DNA from: Pseudohongiella spirulinae
GTDB lineage: Bacteria > Pseudomonadota > Gammaproteobacteria > Pseudomonadales > Pseudohongiellaceae
Assembly (NCBI RefSeq): GCF_001444425.1
Contig: NZ_CP013189.1
Location: 2,046,001 to 2,110,000, forward strand
DNA length: 64,000 nucleotides
Direction: 5' to 3'
The translations under genes were made by a program, and so were the position numbers. Each line of letters begins with the position of its first letter. Positions within the stretch are counted from its first letter, which is position 1. Below, piece by piece: positions 1 through 64,000 of the stretch. A model generated the notes under the pieces. The model did not search any database, had not been told where the DNA came from, and worked only from the letters and a program-made list of their open reading frames with translations.

Positions 1-400
1 GTTTGACGCCGAAGAACTCAGGATCGACTTCGATCTTCATATCCTGCTTCACGGCTACCTGACAGGACAGACGCCAGTGTTCTTTGGCCTCACCCATGGT
101 GAAGTGTCCGGCCTCGGTCGGCAACATGGAGCCACCACCATCAACCACTTTGCATTTACACTGGGCACAGGTACCGCCACCGCCACAGGCTGATGACAAA
201 TAAATACCGGCATCGGCCAGCGTGTTCAGCAGTTTGCCACCAGCCGGCACAGTGATGGTCTTTTCCGGATCGCCGTTAATCTCAATTTTCACATCACCTG
301 TACTGACCAGGCGTGAACGGGCGGCGAGAATCATCACTACCAGCAGCATCACCACCACGGTGAACATCAAAGCGCCGGCTACAATCGTTGTGATATCCAT
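1..400 (-). CDS. nqrF: Na+-translocating NADH:quinone reductase subunit F (5' part, cut by window edge)
   Basis: NqrF is the NADH-oxidising entry subunit of Na+-NQR; it carries a 2Fe-2S centre and FAD and passes electrons into the membrane complex. The visible 133 residues hold one N-terminal membrane segment (about residues 5-26) followed by a plant-type ferredoxin domain. The cluster cysteines are C72, C78, C81 (in [15 protein letters not shown]) and C113, the spacing typical of NqrF. The ATG at 400 begins MDITTIV and lies 44 bp after the nqrE stop. The FAD and NADH domains lie beyond the left edge. It is the last nqr gene of the operon as read here. Confidence 0.96.
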
Positions 401-444
401 TATTTCTGAAACCTTCTCACTTCAAAGTGACTGAAAAAAGTCTG

Positions 445-1053
445 TTACAGAGTCAGACCGCTGAAGGACATAAAGCCCAGTGACATCAGACCGGTGGTCA
501 CGAAAGTTATTCCCAGACCACGCAAACCAGCTGGAACATCACTGTACTTCATCTTTTCCCGGATAGCGGCCAGCAGTATGATGGCCAGCGCCCAGCCGGC
601 ACCTGCGCCCATGCCGTAGGCAACACTTTCAGGGAAGGTATAACTGCGTTCTACCATGAAAAGCGAGGCACCCAGGATGGCACAGTTCACTGTAATCAAC
701 GGCAGAAACACACCCAGCGCGTTGTACAGCGCCGGTACAAACTTATCCAGAAACATTTCCAGAATCTGCACCATTGCCGCAATTACGCCAATGTAACAGA
801 GGAAACCCAGGAAGCTCAGATCCACATCAGACAGACCGGCCCAGGCTAGCGCGCCGTCTTTCAGCAGGTAGTTATAAATCAGGTTGTTCACGGGAACCGT
901 AATGGTTTGTACCACAACCACGGCAATACCCAGACCGATAGCGGTATCGACCTTCTTGGAAACCGCCAGGAAGGTACACATGCCCAGGAAGAGCATCAGC
1001 GCCATATTTTCAACAAAAACCGCGCTGATAAACAGACTCAGATAATGTTCCAT
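445..1053 (-). CDS. nqrE: Na+-translocating NADH:quinone reductase subunit E
   Basis: This is an integral membrane subunit of Na+-NQR, 202 residues, the normal family length, with about six hydrophobic segments. NqrE and NqrD are paralogous, inversely oriented membrane proteins that together hold an iron centre between them and help form the Na+ path. The protein begins [13 protein letters not shown] and ends in a hydrophobic stretch, as in other NqrE proteins. It follows nqrD with only one base between the nqrD stop and its ATG, consistent with translational coupling. Confidence 0.97.
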
Positions 1054-1054
1054 A

Positions 1055-1723
1055 TCAATGAGCCCCCTTCTCGGCAGTGTGCGGCATCATTTCAAACTCA
1101 TTCTTCTCCACTTGCTCATCGTACTTGTTACGCAAAATCCAGATAAAGAACCCGATAATAAAGAAGGCACTTGGCGCTAACAACATCAGACCGTTTGGCT
1201 GATACCAGCCACCATTGGCGACTGTTGGCAAAATGGTAATGCCCAGCAAGGTGCCGGAACCAAACAGTTCACGCAGCGTACCGACAACGATCAGCACCAC
1301 GCTGTAGCCCAGGCCGTTGCCGATACCATCAATGAAGCTCAGACCGGGCGGGTTCTTCATGGCGAAGGCCTCAGCGCGACCCATCACGATACAGTTGGTG
1401 ATGATCAGCCCCACAAATACGCTGAGTTGTTTGCTGATTTCGTAGGCAAATGCCTTGAGCACCTGATCCACCAGAATAACCAGCGAGGCGATGATAGTCA
1501 TCTGAATGATGATACGAATACTGCTCGGCATGTGATTGCGGATCATTGAGATGAACAGGTTGGAAAATGCACACACTGTCGTTAACGCCAGGCACATAAC
1601 CAGAGTCACTGACAGACTGGTTGTCACCGCCAGCGCCGAACAGACCCCGAGGATCTGCAGTGCGATGGGATTGTCCATAAAGATCGGTTTGATCAGGATG
1701 GTTTTGGAATTTGCTGCTGCCAT
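1055..1723 (-). CDS. nqrD: Na+-translocating NADH:quinone reductase subunit D
   Basis: This is a membrane subunit of Na+-NQR, paralogous to NqrE. The open frame extends upstream to 1780, but the start is taken at the ATG at 1723 ([19 protein letters not shown]). A GAGG ribosome-binding site precedes it and the resulting 222-residue length suits the family, whereas the longer frame would run into nqrC. Conserved features include the N-terminal segment before the first membrane helix and the C-terminal polar tail. The gene starts 10 bp after the nqrC stop. Confidence 0.96.
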
Positions 1724-1733
1724 AGATACCTCG

Positions 1734-2525
1734 TCAGCCTCGCACTTCGTTATCAAGGTAGGGGCCGAAACCACGCTCACCTAACCAGAATTCAATCATG
1801 TTCTCGACACCACGGCTAGTCAGTGTGGCGCCGGACAGCGCATCAACCTGTCGCTCTCCACCGGCACCACCTCCCTTCACGACACGGAAGGCCACATCGC
1901 CGCTTTCATCATAAATCTGTTTGCCGGGCCACTGAGCCTGCCAGCGTGGATTGCTGATTTCACCGCCCAGACCGGGGGTTTCCTGATGGTCGTAGAAACC
2001 GATACCACGCACCGTATTACCGTCGCTTTCCAGCGCCAGGTAACCGTACATGATACCCCACAGGCCGTAACCGCTGACCGGAATGACTACGCTTTCATAT
2101 CCCGAGCTGCCTTCTATGACGTATACAGTGGCATATTTGGCGCGCCGACGAATGGAAGCCACATCCTCGGCACCGCTCAACGCATCCGACAGTGCCGGGT
2201 CATTGCGGGCGCTTTGCTGATCATAGGTTTCAGGATCCAGCCCCAGTTGCTGCAGCTCATCGTCAGTCAGATAACGACCGGCGTCCAGATCAACCATCTT
2301 GGGCGTGAATTCAGCAAACATGGCTGGCACATCGGCATTGGTATTCACCGTCGGATCAAACATACCGGCGGCAATCAGAATATTTTTGTTGCGATCCAGA
2401 ATCTGGTTGGCTGTCTGCATGGGTTTAAGCACAACGGCCGCACTCGAAATCACAATCGAGCACACCACGCACAATCCCAGCGCCACCTTGATGGTGTTGC
2501 CAACGGAGTTCACATTAGACGACAT
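1734..2525 (-). CDS. nqrC: Na+-translocating NADH:quinone reductase subunit C
   Basis: NqrC is anchored by one N-terminal helix and carries a covalently bound FMN in its periplasmic domain. The FMN attachment motif SGATLTS is present with the acceptor Thr near residue 234, close to the C-terminus as expected. A TTG at 2534 could extend the frame, but GGAGG lies about 10 bases before the ATG at 2525 ([11 protein letters not shown]) and only one base before the TTG, so 2525 is preferred. The start overlaps the end of nqrB by 11 bp. Confidence 0.96.
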
Positions 2526-3732
2526 TGCGGGCAATCCTCCGTTTGATATTGGCTTTCACTACGAAATAATCGATCAGCGGGGCACACAGGTTACCGAACA
2601 GAATAGCCAGCATCATGCCCTCCGGATAAGCCGGGTTGAGTACGCGGATCATCACAACCAGCATACCAATCAGAATACCAAACACCCATTTACCGGTATT
2701 GGTCATGGAGGCTGATACAGGGTCGGTGGCCATGAACACCATACCAAAGGCAAAACCACCCAGCACCAGATGCCAGTACCAGGGGGTAGCAAACGCCGGA
2801 TTGGTGTCAGAGCCGACCATGTTGAGGAAAGTAGAGAAAATCACCATACCAACGAACACACCCAGCATGATGCGCCAGGAAGCAATGCGGGTGATGAGCA
2901 GAATTGCTGCGCCGATCAGAATCGCCAGCGTCGAGACCTCACCGATTGAACCCTGCATTCGACCAAAGAAGGCATCCAGCCAGGTCAGTTGCTCGCCGGT
3001 CGCGGCCATCACAGCGGGCAGACCGTCTGTGGCTATCTGGCTAAGCGCCGTTGCGCCAGAAAATCCGTCCACCGCCGTCCAGACAGAATCACCGGAAATT
3101 TGCGGAGCATAGGCGAAAAACAGAAAGGCCCTTCCCGTAAGCGCGGGGTTAAGGAAGTTTTTGCCAGTACCACCGAAGACTTCCTTGCCGACTATCACAC
3201 CAAAGGAAATACCCAAAGCGGCCTGCCATAAGGGCAGCGAAGGCGGCACAATCAGAGCGAAAAGAATTGAGGTAACGAAGAAGCCTTCGTTGATCTCGTG
3301 GCCGCGTTTAATAGCGAACAGAACTTCCCAGAAGCCGCCAACAATAAATACCGTGGCGTAAATGGGCAGATAATACATGGCACCATGCCAGAAGTTATCC
3401 CAGATACTCTCCGGATTGTGTCCGGCCAGCAGACTGATCAGCGCACCGCGCCAGCCTTCCACTGACTCTATGCCCATGTTCATCATGGCCATATTGGCCT
3501 GATAACCGACGTTGTACATGCCGTAGAACATGGCGGGAAAAGCCGCAAACCAGACGGTGATCATGATGCGTTTGAGGTCGATACCGTCACGCACATGAGA
3601 TCCGGCAACGGTGACTTTGCTCGGAGAGTAAAAAATGGTATCCACGGCTTCATATAGTGGATACATCTTTTCGTATTTGCCGCCTTTTTCAAACTGCGGC
3701 GCCATATCATCAAGTATTTTACGCAGACCCAT
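2515..3732 (-). CDS. nqrB: Na+-translocating NADH:quinone reductase subunit B
   Basis: This is the large polytopic membrane subunit of Na+-NQR, 405 residues. It takes part in Na+ movement, the ubiquinone site and covalent FMN binding. The FMN motif [11 protein letters not shown] is visible with the acceptor Thr at residue 228. A long soluble N-terminus ([25 protein letters not shown], shown in part by position 1-25) precedes the first helix near residue 55, as in characterised NqrB. It is followed by nqrC with an overlap and preceded by nqrA with a 14 bp gap. Confidence 0.97.
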
Positions 3733-3746
3733 GTTTCAGCTTTCCA

Positions 3747-5105
3747 TCAAGTCTCTTTTTCGATACGCGTGAGGTTGCTACGCAGAATCGGACCATATTC
3801 GTATTTACCCGGACACACGTAGGTGCAAAGTGCCAGGTCCTCTTCGTCCAGTTCCAGACAGCCCAGATTCATGGCTGTTTCGATATCGCCAACAATCAGC
3901 GAGCGCAGCAGTTGTGTCGGCAGAATATCCAGCGGCATGATGGTCTCGTAACTGCCCACCGGCACCATGGCACGCTCACTGCCATTGGTCGTGGTTGTCA
4001 TGTCCAGCTTTTTGCCTTTGAACAGACTGGTCAGATAGATACCCAGATTGGAGTGGCGGTTGCTGCCCGGCGACAGGTATCCAAACAGCGGACGCTCACG
4101 GCCTTCTTTCAGCACGGAGATCTGCTGGTGATAGCGACCCAGGAAATTTTCAGGATCTGCCACTTTGCGACCAGCCAGCACAGTGCCGGAAACAATCCGG
4201 TTTTCACCGTCCTTCAGTTCATTAGCCAACAATTCTGTTAGATTGGCGCCAACCCGGGTGCGCAGCAGGCGCGGACGCTTGACCTGAGGACCCGCCAGCG
4301 CAACCACGCGCTCATTCCAGATCTGCCCGGTGCTGAACAGCTTGCCAATGGCAATCACGTCCTGAAAATTAACGCTCCAGACCCACTTGTTGAGACTGAC
4401 CGGGTCCAGAAAATGAATATGGGTACCTGTCAGGCCGGCTGGGTGCGGGCCATCAAAGTCTTCAACCTGCACACTGGATGGCAGACCCTGACCTTCCAGC
4501 CCGGCAAAGCTTCCGGCACGGCGGCATACAAACACTTTGCCTTCGGTCAGACGCGCCAGCACACTGATACCACGCAGCAGATCCTGCGCATGATCCCTTG
4601 CAACCACTTCTGGATCCATGGCCAGCGGATTGCTGTCCATCAGATTGATAAAAATCGAGGATGGTGTTGTCTGGGGATCCGGTACTCTACTGAATGGCCG
4701 GGTGCGCAGTGTGGTCCACAATCCGGAATCAACCAGATTCTCCACCACCTTATCGCGCTCCAGGCCAGCGATCTGCTCATCATTGTAGCTGGCAAAGGTT
4801 TCCTGATCTGACTGATCTTCATCCAGATCAATCACCAGTGACAGGAACACCCGCTTTTCACCCCGGTTAATGGCACGAACAGTACCGGTCCCCGGCGCGG
4901 TGTATTTAACACCTTCGGTTTTCTTGTCAGTAAACACCAATTGGCCCAGACGGACCCGGTCTCCTTCTCGAACTTCCATGGTGGGCTTCATGCCAACGTA
5001 GTCGTTCCCCAGTATCGCTACCGAGCGCACCGCAGCAGCATCTTCAATTGCCTGCTCAGGAGCACCATTTATAGGTAGGTCCAAACCGCGCTTAATTCTG
5101 ATCAT
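3747..5105 (-). CDS. nqrA: Na+-translocating NADH:quinone reductase subunit A
   Basis: NqrA is the soluble cytoplasmic-side subunit of Na+-NQR, associated with quinone binding. The 452-residue length and the start [18 protein letters not shown] are typical. The middle and C-terminal parts keep the family's conserved blocks, including a cysteine-containing segment near the end ([15 protein letters not shown]). It is the first gene of the nqrABCDEF operon. The upstream leader is about 270 bp up to a large palindrome, with a candidate promoter at 5299-5328. Confidence 0.97.
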
Positions 5106-5298
5106 TCATCAGGCCTAGTCTTTAATTTTCAGGATTAACGTTTGTTTGTTACGTATTTCACGCCAGTCTGATACAGCGTACGCATACAGCACCACTGCGG
5201 CCTCGCGCCGCTCTGAGAGAGATATGTCACCCATCAAGAATGACAGACATTTTTTATGTGGCAGCCAGGTATCGGCGGGCGCCGTCAAAACGGGCATA

Positions 5299-5328
5299 AT
5301 TATAGAGATAAGTGGCTTGATTTGCCAC
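5299..5328 (-). promoter_or_regulatory. candidate sigma-70 promoter of the nqr operon
   Basis: On the minus strand a perfect TATAAT (-10, at 5299-5304) lies 18 bases after GTGGCA (-35, at 5323-5328, four of six consensus bases). Transcription would start near 5292 and give a leader of about 185 nt before nqrA. I see no known riboswitch in that leader. The spacing and perfect -10 make it plausible, but it is a by-eye call. Confidence 0.5.
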
Positions 5329-5373
5329 TGATTTGTTAACTTTCTGAGCCAATTCAGTGTCAGTTGATACACT

Positions 5374-5492
5374 GGGGACGGAGGCGGTGACGCGGGGGAC
5401 GGAGGCGGTCTACGTCCCCACGCTTGGGGACGTAGACCGCCTCCGTCCCCCGCGTCACCGCCTCCGTCCCCCGCGTCACCGCCTCCGTCCCC
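5374..5492. repeat. 46-bp perfect inverted repeat built from the GC-rich 25-mer
   Basis: Positions 5374-5419 and 5426-5471 are exact reverse complements separated by a 6-base loop (acgctt). A further half unit (CGCGTCACC then GCCTCCGTCCCC) follows to 5492. Each arm contains the 25-base sequence that starts GGGGACGGAGGCGGTCTACG and ends TCCCC, also found at 27985, 28234 (inverted, one base shorter) and 47507. The palindrome lies 6 bp beyond the GAPDH stop and upstream of the nqr promoter. It lacks a T tract, so it is not a standard terminator, although its transcript would form a very stable hairpin. Confidence 0.9.
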
Positions 5493-5498
5493 AGCACA

Positions 5499-6959
5499 TC
5501 AACCCTCTACCGGATAGACCCGGTAGTTAACGCCGGCCATGCGGTAGACCATGCGCACGACCTGGTTGCAGTAACCGAACTCGTTGTCGTACCACAGGTA
5601 GAGGACGCAGCGGTTGCCATCGACGATGGTGGCTGTAGAGTCGACGATCGCCGCTTCGCGGGTACCAACGAAGTCGCTGGAGACAGCATCGGGATCCTGG
5701 GTGTAGCTGATCTGGTTCTGCAGCGGTGAGTGCAGGGCCAGCAGACGCAGGAACTCGTTGATCTCTTCCTTGGTGGTGGATTTCTCCAGATTGAGCATCA
5801 GGATAGCCATGGACACGTTGGGGATTGGCACCCGCACGGCGTTGCCGGTCAGTTTGCCGGCCAGTTCAGGTACGGCCTTGACCACCGCTTTGGCGGCGCC
5901 GGTTTCGGTCAGTACCATGTTCAGCGCTGCGCTGCGGCCACGACGATTGCCGGTGTGGTAATTGTCAATCAGGTTCTGGTCGTTGGTGTAGGCGTGCACC
6001 GTTTCAACGTGTCCGCTGGCCACACCGTACTCGTCGTTCAGTACCTTCAACACAGGTGCGATGGCATTGGTCGTGCAAGATGCTGCCGTGATGATCTTGT
6101 CATCGGGGCTGATCTGATTGTCATTGATGCCATAAACGATATTCTTCAGGTTGCCCTTGCCTGGTGCCGTCAGCATTACTTTGCTGGCCCCTTTGGACTT
6201 CAGGTGCAGAGACAGACCGGCCTCATCGCGCCATTTACCGGTGTTATCAATCACCAACGCGTCTTCGATGCCGTACTGGGTGTAATCGATTTCATCCGGG
6301 TTGTTCGCGTAGATAACGTGAACCACATTACCGTTACAGATCAGACAGTTATTTTCTTCATCGATACGCACCGTTCCCTGGAACGTGCCGTGCACGGAAT
6401 CAGAGGTAAACAGACTGGCACGCTTGATCAAATCACCTTCTTTACCGGGACGCACAACAACAGCACGCAAGCGCATGACCTCACCGGTGCTGGTGCGCTC
6501 GATCAGCAGCCTGGCAATCAGACGGCCGATGCGGCCGAAACCGTACAACACAATATCCTGAGACTTTTTGCTGGGCGGGGTTTTGTCACCCACCAGGTGC
6601 GCCAGTTCCTTTGCCACAAAATCTTCCACCGCAGGAGCGCTACCGTCTTTCTGAAGCTCCATGTATTTGACAGTCAACTTGCCCAGATCAATCTGACAGT
6701 GCCACAGATCCAGTTTGGCCAGCGCCATCAGCACGGGGTGCGACTCAAACTCCGACATCTCGTTACGTCCCACCTGGCGCACAAAACGATGTGACTTCAT
6801 GATATTGGTCACAGATCGGTTATGCAGGGGACGGCCATAAATAAACACGCCGACATTGCGCTCGCTGTACAGACGTCCTACCACAGGAATCATTTCCTGG
6901 GCCAGGGCTTCTCTTGCTTTCCAATCGCTGAAATAATCATCCGGGCTGGGTCGAGTCAC
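5499..6959 (-). CDS. gap: glyceraldehyde-3-phosphate dehydrogenase, long form
   Basis: The enzyme oxidises glyceraldehyde-3-phosphate to 1,3-bisphosphoglycerate or runs the reverse reaction. It is the long (about 486-residue) type known from Pseudomonas and Vibrio relatives, with about 140 extra N-terminal residues before the Rossmann domain (VLYGFGRIGRLIARLL). The catalytic cysteine is C295 in AASCTTNAIAPV. The open frame reaches 7148, but the family alignment starts at VTRPSPDDYFSDWKARE, so the GTG at 6959 with an upstream AGG is chosen. It is divergent from mfd, 136 bp away. Confidence 0.92.
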   Translation of the reverse strand: MTRPSPDDYFSDWKAREALAQEMIPVVGRLYSERNVGVFIYGRPLHNRSVTNIMKSHRFVRQVGRNEMSEFESHPVLMALAKLDLWHCQIDLGKLTVKYMELQKDGSAPAVEDFVAKELAHLVGDKTPPSKKSQDIVLYGFGRIGRLIARLLIERTSTGEVMRLRAVVVRPGKEGDLIKRASLFTSDSVHGTFQGTVRIDEENNCLICNGNVVHVIYANNPDEIDYTQYGIEDALVIDNTGKWRDEAGLSLHLKSKGASKVMLTAPGKGNLKNIVYGINDNQISPDDKIITAASCTTNAIAPVLKVLNDEYGVASGHVETVHAYTNDQNLIDNYHTGNRRGRSAALNMVLTETGAAKAVVKAVPELAGKLTGNAVRVPIPNVSMAILMLNLEKSTTKEEINEFLRLLALHSPLQNQISYTQDPDAVSSDFVGTREAAIVDSTATIVDGNRCVLYLWYDNEFGYCNQVVRMVYRMAGVNYRVYPVEG

Positions 6960-7095
6960 GTCAGTTACCTGTTTGTCATAGAGATGAATTAAAGGGGCGC
7001 ATATTATCTTGCGATTAGCCCGCCGGTGCAACTTTATCGGGACTGTGCCAAAATACGTGCCCTTTTTATGGCTCACGGACTGACCGCATTCTGCT

Positions 7096-10000
7096 ATGGC
7101 AACTTTTGACCTGCTTTCCCCTCCTCTCCCCGACATAGCCCACAACACTCAGTGGCGAGATCTGGCTGACAGCGAACTGGCCCTGGCACTGGTGCATGCC
7201 GCCCGCAGTGTGGCACGGCGGTCACAGGCACCGGTCATGGTCATCAGCAACAGCAGCGAGGATGCCGAGCAACTGCGCCGCGAGCTTGTATTCTTTGCCG
7301 GCGATGATGAGAGCCTGTCCATCTATACATTCCCCGACTGGGAAACACTGCCTTACGATTCCTTCTCGCCCCATCAGGATATTGTCTCAGAGCGCCTTAG
7401 CGCCCTTTATCATCTGCCGGACCTGAAAAGCGGCATCGTCATAGTACCGATCAACAGCCTGATGCACCGTCTGCCGCCGCGCGAGTATGTGCTGGGCAAC
7501 AGTCTGATGGTGAAAACAGGTGAACGACTGGATACCGATGCGCTGCGCAGTCGCCTGATAGAGGCCGGCTACCAGCATGTAGATTCTGTTTACGAGCATG
7601 GAGAATTTGCCGTACGCGGCGCCATCGTCGACATCTTCCCAATGGGGAGTCGGCAGCCCTTTCGCATCGACCTGTTTGATGACGAAATAGAATCGCTGCG
7701 CACCTTCGATCCGGAGACACAGCTGTCCCTGGAAAAAGTTTCCGAAATACGTGTACTGCCCGGCCGTGAATATCCCTTGAACGAAACCGGGCGCAGCCAG
7801 TTCCGGCGCCGGTTCCGGGAGCGTTTCGATGTGGATACCCGTGAATGCAGCCTGTATCAGGACATCAGCGAAGGTATCGCCTCAACAGGTGCGGAATATT
7901 ATCTGCCGCTGTTTTATGAGCAGTTAAGTCATTTATTCGAATATTTGCCAGAGCGAACGCTGGTGGTGCGCTCACGGCAACTGGAACAGCCGGCGCAGCG
8001 ATTCTGGCAGGACATTGAAGCGCGGCACGAAGACCGACGCTATGACCGGATGCGCCCCGTTCTACCACCATCAGAAATTTTCATGATGCCGGAAGAAGTC
8101 TTCCGACAGATCAAGCCATTTGCCACCGTCACCCTTGAAGGCGTTGCCGCCAGCCGCTTCCCGGAATTAACCAGTGACAGCCAGCCGGGCCAGCAAATGC
8201 AGGCGCTGCGACATTTTATTGACAAGCACCCCGACTACCGACTGCTGATTTGTGCGGAAACTGCAGGTCGGCGCGAGGTGTTGAGCGAGCTGTTGCGCGC
8301 TGTTCCTTTGAGCACGCAATCGGTGGATTCCTGGCAAGAGTTCAGTGACGGTTCGCTGTCCCCTGCCATTACGATTGCCTCTCTGGACAAAGGTCTGCTG
8401 CTGCCTGATCAGAAACTGGCAATGATCACCGAGTCTCAGCTCCTGGGGCGCAAAATCGCACAGCGGCGCCGACGTCGCAAGACTCAGGACAATACCGATT
8501 TTATCATCAAGAGTCTGACAGAATTGCACCCGGGCGCCGCCGTTGTTCATCTGGATCACGGCGTCGGGCGCTATGTGGGCTTGCAGAACCTGACCATCGA
8601 AAACCAGCAGGCGGAGTTCCTGACCCTGGAATATGCCAAAGGTGCCACCTTATATGTGCCGGTTGCCAACCTGCATCTGATCAGTCGCTACGGAGGCACC
8701 GATCCCGAACTGGCGCCACTGGACACACTGGGCAACGACACCTGGCAGAAAAACAAACGCAAAGCGGCGGAAAAAATTCGCGATGCGGCAGCCGAACTGC
8801 TGGACATCTACGCCAAACGCGAAGCCAAAAAAGGCTTTCCCTACCGCGTCGATGACATCGATATGGAGCGCTTCGCCGACGGTTTTCCGTTTGAAGAAAC
8901 ACCTGACCAGCTCGACGCCATCAATGGCGTGATTGCCGACATGCAATCAGCTCGCGCCATGGACCGGCTGGTATGCGGCGATGTCGGTTTCGGAAAAACC
9001 GAGGTAGCCATGCGCGCCGCTTTTATCGCTGTACAGAACCACAAACAGGTTGTGATGCTGGTGCCAACAACACTGCTGGCACAGCAACACTATGACAGTT
9101 TCCAGGATCGTTTTGCCGACTGGCCGGTCACCGTGGAGCTGATCTCCCGCTTTCGCACCGGGCAGCAGCAGACCGACACGCTGAAACGCATCGAGGATGG
9201 CCAGGCCGATATCATAATCGGCACACATAAACTGCTGCAAAGTTCGATCAAGTACAAAGACCTGGGCCTGCTGATCATCGATGAAGAGCACCGCTTTGGG
9301 GTACAGCAAAAAGAACGCATCAAAGCGTTGCGTGCGGAGGTTGATATTCTGACCATGACCGCCACGCCCATTCCGCGCACACTGAATCTGGCCATGTCCG
9401 GTGTGCGTGACCTGTCACTGATTGTCACGCCACCAGCCAAACGCCTGTCGGTAAAAACTTTTGTGCGCGAGCAGCAGGACAGCCTGACCAAAGAGGCGAT
9501 TCTGCGGGAACTGCTGCGCGGCGGCCAGGTGTTTTACCTTCATAACGAAGTCAAAACCATCGAGCGCACCGCCGAGCATCTTCGCGAACTGGTACCGGAG
9601 GCTCGCGTGTGTGTGGCTCACGGTCAGCTGCCCGAACGCGAACTGGAGACCATCATGGCGGACTTCTATCACAAGAAGTACAACATCCTGGTCTGCTCCA
9701 CCATTATCGAAACCGGCATCGACATTCCAAACGCCAACACCATCATTATCGACCGTGCCGACAAGCTGGGACTGGCGCAATTGCATCAATTGCGCGGCCG
9801 GGTGGGCCGTTCGCATCACCAGGCCTATGCCTACCTGCTGACGCCACCGCCAAAATCACTGAGCACCGATGCCCAGAAACGCCTGGAAGCCATTATGGCC
9901 GCCAGCACACTCGGCGCCGGCTTCACCCTGGCAAGCCATGATCTGGAAATTCGCGGTGCCGGTGAAATTCTGGGCGAAGAACAGACCGGTCATATGCAAA

Positions 10001-10536
10001 AAATCGGTTTTACCCTGTACACCGAAATGCTCGATGAAGCCGTCAAGGCCATGCGTGAAGGCCGCTCGCCCAATGTCGATCTGGTCCTGCAAAGTGGCAG
10101 CGAAATCAATCTGCGCGTCCCGGCACTTATTCCGGAAGACTATCTGCCGGATATTCATACACGTCTGATCATGTACAAACGCATTGCCGGTGCACGTGAT
10201 GAAGAAGAACTGCAGGACTTACATGTGGAAATGACTGACCGTTTCGGGCTGTTGCCGGAACAGGTGAAGATTCTGCTGTCTGTCACCCGCCTTAAATTGA
10301 GGGCCGAAGAGTATGGCATCAGTAAAATTGATGCCAGTGCCCAGACTGGCCGTATCGTGTTCCGTCAGCACACCAAAGTCGATCCACTGTCTATTGTTCA
10401 GCTGGTACAGAAGCAATCACGCCTTTACAAACTATCCGGTCCCGCTCAGCTTGGCTTTACCCACGGCCAGGAAAAGCCCGCTGCGCGCATCGAGTTTATT
10501 AATAAAACACTGGATCAGTTTCGACTATCTTCCTGA
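7096..10536 (+). CDS. mfd: transcription-repair coupling factor Mfd
   Basis: Mfd removes RNA polymerase stalled at DNA lesions and recruits UvrA, starting transcription-coupled repair. All expected regions are visible in 1146 residues: an N-terminal UvrB-like part (VMVISNSSEDAEQLRREL), an RNA-polymerase-interaction domain near residues 477-550 (AAVVHLDHGVGRYVGLQ), and helicase motor motifs. These include Walker A GDVGFGKTEVAMRA near 628, DEEH near 729 and a C-terminal TRCF domain. It is convergent with the symporter gene and overlaps its 3' end by 22 bp. Confidence 0.97.
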   Translation: MATFDLLSPPLPDIAHNTQWRDLADSELALALVHAARSVARRSQAPVMVISNSSEDAEQLRRELVFFAGDDESLSIYTFPDWETLPYDSFSPHQDIVSERLSALYHLPDLKSGIVIVPINSLMHRLPPREYVLGNSLMVKTGERLDTDALRSRLIEAGYQHVDSVYEHGEFAVRGAIVDIFPMGSRQPFRIDLFDDEIESLRTFDPETQLSLEKVSEIRVLPGREYPLNETGRSQFRRRFRERFDVDTRECSLYQDISEGIASTGAEYYLPLFYEQLSHLFEYLPERTLVVRSRQLEQPAQRFWQDIEARHEDRRYDRMRPVLPPSEIFMMPEEVFRQIKPFATVTLEGVAASRFPELTSDSQPGQQMQALRHFIDKHPDYRLLICAETAGRREVLSELLRAVPLSTQSVDSWQEFSDGSLSPAITIASLDKGLLLPDQKLAMITESQLLGRKIAQRRRRRKTQDNTDFIIKSLTELHPGAAVVHLDHGVGRYVGLQNLTIENQQAEFLTLEYAKGATLYVPVANLHLISRYGGTDPELAPLDTLGNDTWQKNKRKAAEKIRDAAAELLDIYAKREAKKGFPYRVDDIDMERFADGFPFEETPDQLDAINGVIADMQSARAMDRLVCGDVGFGKTEVAMRAAFIAVQNHKQVVMLVPTTLLAQQHYDSFQDRFADWPVTVELISRFRTGQQQTDTLKRIEDGQADIIIGTHKLLQSSIKYKDLGLLIIDEEHRFGVQQKERIKALRAEVDILTMTATPIPRTLNLAMSGVRDLSLIVTPPAKRLSVKTFVREQQDSLTKEAILRELLRGGQVFYLHNEVKTIERTAEHLRELVPEARVCVAHGQLPERELETIMADFYHKKYNILVCSTIIETGIDIPNANTIIIDRADKLGLAQLHQLRGRVGRSHHQAYAYLLTPPPKSLSTDAQKRLEAIMAASTLGAGFTLASHDLEIRGAGEILGEEQTGHMQKIGFTLYTEMLDEAVKAMREGRSPNVDLVLQSGSEINLRVPALIPEDYLPDIHTRLIMYKRIAGARDEEELQDLHVEMTDRFGLLPEQVKILLSVTRLKLRAEEYGISKIDASAQTGRIVFRQHTKVDPLSIVQLVQKQSRLYKLSGPAQLGFTHGQEKPAARIEFINKTLDQFRLSS

Positions 10537-11900
10537 CCCACATTCAGACGTTGAAAGTAATCGCGCGCCGCGGTCATGACCTGCGGCGCCAGCAGGAAGG
10601 TCGACACCATGGTCGGGATCGCCATCAATGCATAGGCACTGTCAATCAGACCGAATACGGCTTCCAGCGGTGCAATAGCACCGAGCACCACCAGCAGCAC
10701 ATAAAAATAGCGATAGTGATGCTGACGGTGCGCACCTATCAGAAAACCAAGACACTTGGCACCGTAGTACCAGAAAGTAAACATGGTACTGGAAGCGAAT
10801 ATCAAGACCACAAAGGAAATCGCGTACGCTCCAAACTGCCCCGGCAGAATATCGGCAAAGGCCATCGCCGTCAGACTGACGCCATCCACATCGCCATTTT
10901 CCCACACGCCAGTCAGCAGAATCACCAGAGCTGTACAGGTGCATACTACCAGCGTGTCAATAAACGGCCCCAACATGGCAACAAGACCTTCGCGCACCGG
11001 CTCGGTGGTTTTCGCCGCCCCATGCGCCATGGCTTCAGTCCCGATGCCTGCCTCATTGGAAAACGCGCCGCGCATTACGCCAATCGTAATGACGCCTATC
11101 AGACCGCCACCCACTGACTGCGCTGTAAACGCATCGGTGACAATCAGCGCCAGATAACGCGGCAGCTCGGTAATATTGGCCAGCAGCACCAGTAACGTCA
11201 TACCCATGTACAGCAGCACCATGGACGGCACCAGGCGCACAGCCACGTATCCGACACGTTTGACGCCACCAAAAATCACCCCGCCCACCACGGCTGCTGC
11301 AAACAAACCAAACAACAGATTAAAAAAAAACGGATTACCGGCATCGACCAGCCCGGCAGGCACAAACACAGTTTCGCGGATAACCTGAGTCAGCTGATTG
11401 ATCTGTACCACCGGCAGGGTTCCTATCAGGCCCGCGGCGGCAAACATCATCGCCAGCCAGTGCCAGCGTTTACCCAGCCCTTCGCGAATCACATACATCG
11501 GACCGCCCTGAATATCGCCATTACTGTCTGGTCCGCGATACATGACAGCCAGGGTGCAGGTAAAAAACTTGGTCGCCACACCCACCACAGCGGTCACCCA
11601 CATCCAGAACACTGCGCCGGGTCCGCCAATGCCAATGGCCAGCGCCACGCCAGCAATATTGCCCATGCCCAGGGTGCCTGACAGCGCCGCCGCCAGCGCC
11701 TGCGCATGACTCAGATCGCCCGGATCCTCCGCGTGATCGTACTTGCCGCGCAGGATGGCTACCGCGTGTGCGAAATAACGATAGGGCTGAAACCGGCTGT
11801 AAATGGCAAAAAAGACGCCACCCCCAACAAGCAGCACAATCAGCGGTGTTCCCCACAAAAAACCAGACAAGGCCTGCAGACTCTGGGCCAGAGTTTCCAT
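10515..11900 (-). CDS. sodium:alanine/glycine symporter (AGCS family)
   Basis: This 461-residue inner-membrane protein of about 10-11 helices belongs to the alanine or glycine:cation symporter family (AlsT/DagA/GlyP-like), which imports small neutral amino acids with Na+. Family signatures include the block GTLGMGNIAGVALAIGIGGP near residues 74-93 and the N-terminal WGTPLIVLLVGGG motif. Substrate choice between alanine and glycine cannot be read from the sequence. It runs opposite to mfd and csiV, splitting a pair that is often adjacent in related genomes. Confidence 0.92.
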   Translation of the reverse strand: METLAQSLQALSGFLWGTPLIVLLVGGGVFFAIYSRFQPYRYFAHAVAILRGKYDHAEDPGDLSHAQALAAALSGTLGMGNIAGVALAIGIGGPGAVFWMWVTAVVGVATKFFTCTLAVMYRGPDSNGDIQGGPMYVIREGLGKRWHWLAMMFAAAGLIGTLPVVQINQLTQVIRETVFVPAGLVDAGNPFFFNLLFGLFAAAVVGGVIFGGVKRVGYVAVRLVPSMVLLYMGMTLLVLLANITELPRYLALIVTDAFTAQSVGGGLIGVITIGVMRGAFSNEAGIGTEAMAHGAAKTTEPVREGLVAMLGPFIDTLVVCTCTALVILLTGVWENGDVDGVSLTAMAFADILPGQFGAYAISFVVLIFASSTMFTFWYYGAKCLGFLIGAHRQHHYRYFYVLLVVLGAIAPLEAVFGLIDSAYALMAIPTMVSTFLLAPQVMTAARDYFQRLNVGQEDSRN

Positions 11901-12004
11901 ATTCTTCTGTTCTCCGCTAGCTCATTTTCCATGTTTTAATGAGCTTAGCATCTGCCGGGCTGATTGTCTTACCCCTCATCCAAAGCTGTGCGATAATCGC
12001 GGCC

Positions 12005-12772
12005 ATGAACCGCTCACCCTCAAAACTCAGTCCATGGATGCGCCAACACATCAAGGCGATGACCGCCTTGCTGGTCACCTTGTTTGTCGGCGGGGTTCAG
12101 GCGCAGTCGGGTGAACGCTGGTATCAGATTGAATTGAGTATTTTCAAGCATGAGAACAGCACGCTGAATGAAGAGAACTGGCCCAGCGACCCGACGCTGT
12201 TTAGCCTGCCGGACAATGCAAGAAAACTTGATCAATTGATGGATGTGTTATCCCTGCCAGAATGGGAAGTCACACCAGCCATCACTGATCTCCCGGTCGA
12301 AGGGCAGCCGGCGCAGCTCGAAGAGCTGACCGGTGCTGACGCTCCTGTCATCGGCAATTTCCGACTGCCGGATTTTGATCGGGACGCTTACCTGCTGTTA
12401 CTCCCTGATGACTTCAACTTTGCTGATACTAACCGGGCGCTGGAGCGATCGCCCGCCTATCGACTGCTATATCATGCCGCCTGGCGTCAGCCGGTCAGAC
12501 AGGCTGCCGGCGCGCAGGCCATACAGATTGAAGGCGGCAGGATGATTGAGGGTCAGCCGGAGCTGGATGGCAGTCTGACCATACGCTTCAACCGCAGTGA
12601 GGACCGGGTGGTGCTGGACACGGCCCTCTGGTTTAACGCAGAGGAACTAACAATCCCTGTCCGTGAAAGCCGGGACATGCGCAGTAACGAGTTCCATTAC
12701 CTGGATCATCCGGTGGTGGGCATTGTAGTGCAGGTCTTCCCCTATACCGTGCCGTTACAAAACCAGATGTAG
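12005..12772 (+). CDS. csiV: CsiV-family periplasmic protein
   Basis: CsiV proteins are peptidoglycan-associated periplasmic proteins (described in Vibrio as needed during D-amino-acid stress) and are commonly encoded beside mfd. The protein has a signal peptide (MRQHIKAMTALLVTLFVGGVQAQS region), then the family opening WYQIELSIFKHENS and the C-terminal segment FHYLDHPVVGIVVQVFPY. The frame is open from 11939, but the ATG at 12005 gives a normal signal sequence; an ATG at 12038 is also possible. The family call rests on recalled sequence features and the mfd neighbourhood. Confidence 0.78.
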   Translation: MNRSPSKLSPWMRQHIKAMTALLVTLFVGGVQAQSGERWYQIELSIFKHENSTLNEENWPSDPTLFSLPDNARKLDQLMDVLSLPEWEVTPAITDLPVEGQPAQLEELTGADAPVIGNFRLPDFDRDAYLLLLPDDFNFADTNRALERSPAYRLLYHAAWRQPVRQAAGAQAIQIEGGRMIEGQPELDGSLTIRFNRSEDRVVLDTALWFNAEELTIPVRESRDMRSNEFHYLDHPVVGIVVQVFPYTVPLQNQM

Positions 12773-12781
12773 CACAAAGGA

Positions 12782-13555
12782 TTAGTCCTGCAGCCGAATC
12801 GCCGCCTGCAATATCTGTCTGACGCTGCCCATGCCCTGCTCAAGGACCTGACGGATACTGTCCATTGTAATGAGCTCATCACTGATTCCTGCCGCCCAGT
12901 TCACCGACAGCGCTACACAGGCATACGGCAAACCGATTTCCCGCGCCAGGGCGGCTTCCGGCATGCCTGTCATACCAACCAGATCACTACCGTCACGCAG
13001 CAGGCGGCGCACTTCCGCGGGCGTCTCCAACCTGGGCCCCTGAGTAGCGGCATACGTGCCGTGCGTCTGAATGACAACGCCCTGCTCTACCGCTGCATCA
13101 ATCAGCAACTGACGCAGGTCGGCGTCATAAGGCTCCGTAAAATCAATATGGGCGACGGTATCGCTGAACTGATCAGGTGATTCGATGCCACTGATACTGC
13201 CATCAAAAAACGTATGTTCGCGCCCCCAGGTATAGTCAATTATCTGATCGGGAATAGCTATGACACCCGGCCCCATTGTCGGGCTCAGGCCACCGACAGC
13301 ATTAACGGCCAGCACGCCAGATACGGCCAGTTTGTGTAATGCGAAGATATTGGCGCGGTAGTTTATACGGTGCGGAGGCACAGCGTGATCAGCACCATGC
13401 CGGGGCAAAAAGGCCACATCTTGCGAAGCACCCTCCAGAGTACCGGCCTGTACAACAACCGGTTCGGCGGCATAAGGTGTTTGTACAGCCCGCTGCTGAT
13501 CCAGTTTCAGCCCCGGCAGTTGGTCCATACCGCTGCCACCTATAATCGCTAACAT
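12782..13555 (-). CDS. S-methyl-5'-thioinosine phosphorylase (MTAP/PNP family)
   Basis: This 257-residue phosphorylase cleaves a methylthio-nucleoside to free base and 5-methylthioribose-1-phosphate in methionine and purine salvage. The N-terminal phosphate-binding GGSG (residues 6-9), FLPRHGADHAVPPHRINYRAN (in part, residues 49-69) and VGMTGMPEAALARE blocks place it in the MtnP/MTIP group. The Pseudomonas-type members prefer methylthioinosine, and the segment around MTGMPEA resembles those, so MTIP is favoured over adenosine-specific MtnP. The substrate call is inference. Confidence 0.8.
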   Translation of the reverse strand: MLAIIGGSGMDQLPGLKLDQQRAVQTPYAAEPVVVQAGTLEGASQDVAFLPRHGADHAVPPHRINYRANIFALHKLAVSGVLAVNAVGGLSPTMGPGVIAIPDQIIDYTWGREHTFFDGSISGIESPDQFSDTVAHIDFTEPYDADLRQLLIDAAVEQGVVIQTHGTYAATQGPRLETPAEVRRLLRDGSDLVGMTGMPEAALAREIGLPYACVALSVNWAAGISDELITMDSIRQVLEQGMGSVRQILQAAIRLQD

Positions 13556-13564
13556 AATATTTCC

Positions 13565-14578
13565 TTAATTGAACCACGAGCCGGAATCCAGCCCCGAGCC
13601 GGTCATCAGCAGACCGCGATCCAGCATCATCAGACCCATTATAATAACCAGCACGCCCGATACACGTACCAGATCGTGAATGGTTTTGCGCGACAGATAA
13701 CTGGCGAAAAATCCAAAACCCAGCAACGGCGGCAGCGTACCCAGACCAAAGAAAAACAGCAACAGCGCACCTTCGCCCGGACTGCCGGTGCCTGCTGCCA
13801 TTATATACATGGCCTGCAGTGGTCCACAGCCCAGCAGCAGGCCGCTCAACAAACCAATCGCCAGCGGATTCTGACGCAGGTTAATCTGCCTGCTGACCTT
13901 GCTGACAAATGAGTCAGGCAGTCGCAATGAAAACACACCCATGCTGCGAATCACGTTGAGCATTTTCAGACCAAATACAAACAAAAACAGTCCCGCCAGA
14001 ATCGCTGCCATGCCCCGCATAAAAGGCGTGATGGTCAGGATTGCACCGAGCAGGCCGAACATCGCACCGATCATTGTGTAGGATATAGTTTTACCGGCAC
14101 CGTAAGAAAAATGCGACACAGCCGCTTCGGCATTTGAGCGGGCCGCATCAGAGTAGCTGACAACAAAACTGCCACACATACCAATGCAGTGGAAACCGGT
14201 GAGAAAACCGATACCAAACAACACGGCATAACCCAACTCGGCGTTCATCTGCTGCATGAGACCGGGCATCAGGCTTTTACCCCAGAACGCCACACCACCA
14301 ACCACTGCCAGCAGGATCACAAACAATAACACCTTGCGGACCAGAGAAACCGTCGCCACTTGCGGCGAGCGTACAGAGTAACCGGTTGAGCTGATCAATG
14401 ATTCAATGGCCTGCCGCGTGGTCAGCCGATCATTAAATTTGACCTCCACCACTCCCTTACCATGATCCGCCTTCACAGATTCCACACCGACCAGCTTTGC
14501 CACTGCCTGTTCGATGCTCTGTTCACAGCCCGAACAATGCATACCCTCAACATTAAACTGCGTTGTTGTTGCCACCAT
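13565..14578 (-). CDS. HMA-domain plus TauE/SafE (UreH_2)-type membrane protein
   Basis: The protein fuses two modules. Residues 1-70 form a heavy-metal-associated domain with the copper-binding motif GMHCSGCEQ (C15, C18). Residues 85-330 form a polytopic membrane domain of the UreH_2/TauE-SafE type, with FHCIGMCGSFVVSYSD and GCGPLQAMYIMAAGTGS as signatures. Such proteins are often linked to copper supply for cytochrome oxidases, but that role is inferred from the HMA domain only. It is divergent from a small Cys-rich gene, and the 156 bp between them contains a possible Anr/FNR-like site. Confidence 0.82.
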   Translation of the reverse strand: MVATTTQFNVEGMHCSGCEQSIEQAVAKLVGVESVKADHGKGVVEVKFNDRLTTRQAIESLISSTGYSVRSPQVATVSLVRKVLLFVILLAVVGGVAFWGKSLMPGLMQQMNAELGYAVLFGIGFLTGFHCIGMCGSFVVSYSDAARSNAEAAVSHFSYGAGKTISYTMIGAMFGLLGAILTITPFMRGMAAILAGLFLFVFGLKMLNVIRSMGVFSLRLPDSFVSKVSRQINLRQNPLAIGLLSGLLLGCGPLQAMYIMAAGTGSPGEGALLLFFFGLGTLPPLLGFGFFASYLSRKTIHDLVRVSGVLVIIMGLMMLDRGLLMTGSGLDSGSWFN

Positions 14579-14609
14579 GTGAAACGCTCCCGTGTGATGT
14601 CAGTCTTTG

Positions 14610-14623
14610 CTGACTCAGATCAA
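14610..14623 (-). promoter_or_regulatory. possible FNR/Anr-like half-conserved box
   Basis: On the minus strand TTGATCTGAGTCAG matches the TTGAT-N4-ATCAA consensus at eight of ten positions. It sits between the divergent HMA-TauE and Cys-rich genes, next to a TATAAT at 14624-14629. It was judged by eye and is weak on one side. Confidence 0.25.
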
Positions 14624-14734
14624 ATTATACGCGTCACCCTATGCTTGAATTTATCAGCGTGTGGTGACACTATCTTAACCGTTGTAACCATCATGACACG
14701 ATAAAAAATAATGCATCTTGAGGAGAAACAAACA

Positions 14735-14872
14735 ATGTCCAGAGAAGTTGGTGATCGATATCGTTGCGATTCCTGTAAAGCAGAGCTGGTTTACGAAGTA
14801 GCCTGCCCCTGCGAAGGCATGCCTCACTCTGAAATCTGCTGCGGCAAGCAGATGACCAAGGTGGAAGCATAA
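14735..14872 (+). CDS. 45-residue cysteine-rich small protein
   Basis: This short gene encodes 45 residues, starting MSREVGDRYRCDSCKAEL. It has a strong AGGAG nine bases before the ATG and a clean TAA. Six cysteines (C11, C14, C24, C26, C35, C36) occur as a CxxC pair, a CxC pair and a CC pair, an arrangement that suggests a small zinc- or iron-binding protein. I do not recognise a named family with certainty. It lies between the HMA-TauE gene and earP, and its 3' end is 66 bp from the earP start. The ribosome-binding site and cysteine pattern argue that it is real. Confidence 0.72.
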   Translation: MSREVGDRYRCDSCKAELVYEVACPCEGMPHSEICCGKQMTKVEA

Positions 14873-14937
14873 CCGATCAAGTTGCCGATCTATCACTGAT
14901 CACCGTCCCGGACGCCCAACAGACGCCGGGACGGTGG

Positions 14938-16137
14938 GTGATTTTTTGCCAGGTCATCGATAATCTGGGTGACATCGGAGTCACCTGGCGTCTGGCCCAG
15001 CAGCTCGCAAACGAACATCACATTCACGTTGATTTGTTTGTCGACGACTGGTCCGCTTTCAGTCAGTTTCTGGGTCCCTGGCCCGACACCCCCTCTGCCC
15101 TGCAGCACAAAAACCACTTTCAATATGGGCGGATTACTGTTCATCGATGGCTGCAAATCTGGCCTGACGACCAGACATTCAACCGCGAGCTCGCAGCCAG
15201 CTCCGTCATTATCGAAATGTTCAGCTGCCCGTTGCCACAGGCTCTTTTGCAAGCCATGGCGGAATCCGGCAATGCTCCCCATTGGCTGACAATTGAATAT
15301 CTGAGCGCGGAAAGCTGGGTAGGCGGCTTGCACCGCTTACCCTCGCCACAGACCATCATGACGACTAAAGGCTCGCGCACGTTACAGAAAAAGTTTTTTA
15401 TGCCTGGTTTCAGCACAGATAGTGGCGGACTGTTGCGAGAGCCTGACGTGTTGCAAAAGCACCGGCAATGGCAACAACAGCAAACAGAATTGCGTCAGGA
15501 ATTACTCACACAGACCGGTCTCAACAATTGTTTTCCAAGCTCGGATATTGCAAGCTGGGTATCTCTGTTCATGTACCCGGGTATCTGTTGCGAAAATCTG
15601 CTGCGTGCCATGAAGAATGACAAAGATCCGGTGCTATGCCTGATCCCTGAAGGCAAGACGGCAGACCAGCTAATGTTGCTGGCTGGCCAGAGCGGGCCAG
15701 CCCATGCCGGCAAGCTTATCCGCTGGGGTAAACTCGCGGCGCTGATCAGACCCTTTGTCAGTCAACCCGACTATGATCAAATGCTCAGTATTTGTGACAT
15801 CAATATCGTGCGTGGCGAAGATTCCATGGTCCGCGCGCAGTGGGCCGCCAAACCCATGCTCTGGCATATTTATCCTCAAGATGATGGAGCACATATCAAC
15901 AAACTGCAGGCCTTCATTGAACGCTACTGTGACAGTGCCGTCGACCAGGCAGCCCTGGATTACTGGCAGGAACTGCAGTTGAAGTGGAATCTTGGTGACG
16001 ACATCGGCAATTTATGGCATGATCTGCGCCCCCACCTTCCGGCGCTTCAGATACACGCCCGGAACTGGCAGCAAAAGCTGGCAGTTTTGCCCGATCTGAC
16101 CTCAAGTCTCGTGCACACTACAGGCTTTGCAAAATAA
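14938..16137 (+). CDS. earP: EF-P arginine rhamnosyltransferase EarP
   Basis: EarP transfers rhamnose from dTDP-rhamnose to Arg32 of EF-P, which activates EF-P for polyproline translation. The family start block [19 protein letters not shown] is at the N-terminus, and the catalytic/nucleotide-binding block [15 protein letters not shown] begins near residue 292. The GTG at 14938 is the first recognised start in frame. Homologues often begin a few residues earlier, and the frame is open upstream without an ATG, so the exact start is uncertain. It is followed by efp with 32 bp between. Confidence 0.93.
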
Positions 16138-16169
16138 CCTTTTTGTTTTGCTTTACAGAGTCTTACATT

Positions 16170-16736
16170 ATGAAAACCGCTCAGGAAATCCGTCCCGGTC
16201 AAGTCATCATGATCGATGGTTCACCGTGGAAAGTGCAAAAGAACGACTTTCATCGTGCCGGTCGCGGTTCAGCCGTCAACAAGATGAAGCTGAAAAACCT
16301 GCTTAACGGCGTCCAGACTGAAACGGCATTCAAGTCCGACGATAAGCTGGAGCAGATCGTGCTGGAGCAGAAGGAAGTGACTTACTCCTACTTCGCCGAT
16401 CCCATGTACGTGTTTGTGGACAGCGAGTACGAGCAGATCGAGATTGAGAAGGAAGACCTGGAAAACGTCATCGATTTTATCGAAGACGGCATGGAAGATG
16501 TCTGCCAGGCAGTGTTCTACGATGGCAAGGTGATATCCATTGATCTGCCGAAAACTATCGTGCGCCAGATCGCCTACACGGAGCCGGCCGCCCGCGGCGA
16601 TACCACCGGCAAAGTTATGAAAATCGCCCGTCTGAACTCCGGCTATGAGCTGAAAGTGTCCGAGTTCTGCGAGATCGGTGACTTCATCGAGATTGATACC
16701 ATCGCCTGCGAGTACAAGTCGCGCGTCAAGCGCTAA
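16170..16736 (+). CDS. efp: elongation factor P (Arg32 type)
   Basis: EF-P binds between the P and E sites of the ribosome and relieves stalling at proline runs. The 188-residue protein starts at the ATG at 16170 ([17 protein letters not shown]); the longer frame from 16143 adds residues foreign to the family. The tip of domain I carries Arg at position 32 ([10 protein letters not shown]), the residue modified by EarP, instead of the Lys used by the EpmA system. The neighbouring earP fits this exactly. Confidence 0.97.
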
Positions 16737-16753
16737 AATCTCAGCCTCTCAGT

Positions 16754-16788
16754 ATGTCGGCAGGTTCTGCTTCAGTGCCTGCCGGCAT
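16754..16788 (+). terminator. hairpin after efp
   Basis: An 11-bp stem (16754-16764 with 16778-16788, one mismatch) with a 13-base loop begins 18 bp after the efp stop. There is no T run after it, so intrinsic termination is only possible, not shown. Confidence 0.4.
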
Positions 16789-16833
16789 CGCTTACCAAGG
16801 CGATTAACTTGAACGCCTGACGGCAACGGCTCC

Positions 16834-16884
16834 GAAAGCGGGGGTGTTCCTCGTCAGGTTTTCCTCGCTCTCACCCCCGCTTCC
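16834..16884. repeat. GC-rich 13-bp inverted repeat
   Basis: GAAAGCGGGGGTG at 16834-16846 pairs with CACCCCCGCTTCC at 16872-16884 (12 of 13), with a 25-base loop. It is part of a non-coding stretch (16737-17561) that holds this hairpin, one large palindromic repeat and a tandem duplication, and no convincing gene. Confidence 0.6.
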
Positions 16885-17014
16885 GAATCCGCTGCCTGGA
16901 TCTGGTTTTGTGCCGGGCCTTGGTAAGTGATGCCTGGAATTGGGCGCTTTGCGGCTGAGTCAGAGACAGGCTGCTTGCGTATTCGATACCGCATCCACTC
17001 GAAGATTGGCATAA

Positions 17015-17198
17015 GGTCCGGGTGGCGGATAGCAGAATTGCGCCCATTCAGGCCGCGTTTATCCTTTTGCCGCTCAGCCGATCAGCGGGCGGGACTGTTC
17101 GAGTCCCGAGCCGCAAGGCGGCGAGGTCGAGTTCCCCCCCGCCGGCTGAGCGGCAAAAGGATGCGGCCGGGCGCAATCTGCTACCCGCCACCCGGACC
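17015..17198 (+). repeat. palindromic repeat family copy A (diverged core)
   Basis: The outer arms starting GGTCCGGGTGGCGG (17015) and ending CCGCCACCCGGACC (17198) form a long imperfect inverted repeat. The left arm carries the family motif ATTCAGGCCGCG. The core between the inner arms (about 17080-17145) matches the family core but is the most diverged. Its second hairpin reads GCCGC-AAG-GCGGC where other copies read GCGGC-GMA-GCCGC, so the base pairs are swapped but pairing is kept. Confidence 0.8.
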
Positions 17199-17235
17199 GT
17201 TGGTCGAAGAAACCCCTGACTGAGATGCTCGAAGA

Positions 17236-17561
17236 TGGCGCGCCCGGCAGGACTGACTCGGGCCATCCATGGCCCTCGCCCTGCGGGTGACCTTCGGTCA
17301 TCCAAAACGGCTATCCTGCCGTTTTGTCGAACCGGCAGGTTCTCGTCTGCCACCAGACGGCAAACAAAAAAGGCCACCTGAAGGTGACCTTTTTTATTTG
17401 GCGCGCCCGGCAGGACTGACTCGGGCCATCCATGGCCCTCGCCCTGCGGGTGACCTTCGGTCATCCAAAACGGCTATCCTGCCGTTTTGTCGAACCGGCA
17501 GGTTCTCGTCTGCCACCAGACGGCAAACAAAAAAGGCCACCTGAAGGTGACCTTTTTTATT
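17236..17561. repeat. two tandem 163-bp units carrying the 3' end of tRNA-Arg
   Basis: Units 17236-17398 and 17399-17561 look identical by eye. Each begins with the same 19 bases (TGGCGCGCCCGGCAGGACT) that form the 3' end of the intact tRNA-Arg starting at 17562. Each then holds a hairpin AAAACGGC/GCCGTTTT and ends in the tRNA terminator hairpin. The pattern is that of a decayed or recombined tRNA array in which only the tails and spacers remain. Confidence 0.85.
17525..17558 (-). terminator. intrinsic terminator of tRNA-Arg
   Basis: On the minus strand, just after the tRNA 3' end, a 10-bp stem (AAAGGTCACC with GGTGGCCTTT, one G-T pair) with a 4-base loop is followed by T residues. The same hairpin is present in the duplicated unit upstream (17362-17395). 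Confidence 0.75.
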
Positions 17562-17638
17562 TGGCGCGCCCGGCAGGACTCGAACCTGCAACCCCCGGCT
17601 TAGAAGGCCGGTGCTCTATCCGGTTGAGCTACGAGCGC
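17562..17638 (-). tRNA. tRNA-Arg (anticodon TCT)
   Basis: The 77-nt sequence folds into a full cloverleaf. The acceptor pairs GCGCTCG with CGGGCGC, the T-loop is GGTTCGAGTCC, the anticodon loop holds TCT, and CCA is encoded. It is transcribed away from tRNA-His and ends at the terminator within the duplicated 163-bp unit. Confidence 0.95.
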
Positions 17639-17706
17639 TGAACGTGGCCCTGTTGCGCCGGGTGCGCAATCGCCGCACGGTGCTGAACGGCGTTTACTGC
17701 AGAATA

Positions 17707-17783
17707 TGGGGTGGCTGATGGGGCTCGAACCCACGACAACCGGAGTCACAGTCCGGGGCTCTACCAACTGAGCTACAGCCACC
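17707..17783 (-). tRNA. tRNA-His (anticodon GTG)
   Basis: The cloverleaf has acceptor GTGGCTG/CAGCCAC plus the extra 5' G (position -1) opposite C, which is characteristic of tRNA-His. The anticodon is GTG and CCA is encoded. It lies between tRNA-Arg and tRNA-Pro, all on the minus strand, likely as one transcript. Confidence 0.95.
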
Positions 17784-17807
17784 ATAACACTCGCGAACCA
17801 ACAAAAT

Positions 17808-17884
17808 TGGTCGGGGTAGAGAGATTTGAACTCCCGACATCCTGCACCCAAAGCAGGCGCGCTACCAGACTGCGCTATACCCCG
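17808..17884 (-). tRNA. tRNA-Pro (anticodon TGG)
   Basis: The 77-nt cloverleaf has acceptor CGGGGTA/TACCCCG, anticodon TGG and encoded CCA. It is first in the Pro-His-Arg cluster, 24 bp upstream of tRNA-His. Confidence 0.95.
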
Positions 17885-17969
17885 ATATTCGTCCTGCAAA
17901 CTGACGTCGTTACCGCGAGGTGCGCATAATACTCATGCGGGCACGCTCCGTCAACGATTGATTGCTCAT

Positions 17970-19366
<1,397 letters not shown>

Positions 19367-19370
<4 letters not shown>

Positions 19371-21106
19371 GGGTTCTGTTTTCCCCAGGAGTCGCGCAGA
19401 CTCACAGTGCGATTAAACACCAGTTTATCGGCATGACTGTCGCGCCGGTCAACACAGAAATAGCCCTCCCTTTCAAATTGAAAACTGTCTTCAGCTTTTG
19501 CCTCGGCCAGCGATGGCTCCACCAGGCACCCGGTCAGGACCTGCAGTGAGTCAGGATTCAGGCAATTTTTGAAATCACCCAGCGATTTGTCGTCAGGGTT
19601 GGCATTATTGAACAATCTATCATAAATACGCACTTCCGCCGGCAAAGCCGCATGCGCCGGCACCCAGTGAATCACACCCTTGACCTTGCGTCCCTCAGGA
19701 TTTTTACCCAGGGTATCCAGATCGGCTGTGCAGCGCAGCTCGACAACCTTGCCCGACTCATCCTTGATCACTTCGTCGCAGCGAATCACATAAGCACCAC
19801 GCAATCGAACCTCAGTGCCGGGCATCAGTCGCTTGAACCCGGGCGGTGGCACTTCTTCAAAATCGGTCCGGTCAATATACAGTTCAGCACCAAACGGCAG
19901 CTCACGGTGCCCGATATCTTTTTTAGGATGCTTTGGCAGGCTGAGCATTTCTGTCTGTCCCTGCGGATAGTTGAGCAGGGTCACTTTCAATGGACGCAGC
20001 ACGCACATGGCTCGCGGGGCATTTTCATCCAGATCTTCGCGAATACTGTGCTCCAGCATACCCACATCAACAATGCTCTCACTGCGACTCATACCAATCA
20101 TATCGCAGAAGTTGCGAATCGCAGCCGGCGTATAACCACGTCGGCGCAAACCAGACAAAGTAGGCATGCGCGGATCGTCCCAGCCGGATACCAGTTGCAA
20201 TTCAACAAGTTCTTTCAGCTTGCGCTTACTCATCACTGTGTAGTTAATGTTCAGACGAGCGAACTCGGTCTGCTGCGGCAGTACGTAATGTGTGGTGCCG
20301 CCCATATTTCCCAGCTCATCGCAGGCCTTTTGCAGTGACTCCGGCGTCAGATTTTGCAGGATCCAGTCATAAAGGGGACGATGGTCCTCGAACTCCAGTG
20401 TGCAAAGTGAATGGGTAATATGTTCCAGCGCATCCGATATGCAGTGCGCATAGTCGTACATCGGGTATACGTTCCACTGATTGCCGGTCTGGTGATGATG
20501 AACCTTTCTGATACGATAAATCACCGGGTCACGCATATTGATATTGGGCGACGCCATGTCGATTTTCGCGCGCAGACTGTATTGACCATCGGCAAACTCG
20601 CCAGCCTGCATGCGCCTGAACAGATCCAGGTTTTCATCTGCACTGCGCTCACGATCGGGACTGTTGCGACCCGGCTCTGTCAAAGTACCGCGATACTCAC
20701 GCGCCTGATCCGGCGTCAATCCGCAGACATAGGCTTTGCCGTTGCTGATCAACTGCAAGGCAAACTCATAAAGATAGTTGAAGTAGGACGAGGTATAACG
20801 CACATCGCCCTGCCAGCTAAATCCCAGCCACTCGATATCCGCCTTGATGGCGTCAATAAATTCCTGACTTTCCTTGACCGGATTGGTGTCGTCAAAGCGC
20901 AGATTGCACGCTGCCCGGTAGTCAGTTGAATACTGCTGCGCCAGGCCGAAGTTCAGGCAGATAGACTTGGCATGGCCAATGTGCAGAAAGCCGTTCGGCT
21001 CGGGCGGAAAGCGGGTCTGCACCCGACCGTCGTGCTTGCCCTGAGCCAGATGCTGGTCAATCATGTGGCGAATAAAATGCGATGGCGCTTTGCTGGAATC
21101 TGTCAT
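19367..21106 (-). CDS. glnS: glutaminyl-tRNA synthetase
   Basis: This class I synthetase charges tRNA-Gln directly. Within 579 residues, the HIGH motif lies in [13 protein letters not shown] near residue 41, the KMSKS counterpart is [10 protein letters not shown], and the C-terminal beta-barrel anticodon-binding domains follow. It belongs to the GlnRS rather than the GluRS branch, by [15 protein letters not shown] and overall length. It is divergent from ppiB, with 86 bp between starts. Confidence 0.97.
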
Positions 21107-21192
21107 AATGGCAATTCTGCTTTCTCAGACGATGTAAAGCCTTTATTATAGCTGTTCCTACCCATGAGCAGAACCGACGAGTAGTGTGAATT

Positions 21193-21696
21193 ATGATTGT
21201 TTTTAAGACCAATTACGGCGATATCCAGATTGAACTGGACTTTGACAGGGCGCCTAATACAGCCGCAAATTTTCTGAAGTACGCAAGGGACGGCTTTTAC
21301 GATGGCACGATCTTTCATCGCGTTATCGATAACTTCATGATTCAGGGCGGTGGTTTTGAATCCGGTATGAAGCAGAAAGATAATGGTGACCCGATTGAAA
21401 ACGAAGCTGACAATGGCCTGACCAACGACGCTGGCACACTTGCCATGGCCCGCACCTCTGACCCACACTCAGCCACCTCGCAGTTTTTTATCAATGTGGC
21501 AGACAATGGTTTTCTCAATCATAAAAACAAAACCACCCAGGGCTGGGGTTATGCCGTATTTGGCAAAGTGACAGACGGCATGGACGTGGTCAACCGCATC
21601 AAGACCTGCAAAACCGGTTATGTTGCCGGTCATCAGGATGTCCCTCTTGATGAGGTAATCATCACAGCCACAGAAGTGACTTACCCTGAGTCATAA
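21193..21696 (+). CDS. ppiB: cytoplasmic-type cyclophilin peptidyl-prolyl isomerase
   Basis: This cyclophilin isomerises Xaa-Pro bonds. It is 167 residues long without a signal peptide, so it is the cytoplasmic PpiB type. The active-site block [15 protein letters not shown] (catalytic Arg in FHR) and the [17 protein letters not shown] block are intact. lpxH follows 33 bp later, a common pairing in this class of bacteria. Confidence 0.95.
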
Positions 21697-21729
21697 TCAG
21701 GGAACAACAATAAAAAGTCAGGGAAAGCT

Positions 21730-22506
21730 ATGACCGACCCGCAAAAGAACAATAAAACACTGTTCATTTCTGATCTGCATATCGAGTCACCCGACGGACC
21801 CATTATCAACAGTCTGCTGAATATCCTGCAGACACGGGTGCCCGGTGCAGATGCGCTTTATATTCTGGGCGATCTGTTTGAGGCCTGGATTGGCGACGAT
21901 GATGAGAATCCCGCAGCTGATCGGGTGGCCGACGCATTGGCGGGACTCAGCGCCGACGGCACCGCCATTTATCTGATGCATGGCAACCGCGATTTTCTGA
22001 TCGGGCAGGACTATGCCAGTCGCTGTGGCGCCACCCTGCTCAATGAACCCACTGTGATTGATTGTTACGGGCAACGAGTGGCGCTGGTGCATGGGGATAG
22101 CCTTTGCACCCGCGACACCGACTATCTGAAGTTTCGCAGCCAGGTGCGCGACCCTGACTGGCAGGCCGCCTTTCTGGCCCGTCCTCTGCTGGAACGCCTG
22201 ATGGTTGCTCAGCAGTTGCGCCAGCAAAGCAAGGAAGCCAACAGCAACAAGGCTTCGGATATCATGGACGTGACCCATGAGGAAGTGGTCAAGCTGATGG
22301 AATCACTGTCTGTCAACATCCTGGTTCACGGCCACACTCATCGGCCCGGCATTCACACCCTGCGTTTGCAGGAACCCATCAATGGCAGCGATGAGGCCTG
22401 TCGCATTGTGTTGGGCGCCTGGGACCAGAAAGCCTGGGTACTGGAGTTCACGCCTGAAGGTTATGACCTCAAGCCTTTACCCCATCAACCCAGTTCCGGG
22501 AAGTAG
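21730..22506 (+). CDS. lpxH: UDP-2,3-diacylglucosamine hydrolase
   Basis: LpxH splits UDP-2,3-diacylglucosamine to lipid X and UMP in lipid A synthesis at the inner membrane. The calcineurin-like metal motifs are in order: DLHIE (near residue 16), GDLFEAWIGDD, GNRDF, HGDSLC and HGHTHRP near the C-terminus. The length is 258 residues. Its 3' end overlaps the convergent DUF1289 gene by 22 bp. Confidence 0.96.
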   Translation: MTDPQKNNKTLFISDLHIESPDGPIINSLLNILQTRVPGADALYILGDLFEAWIGDDDENPAADRVADALAGLSADGTAIYLMHGNRDFLIGQDYASRCGATLLNEPTVIDCYGQRVALVHGDSLCTRDTDYLKFRSQVRDPDWQAAFLARPLLERLMVAQQLRQQSKEANSNKASDIMDVTHEEVVKLMESLSVNILVHGHTHRPGIHTLRLQEPINGSDEACRIVLGAWDQKAWVLEFTPEGYDLKPLPHQPSSGK

Positions 22507-22937
22507 CGCAACTGGTGCGCCTGACACAGACGCAGCAGTTGCACATCCATATCCTCTGCCAGTTCCGCGAGTGACAGGTGACTGAAGTCCGGGCGTACCT
22601 CAACACCAAACTCTGACAGATCACGAATCACCTGGTGACGTTTTTTCAGCAGATTATGCAGCCAGCTGGTGGGTGACAGTGCCGGGTTAAAAGGCACGCC
22701 CTGGCGACGCAGGCCGCTGGCCAGGGTATCGGCCGAGCGGATAATAAAGCGGGTCTCTACAATCGGGCGAATCAGTTGCTCCAGACGATCCACCACCGCC
22801 TGCTTTTCCTGGTCATCAAAGCTGTTCCACTCAATGACTTCAAACGCAAAACGCTTACAACCGCGACAGATGGCATCCCCCACTGACGTGGTGGAGCAGA
22901 TACCAATACAAGGCGTTCTAACCGGAGGGACTGTCAT
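22485..22937 (-). CDS. DUF1289 family protein
   Basis: The N-terminus carries the DUF1289 signature: PCIGIC followed by CRGCKR (four cysteines) and a nearby W, suggesting a small metal-binding module. The remaining 100 residues are helical and uncharacterised. The ATG at 22937 ([12 protein letters not shown]) is chosen because the signature begins there; the frame is open to 23003. The gene is divergent from acnB, 117 bp away. Function is unknown. Confidence 0.8.
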
Positions 22938-23054
22938 CAGAAAATGGTCACACAGGGAGTCAACTGGAAATTTCAGCCATTTTACACTAAAATCGTCAGC
23001 CATTTTTCACCGCTTACCCGAATTTTGTTTCACCATTACCTGAAGGGGATTACT

Positions 23055-25649
23055 GTGTTAGAAGCCTACCGTAAACACGTGGCCGAACGGGCTGAAATGG
23101 GCATTGTGCCCAAACCTCTGGACGCGGCGCAGGTTGCCGATCTGGTAGAACTGCTGAAGGCTCCGCCGGCCGGCGAAGAAGACTTCATTCTGGATCTGAT
23201 CACTAATCGTGTTCCTGCAGGTGTTGACGAAGCGGCGTACGTAAAGGCCGGTTTCCTGTCCGCCATCGCTAAAGGCGAAGCCACATCCCCGCTGATCGAT
23301 AAAAAACACGCCGTTAAACTGCTGGGCACCATGCTGGGTGGTTACAACATCACCACACTGGTAGAACTGCTGGACGATGCCGAACTGGCGGAAGCAGCGG
23401 CTAACGAACTGAAGCACACCCTGCTGATGTTTGATGCCTTCCATGATGTGGAAGAAAAAATGCAGGCTGGCAACGCTCACGCCAAGGCGCTGATTGAAAG
23501 CTGGGCGGAGGCCGAGTGGTTCCTGAACCGTCCCGAAGTGCCCAAAAAACTCACAACGACCGTTTATAAGGTACCGGGTGAGACCAACACTGACGACCTG
23601 TCTCCAGCACCCGATGCCTGGTCACGCCCTGACATTCCCCTGCACGCACTGGCCATGTACAAAATGCCACGCGAAGGTGTGACCAACGCCGCCGAGCAGA
23701 TTGCCGAGCTGAAGAAAAAAGGTCACCCGGTTGCCCTGGTTGGCGACGTAATGGGAACTGGTTCCTCGCGCAAATCGGCCACCAACTCCGTTCTGTGGAA
23801 TATTGGTGACGACATCCCCTACATCCCCAACAAGCGTGATGGTGGTGTCTGTATCGGCGGCAAGATCGCGCCTATTTTCTTCAACACCATGGAAGATGCC
23901 GGTGCCCTGCCAATCGAGTGCGACGTCGACAAGATGGAAACCGGGGATGTGATCGACATTTATCCCTACTACGGCAAAATACTCAAACACGGCACTGACG
24001 AACTGGTATGCGAGTTTGAATTAAAGACTGACGTACTGCTGGACGAAGTCCGCGCTGGTGGCCGTATTCCGCTGATCATTGGTCGCGGCCTGACAGAAAA
24101 GGCACGCACTGCACTGGGCCTGCCGCACTCAACGGTATTCCGCAAGCCATTCACTGTGGCCGACTCTGACAAGGGCTTTACTCTGGCACAGAAGATGGTT
24201 GGCAAGGCCTGCGGCGTGAAAGGCGTGCGTCCAGGCAGCTACTGCGAGCCCAAGATGACCACCGTTGGCTCGCAGGATACCACGGGGCCAATGACCCGTG
24301 ACGAGCTGAAAGACCTGGCCTGTCTGGGTTTCTCTGCGGATCTGGTCATGCAGTCTTTCTGTCACACAGCGGCCTACCCCAAGCCGGTTGATATCGACAC
24401 TCAACACACCCTGCCCGACTTCATTCAGACCCGTGGCGGTGTATCACTGCGCCCCGGCGACGGCATCATCCACAGCTGGCTGAACCGTATGCTGCTGCCC
24501 GATACAGTCGGCACTGGCGGCGACTCACACACCCGCTTCCCGATCGGCATTTCCTTCCCGGCCGGCTCCGGTCTGGTGGCTTTTGCCGCCGCCACGGGCG
24601 TGATGCCGCTGGATATGCCGGAATCCGTGCTGGTGCGCTTCAAGGGAGAGATGCAGCCCGGTATCACCCTGCGTGATCTGGTCAATGCCATTCCCTATGC
24701 GGCCATTCAGTCTGGTGATCTGACGGTTGCCAAAAAGGGCAAAAAGAACATCTTCTCTGGCCGTATTCTGGAGATTGAAGGCCTGCCAAACCTGAAAGTA
24801 GAGCAGGCGTTTGAATTGTCAGATGCCTCGGCCGAGCGCTCTGCTGCCGGCTGTACCATTCGCCTGGGTAAAGAGCCGATCATTGAGTACTTCAAGTCCA
24901 ATATCGCCCTGCTGCGCTGGATGATCAGTGAGGGTTACGGCGACCCCCGCACTCTGGAGCGCCGTGCCCAGGCCATGGAAGCCTGGCTGGAAGATCCTCA
25001 GCTGATGGAACCGGATGCTGACGCCGAGTACCACAAGATCATCGAGATCGACCTGAACGAAATCAAGGAGCCGCTGCTGGCCTGTCCGAATGATCCGGAT
25101 GACGTGAAGCCACTGTCTGAAGTTCAGGGCGAAAAGATCGACGAAGTGTTTATTGGTTCTTGCATGACCAACATCGGTCATTTCCGCGCCGCCAGCGAAG
25201 TGCTGAAGCAGGTAAAAGGCACGCTGCCAACACGTCTATGGATCTCTCCGCCGACCAAGATGGATCAGCATCAATTGACCGAGGAAGGCATCTACAGTGT
25301 GTTCGGCGTGGCCGGTGCACGTACCGAGATGCCCGGCTGCTCGTTGTGCATGGGTAACCAGGCACGGGTGGCGCCGAACTCGACTGTGATCTCGACTTCA
25401 ACGCGTAACTTCCCGAACCGTCTGGGTGATGGGGCTAATGTTTACCTGGCCTCATCGGAGCTGGCGGCAGTTGCTTCGGCGCTGGGCAAGATCCCGACTA
25501 TGGAAGAGTATATGTCTTACATGGGTGAGGTGAAGACCATGGCGGATAATATCTACCGTTATCTGAACTTCAATGAGATCAAGGAGTACATGGAGGCGGC
25601 GGAGCGTCAGAAGGCGATTCCGGTGACTAATGTGGTTGAGGTGGCTTGA
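23055..25649 (+). CDS. acnB: aconitate hydratase B
   Basis: AcnB interconverts citrate and isocitrate in the TCA cycle and has an N-terminal HEAT-like domain before the swivel domain. The frame is open from 22944, but the family begins [15 protein letters not shown], so the GTG at 23055, preceded by AAGGGG, is used. This gives 864 residues, against about 865 in E. coli. The 4Fe-4S ligands are C703 (GSCMTN), C762 and C765 (CSLCMGN). A large palindromic repeat begins 35 bp after the stop. Confidence 0.97.
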
Positions 25650-25683
25650 GTCGGGCACTTGATCACTTCGTAGTGTAGAGCGA

Positions 25684-25890
25684 GCCGGGGAGCGGGCGGT
25701 GGGCTGCGGGTCGTGCGCCCGGACCGGCCGCTTTCTTTGGGTAGGCACCCGGCGGTGCGGAACTCGACGTCGCGGCTGCGCCGCTCCGGACTCAAACAGT
25801 CCTCCCGCTTTTTCGGGTCCCTACCCAAAGAAAAAGCGCGGCCTGAATGGTCCGGGCGCACGACCCGCAGCCCACCGCCCGCTCCCCGGC
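25684..25890 (-). repeat. palindromic repeat family copy B
   Basis: The outer arms are a near-perfect inverted repeat starting GCCGGGGAGCGGGCGGTGGG. The right arm carries the internal motif (GGCCTGAATGG, the reverse complement of CCATTCAGGCC), which the left arm lacks. The inner arms are CTTTCTTTGGGTAGG and its complement. The family core occupies about 25750-25816 and contains the hairpins GGACT-GTTTG-AGTCC and GCGGC-GCA-GCCGC. It directly follows acnB and may act as its transcript end. Confidence 0.9.
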
Positions 25891-26054
25891 CCTTGTGCCA
25901 TTCTGCAGGCGCGTCTTTCTCGCCTTTTTTGCCATCCTCGGCGTTTTGTTACTCTCTCCTTTCTATCCTCAGCATAGCCGCACTTCCATGTGTTTACCGG
26001 CTCAGTCAGATTCACTCCGCTGAGGCAAGTCTGCTTCTCCTGAATCCGGCACAA

Positions 26055-26241
26055 GGCCTGGGTGGTGGGGTATGACCGTCAGACCAATCAGGGCACGCTT
26101 CGGCTTCAGCCGGGCGACCGAAAAAGCGGGAGGACTGTCTGAGCTCCGAGCCCGCGAAGCGCGCGAGGGCGAGTTCCGCACCGCCGGTCGCCCGGCTGAA
26201 GACGGTGCCCGGTCTGACGGTCATACCCCACCACCCAGGCC
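26055..26241 (+). repeat. palindromic repeat family copy C
   Basis: The outer arms begin GGCCTGGGTGGTGGGGTATG and end with the reverse complement at 26241. The left arm contains the motif AATCAGGGCACG. The inner arms are CTTCAGCCGGGCGACCG and its complement. The core (about 26118-26187) is a diverged version with GCCCGCGAAGCGCGCGAGGGC in place of the usual second hairpin. The stretch 25891-26054 between copies B and C holds no gene I can support. Confidence 0.85.
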
Positions 26242-26333
26242 GATCTCGAACAAGAACCACTGACAAGTCGCACGACAGTCTCAAGAATCTGTGGTAAAAC
26301 ATGCGGCAACAATAATTCCAACAGAGGTGACCC

Positions 26334-27662
26334 ATGCTGATCTCCCAAAGAACATCTGCCTTCAAGAAATGGCTCAACACCAGCGCATTGACTCTGGCGC
26401 TTAGCGCTCTCAGCCTGTCGGCCTGGAGCCACGACACCAGCTGGCCTGTTGAGGCGGACGGCGCCTCCGCGGCCGGATTCTCGCAGGCCACGATAGATCG
26501 GCTGGATGCCGCCATGGAGAAGATTGTCAGCGACAATGATGTCGCCGGCATGGTCTGGTTGCTGGCCAAAGACGGCAAGGTGGCCACCTATGAAACAGCC
26601 GGTTATGCCTCGATTGAGGATAATCGCCCGATGACCAAAGACACCCTGTTCCGCATCTATTCCATGACCAAACCGGTCACCGGCGTCGCATTGATGATGC
26701 TGCATGAGCAGGGACTTTGGGATTTTGATGATCCAGTCAGCAAATTCGTACCGGAGTTTGAAAACCTGCAGGTCATGGTCAGTTACGACGAGAGTGGCGC
26801 CATGCAGCTTGAGCCACTGACACGTCAGCCCACTATGCGGGAACTGCTGAATCATTCGGCGGGTTTTGGTTATGGTCTGGGCGGCAATGATCCGGTCAAT
26901 GAAGCTTTCCGCGACAAAGGTGTGCTGGCATCCAGCGATCTGAATGAACTGATTGACAAGGTGGCTGACATCCCCCTGCTCTACCAGCCCGGTGAACAGT
27001 GGGTATATTCCATTGCAGTTGATATTCAGGGATATATCGTTGAAAAACTCAGCGGCATGCCGTTCGGTGAGTTTCTGGATCAGAAAATTTTTAATCCGCT
27101 GGGCATGCACGACACAGCCTTTTATGTAAAAGCTGAAGACAAACACCGGTTTGCCGATGTGTACCGATGGGAAGCATCGCAGGGCAAGCTGATGCGCAAT
27201 GAAGAACGCCCGGATCGTCCCAGCTATCTTGATTCGACTCGCCTGGAATCCGGCGGTGGCGGTCTGGTGTCGTCCACCCACGACTATGCACGCTTTCTGC
27301 AGATGCTGGTGAATGGTGGCGAGCTGGATGGTCGCCGCATTCTCGGCCCGCAGTCAGTAGATATGATGCGCAGCAATACCCTGCGCGACGGTCTGCTGCT
27401 GCGTGGAACTGACACCCGTCCGGGCCAGGCAGGTCAGGGATTTGGTGTGGATTTTGCGGTGATTTTTGATCCGGTGGCCGCAGGCTCGGTGCAGGGCGAA
27501 GGCACCTATTACTGGAGTGGCGCGGCGGGCACCTGGTTCTGGATTGATCCGGTGCATGACATGTACTTCATCGGCATGATTCAGGCGCAGGGCGGCACGC
27601 GGCCAGGTGCGGCGAATATGCGCGGCATTGCGGTGGATATTATTTACGAGGGGCTCAAGTAG
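26334..27662 (+). CDS. secreted serine hydrolase of the class C beta-lactamase fold
   Basis: This 442-residue protein has a signal peptide (hydrophobic run near residues 16-30, cut after WSHD or just before) and a beta-lactamase/esterase domain. The SxxK nucleophile motif is SMTK at 110-113, with Tyr225 (YSIA) as the likely second catalytic residue. The overall pattern resembles EstB-type esterases and penicillin-binding-protein-like hydrolases more than resistance enzymes. The substrate is unknown. It is enclosed by palindromic repeat copies C and D, which nearly abut it on both sides. Confidence 0.85.
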   Translation: MLISQRTSAFKKWLNTSALTLALSALSLSAWSHDTSWPVEADGASAAGFSQATIDRLDAAMEKIVSDNDVAGMVWLLAKDGKVATYETAGYASIEDNRPMTKDTLFRIYSMTKPVTGVALMMLHEQGLWDFDDPVSKFVPEFENLQVMVSYDESGAMQLEPLTRQPTMRELLNHSAGFGYGLGGNDPVNEAFRDKGVLASSDLNELIDKVADIPLLYQPGEQWVYSIAVDIQGYIVEKLSGMPFGEFLDQKIFNPLGMHDTAFYVKAEDKHRFADVYRWEASQGKLMRNEERPDRPSYLDSTRLESGGGGLVSSTHDYARFLQMLVNGGELDGRRILGPQSVDMMRSNTLRDGLLLRGTDTRPGQAGQGFGVDFAVIFDPVAAGSVQGEGTYYWSGAAGTWFWIDPVHDMYFIGMIQAQGGTRPGAANMRGIAVDIIYEGLK

Positions 27663-27676
27663 GTTCCTTTGGGTCC

Positions 27677-27862
27677 GGGGCGGGGAGTGGGTGGTGGGGT
27701 GATTGCCGGCCATCTTCTTTCCCCGTCCACCCGGCGGGGGGGAACTCGACGTCGCGGCTGCGCCGCTCCGGACTCAGACAGTCCCGCCCGCTTTTCGGGT
27801 GGACGGAAAAAGAAGAAAACATGGCCTGACTGGCAATCACCCCACCACCCACTCCCCGCCCC
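27677..27862 (-). repeat. palindromic repeat family copy D
   Basis: The outer arms GGGGCGGGGAGTGGGTGGTG and complement extend to 27862. The right arm carries the extra internal motif (ATGGCCTGACTGG). The inner arms are CCGTCCACCCG and complement. The core lies at about 27731-27797. The copy begins 14 bp after the hydrolase stop codon. Confidence 0.9.
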
Positions 27863-27908
27863 TAATCAATATATTCCGCCCCTTCACAAACAATTTATGT
27901 AATGCGTC

Positions 27909-27963
27909 GGCACCGGCGGTCGGAAACCTGTTGCTCTGCAGGCTTCCTCCGGCCACCGGTGCC
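27909..27963. repeat. imperfect hairpin
   Basis: GGCACCGG at 27909 pairs perfectly with CCGGTGCC ending at 27963, and further partial pairing extends inward. It sits between repeat copies D and E in a gene-free stretch (27663-28261). Confidence 0.6.
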
Positions 27964-27984
27964 GCGCACAACTCTGGCTGCGCG

Positions 27985-28257
27985 GGGGACGGAGGCGGTC
28001 TACGTCCCCAGCGCCAAATCGCTGGCTCTTAGGGTAGTGTGCGGGGAGTACGGTGCTGACCAATCAGGCCACGTCTTCTCCTTCTGCTGCCGACCCGAAA
28101 AAGCGGGAGGACTGTTTGAGTCCGGAGCGGCGAAGCCGCGACGTCGAGTTCCGCACCGCCGGGTCGGCAGCAGAAGGAGGTGGCCGGTCAGCACCGTACT
28201 CCCCGCACACTACCCGGTCCGCGAAACACACGAGGGACGTAGACCGCCTCCGTCCCC
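27985..28257 (+). repeat. palindromic repeat copy E nested between inverted 25-mers
   Basis: The family copy spans 28032-28215 with outer arms GGGTAGTGTGCGGGGAGTAC, motif AATCAGGCCACG in the left arm, inner arms CTTCTGCTGCCGACCCG and a well-conserved core at about 28094-28161. It is bracketed by the 25-base GC-rich sequence at 27985-28009 and its inverted copy at 28234-28257 (one base shorter). The arrangement repeats at copy F. Confidence 0.9.
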
Positions 28258-28261
28258 CGCG

Positions 28262-28615
28262 TTAACGGCGCTCGACCCAGTGATCGGTGACAACGCCGTC
28301 ACGGATATCGAGCACCAGCGTCTCGGTGTTTTCGCGCTCCACGTCTATCTTGAACAGCAAGAACAGACCAATGCGCGACTCCGACGAGTTCGAATTACGA
28401 TAGCGCCAGGTCTCACTACCATCCTCATACCGGGACACCCGGTCCGGTTCGCCGAAATTCTCCCGTACCCATGACGCTTCTGTCTGGCCGGCGACCAGGC
28501 GGCTGCGTTGTTCCTCATGCCACTGAGATCGTGAAGCCGTCTGCTTGGAATCCACCACAAAAAGACAGCCCATCAATGTCATGCTCAACACGGCCACACC
28601 CAACAACTTGATCAT
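28262..28615 (-). CDS. small outer-membrane-type lipoprotein
   Basis: The 117-residue protein has a lipoprotein signal with lipobox LMGC (C17). The mature part contains ASWVRENFGEPDRVSRYEDG and SETWRYRN, the pattern of the SmpA/OmlA/BamE-like fold in which a short helix is followed by a beta sheet. A BamE role is not claimed because the family includes many lipoproteins. Its 3' end lies 4 bp from the inverted 25-mer. The 287 bp upstream hold only a weak AT-rich hairpin (28699-28730). Confidence 0.75.
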   Translation of the reverse strand: MIKLLGVAVLSMTLMGCLFVVDSKQTASRSQWHEEQRSRLVAGQTEASWVRENFGEPDRVSRYEDGSETWRYRNSNSSESRIGLFLLFKIDVERENTETLVLDIRDGVVTDHWVERR

Positions 28616-28902
28616 ATTTCCCCCAAAATCAGCTTATTAGTTTTAATCTTGTGCGAAGGTAAAAGCAGAAATTGTGCCAATATCCAAGACACCAAGTATC
28701 ATTCTGTTTTTATTAGCTTTTTAAGAATGATCGCCTAAACGTCGGCAAGTACAGGGCAACAAAAGTTGGTCAGTTGGCTAAGCAGTTAGCGATTTTAACC
28801 ATGTACGGGATAATGTGCTGATCCGCTGCGATAGAGTGACATGACGTTGGTCTGGCACGGGCCTATACTGTCGCGCATCCATTCATGTACCAGGACGTCG
28901 CC

Positions 28903-30138
28903 ATGAAAACCTTGAGAACTAAACTGTCTGCTGCCGCTTTGCTGTGTGGTTTTATTTGCAGCAGCGCTTCCCTGCCCGCGTTTGCCCAGGACGAAATCAT
29001 CCGCGGTGAGATCCCGCCCATGCCGGCAATTGACTGGATCACCGAGCCTGAGGACTATCAGGTCGAGGAGTTTGTCGGCGATCTGCAGGTGGTCTGGACC
29101 ATTCGTTTTACACCCGATGGCCAGCGCATTTTTGTCACTGAACGCCCCGGTCGCGTACGTATTGTTTCGCCCGATGGCGAGCTGGATCCACAACCCTGGC
29201 TGTCGCTGGAAGATAAAATATTTTTTCAGGGCGAAAGCGGTCTGACCGGACTGGCGTTTCATCCAGAATATCCGCAGGTGCCCTGGGTCTACATTATGTA
29301 TACCTACATGACCGACGAGGGCCCCTATAACCGTATCAGCCGCTTTATAGAAGTGAATGGCAAAGCCGGTGAGGAAACGATTCTCTATGATGGACTGGCG
29401 GCGCAGGCGCGTGGCGGCAGTCACAGCGGCGGTACCCTGCAGTTTGGTGCCGACGGTATGCTGTATGTGGCCACCGGCGATGCCTTCGAACGCCAGCGTT
29501 CCAATGATCTGCAGGACCTGTCGGGTGCGGTGCTGCGCATCACGCCCGAGGGCGAAGTACCGGCCGATAATCCCTGGCCCGGCAACCCGATCTGGGCACA
29601 CGGCATGCGTAATCCGCATGGCCTGACCTGGCAACCTGAGACCGGCAATCTGTTCGCCGGGGATCACGGTCCGACGGGCGAAGATCAGTTGATGGCCCAC
29701 GATCGCATCATCGTACTGGAAGGTGGCCGTCATCATGGCTGGCCCATCATGGTGGGCGCTATAAACTCACCCGATTATGTTGACCCAATTTTGACCTTTG
29801 TGCCGTCGTCACCACCCGGCGACATGGCTTTCTACACCGGCGATTTGATGCCGGAATTAAAGAACGATCTGTTTGTTTCAGTACTGGGTTTTCAGCCTCA
29901 GGATCGTCAGAATCTGATGCGCATTCGCTTTCAGGACCCTGCTGACCCGACTCGCCCGACAGCCATTGAGCGATGGTTTAATGATGGTCAGGGCAACAGT
30001 GTTTATGGCCGCTTGCGCGCATTGGCAGTAGGGCCGGATGGTGCGCTGTATGTCGGCACCAGCAATCATGATGGGCGACAGATGACACCCTCACATCGAG
30101 AACAACCCGATCGCATTCTGCGCATCACGCCACGTTAG
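28903..30138 (+). CDS. PQQ-dependent soluble aldose dehydrogenase-like protein
   Basis: The protein resembles the YliI/Asd group of PQQ-dependent sugar dehydrogenases: a periplasmic six-bladed propeller that oxidises aldoses. Signatures include a signal peptide (MKTLRTKLSAAALLCG to AFAQ), GLTGLAFHPEYP, HGMRNPHGLTWQPETGNLF and GDHGPTGEDQ. The ATG at 28903 with AGGA upstream is preferred over 28885. It is 411 residues long. The AEC transporter is convergent with a 14-bp overlap. No PQQ synthesis genes are in the window. Confidence 0.86.
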   Translation: MKTLRTKLSAAALLCGFICSSASLPAFAQDEIIRGEIPPMPAIDWITEPEDYQVEEFVGDLQVVWTIRFTPDGQRIFVTERPGRVRIVSPDGELDPQPWLSLEDKIFFQGESGLTGLAFHPEYPQVPWVYIMYTYMTDEGPYNRISRFIEVNGKAGEETILYDGLAAQARGGSHSGGTLQFGADGMLYVATGDAFERQRSNDLQDLSGAVLRITPEGEVPADNPWPGNPIWAHGMRNPHGLTWQPETGNLFAGDHGPTGEDQLMAHDRIIVLEGGRHHGWPIMVGAINSPDYVDPILTFVPSSPPGDMAFYTGDLMPELKNDLFVSVLGFQPQDRQNLMRIRFQDPADPTRPTAIERWFNDGQGNSVYGRLRALAVGPDGALYVGTSNHDGRQMTPSHREQPDRILRITPR

Positions 30139-31036
30139 TAATCAACCAGTACACCAGCGGCAAAGTGACCAGGCTGCATAAAATGCCCAGCCCGGTCACA
30201 CCGCTTACCAGCCTGGGTGAAAGGCCGGCCATGCTGGCCACCGCACCGGCCGAAATCATTGACGGCATGGCCGCCTGAAAAATAGTGATATCAACCGCCT
30301 GTCCGCTTTGACCGGCCAGCGACCACATTGACCAGGCCAACACCGGCAGCAACAGCAACTTGAGACTCAATGCTACGAGCAGTGGCGACACTTCGCGTGT
30401 ATCAAATCGCAGACTGAGTTGAAATCCCACCGCTACCATCACCACCGGCACAAGGGTGGCGGCAATATTGTCGATGGCACTGATGGCCAAAGCGGGTTTT
30501 TCTACGTTGAATAACAGCAAGCCAACAATCAGCGCAACAAACGAGGGGAAGGTGATGATCTTGCGTATTACGCTCACCGCATCAGGTGTTGAAAGCGCAG
30601 GACTGTATATCGCCGCGATAATCGTGGCGTAAATCGTTAAGGCCAGAAACGATCCCATCTGATCATAAACCAGCGCATAAGGAATAGCGTCAGCACCAAA
30701 AAACGCTTCGACCAGCGGATACCCCAGAAATGAGGTATTACCCAGCGGTACCAGGATCAGCAAGGCGCCGGTCTGCTCGCGCGACCAGTGCAGCCAGCGA
30801 CTGAGACGCAGTACCAGCAGTACGCTGAATGCCAGCAAAATCCAGGGCGTCAGCGCCGGAATCAGCAGATCAAAAGAGAACTGCAGCCCCGGCAGGCTCT
30901 TCAGAATCAGCGCCGGAAATGCCACATACAACACATAGGCATTGAGCACACTGGCCGCATTATCCGGCATCAACGCGGTGCGACGCAGCAACGCGCCGAT
31001 GACCAGATAAATCAGAACCAGAAAAAAGTTACTCAC
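30125..31036 (-). CDS. AEC (auxin efflux carrier) family transporter
   Basis: The 303-residue protein has about ten hydrophobic segments arranged as two inverted halves, typical of the AEC/malonate permease family. It starts MSNFFLVLIYLVIGALLRR, the standard AEC opening. The conserved region PLGNTSFLGYPLVEAFFG near residues 95-112 matches the family. The substrate cannot be inferred. It is downstream of pepN by 22 bp in the reverse direction. Confidence 0.88.
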   Translation of the reverse strand: MSNFFLVLIYLVIGALLRRTALMPDNAASVLNAYVLYVAFPALILKSLPGLQFSFDLLIPALTPWILLAFSVLLVLRLSRWLHWSREQTGALLILVPLGNTSFLGYPLVEAFFGADAIPYALVYDQMGSFLALTIYATIIAAIYSPALSTPDAVSVIRKIITFPSFVALIVGLLLFNVEKPALAISAIDNIAATLVPVVMVAVGFQLSLRFDTREVSPLLVALSLKLLLLPVLAWSMWSLAGQSGQAVDITIFQAAMPSMISAGAVASMAGLSPRLVSGVTGLGILCSLVTLPLVYWLITNVA

Positions 31037-31058
31037 ACGCTAGTCACTGTTGTGCTGA

Positions 31059-33773
31059 TCAGGATGCAGACAGGCTCTTGCTCACCACTTCATAAACATC
31101 ACGCGACAGATCTGCCTGCGCGGCAATACGCTCCAGTTCTGCTTTCATCAGTTTCTGACGCTGTGCGCCGTAGCGCCGCCAGCGGGTCAAAGGTGTTAGC
31201 AGTCGCGCGGCAATCTGCGGATTCAGACCATCAAGCTGCAGAATCTGCTCAGCCAGAAATTGATACCCTTCTCCGCTGAGATCATGGAAGTTGACCGGAT
31301 TGCCGTTACTGAACGCACCAATCAACGACCTGACTTTATTGGGGTTTCGGATATCAAACGCTTCGTGTTCCATCAGCGCCTTGACCTGCTGCAAGGTGCC
31401 CTGTCGCGAGGCGGTGGCCTGAACCGTAAACCATTGATTCACTACAAGTGACTCATGACGCCATTTGGCATAAAAGTCAGCCAGCGCCTTTTCCGCCAGG
31501 GCCGCCGCCTGAGGCTGCCGACTATTGACCAGCAGGCGCAAGGCAGCATCCACATCGGTCATATTGCCAGCGCCAGTAAATTGCTCAAAACACACATCAA
31601 GCGGTTTGGGTTCTGGCAGGCGCATCAGATAGGCAAGCGACAGATTCTTCAGGGAGCGTCTGGCAATGCCCGCTGCATCAGCCCTATAGGGTTCATCTGA
31701 CTGGCAGAGTTGATAAAGCTGTGCAAAAGCGGCGGCGTGTTCTGCGGCCAGCGCATCAGCCACATGCTCTCGCACAGCGTGAATACCATCCACGTCAATC
31801 TCCTCGGCCAGCTCCGACAGATAGGCCTCTGAAGGCAGGCTCAGAAGCTGCGCCAGCATGGCCTGATCCAACTCATTGGCGCCCTGGGCATCCGCAACCG
31901 CATGCTGTAATACTTCACCGACTGCCACACTCAGGCGACTGTCCATCACCATCTCGCCGCCCTGCTGATGACTGGCAAGCATCTCCTGCATCACGCCCAC
32001 CGCCAGCTCCTGCGAGGCATTCCAGCGATTGAAGCCATCGCTGTCACGTGTCATCAAAAACATCAACTGGTCACGATCAAGGTCAGCGTGCAGCTTCACC
32101 GGCGCCGAGAAACCACGCAGTAAAGAAGGCACCGGCGCGGCCGGAATATTATGGAACACGAAACGCTGCACTGGCTCGGTCACATTCAGCACACGCTCGG
32201 TCAGGCCGCTGTGTTTCTCACCCGGCAGATTCAATTCCAGTTCATTGCCCCCGGCGCCCAGCAGCCCCATGCGCAGAGGAATATGGAAAGGCTCTTTATG
32301 CGGCTGACCCGGAGTTGGCGGGCAGCTCTGACTCAGGCTGAGTTCGTAGGTCTGGGCTGGCTCGTTGTAGTGACCACTGACGTGCATCACGGGTGTCCCT
32401 GACTGGGTATACCAGCGGCGGAACTGCTGCAGATCCACACCGCTTGCCTCTTCCATGGCTCGCACAAAGTCCTCTGTGGTCACGGCCTGGCCATCGTGGC
32501 GCTCAAAATACAGATCAGAGCCCTTACGGAAATTTTCTTCACCCACCAGTTCACGAATCATACGCACTACTTCGGCGCCTTTTTCATAAATGGTCAATGT
32601 ATAAAAATTGGAAATTTCCATATAAGAGTCAGGTCGCACAGGGTGCGACATGGGACCGGCATCTTCTGCAAACTGCGCCGTGCGCAGAAACGTCACATCC
32701 TCTACGCGCTTGACGGTTCGTGAACCCATATCGGCCGAAAACTCAGCGTCACGGAAGACTGTAAAACCCTCTTTCAGGCTAAGCTGGAACCAGTCTCGAC
32801 AAGTGACCCGGTTACCTGACCAGTTATGGAAATACTCATGCGCCACCACCGCCTCAACGCGCTGAAACGCGGTATCGGTGGTGGTCTCAGGCTTGGCCAG
32901 CACACAGGAGGTGTTAAAAATATTAAGACCTTTATTCTCCATGGCGCCCATATTGAAATCATCAACCGCCACGATCATGAAAATATCCAGATCGTACTCA
33001 CGACCATAGACCTGCTCATCCCAGCGCATGGCATTTTTCAGGGACTGCATGGCGTGATCGCACTTATCCAGGTCTTTTTCTTCAACAAAGATACGCAGCA
33101 TCACATCCCGACCGGACTGTGTGGTAAAGCGGTCTTCAATGGATTTCAGATCACCGGCCACCAGGGCAAACAGATAGCAGGGTTTGCGAAAGGGGTCTTC
33201 CCAGGTTACCCAGTGGCGGCCGTCGTCCAGTTCGCCCTGCTTGATGGCATTACCATTGGACAGCAGCACCGGGTAGCGCCGCTTGTCGGCCACGATGGTG
33301 GTTTCAAACATCGCCATCACATCCGGACGATCCAGATAATAGGTAATTTTACGAAAGCCCTCGGCCTCGCATTGCGTGCAGAACATGGTATGGGACTTGT
33401 AAAGCCCCTCCAGGCTGGTGTTCTCCTGCGGTTTAATCAGGGTTTCACAGCTCAGCTCAAAACCCTGCTCAGGCGACTGATCCAGCAGCGCAGAGATATT
33501 GGCAATCACCAGCGATTCATCATCGACCTGATATTGTTCAGCACTCAAGGCCTGCCCATTCAGCGACACCGATACCAAGGTCATATCCTGACCATCCAGG
33601 CGCAGCGTATTGCCGGTGTTGCCGATCAAATCCGGATTGCGGCGCATACTGAGCCTGGAGATAACACGGGTCTGCGTCTCTTCCAGCTCGAAGCGCAACT
33701 GTGTGCGGTCGATCAGAAATGTCGGAACCTGGTAATCTTTCAGATAAATGGTTGTTGCCTGTGCATCTCTCAT
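31059..33773 (-). CDS. pepN: aminopeptidase N
   Basis: This M1 zinc aminopeptidase trims N-terminal residues from peptides in the cytoplasm. The exopeptidase motif GAMEN lies at 275-279 and the zinc motif HEYFHNWSGNRVTCRDW starts at residue 312, with the third ligand Glu in LKEG. The frame has a TTG at 33785, but the ATG at 33773 (MRDAQATTIYLKDYQ) gives 904 residues and matches the family start. It begins 8 bp after the upstream DUF2797 gene. Confidence 0.97.
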   Translation of the reverse strand: MRDAQATTIYLKDYQVPTFLIDRTQLRFELEETQTRVISRLSMRRNPDLIGNTGNTLRLDGQDMTLVSVSLNGQALSAEQYQVDDESLVIANISALLDQSPEQGFELSCETLIKPQENTSLEGLYKSHTMFCTQCEAEGFRKITYYLDRPDVMAMFETTIVADKRRYPVLLSNGNAIKQGELDDGRHWVTWEDPFRKPCYLFALVAGDLKSIEDRFTTQSGRDVMLRIFVEEKDLDKCDHAMQSLKNAMRWDEQVYGREYDLDIFMIVAVDDFNMGAMENKGLNIFNTSCVLAKPETTTDTAFQRVEAVVAHEYFHNWSGNRVTCRDWFQLSLKEGFTVFRDAEFSADMGSRTVKRVEDVTFLRTAQFAEDAGPMSHPVRPDSYMEISNFYTLTIYEKGAEVVRMIRELVGEENFRKGSDLYFERHDGQAVTTEDFVRAMEEASGVDLQQFRRWYTQSGTPVMHVSGHYNEPAQTYELSLSQSCPPTPGQPHKEPFHIPLRMGLLGAGGNELELNLPGEKHSGLTERVLNVTEPVQRFVFHNIPAAPVPSLLRGFSAPVKLHADLDRDQLMFLMTRDSDGFNRWNASQELAVGVMQEMLASHQQGGEMVMDSRLSVAVGEVLQHAVADAQGANELDQAMLAQLLSLPSEAYLSELAEEIDVDGIHAVREHVADALAAEHAAAFAQLYQLCQSDEPYRADAAGIARRSLKNLSLAYLMRLPEPKPLDVCFEQFTGAGNMTDVDAALRLLVNSRQPQAAALAEKALADFYAKWRHESLVVNQWFTVQATASRQGTLQQVKALMEHEAFDIRNPNKVRSLIGAFSNGNPVNFHDLSGEGYQFLAEQILQLDGLNPQIAARLLTPLTRWRRYGAQRQKLMKAELERIAAQADLSRDVYEVVSKSLSAS

Positions 33774-33781
33774 AATCAGTC

Positions 33782-34609
33782 TCAATTCATCAATTCAAGT
33801 TCATAACCGCCAAAGCGCCGGATGTTGATAACACCAGTATCAAACATCAGATACTGCCCTTTAATACCCAGCAGGGTGCCTTCAACCAGCGGCTCTTTGT
33901 CAAAACTAAATGAGGTGATTTTTTGCGGATAGCCTTCAACCGGATAACTGATATCGACCGGATCAATGCCCCTGATCACGCTGATGGCATGAAAACCAAA
34001 ACGCTGGATCAACTCATCAATATCCGCGCGGCAGCGCTCCAGCAACTGATCACGCTCCTTCAGCAGATCCACCACATGATCGCCTTCACGCAGCATATCG
34101 CGCCAGTTGGTTTTATCGGCCACATGCTGACGGAAAATCACTTCCAGCGCCCCGCTTTGCAGACGGCTGCGCACCCGCACAATTGGCAGCGCCTGAATCG
34201 CGCCCTGGTCAATCCAGCGAGTCGGAATCTGCGTGGCGCGGGTAATGCCGACCTTGAGGCCGGATGAATTGGCAAGGTAAACAATATGATCCTGCATACA
34301 GAATTTTTCACCCCAGGAAGGCTCACGGCAGGTGCCCTGATCGTAGTGGCACTTTTCCGGATGAATGATGCAGCTATCGCATTGCGCCAGAGTCTGAAAA
34401 CAGGGGTAGCAGTAACCCTGGTTAAAACTCTTGTTGGTATTGCGACCGCAATGCACGCAGTTGATTTTGCCTGTATAACGCAGACGCACTGTGCTGCCCA
34501 GCAGGGAATTGAGTTCGACTTTCGTTTCACCCAGTGCCAACCGGTAGTTGACCGGCTGTTCAAGTCGGGTGATTAGTTTGCGGGCGTTGCCTCTGGCCAG
34601 GGTTTCCAT
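33782..34609 (-). CDS. DUF2797 family protein
   Basis: A zinc-ribbon-like region carries several cysteine pairs (CVHCGRN, CYPCF, CDSC and a following HPEKC). It is followed by YLANSSGLKVGITRATQIPTRW (in part), which recalls GIY-YIG-like folds. The family is widespread in gammaproteobacteria and uncharacterised. The ATG at 34609 is used instead of the TTG at 34618. It is the middle gene of the nadK-rhomboid-DUF1315-DUF2797-pepN run, all closely packed on the minus strand. Confidence 0.82.
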   Translation of the reverse strand: METLARGNARKLITRLEQPVNYRLALGETKVELNSLLGSTVRLRYTGKINCVHCGRNTNKSFNQGYCYPCFQTLAQCDSCIIHPEKCHYDQGTCREPSWGEKFCMQDHIVYLANSSGLKVGITRATQIPTRWIDQGAIQALPIVRVRSRLQSGALEVIFRQHVADKTNWRDMLREGDHVVDLLKERDQLLERCRADIDELIQRFGFHAISVIRGIDPVDISYPVEGYPQKITSFSFDKEPLVEGTLLGIKGQYLMFDTGVINIRRFGGYELELMN

Positions 34610-34614
34610 AGAAT

Positions 34615-34923
34615 TCAATGTCTCCGTCCATCTTCCGGCATGATTGTCAGTGGGACACTCTGCTGAGGATCGGCGGGTTTATCATCATCACACTGTGTTT
34701 TTTTAAGCCCTGTGCGGTCGATAAATCCAACCCGCTGCTCTTCAGGCAAATACTGCTGCTCATAAGCGATAATCGCCTGCAGACAATACTCCAGTTGCTC
34801 GGGCGTCAAGCGCCGGCCATCGGGCCATTTGCCCAGCTCCACCGCTGTTTTAAGATTCTCGTGCACTTCCGGATCCATCAGATCCAGAATATCCCGTATC
34901 GACTCAATCGTTTTCTCAGACAT
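34615..34923 (-). CDS. YeaC-like (DUF1315) small protein
   Basis: This 102-residue protein starts MSEKTIESIRDILDLMDPE and contains LKTAVELGKWPDGRRLTPEQ and AIIAYEQQYLPEEQR, which match the DUF1315/YeaC pattern. Its function is unknown. The ATG at 34923 overlaps the rhomboid stop by 8 bp, and the longer frame to 35010 is inside the rhomboid gene. Confidence 0.8.
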   Translation of the reverse strand: MSEKTIESIRDILDLMDPEVHENLKTAVELGKWPDGRRLTPEQLEYCLQAIIAYEQQYLPEEQRVGFIDRTGLKKTQCDDDKPADPQQSVPLTIMPEDGRRH

Positions 34924-35764
34924 AGGATCCTCTTTTTTTGTACCACAGGCCAAGCAACCAGCCGGCCAGCATACCGGAAACCAGACCACCGGCATGTGCC
35001 GCCGAGGCAATGTAGGATGAGGCCAGCACCTCCATCAGTATGAGCGCCACCAGAAATACCATGATCATGGCGGGCGGCAGGCGGAGTCGAGAGCCCGGAT
35101 GAATATTCTGCCATAACCAGATAAAGCCGATCTGACCGTAAACCACACCCGACAGGCCGCCAAAATTGGCCGCCCCACTCCAAAGGTACTGCGCCACATT
35201 GCCAGCCAGTGCCATCCACAACAGGACCAATGTATAACGCCAGGGTTTCAGGGTAGGCTCCATCATGCGGCCAAAATACCAGAGCCACAATGAATTGAAT
35301 ACCAGATGAATCAGTCCAAAATGCAGAAATGCCGGCGTAATCATTTGGAGCCAGACCAGCGGCTCAGACAGCGAGACTGTGCTACGGTTCAGGTCGGGAA
35401 AAAACATCCCCCGAATGGCGTAGGTATCGGCTCCGGCGCTGCTGAACAACGCAACCACAAGACTGATCAACAACACTGTGACTGTCACCGGTGCCGTCCA
35501 GGCTGCGTTTAACAGATTCTGAACAATGCTCTTGACCGGCAGCATTGCCGGCCCACGGGTCAGCGCACTGTCCGACACTTGCAGCTCACCACTTTGCCAG
35601 GCATCGAAACAGGCCCGAACCAGCTGAGCCTCAGCCTCCGAGCGCGTCCACACCACCAGCTTACCCGACTCCTCCGTCACGTGATGCGCAATTGCCCGCG
35701 ACCGCAGTATCACCACCAGGGGGCGTAAATCCAGACTTGCCGAAACCGTCAGTGCTCTATGCAT
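34916..35764 (-). CDS. rhomboid family intramembrane serine protease
   Basis: The 282-residue protein has a soluble N-terminal domain of the GlpG type (about residues 1-85) and six membrane segments. The catalytic dyad is visible: S205 in GGLSGVVYG and H257 in ASAAHAGG. The HFGLIHLVFNSLWLWYFG segment is the conserved helix 2 region. It overlaps nadK by 8 bp and DUF1315 by 8 bp. It is probably the GlpG counterpart, but the symbol is not certain. Confidence 0.88.
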   Translation of the reverse strand: MHRALTVSASLDLRPLVVILRSRAIAHHVTEESGKLVVWTRSEAEAQLVRACFDAWQSGELQVSDSALTRGPAMLPVKSIVQNLLNAAWTAPVTVTVLLISLVVALFSSAGADTYAIRGMFFPDLNRSTVSLSEPLVWLQMITPAFLHFGLIHLVFNSLWLWYFGRMMEPTLKPWRYTLVLLWMALAGNVAQYLWSGAANFGGLSGVVYGQIGFIWLWQNIHPGSRLRLPPAMIMVFLVALILMEVLASSYIASAAHAGGLVSGMLAGWLLGLWYKKRGSYV

Positions 35765-36647
35765 CGTCCCTGACCAGTCGGTTACCCCAACCGAGTTTGC
35801 TGCGGCAAACTTCGTAGTAATTGTATTCCAGCGGATGGATCAGGCGCAGCGGTCCGGCTTTTTTGCGGATAATGATTTCATCACCCGGCTCTGTATGAAA
35901 CCGCACAGCACCGTCACAGCTGACCAGGGGCGAAATTGCCCGCTGCTTGACAACCGCTATGCGTATTTCCAGATCAGCATCGACTACCAGGGGGCGGCTG
36001 CTCAAAGTGTGCGGATACATGGGCACCAGCACCAGAGCATTGAGACTGGGATGCATGATCGGCCCGCCGGCCGATAAAGAGTAAGCTGTCGATCCGGTCG
36101 GCGTGGCCACGATCAGGCCATCAGACTGTTGCGAATTGACAAACTGGTTGTCGATAAACAGTTCGAACTCAATCATTTGCGCGGCAGTGCCCGGGTGCAG
36201 CACGACATCATTGAGGGCAGTGCCACCGGGCAGCAATTCATCATCCCGGCGCACGGTGAAATCCAGCATAAAGCGTTTTTCTTCCCGATAACGACCCGCC
36301 AGCACAGCATCCAGCGATGTCTCCAGTTCTTCGGGCAGTATGTCAGTCAAAAAACCCAGTCGGCCGCGGTTGATTCCCAGTACGGGTACATCATGATTAA
36401 CCAGCGCTCGAGCGGCATTGAGCATACTGCCGTCACCACCCACCACGACCACCAGGTCACACTCGCCGCCCAGTTCATGGCGACGATGCACGGGCAATGA
36501 AATGTCCGGCAGCAGCTCGGCAGTGCTCTGCTCCAGCACAATCTCCAGATGTCGGGTTTGCAGGTATTCAATCAGGCGTCTGAGGGTCGAAACAACGCCG
36601 GCGTGTCCGGGGCGACCCACCAGACCCAACTTTTTGAATGTCGACAT
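35757..36647 (-). CDS. nadK: NAD kinase
   Basis: NadK phosphorylates NAD to NADP. The 296-residue product has GGDGS at 70-74 and the family blocks GVNRGRLGFLTD-like (GINRGRLGFLTD) and TPTGSTAYSLSAGGPI. The start is taken at the ATG at 36647 (MSTFKKLGLVGRPGHAG); the frame extends to 36713. It heads the run leading to pepN. Confidence 0.96.
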   Translation of the reverse strand: MSTFKKLGLVGRPGHAGVVSTLRRLIEYLQTRHLEIVLEQSTAELLPDISLPVHRRHELGGECDLVVVVGGDGSMLNAARALVNHDVPVLGINRGRLGFLTDILPEELETSLDAVLAGRYREEKRFMLDFTVRRDDELLPGGTALNDVVLHPGTAAQMIEFELFIDNQFVNSQQSDGLIVATPTGSTAYSLSAGGPIMHPSLNALVLVPMYPHTLSSRPLVVDADLEIRIAVVKQRAISPLVSCDGAVRFHTEPGDEIIIRKKAGPLRLIHPLEYNYYEVCRSKLGWGNRLVRDDA

Positions 36648-36727
36648 AATGAGGCTTCCGCGCGCTCGGGATTTAACAGCAGCGCAGTATAACACGGGAC
36701 CGGTAACAGGCACGTGGCACTGAAAAA

Positions 36728-38872
36728 TCAGGGTCCGGTTCCGATCTGCACTACAAGTGGCTCGGCGGTGTAAATCACCTGACCGGTATCAGGCAACTGA
36801 TACGCAATAAACAGCACCAGGGGATGGCCCAGCAGCTCCGGCAGCGGCTGGAAGTTCTGCAGAATGCTCAGATATTCAACGGCGCTCAGGGTTCTCGCCG
36901 GGGCGTAAGGCACCAATCCGGCTGCGCTGCCGTCCCAGTCAAAAATTTCACCCTGATCATTAAGTTGCAGCAAGCCCAGACCCGCCGCTGACAGATCGGC
37001 CAGCACATGGAACTGACCTTGCTCTCCTACATGCTGCGAATCGATATAAAAATCCGCATTGATGTCCATTCGCTGCCCTGGGCTGACCCTGTAGGTGTAG
37101 TTCAGGCCCTGATCAACGCTGGCGGCCAGGGCTATCTGTGCATCCGTAGCGCGGCCATCCAGACTGGCCACCTGTCGCGCCGGGCGCTGGGTGACCGTTG
37201 AAGGGCGGTAGTTGGCAGCCTGAAAGCGCACCAGATTCAAGGCTCTGACGGCATCGGCGCCCTGATGCGGATCGCCATGGTGTACACCACAGGCCAGTCC
37301 GGCACCACAGTCCAGATGAGGGCTGGAAAACACTGCAGTACGCCGGGCGCTGCCAAACCGGGCCGGATTGGCCATGACTGTCGCAAACTGATTGTCGACC
37401 GCGTGCCCGGTTGCGAACGGGAAGGTGCCACCGCCGCCGTCTTCCAGGTGTGAGTGGGTTAGTCCCAGATTATGACCAATTTCGTGTACCAGCGCCGAAC
37501 TGACCGGACAATCAATACCCACCAAAGAAAACGCATACTCACTCTCATCAAAAGCCGTCAGATCACCGTATGTCTGATACCCGCCCAGGTTGGCCAGGCC
37601 ACACAGCCGTGCCTGCACAGCCATGGGACGGAACAGGACAACCAGATCTGCACCATACTGGTCACGCAGAGTCGACACCTGGCCGAAAGCCGGATGATCA
37701 CCATAGGTCAGCTCATCCAGTTGGGTATAAAAATCAACGTCACTTCCCGGGTAATTCACTTCATTGTGATAGACCGGGCGCAGGGTAATGCCCACACCGC
37801 TGTCCTGAAAAATCTGATTGGCAACACTGAACATCTGATTGATACGGGTCGCCGCGTTTGCACCGTATATCTGACGCACATCGGGTGTGTAAAGGGCCAG
37901 CACATCGATAACCACATTGCCCAGCCGATCCGCTGTCAACTGCTGAGCCTGAGCTGTGTTGAATGCGCTGAGCATGTCATCACTACCCTGACCTACTACG
38001 TCATTGACCACGTTCAACCAGGCATCGTGCCGCTGCTGCTCGACATAAACGGTGCTCAGTAGTCGCTTGGGCTGACTGACCGGATCCACTCGGACTATAT
38101 AACTGATGCTGCGGGTGGCACCGGGCGCCAATGTCTGTGGCAGACGGCAACGCAATATCTGCTGGCTTGGCCGCGTATTGGTCCACAGTGACTGACAGGC
38201 TGGTGCGCTGATCAGGCGGCTGTCTTCAAGAATGAAATAAACGTCTGCCTCAACAGCAGACAGATTGCGGCTGCTTCGATTAGTAAAGGACAGAGTTACC
38301 TCCACCTCGGCAGACTGCCCCGTAAACAGCACCTGGCGGCTGAATTGTTGCTGAATTTCCAGTTCACCCTGGGAGACATGCAACTGATCGGGGCGGGCAT
38401 GATCAGAAGACAATGACAAGGGCTGCGCCTGTCGAAGATAATCAGCAGGCAATACATAGTCACTACTGAGTTTATCCAGCTCAAGCTCTTCAGGCTGATA
38501 AAGACGACCTTCGATCATTTCGCCGCTCCGCTGACCATCAAACAACCAGCGCTGTCCGGACAACTGAATTTCTGCAAACGCAACCTGGCGGTTAGTAGTC
38601 AGAATGACAGCGACCTGACCATCTTCACTCTCACCGCGCAATACCCGGTCACCGTTCAGGTAGTGGCCGTCATGACTGATAATAACCTGCTGAGTGCCGT
38701 GCCCGGGCACGAAAAACTCCAGTAACCGCCCCTCACGCAAGGAATCAATAGTCTTCGAGGGCACCTGCAGGGTCAAGCTTTCGGCAGCGAGGGCGGGCAA
38801 TACGGCGCCGCCACTCAGCAACACCAGCATGGCCGAGAGTCCAATTGAGCTTAACAGGGTGCGAAACTGCAT
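36728..38872 (-). CDS. secreted zinc metalloprotease, reprolysin-like
   Basis: This 714-residue exported protein has a signal peptide (MQFRTLLSSIGLSAMLVLL through PALAAES). The extended zinc motif HEIGHNLGLTHSH at 463-475 is the HExxHxxGxxH of metzincins. VMANPARF further on may be the Met-turn. The N-terminal 180 residues look like a propeptide, and the C-terminal 170 residues are beta-rich and unassigned. It stands alone, 80 bp from nadK, with no obvious secretion genes nearby. Confidence 0.85.
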   Translation of the reverse strand: MQFRTLLSSIGLSAMLVLLSGGAVLPALAAESLTLQVPSKTIDSLREGRLLEFFVPGHGTQQVIISHDGHYLNGDRVLRGESEDGQVAVILTTNRQVAFAEIQLSGQRWLFDGQRSGEMIEGRLYQPEELELDKLSSDYVLPADYLRQAQPLSLSSDHARPDQLHVSQGELEIQQQFSRQVLFTGQSAEVEVTLSFTNRSSRNLSAVEADVYFILEDSRLISAPACQSLWTNTRPSQQILRCRLPQTLAPGATRSISYIVRVDPVSQPKRLLSTVYVEQQRHDAWLNVVNDVVGQGSDDMLSAFNTAQAQQLTADRLGNVVIDVLALYTPDVRQIYGANAATRINQMFSVANQIFQDSGVGITLRPVYHNEVNYPGSDVDFYTQLDELTYGDHPAFGQVSTLRDQYGADLVVLFRPMAVQARLCGLANLGGYQTYGDLTAFDESEYAFSLVGIDCPVSSALVHEIGHNLGLTHSHLEDGGGGTFPFATGHAVDNQFATVMANPARFGSARRTAVFSSPHLDCGAGLACGVHHGDPHQGADAVRALNLVRFQAANYRPSTVTQRPARQVASLDGRATDAQIALAASVDQGLNYTYRVSPGQRMDINADFYIDSQHVGEQGQFHVLADLSAAGLGLLQLNDQGEIFDWDGSAAGLVPYAPARTLSAVEYLSILQNFQPLPELLGHPLVLFIAYQLPDTGQVIYTAEPLVVQIGTGP

Positions 38873-38952
38873 AAACCAGAGACCGCGAATAATGAACGAC
38901 CCGACCAGAATAGCGTGACGTGGGAATTTTTTCCACCTTTTTGCAGATTAAG

Positions 38953-39951
38953 TCAGGGGGATGCGGCGAAACGATTCTGCAAGCCGCCGGTGTGCAGCAC
39001 AATAATTCGGGACCCAGGACTGAAGTCGCCTTGCTGAATGTCCTGATAAAGACCTGCCAGCAGTTTGCCGGTGTAGACCGGTTCCAGCGGTATCTGATGC
39101 ATTGCCTCAAACCAGTCAATAAATCCCATCAGCTCGGCGTTTGTTTTGGCGTACCCTCCGCAATGATGGTTCAGCTTCAAGACATACGATGAGGGGCTGA
39201 GATTAACGCCCAGTTATGCCAGCCAGCTCTCCAGGTCGCGCTGCAAAAAATCAGCACCTTTAAGGACAGCGTATCCCCGAACCAGTGGCATATATCGCAG
39301 ATCACCCAGCTGATGATGCTGCCACAGACCGGCCAACAAGCCAGCCATGGTGGTAGCCGTGCCGCAGGCCAGAGCAATATGCTGATCAGGCCGATCATCA
39401 ATGCTCGGCCTCAGCACCTTCGCCAGCGCCTGACATCCGTGCGTGCCAGCCAGATTGCCGCCCCCCTCCGGTATAAGCCATGCCGGACCATACCGTGCCA
39501 GCAACTGATCGACGAATGCAGACTCATGACGACGTCGATATTCACTGCGCGTGATCGGAATCAACTGCATGCCGCGCTCGTGAACAAACCTCAACGTGGG
39601 ATTCAGCATCGACGGGATCTCACCGCGTAGCATGGCAATGGTGCGCATGCCGTAACGATGACCGGCTGCGGCCAGCGCATACAGATGATTCGACCAGGCG
39701 CCGCCAAAACTCAGCAGCGTGTCGTGGCCGTTAAGCCGCGCCAGGCGCAGGTTCTCGCGTAGCTTGAACCACTTATTGCCACCCAGCGCCGGATCGGCCA
39801 GATCCAGGCGTAATATCTGCAAATCGATAGCATGCTGCTTAAGGACAGGATCAACTAATGTCTGCAGCGGAACGGTATCAAAGTCTGGCTCGGGGGCAAG
39901 CCAACCGTCTGATAACAAGGAGTCTGAAGGAGCTGAATCGGACATAGGCAA
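38953..39951 (-). pseudogene. D-cysteine desulfhydrase / ACC-deaminase-like gene with an in-frame stop
   Basis: Residues 1-245 (39951-39217) match the PLP-dependent desulfhydrase/ACC deaminase family: LGGNKWFKLRENLRLA with the PLP lysine, and SFGGAWSNHLYALAAAG. A TAA at 39214-39216 then interrupts the frame after ESWLA. The same frame continues without another stop for 86 codons to 38953 with the family C-terminus (GFIDWFEAMHQIPLEPVYTGK, in part, and HTGGLQ). The joined length of about 332 residues equals the intact family, so a single nonsense change is the simplest reading. Readthrough or a sequencing error cannot be excluded. Confidence 0.85.
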
Positions 39952-40007
39952 GAGGGAGTGTCCGGTTGATGGCGCCGTCGGCGATTGCCGACGGGCATCA
40001 GAAATAA

Positions 40008-40084
40008 TGGCGGACCGGACGGGACTCGAACCCGCGACCTCCGGCGTGACAGGCCGGCATTCTAACCAGCTGAACTACCGGTCC
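40008..40084 (-). tRNA. tRNA-Asp (anticodon GTC)
   Basis: The 77-nt cloverleaf has acceptor GGACCGG/CCGGTCC, anticodon loop CTGTCAC and encoded CCA. It lies 60 bp downstream of tRNA-Val on the same strand. Confidence 0.95.
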
Positions 40085-40144
40085 GCGATACCCTACACAG
40101 TGCACATTGCACATCCATACAGCCAGAAAGTGTCACGTAAATTC

Positions 40145-40220
40145 TGGTGGGTGGTGAGGGATTTGAACCCCCGACATTCGCCTTGTAAGGGCGACGCTCT
40201 ACCAACTGAGCTAACCACCC
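40145..40220 (-). tRNA. tRNA-Val (anticodon TAC)
   Basis: The 76-nt cloverleaf has acceptor GGGTGGT/ACCACCC, anticodon TAC in the loop TTACAA and encoded CCA. It is probably cotranscribed with tRNA-Asp and is divergent from queD. Confidence 0.95.
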
Positions 40221-40336
40221 GCTGTGTTGAGTGACGCGCATTTTACCGACTTGAGCTGGCATGTCAAATAAAATTTAAGAAAATAAGTCACAAGGTTTAT
40301 ACTTGTCAGTCTTTGCCGATCACGGATTATTTTTTG

Positions 40337-40693
40337 ATGGAAATCTACAAAGAGTTCAGCTTCGAAGCGGCCCATCGCCTGCCGAATGTTCCTGAGGGAC
40401 ACAAGTGCGCCCGTTTGCACGGCCACTCCTTCCAGGTGCGACTGGTCGTCGCTGGACCGGTGGGTGAACACAGCGGCTGGGTCATGGATTTCGGCGACAT
40501 CAAAAAAGCGTTCAAGCCAGTCTGGGAACGCCTGGACCATCACTACCTGAACGAGATCCCCGGCCTGGAAAATCCCACCAGTGAGAATATTGCCGCCTGG
40601 ATCTGGCAGGAACTGAAGCCGCAGCTGCCGGAACTTGCGCGCATCGAGATCCGCGAAACCTGCACCAGCGGCTGCATCTACAGCGGCGAGTAA
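40337..40693 (+). CDS. queD: 6-carboxy-tetrahydropterin synthase
   Basis: QueD makes 6-carboxy-5,6,7,8-tetrahydropterin from dihydroneopterin triphosphate for queuosine. Zinc-ligand histidines are in FEAAHRLP and HGHSF, and the catalytic Cys is in [11 protein letters not shown]. The glutamate block [10 protein letters not shown] and the C-terminal RETCTSGC are present. The ATG at 40337 ([14 protein letters not shown]) gives 118 residues, the normal length. Confidence 0.95.
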
Positions 40694-40706
40694 ACGCTGG
40701 CCGGGC

Positions 40707-41882
40707 TTAGCTGCCCAGCAGTTTTTTGTAATACATAAAGTCTTTTGCGCGGTTGATGCAGTCGGCCGCGATCAGCTCTCCATCACGATAGTAAGTCACG
40801 ACAAAACCTTCTTCTGAACCGGGCTCTGCTGAGCCATCCGTTTCAATACGGTCATAGCCATCACACAAACCGGCGGCTTGCAATTTGACATCATACTGAT
40901 CCGACCAGAACCAAGGGGTCATGTTGTACACTTCATTGGCGCCACAGATATTGGCAGCCGCTACGCGAGACTGATCATTGGCGTTCTGCACCGACTCCAG
41001 GCGCACACGGCGCTGATACAACGCGCTCGGGTGCGAGCAACAATCACCTGCTGCGTAGATATCCGGGTCACTGGTGCACGCATGTTCATCAACACAAATG
41101 CCATTATCCAGTTTCAGACCGGCCATTTCGGCCAACCCGGTTTCCGGCACCACACCAATACCAACAATCACCAGATCAGCCTTAAAGGTACTGCCGTCTG
41201 CACAGGTGACTGACTCCACAGACTGCTGACCATTGATGGCCACCACTTCGGCAGAGCAATGAATGTCAACGCCATGGTGACGATGCAGATTCTGAAAATA
41301 CGCTGACATCTGCGGGCCAGTGACCCGTTGCAGCACGCGCTCCGCCCGCTCCAGCACAGTGACATCTTTGCCCAGTTTACGAAGCACCGCCGCCGCTTCC
41401 AGACCGATATAACCAGCGCCAATCACCACTACACGCCGCACCTCATCCAGGCGCGCGCGGATTGCTTCAACATCTGCCAGGGTGCGCAGATAACAGACAC
41501 CATCCAGACCATCGCCCAGGGGCAGACGTATGGGCCGCGCACCTGTGCACAGTGCCAGCTTGTCATAAGCCAGCACCTCACCAGAAACCAGAACCACCTG
41601 TTTATTTTCTGCGCTCAGAGACTGTACTCGCTCATTCAGTCGCAGTGTCACATTCTGGGCCTGGTACATGGGCGCCGGGCGCAACAGAATACCATCCGCG
41701 TCTTTTTCGCCGGACATGACCGCCTTGGACAAAGGTGGTCGATGATAAGGCATCTGCGATTCATCCCCGATCAGCACGATCTCGCCCGTCCAGCCGTTTT
41801 TACGGAGTTGTATGGCCAATTGCGAACCAGCATGACTGGCACCGACGATGACGCAACGTAAATTCTGAGACGATTCAGACAT
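40707..41882 (-). CDS. FAD/NAD(P)-dependent ferredoxin-reductase-like oxidoreductase
   Basis: The 391-residue flavoprotein has an N-terminal FAD site (CVIVGASHAGSQLAIQLRK) and a central NAD site (VVVIGAGYIGLEAAAVLRKLG). A second FAD block, CVDEHACTSDPDIYAAGDCC, comes near residue 265. It resembles putidaredoxin, rubredoxin or dioxygenase ferredoxin reductases. No partner ferredoxin or oxygenase is adjacent, so the electron acceptor is unknown. Confidence 0.88.
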   Translation of the reverse strand: MSESSQNLRCVIVGASHAGSQLAIQLRKNGWTGEIVLIGDESQMPYHRPPLSKAVMSGEKDADGILLRPAPMYQAQNVTLRLNERVQSLSAENKQVVLVSGEVLAYDKLALCTGARPIRLPLGDGLDGVCYLRTLADVEAIRARLDEVRRVVVIGAGYIGLEAAAVLRKLGKDVTVLERAERVLQRVTGPQMSAYFQNLHRHHGVDIHCSAEVVAINGQQSVESVTCADGSTFKADLVIVGIGVVPETGLAEMAGLKLDNGICVDEHACTSDPDIYAAGDCCSHPSALYQRRVRLESVQNANDQSRVAAANICGANEVYNMTPWFWSDQYDVKLQAAGLCDGYDRIETDGSAEPGSEEGFVVTYYRDGELIAADCINRAKDFMYYKKLLGS

Positions 41883-41908
41883 GCAACTCTCCTGCTGAAA
41901 ATACCAAA

Positions 41909-42604
41909 CTAAACTATCTGCCAGTCAATAGGCGGCTGCTGATGCGCCTGCAAATAATGATTGGCACTCGAAAAATGACGGTTACCCAGAAATCCCCTGT
42001 GAGCGGACAGTGGCGAGGGGTGAGCCGACTGCAGGACCAGGTGCCTGCGTCGATCAATAATCGCACCTTTTTTCTGCGCATAACTACCCCAAAGCATAAA
42101 CACCAGATGCTCGCGCCGCTCATTCAGCAGTGCAATAATTTTATCGGTAAAGCGCTCCCAGCCCTTATTCTGGTGAGCACCAGCGCGGCCAGATTCAACC
42201 GTCAATACAGCATTGAGCAACAACACCCCCTGCTGCGTCCAATGGCTCAGATTACCATGTGCCGGCACACTCAGCCCCAGATCCTGACCCAGCTCTTTGT
42301 AGATGTTTTTTAAGGAAGGTGGCACAGCAACACCTTTTTTCACAGAAAAACACAAACCGTGTGCCTGGCCTGAACCGTGATAGGGATCCTGTCCCAGTAT
42401 CACTACCCGGACCTTATCAAAAGGTGTTGAGTTGAGAGCATTAAAGATATCCGGACCTGGCGGGTAAATGATTTTACCCGCGGCCTTTTCATCACGCAGA
42501 AACTGGCGTAGCGCCAACATGTAAGGCTGCTGAAATTCATCCTGCAACAATGCTTTCCAGGATGGCTCCAGCTTTATCTCACGTCCGGATTCTGCCGCTG
42601 CCAT
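41909..42604 (-). CDS. ung: uracil-DNA glycosylase
   Basis: Family 1 UDG removes uracil from DNA. The catalytic motif [13 protein letters not shown] has its Asp at 73, and the second motif [13 protein letters not shown] has the active His near residue 195. The length of 231 residues is typical. The start overlaps the lysS stop by one base, indicating coupling. Confidence 0.97.
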
Positions 42605-44130
42605 CAGTCTTTATGTGGTCGCATATGCGGGAACAGCAGCACATCACGTATAGACGGCGAATCTGTGAACAGCATCACCAGACGATCAATACCAATACCT
42701 TCACCGGCCGTTGGCGGCATGCCATACTCCAGGGCCGTGATGTAGTCTGCGTCAAAATGCATGGCCTCATCATCACCGGCATCCTTTTGCTCCACCTGCT
42801 CATGGAAACGAGCCGCCTGATCTTCGGCATCGTTCAGCTCCGAAAAGCCGTTGGCCAGTTCGCGCCCACCGATAATCAGCTCGAAACGATCCGTCACCTC
42901 GGGGTTGCTGTCGCTGCGCCGCGCCAGTGGTGACACCTCCGTCGGGTATTCAGTGATAAAGGTCGGCTGCAGCAGATGATGCTCAACTTTCTCGTCAAAA
43001 ATTTCCATCATGATGCGGCCCAGGCCCCAGGATGCTTCAACTTTGACACCGTAAGATTTGGCCAACGCTTCGGCCTTGTCGCGCGATTCCAATTGCTCTG
43101 CACTGACATCCGGACAGTATTGCAGGATGGCCTCCTTCACCGGCAATCGGGTAAAGGGCTGAGAAAAATCAAGTTTTAAACCCTGATATTCAAACTCCGT
43201 GCTGCCCAGCACCTCGCCGGCAATTGTGCGCAGCATGTGCTCTGTGAAATCCATCATGTCGTGGTAGTCAGCATAGGCCTGGTAGAACTCGACCATGGTG
43301 AACTCGGGATTATGTCGGGTAGACAGACCTTCATTGCGGAAATTGCGATTGATTTCAAAAACCCGCTCAAAGCCACCCACCACCAGACGCTTAAGGTACA
43401 GCTCCGGGGCAATGCGCAGATACATGGTCTGATCCAGCGCATTGTGATGCGTAATAAACGGCTTTGCCGTGGCACCACCGGGAATCACCTGCATCATCGG
43501 CGTTTCCACTTCCATATAATCGTGCGACAGAAAGTAATCACGCATACTGTTGATGATCTTTGAACGCAAGATAAATGTGCGACGCGACTCCTCATTGGCG
43601 ATCAGGTCAACATAACGCTGACGATAGCGCACTTCTGTATCAGTCAGACCCTTCCACTTGTCCGGCAGCGGTCTCAGCGCCTTGGTCAGCAAGCGCAGGG
43701 ACTCAACATTTACAGTCAGTTCGCCTTTACCGGTACGGAACACCTCGCCCTCAACGCCAACGATGTCACCAAGATCCAGCGCTTTGATTTCTTCCATCAT
43801 TTCAGCAGGCAAGGCCTTGTGATTCACGTAAAGCTGCAGCGCTTCGCTGGCATCCTGTATGACCAGAAACGGCCCGCGCTGACGAATCAGGCGCCCCGCC
43901 ACTTTGACCTTACGTGCCAGTTGTTCCAGGTCTTCACGACTGGTTTCAGCGTATTCCCGATGCAGATCTACCGCCAGGACATCGCGCCGGAAGTCATTCG
44001 GGAAAGCATTGCGTTTCGCCTGAATGGCGTGCAACTTTTCCCGCCGCTGGGCAATCAGCTTGTTCTCTTCATGCACATCGTGCTGCGGCGCGACGTTGTC
44101 TGCCGTATTCTGATCTTTTGGTGAACTCAT
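42604..44130 (-). CDS. lysS: lysyl-tRNA synthetase, class II
   Basis: The 508-residue synthetase has an N-terminal OB-fold anticodon-binding domain ([19 protein letters not shown]) and a class II core with motif 2 ([20 protein letters not shown]) and motif 3 ([12 protein letters not shown]). It follows prfB by 4 bp. The prfB-lysS order is conserved in many gammaproteobacteria. Confidence 0.97.
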
Positions 44131-44134
44131 CCGT

Positions 44135-45230
44135 TTACAATCCCATTTTCAAGCTGGCTTCAATAAAGCGGTCCAGGTCGCCGTCTAGCACGGCGCCGGT
44201 ATTGGTATTCTCGACATTGGTACGCAGATCTTTGATGCGCGACTGATCAAGCACATAAGAGCGAATCTGGCTACCCCAGCCAATATCTGCTTTTTCAGCC
44301 TCAACACTTTGCGCCTCTTCACGACGTTTGAGCTCTTCCAGCTCATAGAGCTTGGCCTTCAATTGTTTGATAGCCTGGTCCTTGTTCTTGTGTTGCGAGC
44401 GCTGATTCTGGCACTGCACAACAATGCCCGATGGCAGGTGCGTCAGTCGAATCGCCGAGTCAGTGGTATTTACGTGCTGGCCACCGGCACCGCTGGAGCG
44501 ATAGGTATCAACACGAACCTGCGACATATCGAGATCGATCTCAATATCGTCATCAATTTCCGGCGACACAAACACCGAAGAGAACGATGTATGGCGACGG
44601 TTACCTGAATCAAACGGCGACTTGCGTACCAATCGGTGCACACCCGTCTCAGTACGCAACCAGCCGAAAGCATATTCCCCGCTAAAGTGCAGCGTGGCGC
44701 TTTTGATGCCAGCCACTTCACCGGCGGATAATTCCACAACCTCTACAGCAAATCCTTTGTCCTCACCCCAGCGCATATACATGCGCATCAGCATTTCCGC
44801 CCAGTCCTGCGCTTCGGTGCCACCAGAACCAGCCTGAATATCCAGAAAGGCGTTATTGGGATCCATCTTGCCTGAAAACATGCGCCGGAACTCCAGTGCT
44901 TCCAGTTCCTGCTCCAGCTTGCCAAGTTCAGAACCAACCTCATCAAACAGGTCTGAATCCTGCTCTTCCTGCGCTAACTGCAATAACTCTTTGCTGTCTT
45001 CCAGACCGCTGTACATGCGATCTATGGTGCCCACCACGTTCTCAAGGCTGGAGCGCTCGCGTCCCAGTTCCTGGGCATATTCGGGTTTGTCCCAGACGGC
45101 GGATTCGCCCAGTTCGAGTTCTACTTCTGCGAGGCGGTCCTTTTTGGTGTCGTAGTCAAAGGTACCCCCTCAGCGTGTTGGTACGCTCGGTGAAGTCTTT
45201 GATTTTGTTCAGCAAGGGGTTGATTTCCAT
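44135..45230 (-). CDS. prfB: peptide chain release factor 2 with programmed +1 frameshift
   Basis: RF2 recognises UAA and UGA. The first 24 codons (45230-45159, [20 protein letters not shown] then RGYL) end at an in-frame TGA at 45158-45156. The classic slippery context is present: AGGGGG acts as an internal Shine-Dalgarno site three bases before CTT TGA. A +1 shift continues as [17 protein letters not shown] and gives 364 residues, the family length. The tripeptide anticodon SPF (RKSPFDSG) and GGQ ([10 protein letters not shown]) are intact. The frameshift autoregulates RF2 level. Confidence 0.96.
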
Positions 45231-45305
45231 CGATGATCCTGTGGGTTTGCGCGGTTTATCCGGAAAAACGCGCATTTTACACCACTGCGGGCTCGTTTAC
45301 ACATC

Positions 45306-45393
45306 TGTGTCATCGTAGCGCGTTCAGTATCACTTCGTAGCGCGGCCGTTATCACTTCGTAGCAGGGTCAGTATCACTTCGTAGCACGGCTGC
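45306..45393. repeat. 22-bp tandem repeat
   Basis: Units starting TATCACTTCGTAGC occur at 45328, 45350 and 45372 with a 22-base period and a variable tail. A degenerate unit comes before them. A single related unit (TGATCACTTCGTAG) occurs after acnB near 25661. The gap between prfB and mnmC (45231-45558) holds this repeat and the hairpin that follows, and no gene. Confidence 0.8.
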
Positions 45394-45412
45394 GGGGTGG
45401 GGCAGGTTCTGT

Positions 45413-45490
45413 CAGCACGCGCTTGAACCCATCCATGGGGCGCTCGGCGTTCGCCATCTGACCGCCATGGATGGGTTCAAGCGCGTGCTG
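45413..45490. repeat. 26-bp perfect inverted repeat with 26-bp loop
   Basis: CAGCACGCGCTTGAACCCAT with CCATGG (45413-45438) is exactly complementary to 45465-45490. It lies about 70 bp before the mnmC start. It has no T tract, and its role is unknown. Confidence 0.85.
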
Positions 45491-45558
45491 GGCGTACCTC
45501 CCCCTCTCCGTGACCGTACTACGGAGTACTGAACGATTGCGCGCCGGAGTAGGTTACA

Positions 45559-47541
45559 ATGGCGCGCATGACGAAACACACTGAACTGCACAACGCCAGG
45601 CTCAGCTGGCAGGACGACGGCGCGCCCTACTCGCCTGATTATGATGACGTGTACTTCTCCCGCGAAGGCGGGCTGGCCGAGACGCACTACGTGTTTTTGC
45701 AGGCCAACGACCTTATGGCGCGCTGGCAGGCGCTTGACGCAGAACTGGTGGCCAGTGACAGACATGCGGTGTTCACGATTGCCGAGCTGGGCTTTGGTAC
45801 CGGGCTTAATTTTCTGAGCTGTTGGCGGCTTTGGCTGCATAGCGGATGTCGGCGTTTGCGTCTGCACTACATCAGCTGCGAGAAACATCCACTGACTCAT
45901 GAGGCGCTGGGCAAGGCCTTGTTGCAGTGGCCGGAGCTGGCCAGGTGGCGCGATCAGCTATTGCGTTTTTATCCAGATCATACGGCTGGATATCACCGTC
46001 TGCCTCTGCCGGACGTCACGCTGGATCTGTATTACGGCGATGCCCTGGAGCTGCTCAGACAGCAGTCCTCGCCCGGGGCCAAAATCGATGCCTGGTTTCT
46101 GGATGGTTTTACGCCAGCCCACAATCCGGAACTTTGGAGCGATGAAATTCTGGCGACCATAGCTGCACTGAGTCATGGCGGCAGCACACTCAGCAGCTAC
46201 AGTGTCACGGGACGGGTTGTGCGAGAACTGCGAGCACTGGGTTTTGAAGTGGAAAAGCGCAAAGGATTCGGCCATAAACGGCAGATGCTGTTTGCACGAT
46301 TCGGATCTGAGTTCAGAGAAGAGATTCGTACCCCAAGCTCAGCTGTTGTTATCGGGGCGGGCCTGGCTGGTGCCATGCTGGCTCGCTCACTGGCGCGGCG
46401 TGGTGTCCACGTGACAGTGCTGGAGCAATTGCCGGAAGTCGCCGGTGGTGCCTCAGGCAATCGCCAGGCAGTGGTGCAGATGCGCCTTAACCGGCAGGCT
46501 GATGCGCTTTGGCAACTGAACCTGCACAGCTATCTGTATGCATTGCGCTGTTATCAGGCGCTGGCCGACGAGTCAGGTAATGCCTTGAACTGGCATGCCT
46601 GCGGTGTCCTGACGCTGGACAGTGCCTACACACACACCCGCAAGGGAGGCTCATCGCAAGACTACAGCCACTATCCGGAATCTGTATTGCAACAGCTCAG
46701 CACTGAGATGACTAGTGCTGTCGGCGGTATACAGCTGCAAGAGGCCGGAATTTATCTGCCCGGCGGTGGCTGGTTGAATCCGGCAGCCTGCTGCAGGCTG
46801 TGCCTGGAACACCCCCTGATCAGCGTTAGAACCGGCGTAAAAGTAGCAAAGCTGGAACGTGCTGGCAGCGAACAATGGCAACTGAGCGAACCCGGCGGTG
46901 CGCTGATCACCCGTAGTGAACTGGTTTTTATCGCCAACAGTTATGCGGCGAACGACCTGGAACCGACCGAAAACTTACCTTTGGCACCGCTACGCGGCCA
47001 GGTCAGCCACGTGCCATCGACATCAGACAGTGAAAGCATCAACATGGTGCTGTGTTCAGAGAGATACCTGGCACCCGCCCATCAGGGTCTGCATTGTGTG
47101 GGCGCAAGTTATGTGAAAAATACAGACGATGCTCAGCTCTCGTTGTCTGAACATGAAGAAAACCTGCAAAAACTGGGCGCCATCACCAGCGGCCTGAACC
47201 TCGATCCAAAAACGCCACTGGCCGGCCGCGTCGGTTTCCGCGGCACGTCACGCGATTACCTGCCCATGGCCGGCTCCGTGCCCGACCCCGAGCAGCCAGC
47301 CCATCGCTACGGCGGCGCTCAACACTTTCATGATAGCCCCGAAGAAACTCGTCTGCCCGGCCTCTACATCAGCGCCGGCCACGGTTCCCACGGCACTGTC
47401 AGCTGTCCCATCCTCGCCGAGCACCTGGCCAGTCTGGCCTGCGGAGAACCATCCCCCCTGCCCCAACCCCTGGCAGAGCTGGTCGATCCGATCAGATTCC
47501 AGCGCCGGGGACGGAGGCGGTCTACGTCCCCCGAGCAATAA
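45559..47541 (+). CDS. mnmC: bifunctional tRNA 5-methylaminomethyl-2-thiouridine biosynthesis protein MnmC
   Basis: MnmC completes mnm5s2U in the wobble position of several tRNAs. The N-terminal methyltransferase (about residues 1-255) has the SAM motif ELGFGTGLNFLSCW and DGFTPAHNPELWS. The C-terminal FAD oxidoreductase starts at SAVVIGAGLAGAMLARSLARRG near residue 268. The last ten or so codons (GRRRSTSPEQ) lie inside a copy of the 25-bp GC-rich repeat, so the protein's end seems to have been replaced by the repeat. An internal ATG at 45568 is an alternative start. Confidence 0.94.
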   Translation: MARMTKHTELHNARLSWQDDGAPYSPDYDDVYFSREGGLAETHYVFLQANDLMARWQALDAELVASDRHAVFTIAELGFGTGLNFLSCWRLWLHSGCRRLRLHYISCEKHPLTHEALGKALLQWPELARWRDQLLRFYPDHTAGYHRLPLPDVTLDLYYGDALELLRQQSSPGAKIDAWFLDGFTPAHNPELWSDEILATIAALSHGGSTLSSYSVTGRVVRELRALGFEVEKRKGFGHKRQMLFARFGSEFREEIRTPSSAVVIGAGLAGAMLARSLARRGVHVTVLEQLPEVAGGASGNRQAVVQMRLNRQADALWQLNLHSYLYALRCYQALADESGNALNWHACGVLTLDSAYTHTRKGGSSQDYSHYPESVLQQLSTEMTSAVGGIQLQEAGIYLPGGGWLNPAACCRLCLEHPLISVRTGVKVAKLERAGSEQWQLSEPGGALITRSELVFIANSYAANDLEPTENLPLAPLRGQVSHVPSTSDSESINMVLCSERYLAPAHQGLHCVGASYVKNTDDAQLSLSEHEENLQKLGAITSGLNLDPKTPLAGRVGFRGTSRDYLPMAGSVPDPEQPAHRYGGAQHFHDSPEETRLPGLYISAGHGSHGTVSCPILAEHLASLACGEPSPLPQPLAELVDPIRFQRRGRRRSTSPEQ

Positions 47542-47837
47542 TCGCCGACAAGAGAGTCAGAGCCGGTCTTTGACCACATCACGCTAGAAGCCGGCACAAG
47601 GATTGGGTGTCGGGCAGCGCGGTCATAACCATTCAGGCCATGTTTTCTTTTCCCCAGTGGTAGCCGATCAGCGGTAGGACTGTCTGAGTCCGGAGCGGCG
47701 CAGCCGCGACGTCGAGTTCCGCACCGCCGGTTACCACTGGGGAAAAGATGGCCGGTTATGACCGCGCTGCCTGACACCCAATCCGCTCCCGAACGAAGCT
47801 TATAACCCAGGGAGGGTCAGAGACCGCCTCCGTCCCC
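47507..47837 (+). repeat. palindromic repeat copy F nested between inverted 25-mers
   Basis: The family copy spans 47600-47784. The outer arms start GGATTGGGTGTCGGGCAGCG, the left arm carries ATTCAGGCCATGTTTTC, and the right arm has only GATGGCCGG. The inner arms are CTTTTCCCCAGTGGTA and complement, and the conserved core lies at about 47664-47730. It is flanked by the 25-mer at 47507-47531 and a truncated inverted copy at 47821-47837. The two flanks also encode the ends of mnmC and the M18 peptidase gene. Confidence 0.9.
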
Positions 47838-49166
47838 GGCGCCGAAGTAGAGCCGGAGAGCACGCCCCAGCAACCAGCCGTCGTCACTGCCAGCCAGTTC
47901 CCGGATCGAGTGCATACCGTAGGTCGGCACACCGATGTCGATGGTTTCAACACCCAGCCCCGAGGCCGTGATTGGCCCGATGGTGCTGCCGCAGCCCATG
48001 TCGCTGCGCACCACAAACTCCTGCACAGGCACATCCGCCTGATCGCATATTGCCTTGAAGCGGGCGCTGCTGCGGCTGTTGGTGGCGTAACGTTGATTAG
48101 CGTTGATTTTGATGACGGGACCTTTGTTAAGCAAGGGACCGTGGTTGGCGTCGTGTTTTTCGGGGAAGTTGGGGTGCAGGCCGTGGGCATTGTCGATGGA
48201 CAGAAACAGCGAGCGGCGTGTCATGCGCTCGACTGATTCGGCGGCATCACCCTGCGAGAATTGTGCGCACAGCCGAGCCAGCACGGAACGCAGGAAAGGA
48301 CCCTGCGCGCCGCAGGCTGATGCGCTGCCCACTTCTTCATGGTCGTTGCAGACCATCAGCGAAAACTGTTTATTGTCCGATTTGTGAGCCGCCAGAATTG
48401 CATCCAGGCACACATAACAGCTGAGCAGATTGTCCAGCCGCGCTGAAGCAATAAAGTCATTGTGCAGACCAATCACGGCCGGTGCCTGTGTATCGTAAAA
48501 ATACAGTTCATGAGCCAGTACTTTATCGACTTCTACAATGCCGTGCTGTGCCTCCAACGTCTCACGGATGAAAGCGCCGAAATCAAATTGTGCTGGCGTA
48601 TTATCCGCTGCCGGCACCAGCGGCATGGCAAACACCGGTGGCATATCCTTCTGGGCGTTGATGCTGCGATTCTGATTGGCTTCACGATCCAGGTGAATGG
48701 CCAGACTCGGGACAGTGGCTATCGGCCGGCACCAGTTCAGCAAAGCCGAGTCGACATCGCCGTTTTGTCGGCGAAACTCCACCCGACCCGCCAACGACAG
48801 ATCCCGATCAAACCAGGGCGCCAGCAGAGCACCGCCATAAATTTCGACGGCAAACTGCAATGCCGATGGCGAGTTCATCACCGCATTGGGTTTGAGTTTC
48901 AGACAAGGGCTGTCGGTATGGGCACCTGCCATGTTGATGCCGGTTTCTGCTGGATCGGCATCTGCCGTGGTAAACGCCACAATTGAGGAATCATTGCGCG
49001 TCACTACATAGGCGCGGCCAGGTTTCAGTTGCCAGACATCCTGCTCATTCAGTAGTTCAAATCCGGCAGATTCCAGCGCCGCCCGCATGGTACTGACCGC
49101 ATGGAAGGGTGTAGGAGACTGCTGCAGGAAACGCAGCAGTCCATCATTATAGTGCTGCTTATCCAC
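47817..49166 (-). CDS. M18 family aminopeptidase
   Basis: This 449-residue cytoplasmic zinc aminopeptidase is of the aspartyl-aminopeptidase (ApeB/DNPEP) type. Metal-binding blocks are visible: MAGAHTDSPCLKLKPN near residue 80 and VCNDHEEVGSASACGAQGP in the middle. The start MDKQHYNDGLLRFLQQSPTPFHAV is typical. Its last residues (GAGDGGGL) are encoded by the truncated 25-mer repeat. It lies directly downstream of the FKBP gene with no gap. Confidence 0.92.
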   Translation of the reverse strand: MDKQHYNDGLLRFLQQSPTPFHAVSTMRAALESAGFELLNEQDVWQLKPGRAYVVTRNDSSIVAFTTADADPAETGINMAGAHTDSPCLKLKPNAVMNSPSALQFAVEIYGGALLAPWFDRDLSLAGRVEFRRQNGDVDSALLNWCRPIATVPSLAIHLDREANQNRSINAQKDMPPVFAMPLVPAADNTPAQFDFGAFIRETLEAQHGIVEVDKVLAHELYFYDTQAPAVIGLHNDFIASARLDNLLSCYVCLDAILAAHKSDNKQFSLMVCNDHEEVGSASACGAQGPFLRSVLARLCAQFSQGDAAESVERMTRRSLFLSIDNAHGLHPNFPEKHDANHGPLLNKGPVIKINANQRYATNSRSSARFKAICDQADVPVQEFVVRSDMGCGSTIGPITASGLGVETIDIGVPTYGMHSIRELAGSDDGWLLGRALRLYFGAGDGGGL

Positions 49167-49865
49167 TTATTGACCGTTAACCTCAAGCAACTCTACATCA
49201 AACACCAGCGCTGAGAATGGTGGAATGGGACCAGAGCCACCTGGGCCATAGGCAAGATCCGACGGGATGTAGAGACGGAAACGATCGCCCGGCTTCATCA
49301 GCTGCAGGCCTTCTGTCCAGCCAGGAATAACCTGGCTCAACATAAATTCAGCAGGCTGCCCACGTTCAATTGAGCTGTCAAACACTTCGCCGTTAACAAA
49401 ACGTCCCTCATAATGAGCGGTCACCGAGTCGCTGGCAGTCGGTGATACACCGGCACCGTCACCGCGTGACAACACTTCATATTGCAGCCCCGAGGCTGTT
49501 GTGGTCACACCGTCGCGCTGGCCATTCTGAGCCAGAAACTGTTCGGCGGCCTGGCGGTTGGCTTCAACTTCGGCCTGTTGCTGTTCCATCAGTTGCTGCT
49601 GAAAGGCCATCAGCGCATTCATCATTTCTTCTTCGCTCATGCGTGGCTCGCCGTTGACCGTATCTCGCAGACCTTCGATAAAAGCCTCAAGATTGATGTC
49701 TTCTGTCAGCCCCTGCATCACCAGATTCTGGCCAATATTAACGCCTACGCTGTAGCTGATCTGCATTTGTTGATCAGTCAGATCGACGTCCTGAGCCTGC
49801 GCAGGCACCTGTGCCATCAGCAATGAAACCGCCAGACCCAGGCCTGCGGCGCGAAATTTGTTCAT
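49167..49865 (-). CDS. periplasmic FKBP-type peptidyl-prolyl isomerase
   Basis: The 232-residue protein has a signal peptide (MNKFRAAGLGLAVSLLMAQV to AQAQ), an N-terminal helical dimerisation domain and a C-terminal FKBP domain (YEVLSRGDGAGVSPTASDSV, VFDSSIERG, IPGWTEGLQLMKPGDRFRLY). This matches the FkpA/FklB/Mip group that folds envelope proteins. The next gene begins right after its stop codon. Confidence 0.92.
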   Translation of the reverse strand: MNKFRAAGLGLAVSLLMAQVPAQAQDVDLTDQQMQISYSVGVNIGQNLVMQGLTEDINLEAFIEGLRDTVNGEPRMSEEEMMNALMAFQQQLMEQQQAEVEANRQAAEQFLAQNGQRDGVTTTASGLQYEVLSRGDGAGVSPTASDSVTAHYEGRFVNGEVFDSSIERGQPAEFMLSQVIPGWTEGLQLMKPGDRFRLYIPSDLAYGPGGSGPIPPFSALVFDVELLEVNGQ

Positions 49866-49983
49866 AATCTTGTCCTGTTAGCGTTTTTGAATACGCCGAG
49901 CAGTCTAAACCTGTTAAGCGTTGATTTCCAGTGGCGCCATGACAGTGCTTCCGCCTCCGGGTCGCATCGGTTATGCTTGGCGC

Positions 49984-50523
49984 ATGACAATCACCCCCCG
50001 CCAACTATTCCGCCGCGCGACCCTTCAAATCGTCTGCATGAGCGCGTGCCTGCTTACGCTCAACAGCTGTGCCCGACAGTTTTCGGTCAGTGTCAATCAG
50101 AATGTCCTGTATGATCCCAGACCCGCCAGCGGCTTAATCCGGGTAGCCGATCCGGGGCTCCAGAGCTGTATCAACGTCACAGTTCGTCAGCGCGAGATCA
50201 GCGATATCACTGATATAACCGTCCTGGCCTGCCCGCAACTGGAAATCAGCTCACTGGCCGGCCTGGAAGCGGTAGCATCCCTGCGCTTTATTGATCTGGC
50301 TGGCAATGAGCTGGAAACGCTGGATGGATTGCGACGTCTGGAGCGTCTGACATCGGTCAACGCGCCGAACAATCTGCTGAAAGATATTTCCGGAATTCTG
50401 GCACTGAACTCATTAACCAGCGCCGTGCTGACAGACAACCCGGACATCCCATGTGACCAACTGGAGAGTCTTCAACAGAAGCTGGGGCAGAATCTGATCA
50501 GATCGCCGCAGTGTCGGCGCTGA
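49984..50523 (+). CDS. leucine-rich-repeat lipoprotein
   Basis: The 179-residue protein has a lipoprotein signal with lipobox LNSC (C29) when read from the ATG at 49984. After a segment with two cysteines (SCINVTVRQ and LACPQLE) come three or four leucine-rich units, such as LEAVASLRFIDLAGNELETL and LERLTSVNAPNNLLKDI. This is a possible surface or periplasmic binding protein of unknown partner. Its 3' end overlaps miaE by 26 bp in the convergent direction. Confidence 0.72.
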   Translation: MTITPRQLFRRATLQIVCMSACLLTLNSCARQFSVSVNQNVLYDPRPASGLIRVADPGLQSCINVTVRQREISDITDITVLACPQLEISSLAGLEAVASLRFIDLAGNELETLDGLRRLERLTSVNAPNNLLKDISGILALNSLTSAVLTDNPDIPCDQLESLQQKLGQNLIRSPQCRR

Positions 50524-51124
50524 AAGGCACTCCGCTGTGAAAGCGAAATTCGGTGTCGGGTGATTCAATCAGCGTTTTTTCGATACTGAGAAAATGTTTG
50601 ATGCGATTACTGATATCTACATCCGCATACTGCTGAGCAAGGCCCAGATAATCCTGGTAATGCCGCGCCTCAGAGCGCAGCAGACTTCGATAAAATTTAG
50701 CCAGTTTCTCATCGAGCAGCGGCGCCAGCACTGAAAATCGCTCACAGGAGCGAGCCTCAACAATGGCGCCCACAATCAAGCTATCAATCAGGGCTCCATC
50801 CCGGTCAGTACGCATAGAATCGCGCAGGCCCGCTGCATAACGCGACGGCCCGATGCGCCCATAAGTCACCCCTCGCTCAGCCATGATGCCAACCACCTGC
50901 TCAAAGTGCAGCAGCTCTTCACGTGCCAGTTGTGACATTTTTGTCAGCAGATCAGTGTGCGACACATAACGATACATCAGCGTCATGGCATTGGATGCCG
51001 CCTTTTTCTCACAATTGGCATGATCAATCAATAATAAGGCCTGATTATCCATGGCCCAGTCGAGCCACGCAGCGGGCGTGCGACAAGGCAAAAAATCAAT
51101 CAGTTCCTGCAGTGCTTCATTCAT
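50498..51124 (-). CDS. miaE: tRNA-(ms2io6A)-hydroxylase
   Basis: MiaE hydroxylates ms2i6A37 in tRNA with a non-haem diiron site. The ferritin-like ligands are in LLIDHANCEKKAASNAM, REELLHFEQV, VEARSCERF and SEARHYQDYL. The start is taken at the third of three consecutive ATGs (51124), which has the best spacing to AGGA and overlaps the rmuC stop by 8 bp. It is last in a dapA-bamC-rmuC-miaE run. Confidence 0.93.
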   Translation of the reverse strand: MNEALQELIDFLPCRTPAAWLDWAMDNQALLLIDHANCEKKAASNAMTLMYRYVSHTDLLTKMSQLAREELLHFEQVVGIMAERGVTYGRIGPSRYAAGLRDSMRTDRDGALIDSLIVGAIVEARSCERFSVLAPLLDEKLAKFYRSLLRSEARHYQDYLGLAQQYADVDISNRIKHFLSIEKTLIESPDTEFRFHSGVPFSADTAAI

Positions 51125-52367
51125 CATCATTATCCTGCGCCAGGCGATCTTCATTCAGTTTCTTGCTGGCCCTGGCACCCAGCTTCTTCAATTTTTCAGT
51201 GCGACCGATCAGGTTACCTTTACCGGTCTGTAACTTATTGATCACGCCTTCGTAACTGCGTTGACTGGCATCGAGTTTACGCCCCAGGTCGTCGATATCC
51301 TCGACAAAACCCACAAACTTATCGTACAGCGCACCGGCCTGCCGGGCGATTTCCTGGGCGTTGCGGCTCTGATATTCATAACGCCAGATATTCTGAATAG
51401 TACGCAAGGTTGCCAGCAAAGTTGATGGACTGACCAGCACGATATTGCGGTCGAATGCGTGATTAAACAGCTCATGGTCCTGTTGCAAGGCCAGAGAAAA
51501 CGCCGGTTCCACCGGCATAAACAACAACACAAAATCAAGAGATACCACGCCGGGCAGGTTCTGATAGCGCTTGTCACTGAGTTGCCGGACATGTGTCCTT
51601 ACCGATTGCACGTGCTGCTTCAGCGCGAGATCACGAGCTGGATCATCGTCTGCCGAACAGAATCGCTCATAGGCAGTCAGCGACACTTTGGCATCAATGA
51701 TGATCTGACGGTTATCCGGTAATTGCACAACCACATCCGGTTGACTGCGCAAACGCGACCCGGTGTCTTCTGAGGTGTCATGAAAACTCTGCTGTATCTG
51801 GTATTCACGACCCTCAACCAGCCCTGATGCCTGCAATACCGAGCTGAGAATAAATTCCCCCCACACACCCTGGGTTTTTTGCTCACCACGAAGTGCCCGG
51901 GTCAGATTCACCGCATCTTCGCTGATCTGCGTGTTAAGCTGGTGCAGCTGGCGGATTTCTTTTTCCAGCGCAAATCGCTCTCGTGCCTCGCGGTTGTAAG
52001 CCTCCTCGACACGTTTTTCGAATCCGCTGATTTTTTCCTGCAGAGGTTGCAGAATTTGACTGATGGTTGCCTGATTGTGATCACTCAGACGCCGACTTTT
52101 TTCATTCAGCACATCAGTGGCCAGCATGCGAAACTGTTGGCGCAGCTCCTCGCGACTCTGATTCAGTAACTCAATTTTCTCAACAGTCTGACGCTGCTCT
52201 TCATCAAGGCGGGTTTGCAGTCGGATATTCTGCTCTCGCATCTCACGAATCCGACCGCTACTGCTATAACGACCGAGCAGCGTCGCCAACAGCCCAACAA
52301 CCGCCACTGCCAACAGTGCCGCATACATCGGTACCGACTCTTCAAGCAGCACAGCCGTCAAGGGCAT
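51117..52367 (-). CDS. rmuC: DNA recombination protein RmuC
   Basis: RmuC limits inversions at inverted repeats and has a nuclease-like fold. The 416 residues show an N-terminal membrane helix (about 15-32), a long coiled coil (about 45-150) and the RmuC domain with GVWGEFILSSVLQASGLVEG, PDVVVQLPDNRQIIIDAKVS and GVVSLDFVLLFMPVEPAF. It is noteworthy in a genome rich in palindromes. It starts 7 bp after bamC. Confidence 0.94.
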   Translation of the reverse strand: MPLTAVLLEESVPMYAALLAVAVVGLLATLLGRYSSSGRIREMREQNIRLQTRLDEEQRQTVEKIELLNQSREELRQQFRMLATDVLNEKSRRLSDHNQATISQILQPLQEKISGFEKRVEEAYNREARERFALEKEIRQLHQLNTQISEDAVNLTRALRGEQKTQGVWGEFILSSVLQASGLVEGREYQIQQSFHDTSEDTGSRLRSQPDVVVQLPDNRQIIIDAKVSLTAYERFCSADDDPARDLALKQHVQSVRTHVRQLSDKRYQNLPGVVSLDFVLLFMPVEPAFSLALQQDHELFNHAFDRNIVLVSPSTLLATLRTIQNIWRYEYQSRNAQEIARQAGALYDKFVGFVEDIDDLGRKLDASQRSYEGVINKLQTGKGNLIGRTEKLKKLGARASKKLNEDRLAQDNDDE

Positions 52368-52374
52368 GGGTGGC

Positions 52375-53457
52375 TCAGATCAGATTATCGTTAATTGTGC
52401 GAATCAGCAGGTCTTGCTGGTACGGAGCAGGCGCCCCTTCAGCAATTTCGGCACGAACAGTAATAAGCCCACCGCTCTCATCGAGAGTCAACACAAACTC
52501 CCGCAGCTCCGCCTCATCACGGTCACGTGTGAACAGTCTGGCCAAAAATCCGGGTTCATCCTGCCCCTCATCACCCGAGAACTGCAACCGGAATCGAGCC
52601 GCATCGCGGTCTGCTTCCAGCACTACTATTTCCGCATTGTTTATTGCCTGATTGATCTGACTCCAGGCTCTCTCGAAATCCACGCTCAGCAGTAATCGTG
52701 TATCACCGGCGCGGCTGGCATCCAGCCTTGCCTTGCCTTGCACTGCAATGCTGCCAGCCAGCATGGACACGGAAGAGGCACGGTAGATGTCAGTGCGGTC
52801 AGCCAGATACACAGAGATGGACGCAAGCACAGCCGTTTCACGTTCCAGACTTTGAGATTCCGCTGGCCAGGCGACGGGCATGCCATCCGGCGTGGCACCG
52901 GAGTCACTGACATGACGCACATAGATCTCAGAGTTACCGGCATGCAGGCCAGGTTCAATGCGTACCTGGTAACGGTGACGCTGCTCACCGCCTTCCACGG
53001 GAATCCAGCCGGTTTCCATCACACCGTTCACAGGATCTTCACCGGCCAGGGTTATACCTTCTGTGATCCAGTAGTCACGCAATGGTGGCCATACCTGCCC
53101 CGGGGTCGCACCGATGACAATCCATGCTCGCTCGCCAAAGCGCTGAATCACAACGCCTTCACGTACGCGGGTGTCGATGGGTTTGGGGGCCGGGGGGATG
53201 ACGTACATTTCACGCTCACCGGGCGATTCGGGCGGAATATAATACAGCTCGTCAATGGTAAAGCTATCCAGCTCCTGTGGAATCGTCATGGGCGGAGAGA
53301 TACGCGCCTCCAGATATTCGCCCTGCCGGTCACGCAACCAGCCGTCTTCGCCGCCTATACCCAGCCAGGAGCAGGCCGGGAATGACAGAGAGAAAAGAGC
53401 AATGCAGCACACTCTGGCGACAGTGCGGATATTCGTATTCCGGGCTTCAAACAGCAT
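52375..53457 (-). CDS. bamC: outer membrane protein assembly lipoprotein BamC
   Basis: BamC is a lipoprotein of the beta-barrel assembly machine. The signal ends in lipobox FPAC (C29). The unstructured lasso segment DGWLRDRQGEYLEARISPPM (the part that binds BamD) follows directly, and two helix-grip domains fill the rest. It sits right after dapA with 17 bp between, the conserved dapA-bamC order. Confidence 0.92.
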   Translation of the reverse strand: MLFEARNTNIRTVARVCCIALFSLSFPACSWLGIGGEDGWLRDRQGEYLEARISPPMTIPQELDSFTIDELYYIPPESPGEREMYVIPPAPKPIDTRVREGVVIQRFGERAWIVIGATPGQVWPPLRDYWITEGITLAGEDPVNGVMETGWIPVEGGEQRHRYQVRIEPGLHAGNSEIYVRHVSDSGATPDGMPVAWPAESQSLERETAVLASISVYLADRTDIYRASSVSMLAGSIAVQGKARLDASRAGDTRLLLSVDFERAWSQINQAINNAEIVVLEADRDAARFRLQFSGDEGQDEPGFLARLFTRDRDEAELREFVLTLDESGGLITVRAEIAEGAPAPYQQDLLIRTINDNLI

Positions 53458-53474
53458 TTTCGGGACCTTAATAA

Positions 53475-54350
53475 TTAATCGAGACCGGCATGGCGCAGCG
53501 CTTCACGCAGCGGAATATGGTACGCCTTGTTCAGTGTAACCAGCGGCAGCCGGATACCACTTTGAATATAACCCATTTCGGCCAGAGCCCATTTCACAGG
53601 AATCGGATTGGCTTCCAGGAACAGAGCATTATGCAGACCGGCCAGTCGGGCGTTAAGCAGACTGGCCTTTTCATATTCGCCGGCCAGCGCCAGGCGGCAC
53701 ATCTCGTGCATCTGCGCCGGGGCAACGTTGGCCGTGACCGAGATATTGCCCTTGGCACCGGCCAGAATCAAATCCAGCGCCGTGGCGTCATCACCGCTAT
53801 AAATGGCAATACGCTCAGCACACAGGGTGATTACCTGTTGGCCGCGATCCAGGTCGCCGGTCGCCTCTTTAATACCGATAATATTGTCGACATCAGCCAG
53901 CCTGGAGACAGTCTCCGGCAGCATGTCGCAACCGGTTCGTGACGGAACATTGTAGAGAATCTGGGGAATATCCACTTCTTCGGCAATCTTTTTGAAGTGC
54001 TGATACAGGCCTTCCTGGCTGGGGCGATTGTAATAAGGCGTCACCAGCAAACAGGCATCAGCTCCAGTTTCCCTGGCCGCTTTTGTGTAATAAATTGCCT
54101 CACTGGTGGAGTTGGAACCAGTGCCGGCTATCACAGGGATGCGCCCTTTTACCGTTTTGATGGCACGCGCTATGACATCGACGTGCTCATCAGCGGTCAG
54201 TGTCGGTGATTCACCTGTTGTACCCACCACCACAACGGCGTCTGTGCCGCTTTCAACGTGCCATTCCAGCAAGCGGTCAAACGCTTCGAAATCGATATCG
54301 CCGTTCGGAAACATCGGCGTAACAATGGCAACAATACTGCCCTGGATCAT
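53475..54350 (-). CDS. dapA: 4-hydroxy-tetrahydrodipicolinate synthase
   Basis: DapA condenses pyruvate with aspartate semialdehyde in lysine and peptidoglycan-precursor synthesis. Its 291 residues have GTTGESPTL near residue 44, the Schiff-base lysine in IGIKEATGDL near 161 and the tyrosine in YNVPSRTG near 133. It heads the dapA-bamC-rmuC-miaE group. Confidence 0.97.
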   Translation of the reverse strand: MIQGSIVAIVTPMFPNGDIDFEAFDRLLEWHVESGTDAVVVVGTTGESPTLTADEHVDVIARAIKTVKGRIPVIAGTGSNSTSEAIYYTKAARETGADACLLVTPYYNRPSQEGLYQHFKKIAEEVDIPQILYNVPSRTGCDMLPETVSRLADVDNIIGIKEATGDLDRGQQVITLCAERIAIYSGDDATALDLILAGAKGNISVTANVAPAQMHEMCRLALAGEYEKASLLNARLAGLHNALFLEANPIPVKWALAEMGYIQSGIRLPLVTLNKAYHIPLREALRHAGLD

Positions 54351-54465
54351 GCAAAAACCTCAACTTTTATGGGTCTGGCTCAGGGAGCAGACTCTAACAC
54401 ACTGCACCATATAGACAAAAACCCGAATGACACGTACCACGGTGCCCGCCTGACTGGTGGACGAT

Positions 54466-55548
54466 TTATTTCAGCAGGGTTTGATCGCCTGGCCCCGGAT
54501 GCGAGGGCCAGGCGTTCAGAATGGCCTTGATCAGGGTCGCCAGCGGAATTGCAAAAAACACCCCCGCCAGCCCCCACAGACCGCCAAAAACCAGCACCGC
54601 GGCGATAATTGCCACCGGATGCAGATTAACCGTCTCAGAGAAGATGATCGGTACCAATAAATTGGCATCCAGCAGCTGAATAACCGTGTAGACAGCCAGG
54701 ACGGTAAAAAATTCACTGCCAAAACCCCACTGCACGTAGGCAACCGCCATCACCGGAATCACCACCACGGCCACGCCGATAAACGGCACAATGACAGACA
54801 GACCCATCAATACCGCCAGCAACAACGTATAATTCATTCCCAGAATCGTGAAGGCAATGTAGCTGACACCCGCCAGAATCAGGATCTCCAGCGACTTGCC
54901 GCGCACGTAATTGGCCACCTGCTCATCCATTTCAAGCCAGATCTTGCGCATCAGCGGTCTATGCCGGGGCAACAGCCCTGCGACCCAGTCAACCAGCGTC
55001 TTTTTGTCCTTCATCATGAAAAACACCAGCACCGGCACCAGGATCACAAAGATAATCCAGGAGAATATATTGGGAAGACTGGAGATGGAGTAAGACAGAA
55101 TGTACTGACCAAACAGGGCGAGCTCGCCACGCAGACTGCGGATGAAATCCTGGACCTGCTGCTCGCTCATCAATTCCGGATAGTTCTCCGGCAGCACCAT
55201 CAGCAGTGCCTGCCCTTCGCTGATCAGACGCGGCAACTCATTGATAAGTCGCGCCAACTGCCCCCAGGCTTGTGGCAGCACCAACAGCAGCAGGGCCATG
55301 AATCCACTGATAAACAGGGTATAGACCAGTACCACTGCCAGCAGATAAGACAATCCCAGTCGTAGTAGAGAATTCACCATTCCCTGCAACAGGTAGGCAA
55401 TTATCAGGGCGACGATTAATGGCGCTATATAAGTGCCAATAGTCCACAGCACCAAAAGCGCAGAGATCAGAATCAAGGTAAAGATGACTGATTCTTCATC
55501 ATGGAAATAGCGATCCAGGAAACTTCTGAAAAAATTTCGCACTCGCAT
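54466..55548 (-). CDS. AI-2E family (PerM-like) membrane protein
   Basis: The 360-residue protein has about eight membrane segments and the family blocks MVNSLLRLGLSYLLAVVLVY, YVRGKSLEILILAGVSY and IPLATLIKAIL. The family includes the TqsA autoinducer exporter and Na+/H+ antiporters, so the substrate is open. It is followed 6 bp upstream (in transcription) by a TusA-like gene. Confidence 0.88.
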   Translation of the reverse strand: MRVRNFFRSFLDRYFHDEESVIFTLILISALLVLWTIGTYIAPLIVALIIAYLLQGMVNSLLRLGLSYLLAVVLVYTLFISGFMALLLLVLPQAWGQLARLINELPRLISEGQALLMVLPENYPELMSEQQVQDFIRSLRGELALFGQYILSYSISSLPNIFSWIIFVILVPVLVFFMMKDKKTLVDWVAGLLPRHRPLMRKIWLEMDEQVANYVRGKSLEILILAGVSYIAFTILGMNYTLLLAVLMGLSVIVPFIGVAVVVIPVMAVAYVQWGFGSEFFTVLAVYTVIQLLDANLLVPIIFSETVNLHPVAIIAAVLVFGGLWGLAGVFFAIPLATLIKAILNAWPSHPGPGDQTLLK

Positions 55549-55554
55549 CAGTGG

Positions 55555-55788
55555 TCAGCCTTTCTGTATCCAGTAACAATAGGAGGCATCCTGCTTTTCG
55601 AATGCAATAATTTTATGACGGCTTTGTTGCACGAAGGCGAAAAAATCCCGCTCTGAAGCCGGATCTGTCGCCGTGACCATTAAAATTTGCTCTGGCTGCA
55701 GCGAATTCAGCGCCAACTTGGCCTTCAACAAAGGCATGGGGCACTGGAGTCCGCTGACATCCAGTTCATGATCGGCATTATTTTCCAT
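55555..55788 (-). CDS. TusA-family sulfur carrier protein
   Basis: The 77-residue protein has the TusA signature CPMPLLKAK with the sulfur-carrying cysteine at residue 16, preceded by LDVSGLQ. TusA-type proteins relay persulfide sulfur for tRNA thiolation and cofactors; several paralogues exist, so the exact role is unclear. It is divergent from bepA, 74 bp away, and just ahead of the AI-2E gene. Confidence 0.9.
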   Translation of the reverse strand: MENNADHELDVSGLQCPMPLLKAKLALNSLQPEQILMVTATDPASERDFFAFVQQSRHKIIAFEKQDASYCYWIQKG

Positions 55789-55862
55789 CGGCGCATTTTA
55801 TCAAGCATTGCAAAGCTGTGCATAGCGCAGCCTGCGGAATTATTTGTGCTAATATCGGTCTT

Positions 55863-57332
55863 ATGAGCATGATGCGTAGTCTTCTTAAAGTCAGCGTGAT
55901 GGCCGCCAGTATAGCGGCTCTCAGCCATAGCCCGGCAGCTTTGCCACAGAGCCAGTTACCCTCGTTGGGAGACAGGATATCCGGTATTTTCTCCCTTGAT
56001 GAGGAGTACAAACTGGGCCGCGACTTTTTGCGCTCTGTCAGGCGCACCACGCCCACCATATCAGACCCTCTGATCAATGACTATGTTGTTAATTTTACTC
56101 ACAACCTGGCGATGCACAGCGACCTGCAGGACTACCGGTTGGCTTTTATTGTCATAGACAGTCCGGCCCTTAACGCCTTTGCGACCCCCGGCGGAGTGAT
56201 TGGTGTCAATGGCGGGCTGTTCCTTAACGCACATACTGAAGGCGAGTTCGCTTCTGTCATGGCGCACGAAATTGCCCACGTCAGCCAGCGACACTTTGCC
56301 CGCAGCGTGGAAGACGCCCAGCGACGGCGCATTCCGGAACTGGCGACATTGCTGGCCAGCGTGGTGCTGATGGGCACCGGCAGCAGCGCCGGCCCGGCCG
56401 CCGTCATGGCCGCACAGGGACGATCAATCGAAAATCAACTGCGTTTTTCCAGGCAAAATGAATCGGAAGCAGACCGTATTGGACTGCGCACTATGGTGGC
56501 TGCCGGTTATGACCCGGCTGACATGGCCAGACTGTTTGAGCGCCTCATGGACATCAGCCGATTCACCAGTCGCCCGCCGGAGTTCCTGCTCAGCCACCCG
56601 GTCACAGAGACCCGTATTGCCGATGCGCGCAGTCGCGCAGGCCGCATTCCCTATCGCAATACCGGTCAGAGTGATTCCCTGGAATACCAGTTAATGCGAG
56701 CACGGATAGAAGTCCATTACGCCAGCGACAACAGCGCCGCGGTGACAGACTTCACCACCCGGCTGAGCGACAGCCGCACCGACCAGCAGCGCACGACCAA
56801 CACCTACGGCCTGGCGCTTGCTCACCTGGCTGCGGAACAATATGACCTGGCACTGCAGAGAATTGACAGCCTGTTGGCAAGCGACCCCAATCGCATTACC
56901 TACGTCGTGACGCGTGCTGATATTCTGATTGCACAGGGCAGCGCCCAGCAGGCGCTGGACTATCTGGACCGCCATCTGCGAATCAACCCCAGCAATCACC
57001 CGCTGACCATGACACATGTTGACGCTCTGATTGCCCAGCGTAATTATACCGAAGCCGCCCGGGTTCTGGAGCGCCACGCAGTGAGTCGGCCGGATGATCA
57101 CGACCTGTGGTATCTGATAGCGGAAACCCAGGGACAGGTCGGTGATATCAGCAAAGTACACCAGGCACGGGCTGAGTATTTCATTCTGGTCGGTGACTTC
57201 CGCAGCGCACGTGAGCAACTGAACTACGCGCTGCGTATTGAAAATTCACGAGAAGGTAATATTCCACTGATCAGCCGGCTGCGCCAGCGCATGACCGAGG
57301 TTGAACAAATGCAGCGGGAAACCCAGGGCTGA
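55863..57332 (+). CDS. bepA: BepA-type periplasmic M48 metalloprotease with TPR domain
   Basis: BepA (YfgC) assists and degrades stalled outer membrane proteins such as LptD at the BAM complex. The protein has a signal peptide, the zinc motif HEIAH near residue 136 (VMAHEIAHVSQRHFARS) and the third ligand in RQNESEADRIG. TPR-like repeats occupy the C-terminal half (LALAHLAAEQYDLALQRID, AEYFILVGDFRSAREQLNYA). The ATG at 55863 gives 489 residues; the frame is open from 55818. Confidence 0.93.
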   Translation: MSMMRSLLKVSVMAASIAALSHSPAALPQSQLPSLGDRISGIFSLDEEYKLGRDFLRSVRRTTPTISDPLINDYVVNFTHNLAMHSDLQDYRLAFIVIDSPALNAFATPGGVIGVNGGLFLNAHTEGEFASVMAHEIAHVSQRHFARSVEDAQRRRIPELATLLASVVLMGTGSSAGPAAVMAAQGRSIENQLRFSRQNESEADRIGLRTMVAAGYDPADMARLFERLMDISRFTSRPPEFLLSHPVTETRIADARSRAGRIPYRNTGQSDSLEYQLMRARIEVHYASDNSAAVTDFTTRLSDSRTDQQRTTNTYGLALAHLAAEQYDLALQRIDSLLASDPNRITYVVTRADILIAQGSAQQALDYLDRHLRINPSNHPLTMTHVDALIAQRNYTEAARVLERHAVSRPDDHDLWYLIAETQGQVGDISKVHQARAEYFILVGDFRSAREQLNYALRIENSREGNIPLISRLRQRMTEVEQMQRETQG

Positions 57333-57401
57333 CAATTCTCACCAGCAAAAAACCGGTCTTAAAATCACGCAAGCAGGAAGAGCACTCTGCCGCAACAATT
57401 A

Positions 57402-58487
57402 TCAGGCTTTGCCCTGCACCTTCAGCTTGTGTTGAGCGGAGAAATCCAACATACGCTGCAGAGGAATCATGGCTTTTTTTGCCAACTCCGCCTCCACTCT
57501 CACCTCATTGCTGCCGTCACGCAGTGACTCATACATCGCCTGCAGGGAATTCATACCCATCCACGGACAGCTTGCGCAGCTTCGGCAGGTTGCATCCTTG
57601 CCTGCCGTTGGTGCAATGATGAATGTCTTTTCAGGCGCCAGTTGCTGCATTTTGTAAAAAATACCCTGATCAGTCGCCACAATAAACGTCTGATCCGGCA
57701 GATCACAGGCTGCTTTAATAAGCTGGCTGGTGGAACCAATCACATCAGCCATGCTTAACACCGATGCCGGCGACTCTGGATGTGCAAGAATTTTGGCGTC
57801 CGGGTACAGCGTTTTCATGTCGAACAGACCCTTGGCCTTGAACTCTTCGTGCACAATGCAGGCGGCGTTCCAGAGCAACATGTCAGCGCCGGTTTTCTCC
57901 TGAATGTAATGCCCCAGGTGGCGATCAGGTGCCCACAGTATTTTTTCGCCTTTCGCTTTCAGGTGCTCAATCACATCCAGTGCGATACTGGATGTCACTA
58001 CCCAGTCAGCACGCGCCTTCACAGCCGCCGATGTATTGGCGTAGACCACCACGGTGCGATCCGAATGCTGATCACAGAAAGGCGCAAACTCTTCGATCGG
58101 ACAGGCTATATCCAGCGAGCAGGTCGCTTCAACAGTGGGCATCAGCACGGTTTTTTCCGGACTCAGAATGCTGGCTGTCTCACCCATAAAACGAACGCCG
58201 GCAACTACCAGCACCTGCGCATTGCAGTCACGCCCGAAACGCGCCATTTCCAGCGAGTCGGCCACAATGCCACCTGTTTCTTCGGCCAGGGACTGCAACT
58301 CAGGATCGGTGTAATAATGAGCAACCAGCACTGCGTTTTTTTCTTTCAGCAGTTTTTTGATTGCATGACGGTATTGGTCGCGCTCAGAGGAAGCGAGCTC
58401 GGTTTTGTCGGGCAGGTTTGCCAGATATTCTCTGACCAGCAGAGTATCCGACATCAACTTGTCATCTGGCGCTGAGGATTGAGTCAT
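57402..58487 (-). CDS. nadA: quinolinate synthase A
   Basis: NadA makes quinolinate from iminoaspartate and dihydroxyacetone phosphate for NAD. It uses a 4Fe-4S cluster; candidate ligand cysteines are in [22 protein letters not shown] and [11 protein letters not shown]. It is 361 residues long. The tRNA-Lys 3' fragment that marks the prophage boundary ends 20 bp upstream of its start. In E. coli nadA also lies beside tRNA-Lys genes, so this was probably the ancestral arrangement. Confidence 0.96.
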
Positions 58488-58506
58488 AATACTTGCACAG
58501 ATGAAA

Positions 58507-58551
58507 TGGTGGGGCGTGATGGATTCGAACCATCGACCAATTGGTTAAAAG
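58507..58551 (-). other. tRNA-Lys 3' half: prophage attachment site
   Basis: Read on the minus strand, this is the tRNA-Lys 3' half from the TTT anticodon loop through the anticodon-stem 3' side, T-arm (GATGG-TTCGAAT-CCATC) and acceptor ACGCCCC plus ACCA. Beyond about 58551 the sequence stops matching a tRNA: the expected stem partner is mispaired and no D-arm follows. This is the usual footprint of a tyrosine-integrase att core. The restored full tRNA should lie at the far prophage end, outside the window. Confidence 0.82.
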
Positions 58552-58644
58552 GCAACTGCATTTTGCTCACTTATCAAATAGTTGGGTGCCATCTTTTTCC
58601 GGCAAAGTGCCGAAAACACCCCTGTAATATCAAGATAATAGCAT

Positions 58645-59715
58645 TTATTTTTCCGGAGATCGACCGCGCTCAGCTGGCACAAAAACCACCCCACCCAGCA
58701 CACTCTCACGCAGCCCCAGCGTATCCGCATGACTGGCATGCGCCACCCAGCTCTGCACGGTCTGACGCACCAGCTCCAGGCTAACACTGCCCTCGGCATA
58801 CTGCCGCTGCAGGCGCTTCAAACTACGCTTAATCCGCCGAATCGAATCTTTACGCAGCCGCCGGTGTGTCGGCCAAATGTGATACCCCAGAAAGTTCAGC
58901 CCCCGCCCATGCCGGGTGGCCACCGGGAACACCTGTGTTTTGTCATTGGTGGTCAACCTTAGGCTGTCCCACAGAAACTGCTCCAGTACGCGCCTGGCAT
59001 CGTGCAGCCAGGCTTTGTCGTGGTGGACGATGACAAAATCGTCCATGTAGCGCACATAGTGCCGAGCCTTGACCTGGTGTTTTGCGTACAGGTCCAGCTC
59101 ATGCAGGTACACATTGGCCCAGAGCTGGCTGGTCAGGTTGCCGATGGGCAGGCCTTTGGGTGCCAGTGTTGCCGGGTGAATGCCGCTGTCGATGATGCCT
59201 GCGCACAGCTCATAGGTGCGGTTACAGCGGATCTTGCGTCGTAAAATGGCTTTCAGCACGCCGTGATCCACGCTGGCAAAATATTTGCTGACATCGGCCT
59301 TGAGCACATACAGATGACCATGCTCGCGCTGCACCTTTCTGAGCATGCGCTGGACGGCATCTGCGCCTCTGTGCATACCTCTGCCGGTTCGGCAGGCATA
59401 GCTGTGGTGGATAAAGCACGGATCCCATAGCGGCTCAAGCTGGCTGACCAGGCTGTGCTGCACCACGCGGTCGCGGTATGGGACCGAGGCAATCTCGCGC
59501 TTTTTCGGTTCGAACACATGAAACCGGTGATATTTGCCGGTTTTGTATTCACCCCAGATCAGCTCGTTCTGGAGCTGAATCAGGTTGCCCTCCAGATCCT
59601 GCTCAAAGTGCTGCACGGCCGGGCGGCCTCGCTTGCCCAGCCTGGCCTTCAGGTGCCCGCGATACAGGCTCTCAAAATCATAAACGGCCGGGAACATTCC
59701 GTTGTGGCTTTTCAT
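58645..59715 (-). CDS. DGR reverse transcriptase
   Basis: This retron/DGR-class reverse transcriptase of 356 residues copies the template-repeat RNA into cDNA with errors at adenines. Motifs in order: KADVSKYFASVDH (first catalytic Asp near 141), GLPIGNLTSQLWANVYLHEL near 188-207 and the catalytic YMDD at 223-226. The GLPIGNLTSQ motif is characteristic of DGR enzymes, where group II intron enzymes have a QG at this position. There is no maturase or endonuclease domain. The ATG at 59715, with GGAG upstream, is preferred over the GTG at 59721. It is the last gene of the cassette. Confidence 0.96.
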   Translation of the reverse strand: MKSHNGMFPAVYDFESLYRGHLKARLGKRGRPAVQHFEQDLEGNLIQLQNELIWGEYKTGKYHRFHVFEPKKREIASVPYRDRVVQHSLVSQLEPLWDPCFIHHSYACRTGRGMHRGADAVQRMLRKVQREHGHLYVLKADVSKYFASVDHGVLKAILRRKIRCNRTYELCAGIIDSGIHPATLAPKGLPIGNLTSQLWANVYLHELDLYAKHQVKARHYVRYMDDFVIVHHDKAWLHDARRVLEQFLWDSLRLTTNDKTQVFPVATRHGRGLNFLGYHIWPTHRRLRKDSIRRIKRSLKRLQRQYAEGSVSLELVRQTVQSWVAHASHADTLGLRESVLGGVVFVPAERGRSPEK

Positions 59716-59885
59716 AAACACTCCGTGTCTAAAAAGGCGGCAGGGCTGAACGGTGGGTGCAACATGGCACTTACTGGAACAGCCTGCCTGTTAAGTTTTT
59801 CGGCATCTGCCGGGGAGCATGCGTCCTTTTGAGAGAGGTACTGACTTAAAGCCACGTGGGCTTTGAGTTTCTGACACATCTCAAG
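59716..59885 (-). ncRNA. DGR RNA spacer between template repeat and reverse transcriptase
   Basis: About 170 bases separate the template repeat from the reverse transcriptase start. In the Bordetella phage DGR the equivalent spacer is part of the structured RNA needed for priming of cDNA synthesis. Here the same position and similar length suggest the same role. The boundaries are inferred, not seen. Confidence 0.5.
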
Positions 59886-59999
59886 AGCGGGCCGCGCGCC
59901 GATATTCGTGTTCGAATTCGACCGCTCATTGTTGAGATTGAGCGCGAACACGCCGGCGATCGAACCGTTGTTCCAGTTGCCACCGCGACGCGAGACGCG
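59886..59999 (-). repeat. DGR template repeat (TR)
   Basis: This 114-bp sequence aligns without gaps, at an offset of 575, to the end of the variable protein gene (60461-60574). Read on the minus strand it is rich in AAC/AAT codons at the diversified sites, translating as GGNWNNGS, ALNLNNERSNSNTNIG and GARPA. It starts one base after the avd stop. Its 3' end is the GC-only block GGCGCGCGGCCCGCT, which corresponds to the initiation-of-mutagenic-homing region. Confidence 0.96.
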
Positions 60000-60000
60000 T

Positions 60001-60387
60001 TTAACGCACACCCCTGCTGGCCTGGCTCTGTGATTTGATCCAGCCGCCAATCATGCGGCCGATCTCATCGTTGAGCTTGGACCAATGCTCGAATTTCTTA
60101 AACTGCAGAAATTGGTACTGCATGGCCCTGCGCAAAAAGCTGCGCAGGACGTTTAGCTCGACATCAAGCTGCAACAAAGCAGCCCTTTTGTCCCGAGCCA
60201 GGTTACACTTGATGACGCAGCGCAGGATCGACCACATACACTGGCGGATCTCCGCACTGAGCACGTGGCGCTCAGACTTTGGAAATTGACGCAGTGCGAT
60301 ATACCCGTAGTCGATCATATCCTCAACTTTCTGACGGATCAGAAGGTCAGTGATTTTTTCTGGTTTGCGTTGCAGTGATCTGCTCAT
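60001..60387 (-). CDS. avd: DGR accessory variability determinant (Avd)
   Basis: Avd is a small, basic helical-bundle protein that forms a pentamer and binds the reverse transcriptase and template RNA. The 128 residues are helical and Arg/Lys-rich, starting MSRSLQRKPEKITDLLIRQK and containing FPKSERHVLSAEIRQCMWS and EHWSKLNDEIGRMIGGWIKS, typical of the bAvd/four-helix family. It is placed between the variable protein gene and the template repeat, as in the Bordetella phage BPP-1 order. AAGGA precedes the ATG. Confidence 0.92.
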   Translation of the reverse strand: MSRSLQRKPEKITDLLIRQKVEDMIDYGYIALRQFPKSERHVLSAEIRQCMWSILRCVIKCNLARDKRAALLQLDVELNVLRSFLRRAMQYQFLQFKKFEHWSKLNDEIGRMIGGWIKSQSQASRGVR

Positions 60388-60409
60388 AACATCCTTGTCA
60401 GCATGGTAG

Positions 60410-60425
60410 CGGCGCTTTAGCGCCG
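60410..60425. promoter_or_regulatory. short hairpin downstream of the variable repeat
   Basis: CGGCGC and GCGCCG form a 6-bp stem with a 4-base loop (TAAA on the minus strand), about 35 bases past the variable repeat. Several DGRs need a hairpin or cruciform at this place for target recognition. The stem here is shorter than in the Bordetella phage, so the match is tentative. Confidence 0.4.
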
Positions 60426-60448
60426 ATCAGATTACAGTGATTCAGGCT

Positions 60449-61516
60449 TCAGATTACAAAAGCGGGCCGCGCGCCGACAGTCGTGTGCGACGGCGACCGC
60501 TCAGCGCTGAGAGTGAGCGCGAACACGCCGGCGATCGAACCGCTGCTCCAGTAGCCACCGCGAAGCGAGACGCGCTCGCCAGAGGTGTTCAGATAGAATC
60601 CATCTCCGCCCAGGCCGCTCCCGGCGATGGGGAACAGCGCCAGTGCCTTGAGCCGGTTTAAAGCAGCCGTGCTGACAGGGTTTGCGCCAGTGCTATTTTG
60701 CATACCCTCAAACGTATTTACTGTTAGTCTGTACAGGGTATAGTCAGCAGTTCCGCTGTTTGCGCTGGCATATTTAACGGAATTGGCGTGCCCGGGTGAC
60801 ACCAGATCACCAGTGGCTCCATCAATCGCCATCCAGCTCGCAGAGGCTGCGCCCAGATCGGTCGCGGTCAGAGCAGCATCGTTGTTTTCGATAATTTGAA
60901 TCTCGCCAGCCACGACTCGCACCCCTGGTGTCCACTCCCAGACATTGCCGTTTAGGTCGCTGATACCAAAAGGCGTGTTGTCATGTCGCCAGCTGGTCGG
61001 GCCGGAGCCAGTCAGGGTGCGGGCGGTACCGCTTGCGGTGCCGGGTGTCACGCCATCCTGGCGTCGCCCAGCCTCGACAGTCGTCGCGTGATCTCGCCCA
61101 TAATCATTGTTACCTCGTGGCATCAATCCGTTTTTGTGACACCACAGCGCGAGTGCCGCAAACTCAACCGAGGTCGTCAGGTGCCACCCAGCGCCATTGT
61201 TGCGCGCCAGGCTGATGGCGGCATCGTTAGTGATCTCTGTCGTCGGATCAACACCAGGCACTGAGATCAGCTCGCTGTTGCGGCTGCTGCCCAGGTACTG
61301 GCCGATCATCAGCTCGTCTTTGTTGACACCGCCTACGATAAAAGCGGGGTGGCGGCTGATGCCCAGGTCGGAGTTGACGGCCGCCATATCGGAGTGACGC
61401 AGCACATACATGAAGCAGGGCTGTCCGGCAGCCGTGTACAGGACTGTGTTGCGGCCGTTGCTGGACGCCTCGACTTGCCTGCGCAGTTGGTCTGGCACGT
61501 TGATAGTAATTGGCAT
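60449..61516 (-). CDS. DGR-diversified phage variable protein (FGE/C-type-lectin-like fold)
   Basis: This 355-residue protein is the DGR target. Its C-terminal 200 residues have the formylglycine-generating-enzyme/sulfatase-modifying type of C-type lectin fold: SDLNGNVWEW at 187-196 and RGGYWSSGS near 319. The last 40 residues are the variable region with diversified sites Y322, S324, S325, T335, S337, A338, P342, H344, T346 and V347. The N-terminal part (1-110) is unassigned and probably attaches it to the virion. It starts 3 bp after a phage gene, so it is likely a receptor-binding tail protein. Confidence 0.93.
   Translation of the reverse strand: MPITINVPDQLRRQVEASSNGRNTVLYTAAGQPCFMYVLRHSDMAAVNSDLGISRHPAFIVGGVNKDELMIGQYLGSSRNSELISVPGVDPTTEITNDAAISLARNNGAGWHLTTSVEFAALALWCHKNGLMPRGNNDYGRDHATTVEAGRRQDGVTPGTASGTARTLTGSGPTSWRHDNTPFGISDLNGNVWEWTPGVRVVAGEIQIIENNDAALTATDLGAASASWMAIDGATGDLVSPGHANSVKYASANSGTADYTLYRLTVNTFEGMQNSTGANPVSTAALNRLKALALFPIAGSGLGGDGFYLNTSGERVSLRGGYWSSGSIAGVFALTLSAERSPSHTTVGARPAFVI
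60461..60574 (-). repeat. DGR variable repeat (VR)
   Basis: This is the 3' end of the variable protein gene, aligned base for base to the template repeat at 59886-59999. Of 14 differences, 12 are at template adenines (T on the plus strand). The other two are at 60491 (template T to G on the coding strand) and 60564 (G to T). The 15-base GC block at the end (60461-60475) is identical to the template and contains no adenine. Confidence 0.96.
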
Positions 61517-61519
61517 GGC

Positions 61520-61876
61520 TTACTCTCCTTGCGGCTCTTCTATCGGCTCTTCAGCCGGTGGTGTATTGGCGACATCGCGCGCGTTGGCAGCTGTCAGATA
61601 TGCTGAGTAGACCAGCGCATAAATCTCACCCTGCGTAACTGTCTGGCCAGTTGGCTGGCCTGTTGCCGGGTCATACAGATCAATGACTGCTGACGGGTCA
61701 AATGGCACAGTCAGATAACCCTGTGCGCTCTTGAGCGTCTGACCCGCACTGGTGGTCAGTACGGTCTCTTCGTCATAGCGTATCTCGGGCTGTGCAGCCA
61801 GCGGGTTGCTGATAACGATACGCTTGCATCGTGTCCACTCCGTGCCGGTGACGGATTGCTCGTTGTAGTTGCTCAT
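61520..61876 (-). CDS. phage protein upstream of the variable protein
   Basis: This acidic 118-residue protein (MSNYNEQSVTGTEWTRCKRI start, TPPAEEPIEEPQGE end) has no family I recognise. Its place directly before the variable protein, with a 3-bp gap, is that of a small tail-fibre or chaperone-type gene. The C-terminal EEP-rich tail is probably flexible. It is likely cotranscribed with its neighbours. Confidence 0.75.
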   Translation of the reverse strand: MSNYNEQSVTGTEWTRCKRIVISNPLAAQPEIRYDEETVLTTSAGQTLKSAQGYLTVPFDPSAVIDLYDPATGQPTGQTVTQGEIYALVYSAYLTAANARDVANTPPAEEPIEEPQGE

Positions 61877-61906
61877 GGTTGCTCCTGATCAGGGGTGTCA
61901 GTTGAA

Positions 61907-62659
61907 TTACGGTACGATGCCGCCGGAGTCGATGCGCAGCACCTCTGTGCCGTTGACGGCAAATGCAATCTCATCGGCAGCCGGGAAAAACATGCCAGTG
62001 CCGGGGTTGGTGCGATGGGCAATTGAGCAGCGGGCTGCAGATCCGGCGCTGGCCTTGTACTCGCCTATGCCAGCCAGTGTCTTGGCTGCCTGACCCGCCA
62101 AATCGGATATCTGTAGCAGCATCTGCACCAGAGCATCTGTGTCGCGGTTTGAGGGCTGGTCCTTGCGAATCTTGTCGGCAACGTCCAGCACGTAGTTGAT
62201 GTGCTCGATGAACTGGACGGAGTACTCTGCGGCCACCCAGCCCTTGTCCAGGGTGCCGGTAGATCCGGCGATGGGTACGTTGCCGGGCGTCGGGGTGACT
62301 GAGTAGTCGCCACCATAGACAATGGCAATGGCTTCGTCGCGGGCGTCTCGGGTTTCGTTTCGGTAGGTCAGTGCATCGCCGGCGTTGGTGCCCGAGGCGA
62401 TGACGGCCGCTTGGGCGGTGGCGGCATAGGCTGCTGACTGGTCGCGGAAGACTTCCACCTGCCCGATGGCTACGTTTAGCTCGCTGGTGATCTGGTTGCT
62501 CAGATCGGTGGTGGCCTGGACGATATCGGCCAGACCCTCATCAATGTCATCCAGGCCCTGGTTAACCCCAGCCTGCACACCATCAATCATGGCATTGTGC
62601 TTGACCGGATAATCGTGGTCTTTAATAGTGATCTTGTATGGCTGCAGATCAATGGCCAT
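61907..62659 (-). CDS. phage tail-fibre-like structural protein
   Basis: The 250-residue protein has a long helical middle, with many Ala, Gln and Asp residues (about 20-90), and a glycine-rich C-terminal part ending TEVLRIDSGGIVP. This is a common ending of trimeric tail-fibre domains (pattern FAVNGTEVLRID). The ATG at 62659 has AGGGAG 8 bases upstream and is preferred to the TTG at 62665. The function is inferred from composition and position. Confidence 0.72.
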   Translation of the reverse strand: MAIDLQPYKITIKDHDYPVKHNAMIDGVQAGVNQGLDDIDEGLADIVQATTDLSNQITSELNVAIGQVEVFRDQSAAYAATAQAAVIASGTNAGDALTYRNETRDARDEAIAIVYGGDYSVTPTPGNVPIAGSTGTLDKGWVAAEYSVQFIEHINYVLDVADKIRKDQPSNRDTDALVQMLLQISDLAGQAAKTLAGIGEYKASAGSAARCSIAHRTNPGTGMFFPAADEIAFAVNGTEVLRIDSGGIVP

Positions 62660-62661
62660 GC

Positions 62662-63528
62662 TCAATTCTCCCTGAGTGTCAGCGCGCTCGCGCTGCCGTT
62701 AAACATTTGTTGCTCATACTGGTAGTCGTTTGTGCGCCGGTAAATCGATGCGCCCATGTGCCAGGACCAGCCAACATCGTTGGGGTTGGGGATTACGTAC
62801 AAATCGCCGGTTTTCCCGGCGGCCCCGAGGATTGCGAGGAAGCGGTTGCGGTCCACGTCTTCCATCAGGCTGAAATCCAGATCAATGCGCCGGCGTACGG
62901 GCCGGGCGCTGCTCCAGTAACCACCGGCAACAGTGCGCGCCTGTTCGGTCAGATCGTCCGTGCCGAACACAGCACCCCAGTCATAGTTGTATTGCGGGGC
63001 CCAGGCAAAAAACAGCGCCAGTTTGTCGATCTCTACAATGTTGTCTGGCTGGGTGCCTGGCGTGATATCTAGCTGCATGGACTTGCCTGTCACATCCTCA
63101 AACACCAGCGTGTAGACGGCATCGAGCACGCTGTCCGCGTCACAGTAACCGCCCCAGGGGTCGAAGCCTGCCAGCATTTCGCCCCAGGGCCGCACCGTGA
63201 ATATGGTGTCTGCACCGGTCACGTCATCTGAGTCATACAGGACTGAGCCTGTCTGGTTCTCGCCATCCCAGATGCGCAGGCGCAGGGTGGTCTCCTCCAC
63301 CAGGTTGTGCCCCTTTAGCATCAGGCCTGACATGGCGCGGGCGGTGGCAGAGGACGCTTTGAGCGTAATCACGGACTCGCCAGTTATATCCCAGCGCGTG
63401 GGCAGGCCTTTTGTCTGGCTGAGCACATTGGCAATCGGATGCAGCACGTCAGTGCCCTGCATCGTGATCAGCGACATGTCCTCAAGCAGATTTTTCCACC
63501 CGATGAGTAATTTGCTTTTAAGCGCCAT
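62662..63528 (-). CDS. phage virion-associated protein (288 aa)
   Basis: I do not recognise a named family. The protein is beta-rich, starts MALKSKLLIGWKNLLEDMS, and has WDITGESVITLKASSATARA and a segment IEIDKLALFFAWAP-like (VEIDKLALFFAWAP), as seen in tail-tip or minor tail proteins. Residues coded by 62907-62926 read GGYWSS and match the variable repeat of the DGR target in 19 of 20 bases. It is followed 2 bp later by the tail-fibre-like gene. Confidence 0.72.
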   Translation of the reverse strand: MALKSKLLIGWKNLLEDMSLITMQGTDVLHPIANVLSQTKGLPTRWDITGESVITLKASSATARAMSGLMLKGHNLVEETTLRLRIWDGENQTGSVLYDSDDVTGADTIFTVRPWGEMLAGFDPWGGYCDADSVLDAVYTLVFEDVTGKSMQLDITPGTQPDNIVEIDKLALFFAWAPQYNYDWGAVFGTDDLTEQARTVAGGYWSSARPVRRRIDLDFSLMEDVDRNRFLAILGAAGKTGDLYVIPNPNDVGWSWHMGASIYRRTNDYQYEQQMFNGSASALTLREN

Positions 63529-63531
63529 GTG

Positions 63532-64000
63532 TTACACCCATATCTCAAACTGACATCGCTGTCGGGTCAGGTTTTTTTTGTTGCTGATCACAATCACCGA
63601 CGTGCCGGGGGAGCTGCCCACTGGGCCGAACCCATAATCGGCAGAGCGCAGCACGATTTTGTCGCCGATCTCATCGGCCAGAAAGCTGGCATCGCCCTCC
63701 CCGGCATAAACGCGGTGCTCGGTCTCGCGCAGATCCCAGCGCCTGGTAAGCTCTGCCGCTGCATCGGTCTGCTCATACAGCAGCGTCTCGCGCTTTTGGT
63801 TGCGCACAAACGGGTAGCCGGTGAGCGTGCGGGTTTCTTTCTCATAGCTGTAATCACGCGAGTACAGCAGCGCGTTGGCGGCGCTAACCGACCCTGCCAG
63901 CGTGTCGGTGCCCTGCACTGCCCAGTTTTTGCGGTATCCGAGCTCCAACTGTTTGTACGGTGGCTCGATGGACTGCAGGGTGAGACGGCTGAGCAGATTG
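63532..64000 (-). CDS. phage structural protein, 3' part (gene continues past window)
   Basis: The frame is open from the right edge down to the stop at 63532, giving at least 156 residues (visible start LLSRLTLQSIEPPYKQLELG). The shorter TTG-started frame at 63948 is not needed. It appears beta-rich, with no recognised domain. It ends 4 bp before the next gene and belongs to the same phage operon. Confidence 0.7.
   Translation of the reverse strand, partial: NLLSRLTLQSIEPPYKQLELGYRKNWAVQGTDTLAGSVSAANALLYSRDYSYEKETRTLTGYPFVRNQKRETLLYEQTDAAAELTRRWDLRETEHRVYAGEGDASFLADEIGDKIVLRSADYGFGPVGSSPGTSVIVISNKKNLTRQRCQFEIWV

Follow-up and report, generated by a model that had tools for sequence, protein, structure and literature searches.

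The window, by which we mean the whole 64,000-nucleotide stretch of Pseudohongiella spirulinae DNA analysed here (NZ_CP013189.1, positions 2,046,001 to 2,110,000), carries on the minus strand, at 58645-61516, a complete diversity-generating retroelement (DGR): first a target gene that contains the variable repeat (VR), then avd, the template repeat (TR) and the reverse transcriptase (RT). We assign it with high confidence to the BPP-1/TaqVP kind of DGR, intact and lying inside a prophage integrated in a tRNA-Lys gene, with the presumed mechanism and the probable host-binding role proposed below. A sequence-only reading had placed the four parts on one strand in BPP-1 order: all were found at the positions claimed (on the minus strand), the order having been compared with AY029185. 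The RT, avd and target reading frames are open along their full length. The features are as follows.

58502..58551, no strand: attachment site, a 50-bp repeat of the 3' end of tRNA-Lys that is identical to genome positions 2146100-2146149; prophage end adjoining nadA
58645..59721, minus: DGR reverse transcriptase, 358 aa, with GLPIGNLTSQ and YMDD
59722..59885, minus: TR-RT spacer, conserved structured RNA
59801-59812, minus: CGGC/GCCG stem of the spacer; another stem lies 3'
59826..59834, minus: spacer segment TCTCAAAAG, predicted to pair with the TR 3' end (8/9, one C x A mismatch); its CAAAAG part is predicted to pair with VR (6/6)
59844-59868 (end position counted by hand), minus: spacer hairpin
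59879..59887, minus: IMH*-like TR end, CTCTTGAGA
59886..59999, minus: TR core, 22 adenines
60001..60387, minus: avd, 128 aa
60410..60425, minus: GC-rich hairpin beyond VR, 6-bp stem, loop TAAA
60449..61516, minus: target gene, 355 aa, variable protein of C-type-lectin/FGE-sulfatase fold whose C-terminal end is VR
60457..60462, minus: IMH-like VR end, CTTTTG
60461..60574, minus: VR core
61520..63999, minus: prophage genes upstream of the target

Repeats, reverse transcriptase and Avd

The TR and VR cores align without a gap over 114 nt, and the adenine-specific differences noticed in the sequence-only reading were recovered: VR departs from TR at 12 of the 22 template adenines versus 2 of the 92 other bases (Fisher p 8.8e-9), the two exceptions being a G to T change at repeat position 11 and a T to G change at position 84. 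With the roles of the repeats swapped and VR used as template, none of its 10 adenines was changed. No adenine substitution in VR is able to make a stop codon. At the end of the repeat, a C to T change at position 115 is followed by more differences (the IMH/IMH* difference), and this feature is kept in the sister species. Searching the whole genome with TR returned TR, VR and eight chance-like matches of 14 to 19 nt, and no further VR was seen.

Both GLPIGNLTSQ and YMDD, claimed for the RT, are present in it, as is the motif of the DGR clade, in which [I/V/L]GxxxSQ replaces QGxxxSP. The assignment to the DGR type held in profile searches: the RT matches PHROG 1423 (E 5.4e-136), and its best PDB match is 8ub7, an entry that also contains Avd (E 1.9e-56), ahead of the next-ranked match, the GsI-IIC RT (1.1e-22). 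The product of 60001-60387 proved likewise to be Avd, with matches to Pfam bAvd (E 2.2e-31), to the PHROG 'Avd protein of DGR' (phrog_3206, E 1.4e-39) and, at the profile level, to PDB 4dwl and 8ub7_B.

A retron or group II intron RT, standing beside TR/VR similarity that arose by accident, would account for the match to the general Pfam RVT_1 model and for the weak PDB matches to other RT classes. We give this reading almost no credence: the PHROG and PDB rankings favour a DGR RT, an avd gene adjoins the RT gene, and the 114-nt repeat has an adenine bias (p 9e-9). Moreover, the RT, for which grouping with retrons or group II introns had been named as grounds for rejection, groups with DGR-type RTs in a quick tree of 157 RTs, where one branch (SH-aLRT 99) separates 146 rows, including the window RT and BPP-1, from 11 other RTs that had been picked and labelled as non-DGR by motif or low identity and not by database names. 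The PDB ranking and the tree together rule out a non-DGR RT class.

Covariation shows the TR-RT spacer to be a structured RNA. Over 23 loci, 129 cells were changed on both sides of a pair, against a shuffled mean of 40.4; over the same loci the VR hairpin also covaries (43 versus 15.4; alignment A3, an earlier one, A2, having aligned the window and its sister poorly). No Rfam family was found for the spacer up to E 1, the search giving only a tRNA match below threshold, located at the attachment site, and another put down to chance. RNA model R1 gave no hit to the BPP-1 spacer at E up to 10. An alternative TR-spacer register, UCUU x AGGA, was rejected: it is without covariation, whereas 2 of the 5 pairs of the adopted register are changed on both sides.

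Prophage, target protein and known relatives

The prophage, about 41.6 kb long and lying in the tRNA-Lys gene, has the cassette at one of its ends. The location in a prophage, claimed beforehand, is borne out by a 50-bp direct repeat of the tRNA-Lys 3' end, between whose copies lie genes for an integrase, a small terminase, a portal, a head protease and a tape measure protein. With the attachment sites and the tail genes, the set that marks a temperate tailed phage is present. The empty site for the prophage was counted as support along with the prophage itself. The genes upstream of the target encode a protein of 118 aa that matched nothing, one of 252 aa that matches tail fibres weakly, and two more phage proteins (phrog_8610 and phrog_8917).

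The target resembles TaqVP, the DGR variable protein of Thermus aquaticus (PDB 5vf4), in sequence (phmmer E 3.1e-78) and in fold: its AlphaFold model (pLDDT 84.8) superimposes on 5vf4 with a TM score of 0.85-0.86 (E 1.4e-38; 40-41% identity in the structural alignment); the hosts differ. VR forms the C-terminal end of this C-type-lectin-fold protein, and gene position and fold point to a target that is most likely a phage host-binding protein diversified by the DGR. By the mechanism established for BPP-1, which we presume to apply in the window, RT and Avd would use the TR-spacer RNA to make a cDNA in which the positions facing template adenines receive random bases. Once this cDNA took the place of VR, as many as 13 codons at the C-terminal end of the target would be rewritten; with the target gene encoded beside tail genes, the outcome would be diversification of a phage host-binding protein.

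The BPP-1 DGR (mtd-avd-TR-brt, AY029185) is like that of the window in gene order, in its single strand and in having TR straight after avd; a hairpin beyond VR and a tRNA attachment site past the RT side are also common to both, and the TR-RT spacers are alike in length (144 nt in BPP-1, 164 nt in the window). By contrast, its hairpin loop is GAAA and not TAAA, and four annotated genes separate its RT from the attachment site, from which the window RT (36.7% identical) ends 93 bp away; the window target is TaqVP-like and weakly Mtd-like. The DGRs of Vibrio phage VP58.5 and Pseudoalteromonas phage ACA1 have target, Avd and RT in the same order and spacers matched by the RNA model, but they differ in their RTs (48-52% identity) and in having baseplate genes close by, plus tail sheath genes in VP58.5. 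Closest is a sister DGR prophage in UBA6173, a MAG of the same genus (locus L085, genome G006), with RT, Avd and target 76-77%, 86% and 69% identical (the last with the gap included) and the same gene order, spacer RNA and IMH/IMH* difference; its hairpin loop is TTTA and its VR is not assembled, with 31 N in place of the 88 bases of the window. The window cassette is one more well-preserved phage DGR of known type.

Probable activity of the cassette

That the cassette is active is an inference, backed by variation in relatives. In the same RT clade, two records with one common TR show VR differences at 13 of the 24 template adenines but at just 1 of the 91 other bases, and in 41 of the 50 pairs listed with near-identical TRs (pairs that overlap in their members) the VRs differ, mostly at adenines. 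Looking for other copies of the cassette yielded just one, IMG/VR 2687453255, which shows no difference across 5,356 bases and probably comes from the same genome. A search for a second strain, covering one genome-contig scan and, apart from the genome that contains the window, 55 related ones, returned none, the nearest being the 76-77% sister.

Alternatively, the DGR could have been active once and have since fallen dormant, or its target site could have decayed, with genes intact and VR no longer rewritten. The VR hairpin lends itself to such a reading. PMC3240598 describes phage DGR VR hairpins as having 7-10 bp stems and GRNA loops, with near-background activity when GAAA is replaced by CTTT; by these BPP-1 experiments the window hairpin, with its 6-bp stem and a TAAA loop that is not GRNA, is sub-optimal in both respects. 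Furthermore, 21 of the 23 aligned loci have GATA or GGTA where the window has TAAA and the sister TTTA (only these four loops were looked for, and an any-loop search agrees for most loci). The identical second copy also fits dormancy, as do the two non-adenine changes in the VR core, because of which either TR has drifted or VR has not lately been rewritten. We nevertheless consider dormancy unlikely: RT, avd and target remain open throughout, the sister hairpin stem still pairs, its outer pair changed from C-G to T-A, and spacer RNA and IMH/IMH* difference are preserved in the sister. The 31-N gap inside the VR of the sister MAG, whose TR was assembled, argues in the same direction, but it could alternatively come from the TR/VR repeat or from low coverage. 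Since it lies in a complete gammaproteobacterial genome, with a traceable attachment site and a copy in a sister species, the cassette is a clean place for a test of activity.

Complementarity between the spacer and the VR end

How mutagenised cDNA retrohomes into VR is described in PMC12875486 as incompletely understood. The complementarity between VR and spacer listed above might bear on why VR is rewritten. An addition to the DGR reading would be that the IMH of VR is a second pairing partner for the spacer segment close to the priming site, and that TR escapes being a recipient through the mismatch in its IMH*; we judge the two halves together to be improbable. Generalised to DGRs at large, and in our view just as doubtful, the spacer RNA would hold an antisense copy of the IMH near the priming site, a chimeric RNA-primed cDNA would be complementary to VR across primer and product, and TR would be spared by its mismatch. 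In structural work on the BPP-1 RT-Avd-RNA complex, A56 is reportedly the priming base, and a TR-spacer duplex at initiation is said to have been put forward as an idea.

In the R1 register, the hexamer is perfectly complementary to the spacer for VR in 30 of 65 loci and for TR in 0 of 65; these counts depend on that register, because an unconstrained search of 106 loci for the best TR-spacer duplex did not settle on the same duplex in many of them. TR has perfect runs of 6 to 8 in other registers, and in locus L201 a one-base shift makes TR and VR equally perfect. At column 3, 44 of 45 differences are such that VR alone pairs (12 of 13 for loci with RT identity below 50%), whereas at columns 5-6 TR pairs better (25 versus 12 non-adenine differences, n=65). 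For BPP-1, spacer positions 48-56 are complementary to the VR end TGACCACCT across 9 nt, TR reaching at most 5. Among 29 DGRs with RT identity below 50%, the VR end pairs with its own spacer better than with dinucleotide-shuffled spacers (z 3.4; 2.8 without BPP-1), while no such excess is seen for the TR end (z 0.6) or for any of four control regions (z -0.5 to 0.7). However, the longest run is longer for VR than for TR in 10 of these loci, shorter in 8 and tied in 11, which means that a small number of long-run loci produce the excess; among 12 loci detected by R1 the VR excess by itself is weak (z 1.4). Note that, when loci are split strictly by R1, L086 and L098 are clade members.

VR fits the spacer segment better than TR in the window's wider clade, and the comparison is a draw in unrelated DGRs; this draw lowers the weight that we give to the proposal. 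Within the window's clade, the T of VR also belongs to the codon of a Phe that is invariant in 22 aligned targets. The mismatch itself may serve RT initiation, and loci L046 and L067 are not consistent with the proposal. If true, it would provide a base-pairing answer to recipient recognition, and above-chance complementarity between spacer and VR end in unrelated DGRs would make part of the retrohoming question directly testable. As a side remark, the proposed chimeric primer-cDNA strand may be likened to an RNA-primed Okazaki fragment.

Anatomy, family and prophage context of the cassette

The sequence-only reading had described a complete diversity-generating retroelement (DGR) with all four parts on one strand. 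The genes, together with Pfam and PHROGs matches, bear this out: target with variable repeat (VR), accessory gene avd, template repeat (TR) and reverse transcriptase (RT) follow one another in that order of transcription on the minus strand.

61516-60449, minus strand: target gene (355 aa) ending in the VR, FGE-sulfatase-like by Pfam and PHROGs
60387-60001, minus strand: avd, Pfam and PHROGs match
59999-59886, minus strand: TR, gap-free alignment with the VR
59721-58645, minus strand: RT (358 aa), Pfam and PHROGs match

The reported alignment of the TR with a diverged VR also held: without gaps, changes fall at 12 of 22 template adenines and at 2 of 92 other bases (p 8.8e-9); with the VR read as template, 0 of 10 adenines are changed. 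The core contains 13 codons with adenine, nine of them AAY, which allow at most about 1e13 protein variants (15^9 x 4^4) and no stop codon. The cassette is an intact phage DGR, as had been found, and is ordinary in kind; the part that deserves specialist attention is the comparative pattern of its spacer.

The best PDB match of the RT is 8ub7 (E 1.9e-56), followed by the GsI-IIC RT 6ar1 (1.1e-22) and the 'retron-type' 5hhj (1.4e-13). A quick tree of 157 RTs places the window and BPP-1 (the Bordetella phage with the reference DGR, AY029185) among 146 rows that a branch with SH-aLRT 99 parts from 11 other RTs, which were picked by a QGxxxSP-type motif or low identity, not by database naming, and four of which are on very long branches. 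The window RT, on the BPP-1 side as its DGR assignment implied, pairs with that of its sister L085, the DGR prophage of the same-genus MAG UBA6173 (support 100), within a group of eight (support 98). The assignment of 60001-60387 to Avd is likewise upheld by Pfam and PHROGs and by a profile of 26 sequences that retrieves BPP-1 Avd (4dwl, E 3.2e-7; 8ub7_B, 3.6e-6); the single window sequence as query gave no match in the same PDB comparison. The target resembles the Thermus DGR variable protein 5vf4 in sequence (E 3.1e-78) and fold (TM 0.85-0.86), whereas its fold matches to Treponema denticola variable protein 1 and Mtd are weaker (E 0.002-0.03).

The genome is a single contig of 3,345,119 bp (window, G000:C1:2046001-2110000). 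Fifty bases from the 3' end of tRNA-Lys occur both at window 58502-58551 and at 2146100, adjoining an integrase. The region between the two copies carries genes for a head protease, a portal, a small terminase and a tape measure protein, in agreement with the proposed prophage; nothing else separates the DGR from the attachment site, which is 93 bp away. The attachment-site copy of tRNA-Lys is also marked by a sub-threshold Rfam tRNA match (window 58518-58567, 26.5 bits). The nadA locus was scanned in 12 relatives of the same genus, setting aside L217, a thirteenth locus that is partial. The 1.5-kb nadA flank holds a tRNA-Lys gene in six of them, taken as empty sites; none was found in the other six, nor at the window's own nadA locus.

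Evidence on activity

The window DGR is probably functional. Only IMG/VR 2687453255 supplies another copy; it shows no difference in the 5,356 bases compared and probably represents the same genome. Among 50 listed locus pairs whose TRs differ by no more than 3% (pairs that overlap in members, L167/L178 being two VRs of one genome), the VRs differ in 41, chiefly at template adenines, and are identical in nine, several of which are probably copies of one genome. In the pair nearest to the window, L017 and L098 (Pigmentiphaga humi), the TRs agree at all 115 bases, and of the differences between the VRs 13 fall on the 24 adenines and 1 on the 91 other bases. In the sister, a run of 31 N (L085:1854-1884; G006 contig 47) lies exactly within the VR, at a stretch that measures 88 bases in the window, and a near-identical TR is assembled; the run fits a mixed VR population, without proving it.

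L017 carries two DGR cassettes in tandem (L017:5001-7400). The second, immediately downstream of the first RT, comprises avd, a TR-like stretch with a CAAACG/CCTTTG-type spacer and an RT bearing the motifs GALTSQ and YMDD; its TR-like stretch and spacer recur in L016. In L041, L178 (G029), L141, L136 and L065, one TR region has two VR-like partners at different places, making these candidates for more than one target per DGR.

Structured RNA in the spacer and a hairpin after the VR

The TR-RT spacer (59722-59885 in the window) is a structured RNA: over 33 pairs and 23 loci, 90% of cells pair (39-46% in slid controls), with both-side changes in 129 cells vs 40.4 shuffled. R1, a covariance model built on the first 92 spacer positions, was searched in 98 loci not used for training, some of which are closely related to training loci, and gave 36 matches in 36 loci at E <= 1, 25 of them at E <= 0.01. 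All lie directly upstream of the RT (for L200-L203, the RT position came from a separate analysis of those loci) and start at most 11 nt from the TR end where that end is known. The other 62 loci, BPP-1 included, gave no R1 match, and an Rfam search no family for the spacer.

A GC-rich hairpin 3' of the VR (60425-60410) also covaries in its stem: across 23 loci of the RT clade, 92.6% of cells pair, with both-side changes at 43 vs 15.4 shuffled. Four loops were sought: GATA or GGTA occurs in 21 of 23 loci, TAAA in the window and TTTA in the sister. PMC3240598 gives the loop consensus as GRNA, and both TAAA and TTTA fall outside it. These two (window 60410-60425; L085:1933-1956) are mutual reverse complements, as if the loop had been inverted.

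Complementarity between the spacer and the repeat ends

In the window, TR CTCTTGAGA and spacer TCTCAAAAG pair at 8 of 9 positions with one mismatch, C opposite A, and VR CTTTTG pairs with spacer CAAAAG at 6 of 6. TR-spacer pairing covaries, with both-side changes at 2 of 5 pairs (23 loci); in the L045 group, TR CAAACG stands opposite CCTTTG and the VR is CAAAGG. Of 71 R1 matches, 58 were used and 13 dropped for lying on the minus strand or away from a TR end, lacking a TR/VR pair or being short; seven loci added by hand gave 65, five further candidates being without VR. By Watson-Crick pairs in the hexamer, the VR is ahead in 34 of the 58 loci, the TR in 7, with 17 ties (17, 5 and 10 among the 32 with RT identity <70%). 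A perfect hexamer complement occurs in 30 VRs and 0 TRs of the 65 loci, in the R1 register; outside it, perfect TR runs of 6 to 8 nt occur, and in L201 a one-base shift makes TR and VR equally perfect. At column 3 the VR alone pairs in 44 loci and the TR alone in 1 (27 and 1 of 35 at RT identity <70%; 12 and 1 of 16 at <50%). Columns 5-6 run counter to this: for non-adenine differences there, the TR alone pairs in 25 of the 65 and the VR alone in 12.

Such a pattern would arise if the spacer paired with the VR during homing, with the TR mismatch barring the TR as recipient, a reading that we consider unlikely. PMC12875486 says that priming within IMH*, the end region of the TR, is by an adenine inside the spacer. 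Spacer-VR pairing in homing competes with the explanation that the TR-spacer mismatch serves initiation and that the T of the VR is held by a Phe codon: this codon is invariant in 22 aligned targets, which accounts for the VR but leaves unexplained why the spacer keeps the base suiting the VR and not the TR. Shared descent behind the spacer-VR pattern competes as well. Our literature search, which did not extend to the key structural paper, found no printed statement of spacer-VR pairing in homing.

Complementarity was also assessed with segments chosen without R1, as the longest complement of the VR end to its own spacer in 29 DGRs with RT identity <50%. The mean of 5.86 nt (5.09 with exchanged spacers) was reached in 0 of 2000 exchanges, and that of the TR end in 142 of 2000. 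Against dinucleotide-shuffled spacers the VR end gave 5.86 vs 5.27 nt (z 3.4, 0/500; without BPP-1, z 2.8, 2/500), the TR end reached z 0.6, and four control regions lay between z -0.5 and 0.7. In the 22 loci strictly outside R1, z was 3.5 for the VR end (2.6 without BPP-1), -0.2 for the TR and at most 1.0 for controls; in 12 R1 loci it was only 1.4 for the VR end and 1.1 for the TR. The VR end is complementary to its own spacer above chance. Within single loci, the VR has the longer run in 10 of the 29 and the TR in 8, with 11 equal; an advantage of VR over TR is apparent only in the window's wider clade.

In BPP-1, for which the final 24 or 30 bases of each annotated repeat were compared, VR end TGACCACCT complements spacer positions 48-56 over 9 nt, position 56 being what we take to be the priming adenine; a complement this long also arises with 20 of 2000 shuffled spacers and with the spacers of 2 of 130 other loci. 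Perfect VR-end complements in the own spacer reach 10 nt in L030 and 8 nt in L042 and L145; together with the 9 nt of BPP-1, these are the longest of the 29.
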